From assembly GCA_944325025.1 (NCBI GenBank), contig CALUYN010000018.1, forward strand, positions 1-35,489: 35,489 nt of DNA, read 5' to 3'. A program made the translations under genes and the position numbers. The stretch's first letter is position 1. The number at the start of each line of letters is the position of its first letter. Origin of the DNA: Candidatus Gastranaerophilales bacterium. Its GTDB lineage: Bacteria > Cyanobacteriota > Vampirovibrionia > Gastranaerophilales > Gastranaerophilaceae. A model generated the notes under the pieces. It saw only the letters and a program-made list of their open reading frames with translations. It did no database searches and was not told where the DNA came from. Positions 1 through 35,489 of this stretch are shown here, one piece after another.

Positions 1-353
1 TGTTATATCTCAGTTAAAATTTATACAGCACATTTAAAATCAGAATAGCAATTTTAAAAAATTTATCGGGATGTAGCACTCTGCCGAGCAAACGATTGAG
101 TATCGTTTGCGAGAGGTAATGGTAGCGCCTTGCTATTCTGTTATATCTCAGTTAAAATTTATACAGCACATTTAAAATCAGAATAGCAATTTTAAAAAAT
201 TTATCGGGATGTAGCACTCTGCCGAGCAAACGATTGAGTATCGTTTGCGAGAGGTAATGGTAGCGCCTTGCTATTCTGTTATATCTCAGTTAAAATTTAT
301 ACAGCACATTTAAAATCAGAATAGCAATTTTAAAAAATTTATCGGGATGTAGC
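1..353. repeat. 138-bp tandem repeat, 2.56 copies, ending inside tRNA-Pro
   Basis: Units begin at 1, 139 and 277. The first two are identical over all 138 bases; the third runs identically to 353 and then becomes the body of tRNA-Pro. Each unit carries the tRNA upstream flank plus the first 11 nt of the tRNA (CGGGATGTAGC), then about 60 nt not present in the tRNA. Those 60 nt contain a perfect hairpin (GCAAACGAT, 5-nt loop, ATCGTTTGC) and end with TTGCTATTCTG, the inverse of CAGAATAGCAA upstream in the same unit. Copies may continue left of the window. No open frame of note was seen here. Confidence 0.95.
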
Positions 354-416
354 GCAGTCTGGTAGCGCACCGTGTTCGGGTCGCGGGGGTCGCAAGTTCG
401 AATCTTGTCATCCCGA
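343..416 (+). tRNA. tRNA-Pro (CGG)
   Basis: A 74-nt cloverleaf. The acceptor CGGGATG (343-349) pairs with CATCCCG (409-415), and A416 is the discriminator. The anticodon stem CCGTG/CGCGG closes the loop TTCGGGT, giving anticodon CGG. The T arm is GCAAG-TTCGAAT-CTTGT. It is followed by a T run (417-423) that would terminate transcription. Its first 11 nt are repeated twice upstream in the tandem array. Confidence 0.95.
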
Positions 417-464
417 TTTTTTTATATTAAAAAATTTTTCACCTTAAATATAATACTCAAATAT

Positions 465-3074
465 TTAAATACTAATACGTAAGCCAAAGAGGAGTGCTAT
501 ACCGTTTCTGCCGCCATTTCGTATCATTGCTTCTAAAAAGCCTGTCAGGCGGTCGCCCCAACGTTTTTGAACGCCGACACCGTATTGAACATAAGGTTTA
601 ATTGACAATTCAGGCAGATAAACATTGTTTGCCTTAAATTTAGTATCATCTATTATATTCCAAATCATTGATACACTGATGTAAGGCTGTAGATAATTTT
701 TGAAATTCCCAATAAATTTTATCTGCGGTTCTATATGGATTGCATGCAAAGGGTCTGAATTTATCTGAACATTTGTAGCGTTTGTATAGTCAAATGTATT
801 TACAAATGTGTAAGACATTAAAAGACTCGGCTGAATGATTAATCTGCGTTCAAAAGTTTGAAAATTATAACCTGTTTTTTCTGCAATACCTGTATTAAAC
901 ATTGCAAAATTATCTCTGCCAAACGCGGTTGTGGCCTCGGCAGAACTTGCTCCTGCATTAGCTGTCCATAAGCTGAAAAAATTTCCTTTATAAAAAGCCG
1001 TGTCAACCCCTGCTATGCCGCCGTTATTATATATACTGTTACCCTCAAAGGCTTGGTGAGAGCCGTTATAAACCACATAAGCACCATAAAGATTGTACCA
1101 CCCTTTTTTTAAACGTCTTAAGCCGCTCTCACCGCCTATAATGGTACCGTAACTTACATTCGATACATCAGGGCCGTTTTTCAAAGGAACTTTTTCAAAA
1201 AGTGTATATGGTTTTATCCAAATTCCGTTTCTCTGTTCTGGAAATGACAGAGGTGAAAACATAAACGGGCCCGATATGCTTGCTGTTTTATTATCTAAAT
1301 TCAAGTTTATACGGGTATCAGGAGGATTTATCATAACCATATCAAGATTTGAAAACACATTTTTATATGTTTCAAGTTCTGCGGCATACCCTGCAAGCTG
1401 TGCAGCAACAGCAGGAACAAACAAAGAGGAATTAAAACCTTCTCTCACAAAGTTAAAATTCCCGTTTCCGCTGTCATAACTTGCACTATAATTATACATC
1501 GGCGTATAAATTGTTGAGGTGGCATAGTGTACATAATCTTTTAAAACGCTGTCAGCAAAAGGTATTGTTATAAATTGTGCTTCCGGTGTCCCTTCGAAAA
1601 GCAGATTTGCCACATTAATATCACCGTTCCCGGATATTGATGCTGCATTAATTCTGTCCATAGTGTTGTTGTTAAAGTTTACATCTGCGTATACATTTGC
1701 CTGCCCGGAAAGACTAAGGTTCCCAAAGTTTATATTATTAATCTGTCCGTTTTGCATATCAAAGTTAATATTATTCCCAAAAGCAGTGTTTGCGGCATTA
1801 AAATATGTACTGTCTGAAAGAAGTTTTACTGTTCCGCCTTCAAAATTAAAATTCCCTGTGTATTTGCTATTTTCTCCTCCTAAATTTAATGTTCCGCTTC
1901 CTTGTTTTATAATATTTCCTGTACCTCTGATACCGCTTTCTATATTAGTTGTAGAAGAAGATGTAAACTCTACTGTTCCTGTATTATATATATCATTTAA
2001 TTCTCCATCCTTGTCTAAATTTGATTTGAATGTTGAGCCTTCCACAATTAATCTGCCCGCATTGTATATTGCTCCGCCTTCGCTAAACTGTGCCTGCGAC
2101 GAAACTCTGTTATTTTCAATCACTGAATTTTTTATTGTTGTAGTACCATTTACATCATTATAGATAGCTCCGCCTTCAGCATAAAATGGAGAATCAGCAT
2201 AATTTCCGTTTAATATGCTGTTATTTATTGTTAAATTGGCACTGTTATAAATGGCGCCTCCCAGAACCGCTGACTGAGAACCTTTCCCTTCTGCATGGTT
2301 GCCGGTAATAGAAGTGTTATTTATAGTCATGTTACCGGCATTTGAAATAGCACCGCCGTATACAAAACTGAGCGGGTCATCTTCTGTCGTTGCATAATTA
2401 TCTTTAAAGACTGAATTATTTATATCTATCGTACCTTTGTTATATAAAGCACCGCCTTCAGATGTAACTGAGGCAGCAGTATCGTTATTTTCAAAGACAG
2501 AATTATTAATAGACATATCAGGGTTATCAGAAGTAGAAAATCCGTTTGCAATTGCACCGCCGGCAGATAAAGCTCCATGTGCATAATTCCCGTTAAAGTT
2601 TGCGGAATCTATATTTATTACTCCGCTATTCAAATTATACGCCGCACCCCCTATTGCATAATCAAATCCGCTAGCTTCAACAAAGTTTTCCGTAAATCCC
2701 GAATTTTGAATATCCATGTGACCGTTAAAATTAAATACTGCACCTGCAAAATCAGAACCCTGATACTCCTGGCCTTTACAATTCTGAATTTCTATTTCAT
2801 TAAATAAACTGTCCTGATTTAAGATAAAACCGCTGAATGTATTATTGCCGTCTAGGTAATGATGGTTTCCTTCAAAAGTCAAATCCAAATTAAAGAAGTG
2901 ATTTCCAATAGAAGCATCAGAGTCTAAGTTATTATTAAATTCAAAAACATCGCCGCTTGCAGGGTTTGAATTAATTAATTCTTCAAAGTTATAAATTTGA
3001 ATATCCTCAGCCTTTACTCCTGGAGATACAAGCAAGATTAAACTTATTAAAAATAATATTTTATTATATCCCAT
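465..3074 (-). CDS. Autotransporter-like outer-membrane protein with beta-helix passenger
   Basis: The 869-residue product starts with a signal peptide (MGYNKILFLISLILL, cleavage near VKA|ED). A long passenger follows with many GGAIYN-type repeats in which N/S/G-rich strands recur every 20-30 residues, typical of right-handed beta-helix surface proteins (Pmp/autotransporter class). The last ~250 residues, from about NGIWIKPYTLFE to the terminal LLFGLRISI, alternate aromatic and hydrophobic residues like an autotransporter beta-barrel. An ATG 18 codons upstream (3128) is in frame, but the signal peptide fits better from 3074 and a TATAAT lies between the two. No Shine-Dalgarno is seen at either. 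It probably displays its passenger at the cell surface; the ligand is unknown. Confidence 0.85.
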   Translation of the reverse strand: MGYNKILFLISLILLVSPGVKAEDIQIYNFEELINSNPASGDVFEFNNNLDSDASIGNHFFNLDLTFEGNHHYLDGNNTFSGFILNQDSLFNEIEIQNCKGQEYQGSDFAGAVFNFNGHMDIQNSGFTENFVEASGFDYAIGGAAYNLNSGVINIDSANFNGNYAHGALSAGGAIANGFSTSDNPDMSINNSVFENNDTAASVTSEGGALYNKGTIDINNSVFKDNYATTEDDPLSFVYGGAISNAGNMTINNTSITGNHAEGKGSQSAVLGGAIYNSANLTINNSILNGNYADSPFYAEGGAIYNDVNGTTTIKNSVIENNRVSSQAQFSEGGAIYNAGRLIVEGSTFKSNLDKDGELNDIYNTGTVEFTSSSTTNIESGIRGTGNIIKQGSGTLNLGGENSKYTGNFNFEGGTVKLLSDSTYFNAANTAFGNNINFDMQNGQINNINFGNLSLSGQANVYADVNFNNNTMDRINAASISGNGDINVANLLFEGTPEAQFITIPFADSVLKDYVHYATSTIYTPMYNYSASYDSGNGNFNFVREGFNSSLFVPAVAAQLAGYAAELETYKNVFSNLDMVMINPPDTRINLNLDNKTASISGPFMFSPLSFPEQRNGIWIKPYTLFEKVPLKNGPDVSNVSYGTIIGGESGLRRLKKGWYNLYGAYVVYNGSHQAFEGNSIYNNGGIAGVDTAFYKGNFFSLWTANAGASSAEATTAFGRDNFAMFNTGIAEKTGYNFQTFERRLIIQPSLLMSYTFVNTFDYTNATNVQINSDPLHAIHIEPQIKFIGNFKNYLQPYISVSMIWNIIDDTKFKANNVYLPELSIKPYVQYGVGVQKRWGDRLTGFLEAMIRNGGRNGIALLFGLRISI

Positions 3075-3108
3075 ATAATAATAATATTGTTTATAATCAA
3101 ATATTTGT

Positions 3109-3114
3109 ATTATA
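3109..3114 (-). promoter_or_regulatory. Possible -10 box of the autotransporter gene
   Basis: TATAAT on the minus strand, preceded directly by TG, 34 nt ahead of the chosen ATG. No convincing -35 was found. Transcription starting near 3102 would exclude the upstream in-frame ATG at 3128. Confidence 0.35.
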
Positions 3115-3236
3115 CAGGTATACAACATATAAGTATTAATAAAAATTTTATATATTTTTATGATTTATTATTTGATATAAAGGGTTGGTTTATAAGCAAA
3201 CTTCTCCCTCAATCCTATGATTTTTATATAAAATAT

Positions 3237-3265
3237 TTGAAATTTTAAACAAAAAGTATTATAAT
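3237..3265 (+). promoter_or_regulatory. Sigma70-type promoter of the symporter operon
   Basis: TTGAAA (3237-3242), a 17-nt spacer and TATAAT (3260-3265). The predicted start is near 3272, about 27 nt ahead of the ATG, with an AGAGG ribosome binding site in the leader. Confidence 0.75.
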
Positions 3266-3298
3266 TGATGGGTAGCGATTTTTAAAAGAGGTTATTAT

Positions 3299-4621
3299 AT
3301 GAAATTACACATGCAGATACTTATTGCATTAGGTCTAGGAATTAAAAGAAACTGGCATATTTTTTCAGGAATTATTTTAGGGATTTTAGTCGGAATATTT
3401 TTACACAGCCATGAATATCCGCTTGTATCTACTTTATTGACTTTTATAGGACAGGTATTTATAAGATTAATCCAGATGGTCGTAATACCGTTGGTTGTAT
3501 CTGCAATAATTATCGGAATAACAAGTGTCGGTGATAACAGACAGTTAGGCAAATTCGGCACAAAAATGATAGCCTACTACGGAATAATTACAACTGCCGC
3601 AGTTGCGATAGGCGCAGCACTGGCTTTGATTTTCAAGCCTGGAGTCGGCGCGGCACATTATATCGCTGCAAATACTGCAAGCGAAGTGCAGGCAGCAGTT
3701 GCCGCAGCTGTGCAACAGCAGCAGGGAAATATTTTGAACATATTTTTAGGTTTTGTACCTAACAATCCTATACATTCGCTTGCATCAGGCGATATGGTGC
3801 CGATTATTGTATTTATGGTAATCTTTGCTGTTGCACTGGCAAAAGTCGGCGATGTAAACAGACCTATTGTATCGTTTTTTGAATCAGTATTTGCTGCGAC
3901 GATGAAAATCACAGACTGGATTATGTTTTTTGCGGCTCCAGGTGTGTTTGCACTGACAGCAAGCGCTGTTTCTAGCTTTGGCATAGATATTTTTGCAAGT
4001 ATTTCAAAATATTTACTTGTATTATTTATCGGTTTTATGCTTCAGCTTTGCGTTGTATATCCGCTGTTTTTGAAATTCTTCTCAAAAGTAAATATTGTAG
4101 TCCTTTATTCTGCGGTAGCAGAGGCTTTAATGGTTGCTTTCGGAACGGCAAGTTCATCAGCTACGCTGCCATTAACTATTGCATGCTGTGAAAAGCGCGG
4201 AATTTCTCATAAAATCTCAAGCTTTGTTTTACCTCTCGGGGCTACATTGAATATGGACGGAACTGCCTTATTGCAGACAGTTGCTGTTATATTTTTAGCA
4301 CAGGCATACGGTGTTGCACTGACTCCGTTCTTAATTATTGAAATTGCGCTGCTTGCAATGATAGCATCATCGACATGTGCAGGAATTCCGGGGGCAGGTT
4401 TGATTACAATCGCACTAATCCTTAACGGAATGGGATTAAGTCCTGAACAGCTCGTCGCAGGTTTTGCATTCCTGTTCACAATTGAAAGAATAACAGATAT
4501 GATGAGAACCCTTGTAAACGTAGCATCGGATGCTGTTGTAGTTGCCGCTATTGCGGATAATGAAAACGAAATCAATTATGATTTGCTGAACAACCCCGCA
4601 GCTTATGAGGACATTGCATAA
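3299..4621 (+). CDS. Dicarboxylate/amino acid:cation symporter (DAACS family)
   Basis: A 440-residue polytopic inner-membrane protein of the glutamate/aspartate transporter fold. Family hallmarks are visible: the serine-rich motif GTASSSATLP, the unwound TM7 motif NMDGTA, hairpin-2 AGIPGAGLI, and TM8 TDMMRTLVNVASD. By comparison with GltPh, R403 would bind the substrate side-chain carboxylate, with D400, N407 and D411 in the substrate and ion sites; this favours aspartate/glutamate or a C4-dicarboxylate. The start is set by AGAGG 7-8 nt upstream. It heads a run of four same-strand genes (symporter, small secreted protein, queF, yraN). Exact substrate and coupling ion cannot be read from the sequence. 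Confidence 0.93.
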   Translation: MKLHMQILIALGLGIKRNWHIFSGIILGILVGIFLHSHEYPLVSTLLTFIGQVFIRLIQMVVIPLVVSAIIIGITSVGDNRQLGKFGTKMIAYYGIITTAAVAIGAALALIFKPGVGAAHYIAANTASEVQAAVAAAVQQQQGNILNIFLGFVPNNPIHSLASGDMVPIIVFMVIFAVALAKVGDVNRPIVSFFESVFAATMKITDWIMFFAAPGVFALTASAVSSFGIDIFASISKYLLVLFIGFMLQLCVVYPLFLKFFSKVNIVVLYSAVAEALMVAFGTASSSATLPLTIACCEKRGISHKISSFVLPLGATLNMDGTALLQTVAVIFLAQAYGVALTPFLIIEIALLAMIASSTCAGIPGAGLITIALILNGMGLSPEQLVAGFAFLFTIERITDMMRTLVNVASDAVVVAAIADNENEINYDLLNNPAAYEDIA

Positions 4622-4635
4622 GGAGTTTGAAGGAA

Positions 4636-4917
4636 GTGAAAAAGATATTAATAGCAATTTGTATAGTTAATATACTAGCTATTCCATGTTTCGCAATAAG
4701 CAGACATTCTACAACTGAAGAAAAAATTGAATATATTAAAAAGCAATCAATAAAAATGCGAACAAAACGGATGGAAAGCACCTGGGAAAAATTGTGCGAA
4801 ACTGATTATAAAGCATGCGAAGAAAAAAAAGAATGGTATGACAATTTGTTATACGAAACAAAAGTGCGTAAAAGGGACATGGAAATAATTATGTATAACT
4901 TAATGCGTTTGAAATAG
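4636..4917 (+). CDS. Small secreted/periplasmic protein of unknown function
   Basis: 93 residues beginning MKKILIAICIVNILAIPCFA, a clear signal peptide with cleavage after CFA. The mature part (~73 aa) is highly charged, helical, and has two cysteines (ETDYKACEE and KLCETD). The GTG at 4636 is preferred because AGGAG (4621-4625) lies 10 nt upstream; an in-frame TTG at 4627 would sit almost on top of that site. The ribosome binding site overlaps the symporter stop codon, so translation is probably coupled to it. No family recognised. Confidence 0.7.
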   Translation: MKKILIAICIVNILAIPCFAISRHSTTEEKIEYIKKQSIKMRTKRMESTWEKLCETDYKACEEKKEWYDNLLYETKVRKRDMEIIMYNLMRLK

Positions 4918-4954
4918 TTTTGCAAAATTATAGCTTTTCTGCTAGGGTTTTGTT

Positions 4955-5851
4955 ATGAACAAAACTGATGAGCTAGCATCAACACATTTAGGCAAAAAAT
5001 CTCAAGGGAGCGAGAATTACAATCCGTCGCTTCTTGTTGCAATTCCACGATGCGAAAACAGGAAACAGTACAATATAAATGATAACAGTCTGCCGTTTGA
5101 CGGGTTTGATGTGTGGCACGCGTACGAGTTTTCTGCACTTACACAAAACGGAGTTCCTGTTACAAGACTTTTAAAGCTTAAATACGACTGCAAGAGCAAA
5201 TTTCTTATTGAATCAAAATCATTGAAACTTTATTTAAACTCATTCAACATGTCAAAGTTTGGCGCAACCGTAAATGAATGCCTTGAAATCTGCAAAAATA
5301 TTATTGAAAAAGATTTGTCAGAAAAACTGCATACAAAAATCGAAGCAAATTTTATTGAAAACAGCGCCGAACGCAAAGAAATATTTAAAAAATTCCAAAA
5401 CATAATGAATTTTGTTGATGAAAAAACTCTTAAAGTCGACAAATTCAAAGAAGCCCCCGAACTTTTAGAAACGATAGAAACAGAGGATGAAAAAAGCTAT
5501 TATTTAAAATTTGACTCTCTGCGCTCAAACTGCAGGGTTACGCATCAGCCTGACTTCGGGGATTTGTTTCTTTATTACAAATCAAAAAAACACATTTTAG
5601 AGGACAGCCTTGTAAAATACTTAAGCTCTTTCCGCTCTGAATACCATTTTCACGAAGAATGCTGCGAAATGATTTTCAAAAGGCTTTACGATTTACTTAA
5701 CAACGGAGATAAACTCTTTGTCTGTGCGCTTTACACACGCAGAGGCGGAATAGATATATGCCCTGCGCGTTGGAGCAAAAGTCACAAACCTGATGAAGTT
5801 TTAACTTTAGGCAATGTAAACAAATTTGCAAGAGGAAGTATTAAGCAGTAA
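4955..5851 (+). CDS. queF: NADPH-dependent 7-cyano-7-deazaguanine reductase QueF (long, bimodular type)
   Basis: Reduces preQ0 to preQ1 in queuosine biosynthesis, a four-electron nitrile reduction in the cytoplasm. The 298-residue length matches the two-domain E. coli-type enzyme (~282 aa). The diagnostic QueF motif ESKSLKLYLNSFN begins at E86. The catalytic thioimide cysteine is C193 in NCRVTHQPD, with the acid D200 at the usual +7 spacing, and FHEECCE supplies H233. The C-terminus LYTRRGGIDICPAR is also family-typical. AGGG lies 7 nt before ATG. The stop codon overlaps the start of yraN (TAATG), implying translational coupling. Other queuosine genes are not in this window. Confidence 0.95.
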   Translation: MNKTDELASTHLGKKSQGSENYNPSLLVAIPRCENRKQYNINDNSLPFDGFDVWHAYEFSALTQNGVPVTRLLKLKYDCKSKFLIESKSLKLYLNSFNMSKFGATVNECLEICKNIIEKDLSEKLHTKIEANFIENSAERKEIFKKFQNIMNFVDEKTLKVDKFKEAPELLETIETEDEKSYYLKFDSLRSNCRVTHQPDFGDLFLYYKSKKHILEDSLVKYLSSFRSEYHFHEECCEMIFKRLYDLLNNGDKLFVCALYTRRGGIDICPARWSKSHKPDEVLTLGNVNKFARGSIKQ

Positions 5852-6198
5852 TGAATAACAGAAAATTCGGCTCAGCAGGCGAAGACCTTGCCTGCCGCTA
5901 CCTTGAAAAACAAGGATACACAATTTTAGAAAGAAATAAGCATTACTCAAGGTTTTGCGAATTGGATATTATTGCTCAGTATAAAAATACAACTGTATTT
6001 GTAGAAGTTAAAACGCGTAAGACCGATAATTTTGGGGCTCCTTTTGAAGCAATTACAAAAACAAAGTTTGAAAACCTTAAAAAAGGCGTTCAATTTTATC
6101 TGTCAGAAAATAAAGTCAAGGATTACAGAATAGATGTGATTGGGATTACCCTGAAGCCTGAGATTAAAATAGAACATTTGAAGAATGCTTACTTATAA
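5851..6198 (+). CDS. yraN: YraN / UPF0102 family protein, PD-(D/E)XK nuclease fold
   Basis: 115 residues, the normal length for the family. It shows the conserved N-terminal GSAGEDLACRYLEKQGY and the restriction-endonuclease-like core E-LDIIAQYKNTTVFVEVKTR, with D and ExK as the expected metal-binding residues. The family is widespread and its physiological function remains uncertain; roles in DNA processing have been proposed. It overlaps queF by one base (TAATG). About 10 nt after the stop a repeat element begins. Confidence 0.92.
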   Translation: MNNRKFGSAGEDLACRYLEKQGYTILERNKHYSRFCELDIIAQYKNTTVFVEVKTRKTDNFGAPFEAITKTKFENLKKGVQFYLSENKVKDYRIDVIGITLKPEIKIEHLKNAYL

Positions 6199-6207
6199 AT
6201 GTTATAG

Positions 6208-6680
6208 GTAGTGAATAAGTAAATAGGTGAATAAGAAAATAAGTCTTTACGGTGCGCTAAAGCGCACGAAAAATTTTCTTTCCCTCTCCTCAGGAGAGGG
6301 ATTAAGGGAGAGGGTTTTGTTATGCGGGAACTGTGCGTCCCCGCACCCCGCACCAGGTATTCTTTCTCTTTGTTGCGATGCAAAGAGAAAGAATACTGGA
6401 CAAGAAAGAGAAACACGCTAACCGTTTAATCTGCACTAAATTCAACTAGAGCGGATGAACTCGCTATATATTTGTCATGCTGAACTTGTTTCAGCATCTC
6501 TTTACCGCTCAAACAACATCCGCTTTGCTGCTGTTTCATTAAGTGCAGATTATTACCCCTCACCTAATCCTCGCCCGCACGGAGGTCAATCCGACGGGGA
6601 GAGGGGGAACTAGATTACGGAGCGCTTTGCGCACCGTAAAGACTTATTCTCTTATTCCACCTATTTAATTATCCACTTCA
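6208..6680. mobile_element. MITE-like non-coding element with ~58-bp imperfect terminal inverted repeats
   Basis: The left arm (about 6208-6266) and right arm (about 6622-6680) are inverse copies with few differences; the best core is AATAAGTCTTTACGGTGCGC. The left arm also folds on itself (GTGCGCT-AA-AGCGCAC). Inside are: a CCCTCTCC/GGAGAGGG palindrome; a perfect 16-bp stem GTATTCTTTCTCTTTG at 6357-6372 pairing with 6381-6396; and a second inverted-repeat module at 6427-6553. No transposase and no supported ORF. It fills the whole yraN to 6710 gap. Confidence 0.75.
6427..6553. repeat. Inverted-repeat module nested in the MITE-like element
   Basis: TAATCTGCACT at 6427-6437 is the inverse of AGTGCAGATTA near 6543-6553. 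Inside these, GCGGATG pairs with CATCCGC. At the centre is the hairpin GTCATGCTGAA-CTTGT-TTCAGCAT (6474-6495), a module that recurs at 15397-15455. Confidence 0.6.
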
Positions 6681-6694
6681 AATTACATAATTTA

Positions 6695-6703
6695 TGTTAT
6701 AAT
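6695..6703 (+). promoter_or_regulatory. Extended -10 promoter giving a leaderless mRNA
   Basis: TGTTATAAT (TGnTATAAT) with TATAAT at 6698-6703 lies exactly six bases before the ATG at 6710, so transcription should begin at or within a base of the start codon. No Shine-Dalgarno is present. Confidence 0.65.
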
Positions 6704-6709
6704 ACATTT

Positions 6710-8356
6710 ATGGGAAGTATAAAAATAGTATCACCGGTTAAAAAGCCTGAGGATATTGACGTTTTCGCAAAAGAAACATCTTGCAGAGATTATTATGTCT
6801 ATTACAAAAAGTTTTTAAACAACAACTTTGAATATGTAAACGATTTTGTAGAAGCTGCAAGACGTAATAAATGCGCGATTTATATAAATTTTAAACACGA
6901 CATAACAGAGGAAAACCTGCCAGAGATAAAAAAGATGCTAAGGTTTCTGAAAACTGCGGGTATTGACGGAATTTTTGTAAATAGCTTTGCTATTTTGGAG
7001 GCAATCAAGGTATTTAACCTGCCTTTTAAAGTTATTGCAGACTCATACTTTGATATACACAATCTTGCAGGAATTGATTTTATCAACAATTTCCATAAAG
7101 TTGATGAGATTATTATCACTGAAGAAATTTACATGAAAAATATTTCCAAGATTAAAAAATATACCAAACTTCCGCTTGCGATAGACAGTGATAATCTTCC
7201 TTACTGCGCCGAGGATATTAAAAAACTTAAAGCTATTGACAGCGTAGTTATCAAGGGAAAATTCAATAATTCCGAAGAAATTCTTGAGGCAATTGAACTT
7301 ATCCAGAAAATTCTGGATAAACCCAAGCTATTTAAACACCAGAAACTGCCGTTTAAACATGTTAGAAAAAGTATTTACAGTACAAATCATTTTCTTGGAG
7401 TTGTAGTTAGTGCGGAGGGCAAAGATTTTAAATTCAGCCGCAATATTAAGAACTTTGACTGGGACATAAAAAGTCCGCGGATTAAAAAAGATATTGACTA
7501 TTCAAAAAAAGATATGTACCGTATAAATCTCCGCCTGTCAGAACTTGAGCAGCTGAAAGAACTTGAAAAATATATAAAAAAGATTGGAACAAATCCGGTT
7601 TATTCAATAGAATATGGCGAAATTCTTGCAACCCGCGACCTTGCAACAAGCAGTTTTAAGGATATTATAACAAAGGTAAAAAAATTCTGTACAAAATACG
7701 GGATAAAATTTCAGCTTTCTACTCCGAGAATTCTTATTGAACGGGATTTTGACAGGGTTTATGAGTATGAAAAGCAAATATTGCTTCAAAATCCTGCGCC
7801 AGATAGTTTAATAATCAATAATATCGGTTATTTTTGGACGGCAATTAATGATCCTGAAATCAATCATATTCCGATAGAAATAGGGCAGGGAATTAATTTG
7901 TTGAACAGTCTTTCAATAAAGTGTCTAAACAACCTTGCACCGATTGATACTGTGGATTTTACATCGTTTTCTGATATTGAAAGTACAATAAAGACTATAA
8001 AAAAGATAAAGAATGATATTCCGAACAGAAAATATACAATTGCAGGAAACATAAGGGTTCCGAGTCTTGGCCTTTGTCCTTTAAATAATGACAGTGCGAT
8101 AATTTCGCGGCTTTCCTGTCAGGCACCATGCCACAGGGGCGGATATGCTCTCCATGACCCGTCGCTTGATAAGCTTTTCCCGTTCACCTGCGACGGTTTT
8201 TGCAGAATGCATATGTTTGAAGATAGGATTTTGGAACAGTTTGATAAGGTTGAAGAGCTTTATAAATCTGGTGTGAATGAATTTGTCTTTGATTTTAGTG
8301 CATTGAATGCGAAATTTGTACCTGTTTTGTTAAATAAGTTTTTTGTTGAGGATTAG
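6710..8356 (+). CDS. Divergent peptidase U32-like protein with cysteine-rich C-terminal motif
   Basis: A 548-residue cytoplasmic protein. Residues ~1-200 look like a TIM-barrel half of the U32 type (GIDGIFVNSFAILEAIK followed by LPFKVIADSYFDIHN). Residues ~280-548 contain a second barrel-like stretch and a cysteine cluster: LCPLN, LSCQAPCHRGG and TCDGFCRMH. The arrangement resembles the Fe-S ligand cysteines of U32 RNA-hydroxylation proteins, but the classic GNCTQPCR is not present. A canonical U32 protein is encoded at 15550. Start: leaderless ATG six bases after TATAAT. Its last codon and TAG stop lie inside the first bases of a dispersed repeat (8351 onward), so the C-terminus may have been shaped by that insertion. 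The molecular reaction cannot be assigned. Confidence 0.7.
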   Translation: MGSIKIVSPVKKPEDIDVFAKETSCRDYYVYYKKFLNNNFEYVNDFVEAARRNKCAIYINFKHDITEENLPEIKKMLRFLKTAGIDGIFVNSFAILEAIKVFNLPFKVIADSYFDIHNLAGIDFINNFHKVDEIIITEEIYMKNISKIKKYTKLPLAIDSDNLPYCAEDIKKLKAIDSVVIKGKFNNSEEILEAIELIQKILDKPKLFKHQKLPFKHVRKSIYSTNHFLGVVVSAEGKDFKFSRNIKNFDWDIKSPRIKKDIDYSKKDMYRINLRLSELEQLKELEKYIKKIGTNPVYSIEYGEILATRDLATSSFKDIITKVKKFCTKYGIKFQLSTPRILIERDFDRVYEYEKQILLQNPAPDSLIINNIGYFWTAINDPEINHIPIEIGQGINLLNSLSIKCLNNLAPIDTVDFTSFSDIESTIKTIKKIKNDIPNRKYTIAGNIRVPSLGLCPLNNDSAIISRLSCQAPCHRGGYALHDPSLDKLFPFTCDGFCRMHMFEDRILEQFDKVEELYKSGVNEFVFDFSALNAKFVPVLLNKFFVED

Positions 8357-8560
8357 GGAAGACTTTAATTCCCCTCTCCTGGGAGAGGGGGGTTAAAGGT
8401 CAATGGAACAGAATTTGGGTTCCGTCATTGCGGACAAGCGAAGCGGATCCGCAATCGCATTATCATTGAAGAAAAAAATCAATACCCATCCAAGCCTTCC
8501 CTAATCAGGGAAGGCTTTATTCTCCCTCTCCTTTGCAAAGGAGAAGGGCAGGGTGAGGTT
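8351..8560 (+). repeat. Dispersed intergenic repeat, copy A
   Basis: About 210 bp, nearly the same sequence and order as 9958-10173. It is built of palindromic modules: CCCCTCTCC-TGG-GAGAGGGG, TTGCGGA...TCCGCAA, CCTTCCCTaaTcAGGGAAGG and CTCCTTTGCAAAGGAG. It starts at GATTAGGGAAG, which also encodes the last codon and stop of the preceding gene. The gap from 8357 to 8620 holds nothing else that I can recognise. Confidence 0.85.
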
Positions 8561-8645
8561 GGTGCTTCGATTTTCGTACTCGCTGTTCCAGATAGAAATT
8601 AAGACACAATATATAAAAAATGCGGAATAAATTTTGTAAAATCTA

Positions 8646-8713
8646 CGCAATATTTGCGGAGATAAATATTGCATTTGCGGAGAAAATTGGTTATAATATA
8701 CGCATAATATGCG
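8646..8713 (+). promoter_or_regulatory. Operator-like palindromes at the fic promoter
   Basis: Two perfect 5-bp inverted repeats with 3-bp centres: CGCAA-TAT-TTGCG (8646-8658) and CGCAT-AAT-ATGCG (8701-8713). TTGCGGAGA/ATGCGGAGA is repeated directly near 8655, 8675 and 8710, with a weaker ATGCGGAAT near 8620. The sites flank and overlap the promoter and start point. They fit binding by a helix-turn-helix protein, most simply the Fic protein's own C-terminal domain. Confidence 0.65.
8669..8697 (+). promoter_or_regulatory. Promoter of the fic gene
   Basis: TTGCAT (8669-8674), a 17-nt spacer and TATAAT (8692-8697). Predicted start near 8704, inside the second palindrome. Confidence 0.65.
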
Positions 8714-8723
8714 GAGATTAACA

Positions 8724-9842
8724 ATGAAAAATTATATCTGGCAAAATCCTGAATATCCGAATTTTACTTATGATAAAACTATTATTTTAAAACTGCTTGC
8801 AGAAGTTAAACTTAAACAAGGTTATCTTTTGGGAAAAATGGCAGGTATTGGTTTTAAAAATAACAATAAAGCTTTATTAAATGTCTTGGCTGAAGACGTT
8901 ATTAAATCTAGTGAGATTGAAGGACTTAAGCTGAATAAGGAGCAAGTTCGCTCATCTATTGCAAAGAAACTCGGACTGGATACTAGCGTAGATATATTTA
9001 TTGATCGCAGTATAGAAGGTATTGTAGATATGATGCTTGATGCAACTCAAAATTATGACAAAGAATTAACGGAAGAAAGATTATTGGGTTGGCAGTCGGC
9101 AATGTTCCCCGGTGGTTTCAGCGGATTGTACAAAATTATTACGGGGGCTTATAGAGATGATAAAAATGGGCCTATGCAGGTTGTATCAGGAGCTATTGGG
9201 CATGAAAAAGTTCATTATGAAGCACCGCCTGCTGCTTCTTTAAAATCCGAAATGCATGCTTTAACTAACTATATAAATAACGAAAAAGATACTGATTTGA
9301 TTATAAAGGCGGGAATTGTTCATCTTTGGTTTGTAATTATACATCCATTTGAAGACGGGAACGGAAGAATTGCAAGGGCTTTAACTGATATGCTGCTTGC
9401 AAGAAGTGAAAATTCTTCAAATCGTTTTTATTCCATGTCTTCGCAGATAAAAAAAATGAGAAAATCATATTATGAGGCTTTGCAAATAACCCAAAGCAAC
9501 TCTGTTGATATTACAGAATGGTTAAAGTGGTTTTTAGAAAATTTACTCTGTGCAATAGAAAATTCAGAAGAACTTTTAAAAAATGTATGGCGTAAGGCTG
9601 AATTTTGGCAAAGACATAAAGATATAATATTAAATGAACGCCAACAAACAATCTTGAATAAACTTTTTGACAATTTTGAAGGGAATCTGACAACTTCAAA
9701 ATGGGCAAAAATATGTAATTGTTCACAAGATACAGCGTCAAGAGATATCGCAGATCTTGTACAAAAAGGTATTCTTGAAAAAACAGGAGATGGTAGAGCT
9801 ACACATTACCTGCTCTTTTCGTCATCCAACGCGTCGAATTGA
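8724..9842 (+). CDS. Fic family protein (predicted AMP transferase) with N-terminal inhibitory helix and C-terminal winged helix
   Basis: 372 residues from the ATG at 8724, chosen because GGAGA (8713-8717) sits 6 nt upstream; the in-frame ATG at 8709 has no such site. The N-terminal region (IWQNPEYPNFTYD) resembles the DUF4172-type Fic leader. The Fic active-site motif HPFEDGNGRIAR begins at H207. The inhibitory motif [S/T]xxxE[G/N] is present as S62-S-E-I-E66-G67, marking a class II, intrinsically autoinhibited enzyme. The last ~70 residues (ILNKLF...LTTSKWAKICNCSQDTASRDIADLVQKGILEK) form a winged helix-turn-helix. Fic enzymes usually transfer AMP to a target hydroxyl; the target is unknown. 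Palindromes at the promoter suggest autoregulation. The gene lies between two direct ~210-bp repeats. Confidence 0.93.
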   Translation: MKNYIWQNPEYPNFTYDKTIILKLLAEVKLKQGYLLGKMAGIGFKNNNKALLNVLAEDVIKSSEIEGLKLNKEQVRSSIAKKLGLDTSVDIFIDRSIEGIVDMMLDATQNYDKELTEERLLGWQSAMFPGGFSGLYKIITGAYRDDKNGPMQVVSGAIGHEKVHYEAPPAASLKSEMHALTNYINNEKDTDLIIKAGIVHLWFVIIHPFEDGNGRIARALTDMLLARSENSSNRFYSMSSQIKKMRKSYYEALQITQSNSVDITEWLKWFLENLLCAIENSEELLKNVWRKAEFWQRHKDIILNERQQTILNKLFDNFEGNLTTSKWAKICNCSQDTASRDIADLVQKGILEKTGDGRATHYLLFSSSNASN

Positions 9843-9957
9843 CCTGCAGAACCACGGAATAGCATAATTGTAGAATTCAGTGATAGCGTCATTGCGGACT
9901 TGAACCGCAATCTCATTATTGTTGAAGAAAAACTCGCTACCCATCCAAGCCTTCCCT

Positions 9958-10173
9958 GATTAGGGAAGACTTTAATTCCCCTCTCCTGGGAGAGGGGGTA
10001 GGGGAGAGGGTGGTTAAAGGTCAAGGGAACAGAAGTTTGGTTCCGTCATTGCGGACTTGAACCGCAATCGCATTATCATTGAAGAAAAAAATCAATACTC
10101 ATCCAAACCTTCCCTAATCAGGGAAGGCTTTATTCTCCCTCTCCTTTGCAAGGAGAGGGGTAGGGGTGAGGTT
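9958..10173 (+). repeat. Dispersed intergenic repeat, copy B, with an extra partial module upstream
   Basis: Direct copy of 8351-8560, from GATTAGGGAAGACTTTAATT to the GGGTGAGGTT end, 1607 bp downstream. An extra partial module (CGTCATTGCGGACTTGAA... to CCTTCCCTGATTAGGGAAG) precedes it from about 9880, and another CCCTCCCTGACTAGGGAGGG follows to about 10204. The whole fic to pilin gap (9843-10287) consists of these modules plus the terminator at 10221; no gene is seen. Confidence 0.85.
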
Positions 10174-10220
10174 TATTTTCCCCTCCCTGACTAGGGAGGG
10201 CAGGGGTGGATAACAATAAT

Positions 10221-10252
10221 AATACGCCCTGTGAACATTCACAGGGCGTATT
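10221..10252 (-). terminator. Terminator of the pilin-like gene
   Basis: Perfect 15-bp stem AATACGCCCTGTGAA / TTCACAGGGCGTATT with a 2-nt apex. On the minus strand it is followed by ATTATTGTT. It sits 36 bp after the pilin stop. Confidence 0.75.
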
Positions 10253-10287
10253 TGTGTATACAATCATTTTATCCGTTAAGATATTGA

Positions 10288-10971
10288 TTATTTGCCGTAC
10301 AATACAGCTCTTGCTGCATCAGTTGACGGCAATACAGTTGAATCATAGAACATAACCGGATAAATATCTGTCGGGTTAGTTACTTTACAATCAGCGTTAG
10401 CAGCTGCGATACCAGAGTTTGTTCCGTCACAGACAACAACTTTGTTAGGTCCTCTAGTTCCGTTAACATCTACGAAACCTGAACAGTTTTTTTGTTTATC
10501 TGCTGTCCAACCTGCAGCGTTACTAGCAAGGGTTGTATCCTTTGTACATCCTACTGCATTTGTAGCGTTATAGCTAAACATAATACCATCATTCATAAAT
10601 AATGTTGTGTTTGTTCCTGCAGGTTGAGCAACACCGTCAGCAATGGTATTACCGTTATTTGCAATAGAATATTCAGTAGTAGCCAATGTTTCTCCGCTAG
10701 TTCCACCAGTTGTTCTAACAACGTTCATTCTTGATTTTAAAATAGTTTCAAGTTGGGTATTGTTGCTTACATCCCCGAAGTCAACTTCGTCTAATGCAAC
10801 GTTGAGAGTAATAGCTTGTGATAAAGCTGATAAAGCTTTTTTGTAAGCAGCTTTGTACTGAGCGCCTTGAGTAGAGTTCATCAATGTAGGCATAGTCATT
10901 GCAGCTACAACACCGATGATACCTAAAGTAATCAACACTTCTGCGAGTGTAAAGCCGAATCTTTTTGTCAT
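10288..10971 (-). CDS. Type IV pilin-like / pseudopilin prepilin
   Basis: 227 residues with a class III prepilin leader: MTKRFG|FTLAEVLITLGIIGVVAA. Cleavage and N-methylation would occur at the F after G6, E is in the +5 position, and the following hydrophobic helix forms the filament core. The rest is a globular, Asn/Thr/Gly-rich secreted domain with paired cysteines (VGCTKDTT, KNCSGF, VVCDGT, ADCKV), suggesting disulphides. AAAGGTG lies just before ATG. It has a strong promoter with a ~144-nt leader and its own terminator, so it is a single-gene unit. It could be a structural pilin or a pseudopilin; no pilus assembly genes are nearby. Confidence 0.88.
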   Translation of the reverse strand: MTKRFGFTLAEVLITLGIIGVVAAMTMPTLMNSTQGAQYKAAYKKALSALSQAITLNVALDEVDFGDVSNNTQLETILKSRMNVVRTTGGTSGETLATTEYSIANNGNTIADGVAQPAGTNTTLFMNDGIMFSYNATNAVGCTKDTTLASNAAGWTADKQKNCSGFVDVNGTRGPNKVVVCDGTNSGIAAANADCKVTNPTDIYPVMFYDSTVLPSTDAARAVLYGK

Positions 10972-11121
10972 AATCTTTTCACCTTTCTTTTTTGTAAAAC
11001 TTTCTGATTTCTCAAAATGCTTTACGCTTGTTTTATCTCTCTATCCTAAATTATCATTCTCGAATCTTTTTTTAATTGCGGATATGCATAAAAAACTTTT
11101 GAAAAATCTTTTTGTACTTTC

Positions 11122-11150
11122 ATTTTAAATTATGTTTCAGAAAATGTCAA
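11122..11150 (-). promoter_or_regulatory. Strong sigma70-type promoter of the pilin-like gene
   Basis: On the minus strand, TTGACA (11150-11145), a 17-nt spacer and TAAAAT (11127-11122). The predicted start near 11115 leaves a leader of about 144 nt before the ATG at 10971, with no clear hairpin that I can see. Confidence 0.7.
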
Positions 11151-11230
11151 TAGCTTTACAAAAATTATTAATTAATTTTAACTAATTCTCAAGGATTAGA
11201 AATGGAAAAATCATACGAATGGAGGAATTT

Positions 11231-11406
11231 TTACCTCACCCCTCCCCTGCCCCTCCCCTTGCAAAGGTGAGGGAACGTTGTTACCCACCCCTATCCCCTC
11301 CCTAATCAGGGAGGGGAAAATAAGCCTTCCCTAGTTAGGGAAGGTTTGGATGGGTATTGTTTTTTTTCAATGATAATGCGATTGCGGAACAAGTCCGCAA
11401 TGACGA
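11231..11406 (-). repeat. Dispersed intergenic repeat, copy C (inverted)
   Basis: Inverse orientation of the modules seen at 8351 and 9958: GTCATTGCGGACTTG, CGCATTATCATTGAA, CCTTCCCTAACTAGGGAAGG, CCCTCCCTGATTAGGGAGGG and a CTTTGCAAGGGGAGGGG end. More diverged than A versus B. The pilin to malQ gap (10972-11498) holds this repeat and two promoters only. Confidence 0.75.
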
Positions 11407-11436
11407 TTTCCCAGAAAGGCCGTTATTTAATGCATG

Positions 11437-11465
11437 TTGAAAATTTAATTTTCTCATGTTATCAT
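11437..11465 (+). promoter_or_regulatory. Promoter of the 4-alpha-glucanotransferase gene
   Basis: TTGAAA (11437-11442), a 17-nt spacer and TATCAT (11460-11465), with an extended TG element (TGTTATCAT). Predicted start near 11472. Confidence 0.65.
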
Positions 11466-11498
11466 CTGCTTTGTTGATATATAAGAAGAGGGGTAATT

Positions 11499-13382
11499 AT
11501 GACTTGTGTATTAGAAAATAAATCTAATCTTTTGGACGAAAAAGCAAAAAAAACTATCCGTAAAGCATTAAAAGTTCTCGGTAAAAAAAATATGGCATTT
11601 ATTATGCACAGCGGAAGTTTTCCGTCTGCAGCCAACCAAAATACCGGCTTTGGCTCTATAAATTCTGACGGCGGTAAAGAATTTATTGAATACGCGTCTG
11701 GGCTTTTTGATGCAATACAGCTCGGGCCTGCAGGAAAAACAAAATCATGTGATTCTTCTCCGTACACAGGCACAATTTTTTCAGGCAACCCCTTATTTAT
11801 TGACCTGAAAGAACTTACTACAAAGGCGTGGGGCAAAATTCTTTCGGAAGATACTTATAACAGAATTGTTGCCGAAAATCCGAACAAAGATATAAATAAA
11901 ACTGCTTATTCATATATTTACAAGCAGCAGGATGAAGCTTTACAGGAAGCATGGAATAATTTCAAAACCAATCCTGTTAAAAAACTTGAAAAAGAATTTA
12001 AACATTTTAAATCCGAAAACAGCTTCTGGCTCGATAAAGACAGCCTTTATGAAGCTTTATCAATAGAGCATGGAAATGATTACTGGCCTTTGTGGGACTC
12101 TGAAACCGACAAAAACCTTTTCAATCCTTCTTCAATTGAACAGCAATTAGAGTTCGGAAACCGCATAAAAGAAATTGAAAGCAAGTATGCTGATGAAATT
12201 GAAAGATATAAATTTATACAATTTATTATTTCAAAGCAGAATGAAGAAACCAGAAAATTCGCACAAAAACATGATATCAAAATGATTGCTGACAGACAGG
12301 TTGCTTTTTCTGACCGCGATACCTGGGCTTATCAGTCATTGTTCTTAAAAGGCTGGTGTCTTGGATGTCCGCCGGATTATTTCTCAAAAGACGGTCAGGC
12401 ATGGGGCTTCCCTGTTATGGATCCTGAAAGACTTTACAATGCTGACGGATCGTTGGATGAGGGCGGAATTCTTCTCAAAAATCTTTATAAAAAAATGTTC
12501 AAAGAAAACCCGGGCGGTGTTAGAATTGACCACATTGTAGGGCTTATTGACCCGTGGGTTTACAAAGCAGGTAAGAAACCAAAAATCGAAGAAGGTGCAG
12601 GCAGATTGTATTCTTCTCCGGAGCATCCGGAACTTTCCAAATACGCAATTGCAAAATTAGATGATTTGGACATGGAACTCACAGCGGACAAAGAAAAAAG
12701 AGTTAAAAAGTTAACCAAACAGCAAATAAAAGATTACGGCAGACTTATTGAAAAAATCGTTATTGCCGCTGCGAAAGAAGAAGGTCTTGATAAAGATGCA
12801 ATTGTTTGCGAAGATTTGGGAACTTTAACCAATCCTGTTGCCTCTGTTATGAACACTTACGGACTTCAGGGAATGAAGTTAACTCAGTTTGTAGAGGCAG
12901 ACAAGCCTGAAGATCCTTACCGCTGCTGTAACATCGGCAAAAAATGCTGGGCAATGGTTGGAACTCACGATAACGAACCGATAAAGATGTGGGCTGATCA
13001 AAATATTCACACACATGTCGGTTATCTCCACGCGAAAAACCTTGTAGATGATTTGTTTGCAGAAGCTGATAACAAAGACGATATCATTGTAAGATTGACA
13101 AATGATGCGGAATTTCTCGCTCAGACCAAACTTGTAGAACTATTTGCATCGGCTGCAGAAAACATTCAAATATTCTTCACGGATTACTTTAATGTATATG
13201 ATGTTTACAACAGACCCGGAACCTCCGGCGATGCTAACTGGAGTTTGAGGCTGCCTGATAACTACAGAGAACTCAATGCAATTAATCTTGCAAATATCTT
13301 AAAATTGGCTATTCTTGCAAGAGGACATGAATTCGCTGAAAAAAATCAGAAAATTATTGAAAAATTAGATGAAATTATATAA
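11499..13382 (+). CDS. malQ: 4-alpha-glucanotransferase (amylomaltase, GH77)
   Basis: Transfers alpha-1,4-glucan segments between maltooligosaccharides or glycogen chains in the cytoplasm. GH77 catalytic residues are visible: nucleophile D344 in VRIDHIVGL, acid/base E438 in CEDLG, and transition-state stabiliser D491 in GTHDNEP. The N-terminal signature SFPSAANQNTGFGSIN and the substrate-loop LQGMKLTQF also fit. At 627 residues it is longer than common bacterial MalQ (~500). One expansion lies between D344 and E438 (94 residues against 47 in Thermus amylomaltase) and includes a lysine-rich helix; another is a helical insert around residues 130-250. GAGGGG gives the ribosome binding site. It is followed by its own terminator. 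Confidence 0.93.
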   Translation: MTCVLENKSNLLDEKAKKTIRKALKVLGKKNMAFIMHSGSFPSAANQNTGFGSINSDGGKEFIEYASGLFDAIQLGPAGKTKSCDSSPYTGTIFSGNPLFIDLKELTTKAWGKILSEDTYNRIVAENPNKDINKTAYSYIYKQQDEALQEAWNNFKTNPVKKLEKEFKHFKSENSFWLDKDSLYEALSIEHGNDYWPLWDSETDKNLFNPSSIEQQLEFGNRIKEIESKYADEIERYKFIQFIISKQNEETRKFAQKHDIKMIADRQVAFSDRDTWAYQSLFLKGWCLGCPPDYFSKDGQAWGFPVMDPERLYNADGSLDEGGILLKNLYKKMFKENPGGVRIDHIVGLIDPWVYKAGKKPKIEEGAGRLYSSPEHPELSKYAIAKLDDLDMELTADKEKRVKKLTKQQIKDYGRLIEKIVIAAAKEEGLDKDAIVCEDLGTLTNPVASVMNTYGLQGMKLTQFVEADKPEDPYRCCNIGKKCWAMVGTHDNEPIKMWADQNIHTHVGYLHAKNLVDDLFAEADNKDDIIVRLTNDAEFLAQTKLVELFASAAENIQIFFTDYFNVYDVYNRPGTSGDANWSLRLPDNYRELNAINLANILKLAILARGHEFAEKNQKIIEKLDEII

Positions 13383-13389
13383 GATTATT

Positions 13390-13432
13390 AGAGTTAATGC
13401 CTGTTTTTCGCAGGCATTAACTCTTTAATTTT
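13390..13432 (+). terminator. Rho-independent terminator after malQ
   Basis: 14-bp perfect stem AGAGTTAATGCCTG / CAGGCATTAACTCT around the loop TTTTTCG, followed by TTAATTTT. Confidence 0.88.
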
Positions 13433-13445
13433 AAAAGGGGTATTA

Positions 13446-14291
13446 ATGAAAAAGTTTATAGTTGCATTATTATTAGTTGCTAATATGGGTTTTGCATTTG
13501 CTGCAGAAAAGGATTATGTACCTTCAAATGAAGCAAAACTTCAATATAATCAGGGCGTAGATTATTATAAAATCGGCCAGTATGATCAGGCTATGGCTGC
13601 TTTCAGGCAGGCAATCAGCCTTGACCCTAATTATATTGATGCGTATTATAATCTAGGCTCTATTCTTGAATATTTAAGGCAGGATGAGGCTGCACTTGCA
13701 GTATTTAAACAGATTATGGTTCGCAAACCCGACGATTATGAATCAGTTTATAAAGCGGCTAATTTGAGCTACAAACTTGGTTTTACTGATAAAGTAAAAA
13801 CATATCTTTCGCTGATCCCGCCGGAAAGCAGTGTTTATGCATCAGCACAGGCATTAGCCTCTAATTTAAATACTGATATGCAGACAATAAAATCTGAAAA
13901 AGCCAAAGAAGTTAATCCCCCAAAGATTGAACAGACAAACGGAATGTACAATGATATTCCGAGCCCGACAGGGATTACAACAGACAATAACGGAAATATT
14001 TTCGTGGCATGTTTTTCGGATAACATGATTTATAAAATTTCGCCGGACGGGAAAAAAATTATTTTTATTAAAACCCCGAAATTAAACGGGCCTATTGCAA
14101 TGGTCAGTGATGAGTCAGGAAATATTTATGTTTCCAACTACAACGCAAACAATGTTTTAAAAATCACGCCGTCAGGTGATATTACAACCCTTGTTTCAAA
14201 CGTGCAAAAACCATACGGCTTGCATATTAAAGGGAATTTGTTATTTGTGTCTTCGCAAGGAACGAATTCTGTTTTGAGGTATAAATTGTAA
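13446..14291 (+). CDS. Secreted TPR plus NHL/SMP-30-like beta-propeller protein
   Basis: 281 residues. The signal peptide MKKFIVALLLVANMGFAFA is cleaved before AEKDY. Residues ~30-125 hold about three tetratricopeptide repeats (YNQGVDYYKIGQYDQAMAAF, then YYNLGSILEYLRQDEAALAVF). Residues ~170-281 hold NHL-type blades (SPTGITTDNNGNIFVACF, GPIAMVSDESGNIYVSNY, KPYGLHIKGNLLFVSS). Only about three blades are present, so a full propeller would need oligomerisation or the protein is a truncated form. AAAAGGGG precedes the ATG. Likely an extracytoplasmic protein-protein interaction module; no enzymatic residues are recognised. Confidence 0.82.
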   Translation: MKKFIVALLLVANMGFAFAAEKDYVPSNEAKLQYNQGVDYYKIGQYDQAMAAFRQAISLDPNYIDAYYNLGSILEYLRQDEAALAVFKQIMVRKPDDYESVYKAANLSYKLGFTDKVKTYLSLIPPESSVYASAQALASNLNTDMQTIKSEKAKEVNPPKIEQTNGMYNDIPSPTGITTDNNGNIFVACFSDNMIYKISPDGKKIIFIKTPKLNGPIAMVSDESGNIYVSNYNANNVLKITPSGDITTLVSNVQKPYGLHIKGNLLFVSSQGTNSVLRYKL

Positions 14292-14321
14292 GGATAAAAA
14301 TATATTTTTTGTTTTTATCTT

Positions 14322-14370
14322 TATTGATAATAATGCGATTGCGGATCAGCTTCGCTGTCCGTAATGACGT
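14322..14370 (-). repeat. Short fragment of the dispersed intergenic repeat, copy D
   Basis: TTGATAATAATGCGATTGCGGA...TCCGTAATGACG matches the inner module of copies A-C in inverse orientation; it lies between two convergent genes. Confidence 0.65.
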
Positions 14371-14395
14371 GAATATAGCGCCATCCGAGCTTCTG

Positions 14396-15220
14396 TTACT
14401 CTTTCACTCCGCCTTGTAGTATGTCCGAGATAAAATATTTTTTACCGATGAGAAAAACTGCTATTACGGGGATTGTGCAGATAACGGAGCAGGCAAGAAG
14501 TTCTCCCCATAAGGTTATTTCTCTGAAACTGCCTTTATAAATTGCAAGCGCTACCGGCAGAGTGCGCATGCTCTCCGAATTCGTAACTATTAACGGCCAC
14601 ATAAAACTATTCCATGCCGTGACAAATGTAAATATTGCAAGAGTTGCCGCAGCAGGCAGTGCAAGCGGTAATGCAATTTTAAAAAATGTTTGAAACAGAT
14701 TGCACCCGTCGATTTTTGCAGATTCTTCCAGATCCTTTGGCAGCCCTAAGAAATACTGACGCATTAAAAATACCCCGAAACCGCCGAATAGTGCAGGTAA
14801 AATCAAAGCCTGATACGTGTCTATCAAATGCATTTCTCTCATTAAAAAGAACAGCGGAATAATATTTACCTGAGGCGGAATAAGCATAGTTATTAAAATA
14901 ATCAGAAAAAGTGTATCTCTATGCTTAAAATTCATTCGTGCAAATGCGTATCCCGCTAAAGATGCAAAAATTACCTGCCCTATAGTTGTAATAAGAGCCA
15001 CAACAAGGCTGTTAAAAAAATATAAGCTCAAATGAAGTTCAGTAAAAACGTTTTTGTAATTATCAAGAGTGAGATTAGTGTGAAAAATTTTGTTTGCGTT
15101 AGAAAAAATTTCGCTGTTATCAACAAATGATAAATTTACCATTGCAAAAAACGGATAAAGCATGCTTATTGCAATTAAAACAAGCGTAAAATAGCCCAAA
15201 AATATCCTGAATTTTTTCAT
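14396..15220 (-). CDS. Carbohydrate ABC transporter permease (MalG/UgpE-type, CUT1)
   Basis: 274 residues with six membrane segments. The cytoplasmic EAA loop that contacts the ATPase is clear (EESAKIDGCNLFQTFFKIALP, about residues 165-185). The end LQGGVKE matches MalG-type permeases, which often end in GGVKG. Normally it pairs with a MalF-like permease, a solute-binding protein and a MalK-type ATPase, but none of these is adjacent: downstream is a convergent gene and upstream only a 44-aa membrane protein. A TATAAT lies six bases before ATG, suggesting a leaderless transcript. Substrate not determinable; nearby malQ makes a maltooligosaccharide possible but this is speculation. Confidence 0.88.
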   Translation of the reverse strand: MKKFRIFLGYFTLVLIAISMLYPFFAMVNLSFVDNSEIFSNANKIFHTNLTLDNYKNVFTELHLSLYFFNSLVVALITTIGQVIFASLAGYAFARMNFKHRDTLFLIILITMLIPPQVNIIPLFFLMREMHLIDTYQALILPALFGGFGVFLMRQYFLGLPKDLEESAKIDGCNLFQTFFKIALPLALPAAATLAIFTFVTAWNSFMWPLIVTNSESMRTLPVALAIYKGSFREITLWGELLACSVICTIPVIAVFLIGKKYFISDILQGGVKE

Positions 15221-15226
15221 AAATCT

Positions 15227-15232
15227 ATTATA
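15227..15232 (-). promoter_or_regulatory. -10 box for a leaderless permease mRNA
   Basis: TATAAT on the minus strand, then AGATTT, then the ATG at 15220. It overlaps the stop region of the upstream 44-aa ORF. No good -35 was seen. Confidence 0.45.
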
Positions 15233-15362
15233 TTACAAAATATAACAGGGCGAACATAACGCAAAGGGATAATGAACTTAAAACAAACCAGGTATGCATT
15301 ACGGGGTGTTGGTAGTCCCAGATTTCTTTTAATGTAGTTGCAGCGTTTTCAATTGTTTGCAT
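15228..15362 (-). CDS. 44-residue single-pass membrane protein
   Basis: Read directly from the minus strand: it begins MQTIENAATTLKEIWDYQ, then HPVMHTWFVLSSLSLC and VMFALLYFVI, then TAA. The first ~20 residues are amphipathic and soluble; the last ~22 form one transmembrane helix. GGAG lies 10 nt before the ATG. The stop is 7 bp ahead of the ABC permease start on the same strand. Too short for routine gene calling. It could be a small accessory subunit of the transporter or an independent membrane peptide. Confidence 0.6.
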   Translation of the reverse strand: MQTIENAATTLKEIWDYQHPVMHTWFVLSSLSLCVMFALLYFVI

Positions 15363-15396
15363 AGTCGATATTCTCCAATAATATATATTTTTGTTT

Positions 15397-15455
15397 GTCA
15401 TTTCGAACTTGTTTCGAAATCTCTTTGAGATGCTGAACTAAATTCAGCATGACAG
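15397..15455. repeat. Two-hairpin palindromic repeat module
   Basis: Layout: GTCAT, ATTTCGAA-cttgt-TTCGAAAT hairpin, CTCTTTGAG, ATGCTGAA-ctaaa-TTCAGCAT hairpin, ATGAC. The ends GTCAT/ATGAC are inverse. The single-hairpin version is at 6474-6502 with the same CTTGT loop and ATCTCTTT tail. Confidence 0.7.
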
Positions 15456-15537
15456 AAAACTCTTTCTATATTTATATCTTATGCATTAATCATTTTCGGA
15501 CATCACCTAATCGGTTGATTATTTGTATTCTTTAGGA

Positions 15538-15543
15538 TAATAT
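15538..15543 (+). promoter_or_regulatory. -10-like box just before the U32 gene
   Basis: TAATAT at 15538-15543 (overlapping GATAAT at 15536-15541) lies six bases before the ATG at 15550; no ribosome binding site is present. Consistent with a leaderless mRNA. Confidence 0.45.
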
Positions 15544-15549
15544 ACACGT

Positions 15550-16809
15550 ATGCAGGATGTAGAACTTTTAATGCCGGCAGGCAATTTGGAAAAACTTGAA
15601 TATGCCGTAAAATACGGCGCTAATGCTGTTTACCTCGGAGTTGTAGATTTTAGCCTTCGTGCAATGCGGAAAGGCAGTCTGATTACTATGGAAAATTTAA
15701 AACAGGCTGTTGATTTAGCTCATTCACTCGGCGCAAAAGCTTATGTCACAATAAATATCTTTGCTTTTAACAATGATATAAAGCAGTTGGAAGCTTGTCT
15801 TGATAGATTTAAAGATGCAAACCCTGACGCATTTATTATAAGCGATTATGGTATTTTAAACTTAATAAAACGTAATATTCCTGATGTGCCCCTTCACATA
15901 AGTACACAAACTAACACATTAAATTATGAAAGTGTGAAATTCTGGCGTGATTTAGGGGCAAGCAGAGTTATTCTGGCGCGGGAACTTCCTATTGCAGATA
16001 TTGCAGAAATCAGACGTCAGGTTCCTGATATTGAATTGGAGTGTTTTGTACATGGTGCGCAGTGCGTATCTTTTTCCGGAAGATGCCTTTTAAGCGATTA
16101 TTTTTCAAAAGGAGAACGTAAAGCAAATCACGGGAATTGTACACAGCCTTGCAGATGGAGCTACAAACTCGTTGAAGAAACAAGACCTGGTGAATATTTA
16201 GAGATTAATCAGGATGACAGAGGGTCGCATATTTTAAGCCCGAAAGATTTATGTCTTGTAAAAGAGCTTCCTCAATTGATAGAAGCCGGTGTTGATTCTT
16301 TAAAAGTTGAGGGCAGAACAAAGAGTCTTTATTATGTTTCAGCAGTTGCAAAGGCTTACAGGCAGGCTATTGATGAGGTTTTGAAAAATCCTTCTGCTGA
16401 TTTGGAAAAATATTTTATAGAACTCCAAAAAGTTGGGAATCGCGGTTATACTCAAGGATTTGCACTTGGTGATAATAACGGTGAAAGCTACAGCTATAAT
16501 ATTTCAAAAGGGTTGGCAGGGGCAGATTTCCTTTGTGAATTCCATGCAGATACGCCTGTTCCATTTGAGCAAGAGAGCAAAAAATATTTCCCTGTAAAAA
16601 TAAAAAACAAAATGCTTGTTGGCGATGAGGTTGAAATAATTACGCCTGATGAGCAATTTACGGCAGTTGTGGAAAGTATTAAAAATGAAGATGGCGAAGA
16701 TTTGCCGCTAGGGAATACGAATGATGATGTGTATGTTAAATTTTCACAATCGCCAAAAGACCCGAAATATGCACTTGTGAGAACCATAGGAGTAAAAAAT
16801 GTTCATTAA
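15550..16809 (+). CDS. Peptidase U32 family protein, TrhP/YegQ type (tRNA U34 hydroxylation)
   Basis: 419 residues. The N-terminus LLMPAGNLEKLEYAVKYGAN and AVYLG are canonical for the family. The Fe-S/signature region ECFVHGAQCVSFSGRCLLSD followed by GNCTQPCRWSYKLVEE is intact, and LKVEGRTKSLYYV follows. Members of this subgroup (E. coli TrhP, B. subtilis TrhP1/P2) take part in prephenate-dependent 5-hydroxyuridine formation at the tRNA wobble position, while RlhA modifies 23S rRNA; the TrhP assignment is by overall length and motif. A C-terminal beta-barrel domain (~330-419) completes the usual architecture. It overlaps the next gene by 11 bp, so the two are co-translated. Confidence 0.9.
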   Translation: MQDVELLMPAGNLEKLEYAVKYGANAVYLGVVDFSLRAMRKGSLITMENLKQAVDLAHSLGAKAYVTINIFAFNNDIKQLEACLDRFKDANPDAFIISDYGILNLIKRNIPDVPLHISTQTNTLNYESVKFWRDLGASRVILARELPIADIAEIRRQVPDIELECFVHGAQCVSFSGRCLLSDYFSKGERKANHGNCTQPCRWSYKLVEETRPGEYLEINQDDRGSHILSPKDLCLVKELPQLIEAGVDSLKVEGRTKSLYYVSAVAKAYRQAIDEVLKNPSADLEKYFIELQKVGNRGYTQGFALGDNNGESYSYNISKGLAGADFLCEFHADTPVPFEQESKKYFPVKIKNKMLVGDEVEIITPDEQFTAVVESIKNEDGEDLPLGNTNDDVYVKFSQSPKDPKYALVRTIGVKNVH

Positions 16810-17281
16810 ACCGGATTATAATTTGAAAAGTATTTATGATATAAATTTGGAAGAGCTAAAGAGCAAGGGAATAAAGTCTTTGTTGTTTGATTTAGACAGT
16901 ACTCTTATGGCGTCAAAAGCCGGCTGTTATAATGAAAAAACTCTTGAATGGTTAGAAAATGTAAAAAAAGATTTTTTTGTCGGAGTGGTTTCTAATAACC
17001 ATAATCCGGATTATATGGCTAAAGTTTCGCAGTGTACGGATTTCCCTATTGTATTTTGTGCTCATAAGCCTGATACCAGGGTAACAAACGATTTTATGGA
17101 CAAACATGGTTTGAAGCCGGAAACAACTTGTTTTGTTGGTGACAGACCATTGACTGATGTTTTGTGCGGTAAAAAATTAGGATGCACAACAATTTTAGTT
17201 GATTCAATTACTGCTGATATTGAAAAGCCTATTGTGAGATTTGCAAGATGGCTAGAAAGATGTAGTGTTAAGAAATATTAA
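16799..17281 (+). CDS. yqeG: YqeG family HAD IIIA-type phosphatase
   Basis: 160 residues, the usual size. HAD motifs: motif I FDLDSTL (nucleophile and general-acid aspartates), motif II VVSNNH, motif III lysine in AHKPDTR, motif IV VGDRPLTDV. YqeG relatives include cytoplasmic phosphatases of unclear substrate and the mitochondrial Gep4 phosphatidylglycerophosphatase, so a role in phospholipid synthesis is possible. AGGAG lies within the end of the U32 gene, 6 nt before ATG; the reading frames overlap. Confidence 0.9.
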   Translation: MFIKPDYNLKSIYDINLEELKSKGIKSLLFDLDSTLMASKAGCYNEKTLEWLENVKKDFFVGVVSNNHNPDYMAKVSQCTDFPIVFCAHKPDTRVTNDFMDKHGLKPETTCFVGDRPLTDVLCGKKLGCTTILVDSITADIEKPIVRFARWLERCSVKKY

Positions 17282-17364
17282 CATTGTTCCCAAAAAAGAA
17301 GCAAAATTTTTTATTCAGCCGCTTTAATATGACTATTAAAATTAAAGTGTGAAGGAAATTATAC

Positions 17365-18255
17365 ATGACAACTATTATTACAGATAACGGGCAATATAAA
17401 ACCCCAGGATTTTGGACAACGGCAGGTGCTGTTATAGTTGGTTCTGCCGCGCAGAGTGCGGTTGCAAATTCTAATAAATGTATTGCGAGACCTATTTTGA
17501 AAAAAATGAAAGAAGCATCTCAAAGTTGCGATAATAAGACATTAAGGGCAGCAATAAATGATGCATTTATAAATTCTAATTTGTTTAAAAACGGTGTAGA
17601 ATTGCTTGATGTAAAGCTGTTAAAAAATAATAATGCCGGCGAATTAGCTGCAAATAAAGAATTGCGTGAAGCATTATTAAATTCATTACCGAAATTTTTA
17701 AGGGAAAAAGGACCCGCTGAATATATTATAAATATACTTGAAAATATATTTAAAAATGGTAACAATGCTGCATATTTACCTAAAGCAAAGAAAATAGTTG
17801 TAAATATAGACAAATTAGGTGCTAGCGCATTTCATGAAATGGGTCACGCTATTAATCATAACCAAAGTAAGATTTGGAAAGTAATACAAGGCATGAGAGC
17901 TCCTTCTATGATTGCCGGCGGAGTATTTGCATTGACAGCTTTATTTAAACGTAAAAAAATTGAAGGTGAACAGCCTGTTAATACTTTTGATAAAGTGACA
18001 ACATTTGTTAAAGATAATGTAGGCAAACTTGTTCTTGCGTCGTTTGTCCCTATTGTGTCTGAAGAATTAATGGCAACATACAGAGGAAATAAAATGGCTA
18101 AAAAATTATTACCTTCTGAAATGTTTGCAAAGGTCAAAAAGACAAATAGGCTTGGTGCAGTTACATATATTTCTTCTGCGCTATTAACTGCTCTTGCTGC
18201 TTATTCCGCTTCTAAGGTTCGAGATAAAATTGCTGAGCCTAAGAAGATTGCATAA
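17365..18255 (+). CDS. Putative membrane-associated zinc metalloprotease (HExxH, M48-like arrangement)
   Basis: 296 residues. The zinc motif HEMGHAINH begins at H157 (H157, E158, H161). A plausible third ligand is E233 or E234 in SEELMATYRG, ~72 residues later. The spacing and the ExxxA pattern recall M48 peptidases (HTPX/Ste24: HExxH...ExxAD), although the usual aspartate is a threonine. Hydrophobic segments lie near residues 18-35, 182-197, 222-236 and 268-283. There is no classical signal peptide. AAGGAA before ATG gives the start. I cannot place it in a named family with certainty; substrate and topology unknown. Confidence 0.7.
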   Translation: MTTIITDNGQYKTPGFWTTAGAVIVGSAAQSAVANSNKCIARPILKKMKEASQSCDNKTLRAAINDAFINSNLFKNGVELLDVKLLKNNNAGELAANKELREALLNSLPKFLREKGPAEYIINILENIFKNGNNAAYLPKAKKIVVNIDKLGASAFHEMGHAINHNQSKIWKVIQGMRAPSMIAGGVFALTALFKRKKIEGEQPVNTFDKVTTFVKDNVGKLVLASFVPIVSEELMATYRGNKMAKKLLPSEMFAKVKKTNRLGAVTYISSALLTALAAYSASKVRDKIAEPKKIA

Positions 18256-18283
18256 GTTTACAATTAATGTTTAATAATTTAAA

Positions 18284-19240
18284 TTAAAACATCTGGATTA
18301 TTAATCCTGAAACAATGCTTATTGATAAAAGGATACCGATAATTTTCATTGTATCTTTGATATTTGCATTGTGTCTGAACAAAATCAGAATTCCAAGTCC
18401 GGCATTTGATAAGAGTCCTGACATTACAGCACCGAAACTTATTGACCCTTTTATTAAAAGCATTGTTAGCGCAATAGATACGGCACAATTTGGAATTAAA
18501 CCTATAAACGCCGTCATAACCGGTTCAAGTATTTTTATTTTTCCGAAAATTGCGTGAAGTGTTGAATGTCCTGCATATAAAGCAATTACAAAATTAAGTA
18601 AAATCGTAATAATCAGAATAAATACAAAAATATTCAATGTGTGTTTGACAGGATGAATTATTAATTCTCTTTTTCTTCTGTGTGAAACACTGTGCTTGCA
18701 GCAGCCTTCATGTTCTTCTTTATCAATTCCGTTGTCTGTTTCTTCCGCAATGGGAATGTACTTATTATCTTTAAGGATAAAGTCAATTAAATATCCCGCG
18801 CAAATCCCGATAACAAGCTTAATTCCTATTATCGGCAGTACAAAGTGTGTCTGTTCAGGCGCGGCCAGAAGTATTGGAATAGCTTCATCAGAGGTTGCAA
18901 GATAAATTGCAATAAGTGTACCTTTGGTAATAAATTTTCTTATATAAAGTGTGCTAGCTATAACTGAAAAACCGCACTGTGGAATAATTGCAGCCAAACT
19001 CCCAATTATCGGGGAGGCTTTTTCCGTATTTTTCATGAAATTATTGATTTTTTCAGAATAAAAGTATTCAATAAATTCAATTGCTATAAATACAATAAAC
19101 AGCAAAGGCAGAACGTGAAAACTGTCTATAACAGCATCACACAACCAGTCAGGCATGCCAAGATGCTCCACAAACGAGTCAAAGCCTGCAAACATGTTTT
19201 CGTTTATTGAATTAATTTTATTAAGGATATCTATAAGCAT
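18284..19240 (-). CDS. ArsP_2-type 10-TM heavy-metal exporter (putative manganese/arsenic efflux)
   Basis: 318 residues, about ten membrane helices. Two related halves are visible: IIPQCGFSVIASTLYIRKF with LATSDEAIPILLA, and LIPNCAVSIALTMLLIKG with LSNAGLGILILFR. Both repeat P-x-C-x-x-S in a helix, an internal duplication typical of this family. The central cytoplasmic loop has EEHEGCCKHSVSHRR, a cluster of Cys, His and Glu suited to metal binding. It lies 26 bp downstream of the TolC-like gene on the same strand, so the two are probably co-transcribed. The family is known as arsenic/manganese exporters mainly by annotation; the real substrate is uncertain. Confidence 0.82.
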   Translation of the reverse strand: MLIDILNKINSINENMFAGFDSFVEHLGMPDWLCDAVIDSFHVLPLLFIVFIAIEFIEYFYSEKINNFMKNTEKASPIIGSLAAIIPQCGFSVIASTLYIRKFITKGTLIAIYLATSDEAIPILLAAPEQTHFVLPIIGIKLVIGICAGYLIDFILKDNKYIPIAEETDNGIDKEEHEGCCKHSVSHRRKRELIIHPVKHTLNIFVFILIITILLNFVIALYAGHSTLHAIFGKIKILEPVMTAFIGLIPNCAVSIALTMLLIKGSISFGAVMSGLLSNAGLGILILFRHNANIKDTMKIIGILLSISIVSGLIIQMF

Positions 19241-19266
19241 AATTTAATGATAATATAAACAAGCTT

Positions 19267-20763
19267 TTAAAGTGATGTTTCTTTATTTTTAATTTTTTTC
19301 TGCTGATGTTTTGTTTCCTTTTCGTCGCAGCCGAGAACCCGGTTCAGATGCTGAATAAGTTCGTCCGAATGATATTGTATTGCATGTTCAGACCTGTGGT
19401 GAATGTCAACCAAATGATAATGCATTGCCATTTCGACCTGAATTAGGGCAATATTATAATTGTAGAGTGAATTTATATATTCCGTAAGCGCTTGAATATA
19501 TTCTTTTCTCGCATTTTGGAGCGCAACATAGTTTAGTTGGTTTGCTTTATACTGGGCTTCTACAAGCTTAAGATTTTCAAGCGACTGCTCAGTTTCTATT
19601 CTCGCGGTTGGAATTTGATCCTGAGCTTTTTCTACGTTATTTAGAGCTCTTTTTACCTCAAAATATAAGTCCTTTTTAAATAACAAAATTTCATTATCTG
19701 CAAGATTAACCTGAGCATCCGCGCCTTTGATACTGTGTTTTAACTCCATTAAATTTACTGATGAAGTCAGATTTACACCGACATGGAAACTGTTATTGTT
19801 TGTCTGATTTGTATGATTAAGTCCGTATCCTGCATCAGCAGTCAGGTCAGGTAAATATGTTTTTTTTATATAAATCAGTGACTGCTCCATTGCTTTTTTA
19901 GTAGAAACCAACACATTTAAATCAGGACTGTTGTCATAGGCAATCTGAACTGCCCTGTCAACCGGAAATGTAAAAGTTTCAGGCATGAAAGGTGTTGATT
20001 TACCCTGATTTTCTCCATAAGCAAAATCGTTTTTATATGAAAAAGTATATGTATCTTTAATATCATAATCCGGCTGATTATCAAGATACATTGAGTTATT
20101 CAAATCAACTTTAGCATTTTTATAATTGTTTTGCGCTTCTATGAGTTTTACTTTAGCATTACTCAAATTTAACTCTGCTGTTGTAAGGTCTGTTTTATTT
20201 TTGTTTTTTGCAAGTTTTACAAAATTTTCGTTTATTTTAACATTGTTTTTTGCAACTTCTAGCATTGCCTTTGCTCTTAAAAGGTTGTAATACTTCATTT
20301 TAACATCAAACAGAGTTGAGCACAGGCTGTCCATAAACTCGTATTCAGCACCGATTTTGTAGAATTCTTCCATTTTAATGTAAGCTGTTGTTTTGCCGAA
20401 ATTCCATATAAGTTTATTTACAGTTACACCAATTGAAGGCAGTTCTCTGTAATGCCCTATATAATAATTATTGTCTGAATTATTTTCGTTATAAAACCCT
20501 GCACCGGCGTTTATTACCGGAAAATACTGTGATTTTGCGATACCTACATTACTTTTTGCAATATCAAGATTGTATTTTTGGCGTCTTATTTTCGGACTGT
20601 TCTGAAATGCAGCGGCAACGCAATCTCCTATAGAAAGAGTCATGTCGTCTTTTACTTTTATGGGTCTGAATAGTTCTTCCTCATCTTCAATCGCAATAGC
20701 GCTTCCGGCTGTAAAAAAAATTAAACTGATAAGCAGAAGGCTGATTATTTTTTTTATATCCAT
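19267..20763 (-). CDS. TolC family outer-membrane efflux protein
   Basis: 498 residues. Signal peptide MDIKKIISLLLISLIFFTA, cleaved near AIA|IEDEE. Two OEP repeats follow: residues ~45-240 (SIGDCVAAAFQNSPKIRRQKY, GIAKSQYFPVINAGAGF) and ~265-450 (AVQIAYDNSPDLNVLVSTKK, TYLPDLTADAGYGL), each a long coiled-coil helical hairpin plus beta-strands of the trimeric TolC tunnel. The C-terminal ~50 residues are histidine-rich (HYHLVDIHHRSEHAIQYH, then KHQQKK), unusual for TolC and suggestive of metal binding. It pairs with the metal exporter immediately downstream; no periplasmic adaptor gene is present. Start: TATAAT six bases before ATG, no ribosome binding site. Confidence 0.9.
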   Translation of the reverse strand: MDIKKIISLLLISLIFFTAGSAIAIEDEEELFRPIKVKDDMTLSIGDCVAAAFQNSPKIRRQKYNLDIAKSNVGIAKSQYFPVINAGAGFYNENNSDNNYYIGHYRELPSIGVTVNKLIWNFGKTTAYIKMEEFYKIGAEYEFMDSLCSTLFDVKMKYYNLLRAKAMLEVAKNNVKINENFVKLAKNKNKTDLTTAELNLSNAKVKLIEAQNNYKNAKVDLNNSMYLDNQPDYDIKDTYTFSYKNDFAYGENQGKSTPFMPETFTFPVDRAVQIAYDNSPDLNVLVSTKKAMEQSLIYIKKTYLPDLTADAGYGLNHTNQTNNNSFHVGVNLTSSVNLMELKHSIKGADAQVNLADNEILLFKKDLYFEVKRALNNVEKAQDQIPTARIETEQSLENLKLVEAQYKANQLNYVALQNARKEYIQALTEYINSLYNYNIALIQVEMAMHYHLVDIHHRSEHAIQYHSDELIQHLNRVLGCDEKETKHQQKKIKNKETSL

Positions 20764-20769
20764 ATATTA

Positions 20770-20775
20770 ATTATA
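20770..20775 (-). promoter_or_regulatory. -10 box for a leaderless TolC-like mRNA
   Basis: TATAAT (20775-20770 on the minus strand), then TAATAT, then the ATG at 20763. A TTGACA at 20788-20783 is only 7 nt away, too close to act with it. Confidence 0.5.
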
Positions 20776-20830
20776 CAACATGTGTCAAGTACAGGTAGCA
20801 AAAATTGTTATTTATATGTTTTACCATAGT

Positions 20831-21445
20831 ATGCAAATTTGTAAAAATTATAGCTATACCCCGAATTTTCAGGCATTACCCGTGGCCAAAGTTATTACTC
20901 CTCAAGAGAAATTAACTCTTGTTCTTCTTGATAAAAATTATGATGGAGAAGCTTTGCAAAAACTTTTGTATTCATTTATGGACGGCAGTATAAAGGATAA
21001 ATTCCCGAATACTTTGCAGGCGGCAATGAAAGTGTTTTTGGAAAATGCGTTTGAATCAATTAATCAAAAAGGGATAAAAGGTGTTATTTCAATAATGGAC
21101 GGTATGCCTACCGGTTTGATTACTTATAATATAGATAAAACTCAAAATGAAATATACATAAATTCTCTTGCTGCCTGGATTCCAAAAAGTCTAAAAAAAA
21201 TTAAGAATAACGGCAGAATGCTTGTAAGGCAAGTGTATGAGGAAGCATTGAATTCAGGTATAACAGAAGTAGCGGTAGTCCCAGGATTTACATCATTACC
21301 GTTTTATGAAAAATTAGGCTTTAAATCAAATGGTCATAAAACTTGTATAAGTTATGACAAAATAAAAAAACAAATTCAAAGTTTAAATCAAAAATTTATT
21401 TATACAAAAGTTACGGATACAAAACCTGTGGATTTGTTGGTGTAA
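20831..21445 (+). CDS. GNAT-like N-acetyltransferase domain protein
   Basis: 204 residues from the ATG at 20831 (MQICKNYSYTPNFQALPV); an in-frame ATG 17 codons earlier adds an unlikely hydrophobic leader. The second half fits the acetyl-CoA-binding core: INSLAAWIPKSLKKIKNNGR then LVRQVYEEALNSG (motif A region, though the usual Q/RxxGxG/A is weak as KKIKNNGRM) and VVPGFTSLPFYEKLGFKSNG (motif B). The N-terminal ~90 residues have no match that I recognise. No good ribosome binding site. The substrate is unknown; confidence in a functional acetyltransferase is moderate because of the weak pyrophosphate loop. Confidence 0.65.
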   Translation: MQICKNYSYTPNFQALPVAKVITPQEKLTLVLLDKNYDGEALQKLLYSFMDGSIKDKFPNTLQAAMKVFLENAFESINQKGIKGVISIMDGMPTGLITYNIDKTQNEIYINSLAAWIPKSLKKIKNNGRMLVRQVYEEALNSGITEVAVVPGFTSLPFYEKLGFKSNGHKTCISYDKIKKQIQSLNQKFIYTKVTDTKPVDLLV

Positions 21446-21478
21446 ATATTATATCTGTTTTGACTTGATCAGCCGTAG

Positions 21479-21497
21479 GTTGGGCTTTTAGCCCAAC
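21479..21497. other. Hairpin after the GNAT-like gene
   Basis: GTTGGGCT-TTT-AGCCCAAC, perfect 8-bp stem, 34 bp after the stop. No T-run follows on the plus strand, so it is a weak terminator candidate or another intergenic palindrome. From here to 21688 nothing else is recognised. Confidence 0.5.
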
Positions 21498-21688
21498 AAT
21501 AAAATATAACTTTAATAGGACTTCAGAATTTTTTTGATTTTATAAGTTTTTAGTCTAATTTTAAAATATTCTTTGTAATTAATAATGTTCTAACAAAGTC
21601 CAATTTCAGACAGTTTAAGAACACTACATAACACAACTTCCGGCAGCTAATAATTTAGTGTGTCGGGCAAGTATGCCCAACCGACCTT

Positions 21689-21999
<311 letters not shown>

Positions 22000-22022
22000 A
22001 GCAATATACTTAATTTATCATT

Positions 22023-22042
22023 AAAAACTTGAAAAATCAAGT
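22023..22042 (-). terminator. Terminator overlapping the nucleotidyltransferase stop codon
   Basis: On the minus strand, ACTTGA-TTTT-TCAAGT followed by TTTTAA; the 5' arm of the stem contains the TGA stop. Confidence 0.6.
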
Positions 22043-23059
22043 ACAAATTTTTATGTTTTCTGGTGCGACAGATTCGCCTGCTCCAATAATTTGAGAATAC
22101 AAATCAACCGTAATCCTACAGTTAGACGCAATTACTGAATTTGAAATATGAATATTATCGCCTATAGTAACATTATCCCAGATTATACTGTTTTCAATTA
22201 CCGAATTTGAGCCGATTGTTACATTTTTGCCTATTGTAGAATGTCCTATAAATTGAACAGATTTATCTAAATTTTCTGTTGCACTTATGTATGCACCGTT
22301 TTTGGTTTCCACAACAGATTCATGCGCAAATGAACATTTGCCGTCAAATACATCTTGTGTGGACTGTTTATATTGTTCAATCGTACCAATATCGCTCCAG
22401 TATTCTTCTACTGGGAAAGTATTTATGGCATGTTTTTCTAGAAGTTTTGGAAAAACATTTTTTGCAAAATCATAAAATGTGTTTTCCGGAATATAGTCAA
22501 ATATTTCGTAGTTGAAAATGTATATACCGGTATTTATAAATGTACTTTTGGCTTCTTCTACAGAAGGTTTTTCCTGGAATTCCGTAATATAACCTTTATC
22601 ATCGGTCACAACAACTCCAAAATGTGAAACTTCTTCCAACGGGATTTTTTTTATTCCGATAGTTGCAATGGCATTAGATTTTTTGTGGATATCAATTCCT
22701 TTTTGTAAATCAGCATTAGACAGCCCGTCAGCAGACAACACAAGAAACGGATTTTCTTTATCAAAAAAGAATTGGCATTTTTTTACTCCGCCTGCTGTGC
22801 CTGAAAGAGTATCTTCTTTAATGTAATTGAAATTAATTCCTAAATTATTGTTTTTATACCTGTTAATAATTTGATCTGCAAGATAGTAAGTATTACAGAT
22901 TACATCGTTGATGCCGATAGTTTGTAGTTTTTCAAACAATATATCCATAACCGGTTTGTTTGCAATTGGTACTAAAGGTTTTGGAACAGCTTTAGTAAGA
23001 GGATCTAGTCTAGATCCTACTCCTGCAGACATAACCATCGCTTTAATCATCCCGCTCAT
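22037..23059 (-). CDS. Sugar-phosphate nucleotidyltransferase (NDP-sugar pyrophosphorylase) with hexapeptide-repeat C-terminus
   Basis: 340 residues from 23059. The N-terminal Rossmann-like domain has the NTP-binding signature MVMSAGVGSRLDPLT and PKPLVPIANKPVM, then LSADGLSNADL (metal/sugar-binding D) and EFQEKPS. The C-terminal ~80 residues form a left-handed beta-helix (IGHSTIGKNVTIGSNSVIEN, IIWDNVTIGDNIHIS). Typical members join NTP to mannose-1-P or glucose-1-P for cell-envelope glycans; GDP-mannose type is likely but not certain. Start: a promoter TTGCAA-N17-TAATAT ends 7 nt before this ATG (leaderless); the longer frame to 23095 would begin inside the -35 element. An ATG at 23050 is the alternative. 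Confidence 0.9.
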   Translation of the reverse strand: MSGMIKAMVMSAGVGSRLDPLTKAVPKPLVPIANKPVMDILFEKLQTIGINDVICNTYYLADQIINRYKNNNLGINFNYIKEDTLSGTAGGVKKCQFFFDKENPFLVLSADGLSNADLQKGIDIHKKSNAIATIGIKKIPLEEVSHFGVVVTDDKGYITEFQEKPSVEEAKSTFINTGIYIFNYEIFDYIPENTFYDFAKNVFPKLLEKHAINTFPVEEYWSDIGTIEQYKQSTQDVFDGKCSFAHESVVETKNGAYISATENLDKSVQFIGHSTIGKNVTIGSNSVIENSIIWDNVTIGDNIHISNSVIASNCRITVDLYSQIIGAGESVAPENIKICT

Positions 23060-23066
23060 AACGGTT

Positions 23067-23095
23067 ATATTACTACAAAAAATAATTAATTGCAA
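23067..23095 (-). promoter_or_regulatory. Promoter of the nucleotidyltransferase gene (leaderless)
   Basis: Minus strand TTGCAA (23095-23090), 17-nt spacer, TAATAT (23072-23067). Predicted start at 23060-23059, the ATG itself. Confidence 0.6.
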
Positions 23096-23218
23096 AAAAT
23101 AAATAAACCAAATAAGATGTTGCGAATTGTAAATTCCTTGTAATATTCTCTAAAGTTTACAAAAAATACTGCCGTTTAATAGTTTAAGTAAAAAATTGTC
23201 ATGTAGAGGTTATACAAA

Positions 23219-26200
23219 ATGACAGAATTCAACAACATAAAATTTAAAGGGAAAATTGAAGATTATTCTACATTTAAAGCGGGCATTCAACGTTCTGATC
23301 TAGAGGGTAAAGAGAAACTTCAGTGTATCTTTGACAAAATAGATACCGCAGATGAAAACGGTGTTAAAGACGGTGTAATTGATGCAGAAGAACTCCAGAA
23401 GTTTCAGGAGCTTATTGTAGAATTTGCCAAAGGCGGAAACAATAGGAAACTCTCGGAAAAGGATGCAACACGATTTTTAGAATCATTAGGCTTGAATGAC
23501 GTATCTCCAAAGGAATTATTTGAATTATTAAATGCATTTTCTGCGCAATCTAAAAATATTTTAAGTGCGAATGAAAATGAACAAAGTAATTCTCAAGTTA
23601 TTAATTATACAGACGGTCATACAGAAGAAATTTTTCAAGATGGTTCCAAGGTAATTACAGTAAAAGGTGATAATCAAACTACTACGACAAGACAGGATAG
23701 TTCTGGTAAAAAGCTGTCTGAAACTACTGAGCTTGCCGGTGGTGGGGCAACTGTCATTGAATTTGACGCAGATGAAAATCCTTTATCAAAAACTGTTACT
23801 GACCCGGAAAATCATATAATTAAAAATTACGGCTATAATGAGGGTGAAGAAATCCTTTTGTCAGAAGAAAATACTGAAACCGGTGATATTACAAAATATG
23901 AAGGTAATAAAACAATTACTACCCAAAAGGACGGTACAATTATTACTACTGAAGAGGACGGAACTGTTACAACGCAAAGAGGCGGTGTAACAACAACTGT
24001 TTCTGCTGACGGTAACACTACGACTGTATTAACTGAAGGGCGTAAACAGACATCTGTCAAAAATCCAGAGGATAATACGGAAACAATTACAACAGAAACA
24101 GACCTTTCAACTACCGTTTTAAATCGAAAAGACGGAAAAAATATTTCACAGACAGTAGTAAAAGACGGGCAAACATATTCGGTAGAATATGACGGCAACG
24201 GAAATACATCCGGAGTTGTTGTTCAAAATGGCGAAAGTCCCGCTGCTATTGCTAAAAGGTTTGGCTGTAAAGTAGAGGATTTGCTCGCAGCAAATCAAGA
24301 TTTAGTTCATGGTAAAGGTCAAAAACGCTACTTCTCTGTCGGGGAAGAAATTGTTATCCCTGGTGAAATGAATGCCGAAGATTTTGCGAAAGCTCAACAG
24401 GGGCGAAAAACTAAAGAAGAGGCAATTAATGCTTATAATGAAATCGTTGCAAAAAGAGAACAAGAAGCAGCACAAATGCGCAGTCTAGGTATTGTAAATC
24501 GTAATGGAGCAGGTACTGTTATAGGCACAGATACTAAAGCCAGAGAAGATGGCAGGTTTGCAAATTTTAACCAAAATAAAAAAGGTTTATTAGGACAACA
24601 ATACACAGTTATAGGTGAAACAGGAAAATACGGTCGTGTCGTAGTTCAGGGCAGCAAAGACGGTAAATATTATACTATGGCGCAAGATGGCATGCTTCTT
24701 GATGACGGTTATGTTATTGCAACAAATGCTTATGCTGATGGTGATGCCGTTTCAAGAAATGATAGTCATGGCAGAAAATCTGTGGTTGTTGATGGTAGAG
24801 AATATGTCTTTGCTCAAGATGGAAAATTATTAAATTCTGACTATGTTCAGGCAACTGACACAAGAGATGCCGGAGGCGCTTCTGCTGCAATTTCCGGAAA
24901 CGGTGTTACTTACGTTAAAGCCAAGGATGGTACTATACGGTACTTTGACCAGAATGGTAAATTAATTACCGGTGAACAATTAAAAAGTGTTATTAAAAAG
25001 GAAGGACAAATTGCAGCTGATTTAATATATGAGGCTGCAACAGGCCAAATTGGAACTGATGAAGAAAAACTAGCTCAGGGGGTAAGGCAGATTTATTCAC
25101 CTGCAGTTATGTCAGAAGTTAATGGCATTTTAAAATCTAAAGACAGCGATTATAATGGTGATGCTCAAACTACGCCGCTTGAAGCATTGCTTATTGATGA
25201 GCTTTCACGTTCCGAAGTCCGTCAGCATATTCAAACACTTGCCGCAAATGGCGCTTATGGTACCGGTGCGGCTTTGGATACTGCATTGGGAAGAAACGCA
25301 GCAAGAGAAATCAAATATGAAGTTCATGGCGGAGTTTTCGGATATACAGGAACAAAAGACCTGAAAGAGGCTATGGGCTTGGCTTCTACAAGAGGTGCCC
25401 GTCTTGCAACGGAAGAACACTTTAAAAACGGCGAAGTTAACGGTCAGGCAAATGAGGGCTCAATGGTCCGCCAATACATTGCAGAGGACGGATGGGACGC
25501 TCGGGAAGTTGATCAATTTGATGCAACATGGGTTAAAAATAATGCTTATGATTCTGAACATGATCAGGCACACAGAAATGCAGTAGTTGGAAGACTTGTG
25601 TTTGATTATGATAATGATGAAGCGTTACATATCGGATTGGAGTCTGTAAATGATGCCCCGGATAGCGCGGATCAGCAATTTTTAACTAAACGTGCTGCTG
25701 AGGAAAATGAAGCACACGGATACAAAGAACATTTTAAAAATCAGGATGTTGTTCAAGTTTATCTTGCCGGCAGGACTGCAAATGAGGACGGTTCAGTAGA
25801 TACAGAACATGTTTCAGCCTGCAATACGTTATTGTTTAAAGGTGAAAAGCCTGTAAGAATTCAGGCAGAAGAAGCTTTATATGACGCTCAAAATGGTGAT
25901 ATGAGCAAAATGTTTGACAGCATGGATCCTGCTGTTTATTCTGAAATGGCAACTTTGATTGCAGGCGGCAATGTTAAGGGCTGCAAATCTTTGCAAGAAA
26001 CATATAATCAGTTAATACATACAGTTAAAGATCCGAATGATATAGCAAAGATTAAAGCTAATGCTATTTTGTCAGGGCAAGTTGAATTTACGGATGAAGA
26101 AGTCGCAGACTTTTGTGTGGAATTAATGCATAAAATCGATGGTAATCGTTCTTTAGGCGGTTCTTCCGGACATAGTGCAGGTTTTACAAACACTGCAGAC

Positions 26201-29200
26201 TATCAAACTGAACAATTAAAGGCGATTTTACAGGCAAGACCGGAAGTGTTGCAGGCTGTAAAAGAAAGAGTTAATAAAGAGGAATTCTCTTATACAACGG
26301 TTACTTCTACCGGTCAAAGAGGCCCTAATTCTTCTGTAGCACATACCTATAATACAAAAAATACTTATGTAGAAATATTAAACGATTCAAAATATACAGC
26401 TGATGAAGCCATATTCTATGATGAAAACGGTAAACAAATTACCGATCCGGAACAAATTCAACAATTAACAAATGCTAATATGCAGGCATTGCAAGGTATG
26501 CGAGAATATGTTGCACAACTTGAAAGAGAATTCAAAAAAGGCGTTGATGCAGAAGGTGCTTTATCTGATGCTGCAAACGGACTCTCACGCTATAGCGGGC
26601 TTGGTACTGACAGGGATGATGTTGCAAACGAATACAGAAATGCCAAATTATTGTTGAGTCAATTGGAAGCTGCAGCGCAGGGAAAACTCCGTGACAGTGA
26701 AGGAAATGTTATTTCTGTTCAGGATTTGGCACAAGATGTAATTGATAAACAAAATAAGCTTGAACAGACAAATACAGATTATAAAACAACTATAGAAACC
26801 GGTAAAATGGGTATTGTTCTTGCTCCTGTAATTGTTGCAACTACTGTTGCATCAGGAGGCGCCGGAGCAGGTTTCTGGACAACAGCAGCAATTGCCGGTA
26901 CTGCAACTGCTGTAAGTGAATATAGTTTAAATTCTATTGAACGTATGACATCTATAACCGGAGATACTGCTGAAGCACGGGAAGACCATGCGACTAGCGC
27001 TTTAATTGACGGTGCTTCCACCTTTATAGGTGCCGGACAGATGAAATTTATTCCTAAATTTTTAACAAATGCTAATACATTTGTCAGAGGCGGAGGTCGA
27101 CTTGTAACAGTTGCCGCAAGTGATATAGGTGTAGGTGCGGCAGGTGAATATGTTCAAACAGGAACTGTTTCAATTGACGGTGTAACAATGAATGCTGTAT
27201 TCTCAGTAACAGGTAACCTGATAGGTATCAAATCGCTTGCAAGAAACGAAGTTACACCGCATGCTCAAAATTTAAATTCACCATCTTATGATGCTGAAAT
27301 CGTAAATCATTCACTCAGACAAGAACATATAGAGGCTGACCATCATGCAGGCTATATAAGAAAACGTCAGCAAGAAGCTGATAAATTAAATGTTGACCTG
27401 GATCCTGAACAAAATATTGTTACCCCCGAACAGCAGGCAGCTTATGACAAAGAAATAGCATACGAAGCAGTCCCGGAAGCAGATAGACCGGCATTTGAAA
27501 CCCATCAGAAACAGGTGGCCGGGGATTATGCAGAAGCTCACCATATAGAAAATATTGCTGTTCGTAAAGAAGTTAAAACACCTGCTGCACCCAAAGAAGC
27601 AGTCGACAAACTTAACGATGAAATTCGAGGTATAGACGGTCAAATTCGTGACATTGAACGCAGGATTGCAGGAGCAAAACGTTTTGGTAAAGATACAAGC
27701 AGACTTGAAGCACAATTGGAAGGCCTTCAACAAAAACGTACAGCCAAACAAGCTGAACTTGAAACTCTTCAAAAACCGGTTGCTGATCCGGAAACTCCTA
27801 TAGGAAGCGAAGAAACACATGATATAGCAGCCAAAGCAGACCCCGAAGCAGAAGTACACACTCCTAAAGAAAATCCGGCTGCTAACGCTGAAGGAGCAGA
27901 AGTAACCCCTGAAACAATCTCAAATGATGTCAACGCAATTCCGGAAGCTTCAATTCCTGCGCAACATCGAAATCTATGGAAAAACTGTAAAGAAAGAATT
28001 GAAAATATTGTGGCAGAATTATCAGGAACATTTTCCGGCAATAAACAAGCATTGCTTGCAAAATGTAAATCCTTGTTTAACGATTTAACTGTTATTGCAA
28101 ATAGTGCCAGTGAAACTTTAAAAGCTCAAATTAATAATATAAAAAGTAATATAAAATCTTTATTGATAACAAAAAATGTAGTTAAAGGTGATAGCTTTAA
28201 ACTAGTTACTTCCGAGGAAGAAGCCCAAAGACTTTTTGATGAATTAATTTCAAAACGTTTTATTGGAGAGGAGGGCAATAATTCAAATCTTGCATTCTTC
28301 AGTCCTAACGGCTGGATGCAATCTCTATATAATAGAAGTGGTAAATTTATACAGGGGACTCCCTGGAAGATGCATATATACGCAGATAGCCCGCAAGAAT
28401 GGGCAAATGCTGCACAAATTGCAATGCCGTATTTGGAAAAACATCAAATAGAATTCAAAACTGTAACAGATTTAGACGAACATCTAAGTCTGTTACGAGA
28501 AGATACACAACGTGGAAAAGCATTTACAATTTACTTTGAGAATGAAGAAGAATTTCTGCGTGTTGCGCAGGATTTAGAAACAAGATTTAAAGAAAGCGGT
28601 TTAAAATCCTCCGGTCAGGTTGCAAATGAAGCACAAATCGGAGATAGCGGATTTTTATCCTATCGTCATGAGGGCGCTGAACGCGGTGTTCAATATAAAC
28701 CTGATAACGTAGAAGATCCGTATTTAAAAATGTTGGCAAATCAAAAAACGGAATCTGCACCTTCTGCACAAGCAAAAGATGCTCCAATAGATGAAATTAT
28801 TCAGCCATCTTCACAACAACGTATGGAAATGGGACAAATCGGAAACAATATTAATAGAGCAAACACTCTTGAAGATTTGGAAAAAGCACAACAATGGCTT
28901 GATAAAATGCCGGAATGTTCCCCAAAAACTGCTCTTCAAAATCGACTAAATACTAAACGTGCACAGCTGCAATCAGGCGAAGGTTCTGTTGGAGAAACTT
29001 TACCTGATGATATTGTTGCAGGCGGCAGCTCTGGCAGTAATATTTCTACACAAGGCGGTTGGTTAAACAGACTTAAGTCAAAAGTCGGGTTGTCCTCAAA
29101 AATAGACTCTACAACAAAAAAGAATTTAAAAGCAAACTACATGAATAATCTTGTAGAAACTGTTGAAAGCAATCCTAACCTTGTTCTTTCAAAAAGAGTT

Positions 29201-30700
29201 GAAGATGCGGTAAATGGCAAACCGCTTATTACTGATCTCGGTTCAAATGCAAGTTTAAAAGATATTTCTCAATATGTTGCTAACGGAGAGGTCTGCTCTA
29301 TTGGTTCAGGAAGAAATCAAAAACTATATGTTAATGATAACGGAACTCCGGTTGAAATAAAACTTTCAAGAGAAAAGTTCGAAGAATTATTCCCGCAATT
29401 AGGAACAGCAACGTTTGCACAGTCAGCCGGAACCCACACTTGTACGATAATGGCAAATTTAAATGCTATGCTTGATACTCCTTCAGGACGTGCAAAGTTA
29501 TATACTATGTTTGAACAAAACGGAAATTCTATAACTATAAATCTCAGAGGAAATAAAGAGCCTGTTACTTTCCCGAACGGTAAACCATTAAGTATAAATT
29601 TAAGAGATCATAATGCAAGTTTATTCAGCGGGGATGCCCCTGGAATTGAAATGCTTCAACAGGCTGTGCTTATTGACAGAATTAGAGTTGCAGATAATGT
29701 AACAGGTTCTGATGTAACTGATTTCAGTCTCCAAAAAATTATAAAAACAGGACGTACTATGGCAGGTAATGCTACAGCTTCTGTACCGTTACTTGGTAAA
29801 TCCGGTAAAACAGCTTTGTACCCGAAACAAATAAGTCAGATGATTGAAAATGATTTTAAACCCGGTGAAGATATAATGACAGCTATTATCGGCGGTCAGC
29901 AAGGACATGATATTTCTATCGTAAATTATGATTCAACAACAAGAACTGTAACCTATCATGATCCAATGCACCCGGGTTATGATGAACAAATGTCATTAGA
30001 TGATTTTGTTAAACAGACCTCAGCCGTATTTTTGAATAAGGCAAGTGCAGGCCCGACTCCTTCTGGAAGTAATTTGACATCATCGGCTCCGATAAGATCA
30101 AATCCTCAAACTGTATCAACTCCCGAAATATCCAATACCCCAAAAGCCCCTGAACAATTTAAACCAAAAACAACTACAATTTTAGGTGATTGGCGTGACG
30201 TAGCTTATACTGTTGATGGCAGCCCTGTTAGAGCAAGAATTTCTAATGGTGAAGTTCAGATAGAGAAAAATGGAAAAATTGTTCTGAATATAGAATTTGA
30301 TGATGTCGCAAAAGGTATTTCTATTCACGAATCAAGTACAGGCAATTTCTTAAATGTTAAAGCTGACAAATTTGGCAGAACAAGTATTACAACAAGTACA
30401 GAACCGGAATTTCAACCGGATGGAACACCGGTTCAGAGCAAACCTAAAATGCGTGTAACGTTACCAGGAGGTAATAATTCTTCAGCGCCTGTGTCTCATT
30501 TAAATAATACAAGATCAGCAGCCAATGCATCTGCAGAAACTCCCCAACTTGCAATACCGAAAGGGTTTAAATTATACAACCGCAGCAGTATTGGCAGAAC
30601 TCTTATAAGCACTGATGGAAATTCTAGAGTACTGCTTGAAAGAAAAGGTAAATGGTTTGAACGAACTGCAAATGGTACTTTAGTCGAATATCGTGAATAA
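23219..30700 (+). CDS. Giant multidomain putative effector: EF-hand-like, LysM, annexin-like, SpvC/OspF-like lyase, calpain-like protease
   Basis: 2493 residues, AGAGG 9 nt before ATG, no signal peptide. Domains in order: variant EF-hand loop (D42-D45-N47...D51-G-V-I-D-A-E-E58); Thr-rich beta repeats ~110-330 (DGTIITTEEDGTVTTQRGG); LysM ~333-380 (VVQNGESPAAIAKRFG, ending VGEEIVIPG); beta repeats ~440-590 (YVFAQDGKLLNSDYV); annexin-like helix motif with G612-T-D-E615; hydrophobic Gly/Ala stretch ~1195-1240 and ~1265-1340; coiled coil ~1460-1520; phosphothreonine-lyase-like region ~1660-1840 with H1719 (WKMHIY), K1747 (FKTVTD), FTIYF and R1816 (SYRHE); papain/calpain-like protease ~1975-2290 with C2075 (THTCTIMANLNAML), H2230 (GGQQGHDISIVNY) and D2248 (YHDPMHPG); beta-rich C-terminus. 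Assignments rest on motif reading; lyase and protease are the strongest. Secretion route unknown. Confidence 0.85.
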   Translation: MTEFNNIKFKGKIEDYSTFKAGIQRSDLEGKEKLQCIFDKIDTADENGVKDGVIDAEELQKFQELIVEFAKGGNNRKLSEKDATRFLESLGLNDVSPKELFELLNAFSAQSKNILSANENEQSNSQVINYTDGHTEEIFQDGSKVITVKGDNQTTTTRQDSSGKKLSETTELAGGGATVIEFDADENPLSKTVTDPENHIIKNYGYNEGEEILLSEENTETGDITKYEGNKTITTQKDGTIITTEEDGTVTTQRGGVTTTVSADGNTTTVLTEGRKQTSVKNPEDNTETITTETDLSTTVLNRKDGKNISQTVVKDGQTYSVEYDGNGNTSGVVVQNGESPAAIAKRFGCKVEDLLAANQDLVHGKGQKRYFSVGEEIVIPGEMNAEDFAKAQQGRKTKEEAINAYNEIVAKREQEAAQMRSLGIVNRNGAGTVIGTDTKAREDGRFANFNQNKKGLLGQQYTVIGETGKYGRVVVQGSKDGKYYTMAQDGMLLDDGYVIATNAYADGDAVSRNDSHGRKSVVVDGREYVFAQDGKLLNSDYVQATDTRDAGGASAAISGNGVTYVKAKDGTIRYFDQNGKLITGEQLKSVIKKEGQIAADLIYEAATGQIGTDEEKLAQGVRQIYSPAVMSEVNGILKSKDSDYNGDAQTTPLEALLIDELSRSEVRQHIQTLAANGAYGTGAALDTALGRNAAREIKYEVHGGVFGYTGTKDLKEAMGLASTRGARLATEEHFKNGEVNGQANEGSMVRQYIAEDGWDAREVDQFDATWVKNNAYDSEHDQAHRNAVVGRLVFDYDNDEALHIGLESVNDAPDSADQQFLTKRAAEENEAHGYKEHFKNQDVVQVYLAGRTANEDGSVDTEHVSACNTLLFKGEKPVRIQAEEALYDAQNGDMSKMFDSMDPAVYSEMATLIAGGNVKGCKSLQETYNQLIHTVKDPNDIAKIKANAILSGQVEFTDEEVADFCVELMHKIDGNRSLGGSSGHSAGFTNTADYQTEQLKAILQARPEVLQAVKERVNKEEFSYTTVTSTGQRGPNSSVAHTYNTKNTYVEILNDSKYTADEAIFYDENGKQITDPEQIQQLTNANMQALQGMREYVAQLEREFKKGVDAEGALSDAANGLSRYSGLGTDRDDVANEYRNAKLLLSQLEAAAQGKLRDSEGNVISVQDLAQDVIDKQNKLEQTNTDYKTTIETGKMGIVLAPVIVATTVASGGAGAGFWTTAAIAGTATAVSEYSLNSIERMTSITGDTAEAREDHATSALIDGASTFIGAGQMKFIPKFLTNANTFVRGGGRLVTVAASDIGVGAAGEYVQTGTVSIDGVTMNAVFSVTGNLIGIKSLARNEVTPHAQNLNSPSYDAEIVNHSLRQEHIEADHHAGYIRKRQQEADKLNVDLDPEQNIVTPEQQAAYDKEIAYEAVPEADRPAFETHQKQVAGDYAEAHHIENIAVRKEVKTPAAPKEAVDKLNDEIRGIDGQIRDIERRIAGAKRFGKDTSRLEAQLEGLQQKRTAKQAELETLQKPVADPETPIGSEETHDIAAKADPEAEVHTPKENPAANAEGAEVTPETISNDVNAIPEASIPAQHRNLWKNCKERIENIVAELSGTFSGNKQALLAKCKSLFNDLTVIANSASETLKAQINNIKSNIKSLLITKNVVKGDSFKLVTSEEEAQRLFDELISKRFIGEEGNNSNLAFFSPNGWMQSLYNRSGKFIQGTPWKMHIYADSPQEWANAAQIAMPYLEKHQIEFKTVTDLDEHLSLLREDTQRGKAFTIYFENEEEFLRVAQDLETRFKESGLKSSGQVANEAQIGDSGFLSYRHEGAERGVQYKPDNVEDPYLKMLANQKTESAPSAQAKDAPIDEIIQPSSQQRMEMGQIGNNINRANTLEDLEKAQQWLDKMPECSPKTALQNRLNTKRAQLQSGEGSVGETLPDDIVAGGSSGSNISTQGGWLNRLKSKVGLSSKIDSTTKKNLKANYMNNLVETVESNPNLVLSKRVEDAVNGKPLITDLGSNASLKDISQYVANGEVCSIGSGRNQKLYVNDNGTPVEIKLSREKFEELFPQLGTATFAQSAGTHTCTIMANLNAMLDTPSGRAKLYTMFEQNGNSITINLRGNKEPVTFPNGKPLSINLRDHNASLFSGDAPGIEMLQQAVLIDRIRVADNVTGSDVTDFSLQKIIKTGRTMAGNATASVPLLGKSGKTALYPKQISQMIENDFKPGEDIMTAIIGGQQGHDISIVNYDSTTRTVTYHDPMHPGYDEQMSLDDFVKQTSAVFLNKASAGPTPSGSNLTSSAPIRSNPQTVSTPEISNTPKAPEQFKPKTTTILGDWRDVAYTVDGSPVRARISNGEVQIEKNGKIVLNIEFDDVAKGISIHESSTGNFLNVKADKFGRTSITTSTEPEFQPDGTPVQSKPKMRVTLPGGNNSSAPVSHLNNTRSAANASAETPQLAIPKGFKLYNRSSIGRTLISTDGNSRVLLERKGKWFERTANGTLVEYRE

Positions 30701-30701
30701 T

Positions 30702-30730
30702 TTTCCAAATTTGAAAATTTAAGTTATAAT
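30702..30730 (+). promoter_or_regulatory. Possible promoter of the small coiled-coil gene
   Basis: TTTCCA (30702-30707), 17-nt spacer, TATAAT (30725-30730), followed by AGAGGAG as ribosome binding site. Confidence 0.5.
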
Positions 30731-30747
30731 TAAAAGAGGAGAATTAT

Positions 30748-31077
30748 ATGAGTGAAAAATTAACGGATGAACAGGAACTTGAACTTCTTGAGCGGGAAAT
30801 TGAACGTGCACAAGCGCAGGGTAAGTCTATAAATAAGTATGTAATGCGGCAGATTGAAATTTTGCAAAACGCAATTAATGTTTTCATGAAACAGATGAAA
30901 AAAGAAAATCGTTTAGAGGATGTTCAGGTTGCAGAAATAGAAATTCGTCAGTACGCAATGATGAGAGAGCTTGCTAAGAGGATAAACGAGCCGACTAAAA
31001 AATATGATGATAAAATAAAACAGATAAGAATCAGGCTTTTTGGCGATGATAATTATAATTTATTATTCAAAGAGTGA
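30748..31077 (+). CDS. Small helical coiled-coil protein next to the giant effector-like gene
   Basis: 109 residues, almost entirely charged helix (LTDEQELELLEREIERAQAQ, then NKYVMRQIEILQNAINVF and a final LFGDDNYNLLFKE). No signal peptide, membrane segment or catalytic motif. AGAGGAG gives a strong ribosome binding site. It starts 47 bp after the giant gene on the same strand. Size, acidity and position would suit a chaperone or regulatory partner of that protein, but this is inference from position only; it could be an unrelated housekeeping protein. Confidence 0.7.
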   Translation: MSEKLTDEQELELLEREIERAQAQGKSINKYVMRQIEILQNAINVFMKQMKKENRLEDVQVAEIEIRQYAMMRELAKRINEPTKKYDDKIKQIRIRLFGDDNYNLLFKE

Positions 31078-31089
31078 AATTAGGTTAAG

Positions 31090-31118
31090 TTGACATCTTT
31101 TGCTCCTTTTGTTAAAAT
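31090..31118 (+). promoter_or_regulatory. Promoter of tRNA-Lys
   Basis: TTGACA (31090-31095), 17-nt spacer, TAAAAT (31113-31118). Predicted start near 31125, 30 nt before the tRNA. Confidence 0.8.
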
Positions 31119-31154
31119 CAGTTTGCAAAAGTGATAAATATATAGAAATTTTAT

Positions 31155-31211
<57 letters not shown>

Positions 31212-31227
<16 letters not shown>

Positions 31228-31476
31228 AGTTAAAGGACAGGATATTATTCCTGTCCTTTAACTTGGTTAAGGCGAGAACCACAAGGCGCAAGCCTTGTCA
31301 GGTTCGAACGCGAACGAGCTGAAGGCGAAGGCTTGCCGGCAAAATGATGTGAATCATAGCAGCCGGCAACCGCAGACCTGTTAAATGCGAGAGAGCAAGA
31401 CAGCCCCTCTGAGCCCAGAATAAATGACAGGAAAAACATCCTGTCATTTATTTTAACCAGGCGAGAACCACAAGGC
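31212..31476 (+). repeat. tRNA-3'-end-associated element at tRNA-Lys: ~130-nt hairpin element between copies of the tRNA end
   Basis: The last 16 nt of tRNA-Lys (31212-31227) recur exactly at 31402-31417 (AGCCCCTCTGAGCCCA). Each copy is followed by a similar hairpin ending in GACAGGA/TCCTGTC (31227-31264 and 31419-31452) and then GGCGAGAACCACAAGGC (31271 and ~31460). Between lies a 131-nt element (31271-31401): ACAAGGC-gcaa-GCCTTGT (31281-31298); GTTCG-AACG-CGAAC; and TTGCCGGC (31333-31340) pairing with GCCGGCAA (31362-31369) around an inner ATGAT-gtga-ATCAT. Period 190 bp. The second hairpin has a T-run and can terminate transcription. Confidence 0.92.
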
Positions 31477-31515
31477 AAAACAGTGTTATATTTAATTATG
31501 ATTGCTTATTGCATT

Positions 31516-32412
31516 TTAGCCCATTTCTGTTTTAGTTTTATAAAAAATAAAACATAAAAGTCCAAAAATTATTAAAACTGAAAGAATAGGGCCTAATGAA
31601 GACGCATCAAATCTTTCATATTCAAGAATAATTTCAACCGGTTGTTTATCTGCTGTCAAATCCCAATAATATTCGGTATCGCTTATCACTTTTGCTGCAT
31701 TGTTTTTTGTAGCTTTTTTAGGCGATTTTATTGTAAGTCCAATAACCGGCGTTAATCCCGGAACAGAACCAAGTGTTTCTCCTATAGCTTTCCCGAATTT
31801 TTCTTGTTCTTGTTGATTATATCGTGATGTAAAGGTAGAACCATCATCATATGTAGTGGTTTCTATGACATCTCCTGTTGTTGGATCTGTTTGTTTAGTT
31901 TGGGATACAATGTTTCTATCATTATCGTTATTAAAGCTTATTACATCGCTATTACTGGAATTCATACTGCCGATATCATTATTGGAGTTTCCCTCCATTG
32001 CCTTTTGCATGTTATACAATAAATGTATTTTGTATATTTTGCTGAAACCTCTTTTTTCAATTGTAAACCCTTCATCGTCATCTTTTTCAAAACCTATTTT
32101 TAAGTTATCTGCAGCTTTTTTAAACTCAATATCTTTTTTTGTCAACGTAATTCCTGTGTATGTTTCATCCGAGTAGTCTGTAACCTCGTAGCCTTCTTTT
32201 TCATAGTCTTCTTTAATATTTGAAAAGCTGTCTTTAAACTTATCTTCAAATTCCGGATCATACTGTTTAAAGAATGTAAGATTCATAGCTTCTGTTTGAG
32301 AAATAGAAACCTTGTCATTTTTATCAATTTCAATATTGTATGAATATTTTACACATCCTGTGCAGAAAACTGTTAAAAATAGGACAGTAACGACTAATAA
32401 AAGCTTTTTCAT
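31516..32412 (-). CDS. Lipoprotein of LppM/DUF3153-like type with C-terminal membrane anchor
   Basis: 298 residues. The lipobox FCTGC places the lipidated cysteine at C20 after MKKLLLVVTVLFLTV. The mature N-terminus CVKYSYNIEIDKNDKVSISQ resembles the LppM/DUF3153 domain of cyanobacterial and actinobacterial lipoproteins. An Asn/Ser/Thr-rich linker (~140-190) follows, then a beta-rich segment and a single transmembrane helix near the C-terminus (LGPILSVLIIFGLLCFIFY), a combination that anchors both ends in membrane. AAGGAG precedes the ATG. Function unknown; envelope maintenance is plausible. Confidence 0.78.
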   Translation of the reverse strand: MKKLLLVVTVLFLTVFCTGCVKYSYNIEIDKNDKVSISQTEAMNLTFFKQYDPEFEDKFKDSFSNIKEDYEKEGYEVTDYSDETYTGITLTKKDIEFKKAADNLKIGFEKDDDEGFTIEKRGFSKIYKIHLLYNMQKAMEGNSNNDIGSMNSSNSDVISFNNDNDRNIVSQTKQTDPTTGDVIETTTYDDGSTFTSRYNQQEQEKFGKAIGETLGSVPGLTPVIGLTIKSPKKATKNNAAKVISDTEYYWDLTADKQPVEIILEYERFDASSLGPILSVLIIFGLLCFIFYKTKTEMG

Positions 32413-32516
32413 ATATAATAATCTCCTTAATTTTTCTTTATTAATTATTATATATTTTTAATATTATTTTGAATTCGGATAAATAGAGTATTTTCTGATT
32501 GTATTGTTCTCAATCT

Positions 32517-32546
32517 AAAAAGGCTATCTTTAAAGATAGCCTTTTT
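32517..32546 (-). terminator. Bidirectional terminator-like palindrome
   Basis: Perfect inverted repeat AAAAAGGCTATCTTT / AAAGATAGCCTTTTT, 15 bp per arm, with T-runs on both strands; 17 bp after the stop of the glycine-zipper protein gene. Confidence 0.85.
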
Positions 32547-32563
32547 AATGTTCAGTAATTTTA

Positions 32564-33553
32564 TTATTTATTGCTGCCGCCGAACATCCAACCTAAGATA
32601 AGTCCTGCGCCTGCTGCTATAGCTCCCCATTTGCCTGCGGTTTTCCATTTAAAGTTTTTCAATCCTTTTGTACAAGCTTCTGTGATTTCTTTTGTTGTAC
32701 TTTTGTTAAACAATTTTTTATCTTTGTCCCAGAGTTTGAATACATCATCAAGAACTCCGGTTGCTTTTTTTACAGCCTGTTCTTGAGTATTGATTTTCCC
32801 TTTAATAGCTGTTTTTATATTGTTGTAAGCTTTTGGGGTATTAATGAATTTATCAATATTAGCTTTTGTAGCAGCATCATCTGCACCTTTTAAATGAAAT
32901 TCTTCTGCATGTTCTGTTAAAAATTTATGAATTGTTGATTTTTTCTTATCAGGTAAGCCTTTAAAAGCTTCTTCAAGTTTTTTATATCCTGCTAATTTTT
33001 CATTTTGATAGTTGATATCTGTTCCCAAAATGTTATCACTAATACCTTTTACAAATTGGGATATACCATCTTGTGTTTTAGGGATTTTGTGTTTTGTTAA
33101 ATAAGTTTTTGCTTCTTTTGATAATTTTGAAATATCATCGCCCTCTTTGAAGTTTAATAATTCCTGATAAACTTCAGGTTTAATTTTATGTGTTTTAAGA
33201 ACATTAGCGGTTTGGAGTTTTGTATATTCTTTGCCGAATTCTTTAATAAAACCGTCTTTCAAACCGTTTTCTCCAACTGGGTTTGTCCCAAAGAAATAAG
33301 TCCCTGCTGCAGTACCAATACCTGCGGCTGCTCCTAGTTTTAGCCCTGTAGATAAACCTGAACCGGATTTTTCAAACGTATCGGTTTGCGGCTGTTGAAG
33401 CCCTTGAAATGTTGTTTGAGCTCCTCCATTTTGATTTGTATTTGAAAATGTTTGTTGAGCCATAAAATCATCGCTCATTGCCCCTGTTGAATACGGATTA
33501 TATAACCCATAAGGGTTGTTGTACAATCCTAAACTGTCAATTTGTGTAGACAT
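32564..33553 (-). CDS. Hypothetical protein with NPYG repeats and two glycine-zipper hydrophobic segments
   Basis: 329 residues; family not recognised. The N-terminus is Asn/Tyr/Gln-rich (LYNNPYGLYNPYSTG, then GGAQTTFQGLQQPQ) with no signal peptide. A glycine-zipper-like helix follows near residues 69-85 (GLKLGAAAGIGTAAGTYFF), then a ~200-residue lysine-rich helical region, and a second glycine-rich hydrophobic end (GAIAAGAGLILGWMFGGSNK). Two such helices flanking a basic body suggest a membrane-associated or membrane-inserting protein. The TTFQGL motif near its start resembles NIKFKGKI in the giant protein. AAAGGTAAAGG lies upstream of ATG. A terminator follows. Confidence 0.75.
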   Translation of the reverse strand: MSTQIDSLGLYNNPYGLYNPYSTGAMSDDFMAQQTFSNTNQNGGAQTTFQGLQQPQTDTFEKSGSGLSTGLKLGAAAGIGTAAGTYFFGTNPVGENGLKDGFIKEFGKEYTKLQTANVLKTHKIKPEVYQELLNFKEGDDISKLSKEAKTYLTKHKIPKTQDGISQFVKGISDNILGTDINYQNEKLAGYKKLEEAFKGLPDKKKSTIHKFLTEHAEEFHLKGADDAATKANIDKFINTPKAYNNIKTAIKGKINTQEQAVKKATGVLDDVFKLWDKDKKLFNKSTTKEITEACTKGLKNFKWKTAGKWGAIAAGAGLILGWMFGGSNK

Positions 33554-33660
33554 AAAATACCTTTACCTTTCCAAAAAATTTAAATAACCTAACCTTATTT
33601 ATATAAACAATTTTTTGTTCCAAAAATTGCTTATTAAAATAAAGATTGGTTAACATATTG

Positions 33661-34935
33661 TTACAAAGATAAAGAATTAAATAATTTTTCAAATTCGGGA
33701 AATGATATATCTACCCACTCAAAGCCATTTATTAACAGAGGCTTTTCACATATTAATCCTGCGACATATAAACTCATTGCAAGTCTGTGATCATGGTATG
33801 TTTCAACCTCTGTACCGCCTTTTAAAGACTTTTTACCGTTAATAATAAACCCATCAGGAGTTTCTACAATATCTGCTCCGATTTTTTTTAGCTCTGTCAC
33901 AACTGCTTTAATTCTGTCCGATTCTTTGTTGCGCAAATCTTGTGCATCTTTAATAATTGTTGTTCCTTCCGCTTGAGTAGCAAGAACTGCAATTACAGGA
34001 AGCTCATCTATAAGACGCGGAATTATTTCCCCTTCAATGGTGCAGGCTTTTAAATTTGAGTAAGATACTTGAAGATCTCCGACAAGTTCTCCTGAAACAA
34101 TTTTCTTATCAAGAATTTCAATACTTCCGCCCATTTTTTCTGCGGCTTCAAGTATTCCTATTCTAGTCGGATTTAACCCTACATTTTTTAATATTATTTT
34201 TGCGTTAGGAACAATCAAACCTGCAGCAATAAAATAAGCAGCAGAAGATATATCTCCGCAAATTTCAATTGTACGAGGCTCAAGTATTGATTTTTCAATA
34301 GTGACGGTCTTGCAATCTATATTTATATTGGCGCCCATATATTTGAGCATAATTTCGGTGTGGTTGCGGGAAATATAAGGTTCAGTAAAACTTGTTTTTC
34401 CTTCTGCGTTCAATCCTGCAAGCAGTATGCAGGATTTAACCTGTGCAGACGCGAGTTTTGAATTATAATCTATTGCGTGTAAATTTTTCCCTTGGATATT
34501 CAGCGGGGCTTTAAAGTCGTTCGATTTTATTTCGGCTCCCATAAGTGACAATGGTTCGATAACACGCTTCATCGGGCGTTTTGAAAGACTATCATCGCCT
34601 ATTAATGTTGAGTTAAAGTTTTGCCCTGCAAGAATTCCAGACATTAGCCTCATTGTTGTTCCTGAATTCCCGCAATCAAGAGCAATTGAGGGTGTATTTA
34701 ATTTTCCTGTGGAATTTATAATTAATAATTCATTATCAAATTCTGCCTGTACGCCGAGTGCTTTGCAGACATTTAGCGAAGATAATGGATCTTGTCCTTT
34801 GGAAAAGTTTTTAATAACAGACTCCCCTTTAGCAATTGAGGCAAACATTACTGCTCTATGGGAAATTGATTTATCTGCGGGGATTGTAACGGCACCTTTT
34901 AAGCCTTTATTTATTTTATTGACAATTTTTTGCAT
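33661..34935 (-). CDS. aroA: 3-phosphoshikimate 1-carboxyvinyltransferase (EPSP synthase)
   Basis: Sixth step of the shikimate pathway: phosphoenolpyruvate plus shikimate-3-phosphate to EPSP. 424 residues, normal length. Active-site motifs: PADKSISHR (K22, R27), CGNSGTTMRLMSG, DDSLSKRPM, the catalytic aspartate in RLIDELPVIAVLA, and RNKESDRI. The C-terminal DHRLAMSLYVAGL is also typical. No ribosome binding site; an extended -10 (TGCTAAAAT) ends six bases before ATG, implying a leaderless mRNA. No other aromatic-pathway gene is adjacent. Confidence 0.96.
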   Translation of the reverse strand: MQKIVNKINKGLKGAVTIPADKSISHRAVMFASIAKGESVIKNFSKGQDPLSSLNVCKALGVQAEFDNELLIINSTGKLNTPSIALDCGNSGTTMRLMSGILAGQNFNSTLIGDDSLSKRPMKRVIEPLSLMGAEIKSNDFKAPLNIQGKNLHAIDYNSKLASAQVKSCILLAGLNAEGKTSFTEPYISRNHTEIMLKYMGANINIDCKTVTIEKSILEPRTIEICGDISSAAYFIAAGLIVPNAKIILKNVGLNPTRIGILEAAEKMGGSIEILDKKIVSGELVGDLQVSYSNLKACTIEGEIIPRLIDELPVIAVLATQAEGTTIIKDAQDLRNKESDRIKAVVTELKKIGADIVETPDGFIINGKKSLKGGTEVETYHDHRLAMSLYVAGLICEKPLLINGFEWVDISFPEFEKLFNSLSL

Positions 34936-34941
34936 AAAATA

Positions 34942-34950
34942 ATTTTAGCA
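34942..34950 (-). promoter_or_regulatory. Extended -10 promoter giving a leaderless aroA mRNA
   Basis: Minus strand TGCTAAAAT, then TATTTT, then ATG at 34935; the same six-base spacing as the gene at 6710. Confidence 0.6.
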
Positions 34951-35022
34951 TGAAATAAATGTTTGTGGTAATATAAAATAGCTTGAATTGAACACAATTA
35001 GAGCAAACATATTAAAAGCCAA

Positions 35023-35109
35023 AGAGGGGTGTCCGAGCGGTTTAAGGTGCAATCTTGGAAAGGTTGTGTGGGAGCAATTCCACCGTGGGTTCGAATCCCA
35101 TCCCCTCTG
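35023..35109 (+). tRNA. tRNA-Ser (GGA)
   Basis: 87 nt with a long variable arm (GTGGGAGCAATTCCAC). Acceptor AGAGGGG/CCCCTCT, discriminator G35109. The anticodon stem CAATC/GGTTG closes TTGGAAA, anticodon GGA. A T-run (35110-35115) follows. A weak promoter TTGAAC-N16-TATTAA (34988-35015) would start transcription almost at the tRNA. Confidence 0.95.
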
Positions 35110-35138
35110 TTTTTTGTAATTTATATATAATATTGAGG

Positions 35139-35198
35139 GATGAGAACCACAAGGCGGAGCCTTGTCCGGTTCGAGCGCGAACGAGCTGAGGGCGAAGG
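35139..35198 (+). repeat. Truncated tRNA-3'-end-associated element at tRNA-Ser
   Basis: The first 60 nt of the element found after tRNA-Lys and tRNA-Met: GATGAGAACC, hairpin ACAAGGC-gga-GCCTTGT, CCGGTTCGAGCGCGAAC, GAGCTGAGGGCGAAGG. It stops abruptly at 35198; no second copy of the tRNA end follows. The stretch to 35321 shows nothing else recognisable. Confidence 0.88.
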
Positions 35199-35321
35199 TA
35201 TAAATTAACATGTAGAAGCAATGTCGTTAGCAATTAGTTTCATAATTTATTATTATGGAATTTTTTAGTGGGAAAATTATTAAACTAAATGTTAGCAAAT
35301 AATACTATATTTTTTAAATAA

Positions 35322-35489
35322 TTAATTCTTTTTTTGAATAATTGCATCTATTTCATTTTTTATATCACTATAAGATAAGGCATTATAACCTAATTTTTTA
35401 ATTCTATTTAAGCCAATGCTTTTACCATCTTTGCATTTTTCATTTATTACAGAAGTTGGCACGATATAAAATTCCCAATTATTTAAATT
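35322..35489 (-). CDS. C-terminal 55 residues of an unidentified protein (runs off the window)
   Basis: The minus-strand frame is open from the window edge to TAA at 35324-35322. It contains NWEFYIVPTSVINEKCKDGK, then SIGLNRIKKLGYN, ALSYSDIKNEIDAIIQKKN. Codon-like composition and a clean stop support a real gene whose start lies beyond 35489. The pattern WxFYxVPTxxIN...LxRxxKL recalls C-terminal parts of nuclease- or restriction-associated hypothetical proteins, but I cannot assign a family from 55 residues. Confidence 0.65.
   Translation of the reverse strand, partial: NLNNWEFYIVPTSVINEKCKDGKSIGLNRIKKLGYNALSYSDIKNEIDAIIQKKN

What the first reader, a model, noticed from the sequence alone, without database searches (positions are those of the whole stretch)
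31212..31476. A ~130-nt hairpin-rich element inserted at the tRNA-Lys 3' end, bounded by copies of the tRNA end
Seen: the last 16 nt of tRNA-Lys reappear exactly 190 nt downstream, each followed by a hairpin and GGCGAGAACCACAAGGC, with a 131-nt non-coding element between. The same element occurs after tRNA-Met and tRNA-Ser in this window. Known: tRNA 3' ends are classic targets of tyrosine-recombinase elements, which restore the tRNA end. Here the element encodes nothing, so it would be non-autonomous, or it spreads through another mechanism such as reverse transcription of a tRNA-linked transcript. Being transcribed directly behind a tRNA, it could be released by tRNA processing as a small RNA.
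Basis: partly seen in the sequence, partly recalled or inferred. Interest (0 to 1): 0.88.

Follow-up and report, generated by a model that had tools for sequence, protein, structure and literature searches.

The report
Guide-bearing RNA elements invading tRNA genes
Behind many tRNA genes of an uncultured gut and rumen bacterial family sits a short non-coding element with a conserved RNA fold that repeats the tRNA's last 15 letters on its far side and carries a short stretch complementary to the very tRNA it adjoins, although it makes no protein that could move it.

Summary
In detail: the unit follows tRNA-Lys and tRNA-Met in full and tRNA-Ser truncated. Same-genus contigs match records titled Candidatus Gastranaerophilales. 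A covariance model finds the element in 115 of 146 genomes of the order and 22 times here, behind many tRNA types and tmRNA. The insert is bounded by two copies of tRNA nt 59-73; at tRNA-Asp, 6 of 9 loci with both copies carry CCA only downstream, 1 only upstream, 2 on both. The window's own Lys locus cannot tell. Most units carry a 12-13-nt stretch complementary to both sides of nt 58/59 in their own tRNA's T-arm (0 of 10,000 permutations reach it); it matches the tRNA better than the element's own strand (29 against 3 of 45 cells). The core folds as RNA with strong covariation; Rfam gave no match. RT, Y1 transposase and tyrosine-integrase counts do not follow element counts. Most likely: a non-coding, RNA-structured mobile element targeted by base pairing to tRNA loops. 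Enzyme and movement are inferred. A mirror form lies in D-arms.

The parts
31154..31228 (+). tRNA-Lys(CTT), intact; nt 73 at 31227, no encoded CCA
   Evidence: ARAGORN, Rfam tRNA 73.6 bits
31213..31227 (+). tRNA nt 59-73, left copy (part of the intact tRNA)
   Evidence: which Lys copy is original is not decided
31228..31264 (+). terminator-like hairpin between tRNA and element; the same hairpin occurs without the element in L186
31271..31280 (+). guide GGC-GA-GAACC, complementary to T-arm GGTTC(GA)GCC of this tRNA
31276..31305 (+). P1/P2 hairpin (GAACC-ACAAGGC..GCCTTGT-GGTTC)
31308..31396 (+). structured core (P3 with tandem G.A pairs, P4, P5, P6)
   Evidence: model R1 149.7 bits at 31269-31407; covariation; fold z -4.25
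31397..31402 (+). AAGACA, right boundary motif (58 of 73 right junctions)
31403..31417 (+). second copy of tRNA-Lys nt 59-73 (right copy)
31418..31454 (+). second terminator-like hairpin
31460..31476 (+). truncated second unit (guide plus ACAAGGC)
21926..21999 (-). tRNA-Met(CAT), intact
21753..21889 (-). element behind tRNA-Met: guide 21878-21889, T-arm strand and core from 21858 down, AAGACA 21758-21763, P0 strand 21753-21757
   Evidence: 150.8 bits; fold z -5.78
21743..21757 (-). second copy of tRNA-Met 3' end (one substitution)
21689..21706 (-). truncated second unit behind tRNA-Met
35023..35109 (+). tRNA-Ser(GGA), intact
35137..35198 (+). truncated element behind tRNA-Ser (guide 35137-35148, P1, start of core; no right copy found)
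1..341 (+). probable mirror form: tRNA-Pro 5' end running into another core in the D-arm (at 65 and 203), upstream of intact tRNA-Pro

Best explanation
The feature is one copy of a family of small, non-coding, RNA-structured mobile elements of Gastranaerophilales. SHOWN by comparison (most clearly at tRNA-Asp): the element lies between two copies of tRNA nt 59-73, so that an intact tRNA stands on the left and a loose 3' end on the right; genomes without it have a single end. In most Asp cases the right copy keeps the native CCA and terminator, so the insert lies inside the original gene at nt 58/59 and the left end is the newcomer. Most units carry a stretch complementary to the T-arm of their own tRNA on both sides of that point (nt 65-59 and 56-51), usually with a non-complementary GA opposite nt 57-58. 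The core behind it is a conserved RNA fold, for this core family on the tRNA strand in every case seen. INFERRED: the stretch is a guide that pairs with the tRNA gene or pre-tRNA and selects the insertion point, much as group I/II intron or IS608 guides do; an enzyme supplied in trans performs the insertion; the 15-nt repeat is a target-site duplication; an RNA or the transcribed strand is the active form.
For: Empty sites: at tRNA-Asp, 15 element-free loci with at least 400 nt downstream have one end with CCA; 6 loci have the left end without and the right copy with CCA. Blastn to empty sites resumes on the right at nt 58/59 (L213 against L222, L230 and L232; L215 against L239, L235 and L241; L216 against L237 and L233). 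Among 73 right copies of this core family (85 elements) CCA is right-only in 10, left-only in 0, both 5, neither 58. Guide: Watson-Crick matches to the own tRNA exceed all of 10,000 permutations for nt 59-65 and for nt 51-53 (67 distinct elements); at nt 53-51 where tRNA and the element's own strand differ, the guide pairs with the tRNA in 29 and with its own strand in 3 of 45 cells. RNA fold: 33 of 38 pairs with changes on both sides, 620 double-changed cells against 151 in shuffles; G.T 48 against A.C 15 outside P0, one G.U pair kept in 102 of 106 rows; no Rfam match. Orientation: 82 of 142 hits have a same-strand tRNA or tmRNA within 300 nt upstream, 0 an opposite-strand one. Patchy presence: 29 of 34 genus genomes, 0-43 copies.
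Against: No enzyme was found; RT, Y1 and integrase counts do not follow element numbers. One genome per species, so no insertion was caught as a polymorphism. The opposite order exists with other cores: CCA left-only in Asp L236, whose left CCA and terminator equal those of element-free genomes, and in tmRNA L251 and L257. At Lys none of 6 loci with two copies has CCA, 18 of 24 loci without a second copy lack CCA too, and L186 has the window's left hairpin without the element. Some other cores are antisense (L225, L106, L111, L173, L269, L271). Alignment A4 is fitted to the model, which favours G.U over A.C; P0 shows no such bias (27 and 27). The permutation test treats related elements as independent. 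13 of 22 hits in this genome are core-only. tmRNA elements have poor 5' guides.
Confidence: 0.5

Rival explanations
1. Classical site-specific recombination: minimal att-type elements of T-loop-targeting integrases, mobilised in trans. The cognate nt 59-73 in the element is the attP core; the complementary stretch is an arm site or an accident.
For: Same insertion place and same displaced repeat as ssrA islands of Dehalococcoides, where a serine recombinase inserts in the tmRNA T-loop and a 15-nt motif precedes the 20-bp repeat (PMC3146451, passages). Tyrosine recombinases occur in all 34 genus genomes. Tandem arrays occur.
Against: No ORF of 90 aa or more in the Lys insert; integrase counts do not follow element counts (rho 0.05), and element-rich G010 (26) and G013 (19) have 2 and 1 integrase hits. 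One core family fits many tRNA types plus tmRNA, mostly with the cognate end and a cognate guide. Serine recombinases were not searched.
Confidence: 0.23
2. A splicing RNA: the insert is intron-like; the guide aligns tRNA nt 58 with the displaced nt 59 as group I P1/P10 pairing does, and splicing joins the tRNA to the second end.
For: The guide is complementary to both sides of the junction; RNA-type covariation; sense orientation of this core family.
Against: No group I or II family match; the boundary is AAGACA in 58 of 73, not a terminal G. The left copy already completes the tRNA, and several displaced acceptor parts have decayed.
Confidence: 0.08
3. Two independent processes: partial tandem duplication of tRNA 3' ends by recombination, plus a REP- or RPE-like palindrome (the core) inserted in the duplicated T-loop.
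For: Core-only copies exist (13 of 22 in this genome), several directly behind stop codons; different cores occupy the same platform and the order of native and new end varies.
Against: It does not explain the stretch complementary to the cognate tRNA, nor clean empty sites with a break at nt 58/59.
Confidence: 0.15
4. Host-beneficial regulatory RNA at 3' ends (stability or processing), spread mainly by descent and gene conversion; the pairing sequesters the loose tRNA end.
For: Conserved fold; sense orientation at tRNA ends and mostly at protein gene ends.
Against: Patchy presence between species, empty sites with intact CCA, 0 to 43 copies per genome.
Confidence: 0.1

Closest known systems
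tRNA/tmRNA-integrating islands (ssrA islands of Dehalococcoides; PMC3146451, passages seen)
   Same: Insertion in the T-loop, gene 3' end restored, displaced repeat downstream, tandem arrays, short motif just before the repeat
   Different: No integrase gene in the element; about 190 nt; RNA fold; target-matched complementary stretch; many tRNA types with one core family
Group I and group II introns (abstract starts only: PMC3984707, PMC2882425; details recalled)
   Same: Structured RNA; short guide pairing across the insertion point (IGS P1/P10, EBS/IBS)
   Different: No match to Rfam intron models; tRNA intact without splicing; no relation to RT; target repeat on both sides
IS608 (IS200/IS605) and IS110 bridge-RNA systems (abstract starts only: PMC5934647, PMC11208160)
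   Same: Target chosen by base pairing with a short element-encoded guide
   Different: No transposase in the element; Y1 hit in 7 of 34 genus genomes, IS110 not searched; 15-nt repeat; target is the tRNA T-arm
Rickettsia palindromic elements and REP sequences (recalled; search listings only)
   Same: Short palindromic dispersed repeats, also at protein genes
   Different: Here a complex RNA fold, fixed position in tRNA loops, a guide and a target repeat

Membership tests
Integrative elements at tRNA 3' ends | Displaced direct repeat of the tRNA 3' end and restored gene | tested here: met
   right copy in 73 of 85, 48 identical over 15 nt; empty sites
Integrative elements at tRNA 3' ends | Element encodes its integrase | tested here: not met
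   no ORF of 90 aa or more within the Lys insert; a 117-aa antisense ORF spans the Met tRNA and element and was not studied; one Leu locus carries a Fic-like ORF, judged by eye
Group I intron | Catalytic core recognised by covariance models | tested here: not met
   no such match for the window at gathering or for 31200-31500 at E<=5
Group I intron | Self-splicing | not testable with these tools
   needs RNA
Group II intron / retroelement | Domain V model match or RT in the genome | tested here: not met
   no Rfam match; RVT_1 in 13 of 34 genomes, none in own genome, unrelated to copy number
REP/RAYT or IS200-IS605 | Y1 transposase available | tested here: inconclusive
   Y1_Tnp in 7 of 34 genomes including own; unrelated to copy number
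Guide-targeted element | Guide sequence complementary to own target | tested here: met
Guide-targeted element | Guide change redirects insertion | not testable with these tools
   needs experiment

The most novel reading that the evidence does not exclude
A previously undescribed class of protein-less, guide-bearing RNA parasites of tRNA genes: structured elements that choose the T-loop (and, in a mirror form, the D-arm) of a given tRNA by base pairing across the insertion point, are inserted by machinery in trans, and leave the gene intact through a target duplication; several different cores share the same guide platform.
Probability: 0.33. Interest if true: 0.95.

Novelty: categorically new. 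Interest (0 to 1): 0.82.

Why it matters
tRNA genes are common docking sites for bacterial mobile DNA, but known residents bring an integrase tied to one site (recalled, and PMC3146451). Here one RNA family occupies many tRNA types and tmRNA, most copies with a cognate complementary stretch. If that stretch guides insertion, it is a compact, naturally diversified targeting system without a protein of its own. The new RNA fold can be tested at once, and at least one copy (L139) suggests recombination between elements at different tRNA loci.

Tried and rejected
Reverse transcription of tRNA-linked RNA: CCA on displaced copies first looked like a mark of mature tRNA, but element-free sister genes encode CCA, so it is ancestral DNA. 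RT, Y1 transposase and tyrosine integrase as movers: no relation to copy number. Rfam relatives: only chance matches. Viral contigs: 0 matches for two core patterns. Pattern hits in L146 (sediment MAG) and L172 (Myxococcales MAG) are not elements (seen; no model match); L115 (titled Fusobacterium) holds an element behind tRNA-Asp and is probably mis-binned. tRNA-Stop in L155 looks like a miscalled tRNA-Lys. A first own-strand test misplaced some strands and was redone. Literature: nine searches listed no description of this element in titles and abstract starts; most lists were capped at 8-15 papers and the library lacks most subscription papers.

For this I lowered the best explanation from 0.55 to 0.5 and the novel case from 0.35 to 0.33, and raised the two-process rival from 0.12 to 0.15 and the integrase rival from 0.22 to 0.23. 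The D-arm guide count was also corrected (6 of 8, not 5).

Rows dropped: of 161 rows were entered for (15 left out: 13 cut-off, short or low-scoring rows, and L106 1184 with its duplicate L171 213); 142 remained after removing identical ones. That set is biased, being fetched by motif or model. The 38 core-only sites still contain some tRNA-type ones (L090, L101, L103, L109, L151, L178 at least). The output was cut, so parts of it were not seen.

Full report
Observation. The last 16 nt of tRNA-Lys (31212-31227) recur 190 nt downstream at 31402-31417, with hairpins and GGCGAGAACCACAAGGC after both, and the same layout follows tRNA-Met; tRNA-Ser has a truncated copy without a right-hand tRNA end. 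With one mismatch allowed, GAGAACCACAAGGC occurs 5 times in the 1.76-Mb assembly, all in this contig, against 0 in the reversed control.

Host and spread. A motif scan of named genomes gave 71 stretches, many titled Candidatus Gastranaerophilales or Melainabacteria; two of them have the contig number and length of same-genus contigs (G008:C153, 9,030 nt; G027:C2, 318,734 nt). A covariance model (R1) from 16 aligned copies finds matches in 29 of 34 genus genomes, 0 to 43 each, 360 in all, and in 115 of 146 genomes drawn from the order, 111 of the 115 in the window's own family. In the own genome there are 22 matches: 7 behind a called tRNA, 2 with a tmRNA-like 3' end copy but no tmRNA called within 700 nt, 13 core-only.

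Anatomy. Reading on the tRNA strand: intact tRNA; a spacer (31 of 67 spacers of 10-120 nt hold a perfect 8-bp inverted repeat); a guide (for example GGGAT-GA-GAACC); a hairpin closed by GAACC/GGTTC; TTCGA; the core; AAGACA; tRNA nt 59-73 again. The core has P3 made of GCGARYGAGC against GCGARYGAGC, in which tandem G.A pairs flank a mostly covarying RY/RY step; in 3 of the 16 first sequences one tandem G.A is replaced by C-G and G-C, in a fourth it is broken. It continues into P4/P5 with a 3x3 internal loop. On 107 distinct rows 95.2% of cells pair, 33 of 38 pairs have double changes and 620 cells are double-changed (151 in shuffles, 59-93 in slid controls); the MAFFT alignment of 16 gives 62 against 19.9, although further pair types there (25) do not exceed shuffles (27.7). 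One pair is G.U in 102 of 106 rows, and outside P0 G.T (48) exceeds A.C (15), as expected of RNA on this strand; P0 gives 27 and 27. Alignment A4 was fitted to the model, which leans this way. Minimum-energy folds have z -4.25 (Lys), -5.78 (Met), -3.65 and -2.45. No Rfam family matches the core.

What was inserted where. Of 142 distinct model hits entered have a same-strand tRNA or tmRNA within 700 nt upstream, of types Met, Lys, Leu, Arg, Ser, Asp, Ala, Gly, His, Asn, Gln, Tyr, Thr, Val and tmRNA. In 73 of the 85 a right copy of nt 59-73 is found, 48 identical over 15 nt; 58 of the 73 are preceded by AAGACA; CCA is right-only in 10, left-only in 0, both in 5, neither in 58. At tRNA-Asp in the genus, 15 element-free loci with at least 400 nt downstream have one end with CCA, and 9 of 30 loci have a second copy: CCA right-only in 6 (L213-L217, L228), left-only in 1 (L236), both in 2 (L225, L238). 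In L215, L217 and L228 the native terminator stands behind the right copy; in L236 and L225, which hold other cores, it stands behind the left copy. Right-hand homology to empty sites resumes at nt 58/59 (L213/L222, L213/L230, L213/L232, L215/L239, L215/L235, L216/L237). For tmRNA, of 4 loci with two copies CCA is right-only in 1 (L258, with the native flank of L253 and others), left-only in 2 (L251, L257), both in 1 (L256). At Lys, 6 of 30 loci have second copies and none has CCA; of the 24 without a second copy, 6 have CCA and 18 do not, and L186 shows the window's left hairpin without the element. So for this core family the insert mostly lies inside the original gene at nt 58/59 with the left end as newcomer; the finding's own Lys locus does not decide it, and with other cores the order can be reversed. 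A CCA-adding enzyme domain is found in 33 of 34 genus genomes, so a CCA-less tRNA gene is workable.

The guide. With an anchor independent of the tRNA (78 of 85 elements, 67 distinct), Watson-Crick matches to the own T-arm are 3.82 of 5 for nt 59-63 (permutation mean 2.81, maximum 3.22) and 2.49 of 3 for nt 51-53 (1.79, maximum 2.04); none of 10,000 permutations reached either. The own arm scored highest among 26 arms in 33 of 67 elements, ties included. The dinucleotide opposite nt 57-58 is GA in 57, AA in 7, TA in 3 of 67; the anchor allows only these. Related elements are not independent, and nt 59-65 also recur in the right copy, so the sharper test is nt 53-51: where the tRNA and the element's own GGTTC strand differ, the guide pairs with the tRNA in 29 and with its own strand in 3 of 45 cells (65 distinct combinations; 9 of 85 elements skipped). 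Where left and right copies differ in nt 59-65 (11 elements, 15 cells), it is Watson-Crick with the left base in 9 and with the right in 4. The stretch could still be selected for another reason than targeting.

Orientation and other sites. 82 of 142 hits have a same-strand tRNA or tmRNA within 300 nt upstream, none an opposite-strand one. Core-only copies near gene ends are mostly sense: within 25 nt 14 on the 5' side against 3 on the 3' side, within 75 nt 17 against 7, of 38 sites; two sites count on both sides within 25 nt and some of the 38 are tRNA-type. Several cores start at a stop codon (TAGCGCGAG).

Other cores on the same platform. At tRNA-Asp, tmRNA, Lys and Arg, other cores (GCGGATTTGCGGACGG..., GAGGCTGGAGC...) sit behind similar guides, several ending in AAGACA; one (L225) is antisense. 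A further core (ACTCTGCCGAG-hairpin-CGAGAGG) lies in the D-arm of displaced 5' ends of tRNA-Met, Leu and Pro, upstream of the intact tRNA, and antisense in the T-loop of Arg and tmRNA 3' ends.

Mechanism. The two tRNA ends, the empty sites and the complementary stretch are shown by comparison. That the stretch directs insertion, and that machinery acts in trans, is inferred. RT, Y1 transposase and tyrosine integrase do not follow copy number; serine recombinases and IS110 were not searched.

Known relatives. The nearest described pattern is ssrA islands of Dehalococcoides, inserted in the tmRNA T-loop by a serine recombinase with a 20-bp repeat (PMC3146451, passages); these encode the recombinase. 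A survey of structured RNAs in 26 genomes (PMC8632094, term passages only) has no mention of Gastranaerophilales or Melainabacteria.

Noticed in passing
window 1-417: 138-nt direct repeats (starts 1, 139, 277) upstream of tRNA-Pro; two of them contain the tRNA-Pro 5' end running into a hairpin core in the D-arm: a mirror form of the finding.
   Followed up: partly
L183, L184, L189, L196, L201-L203, L205 (and L206, L210): D-arm elements upstream of tRNA-Met, most with stretches complementary to nt 13-22 of tRNA-Met; present also in genomes without family-1 elements such as G007 and G016.
   Followed up: partly
L139 6672-6808: One element has tRNA-Ser(cga) on its left and a tRNA-Met 3' end on its right, as if two elements had recombined.
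   Followed up: no
L142 1500-3300: A Fic-like ORF (305 aa, opposite strand; named from its HPFVDGNGR motif, recalled, not searched) lies between two Leu(cag) units, the second with two cores in tandem.
   Followed up: no
L212, L251: Two insertions of another core family have a run of about 9-10 C at the right junction.
   Followed up: no
L081 and L096 (behind a gene that looks like nusG): A core sits at the stop codon; in L081 the gene end is repeated upstream with another insert, resembling the tRNA case in a protein gene.
   Followed up: no
L115: A contig titled Fusobacterium holds a Gastranaerophilales-type element; probably mis-binned.
   Followed up: partly
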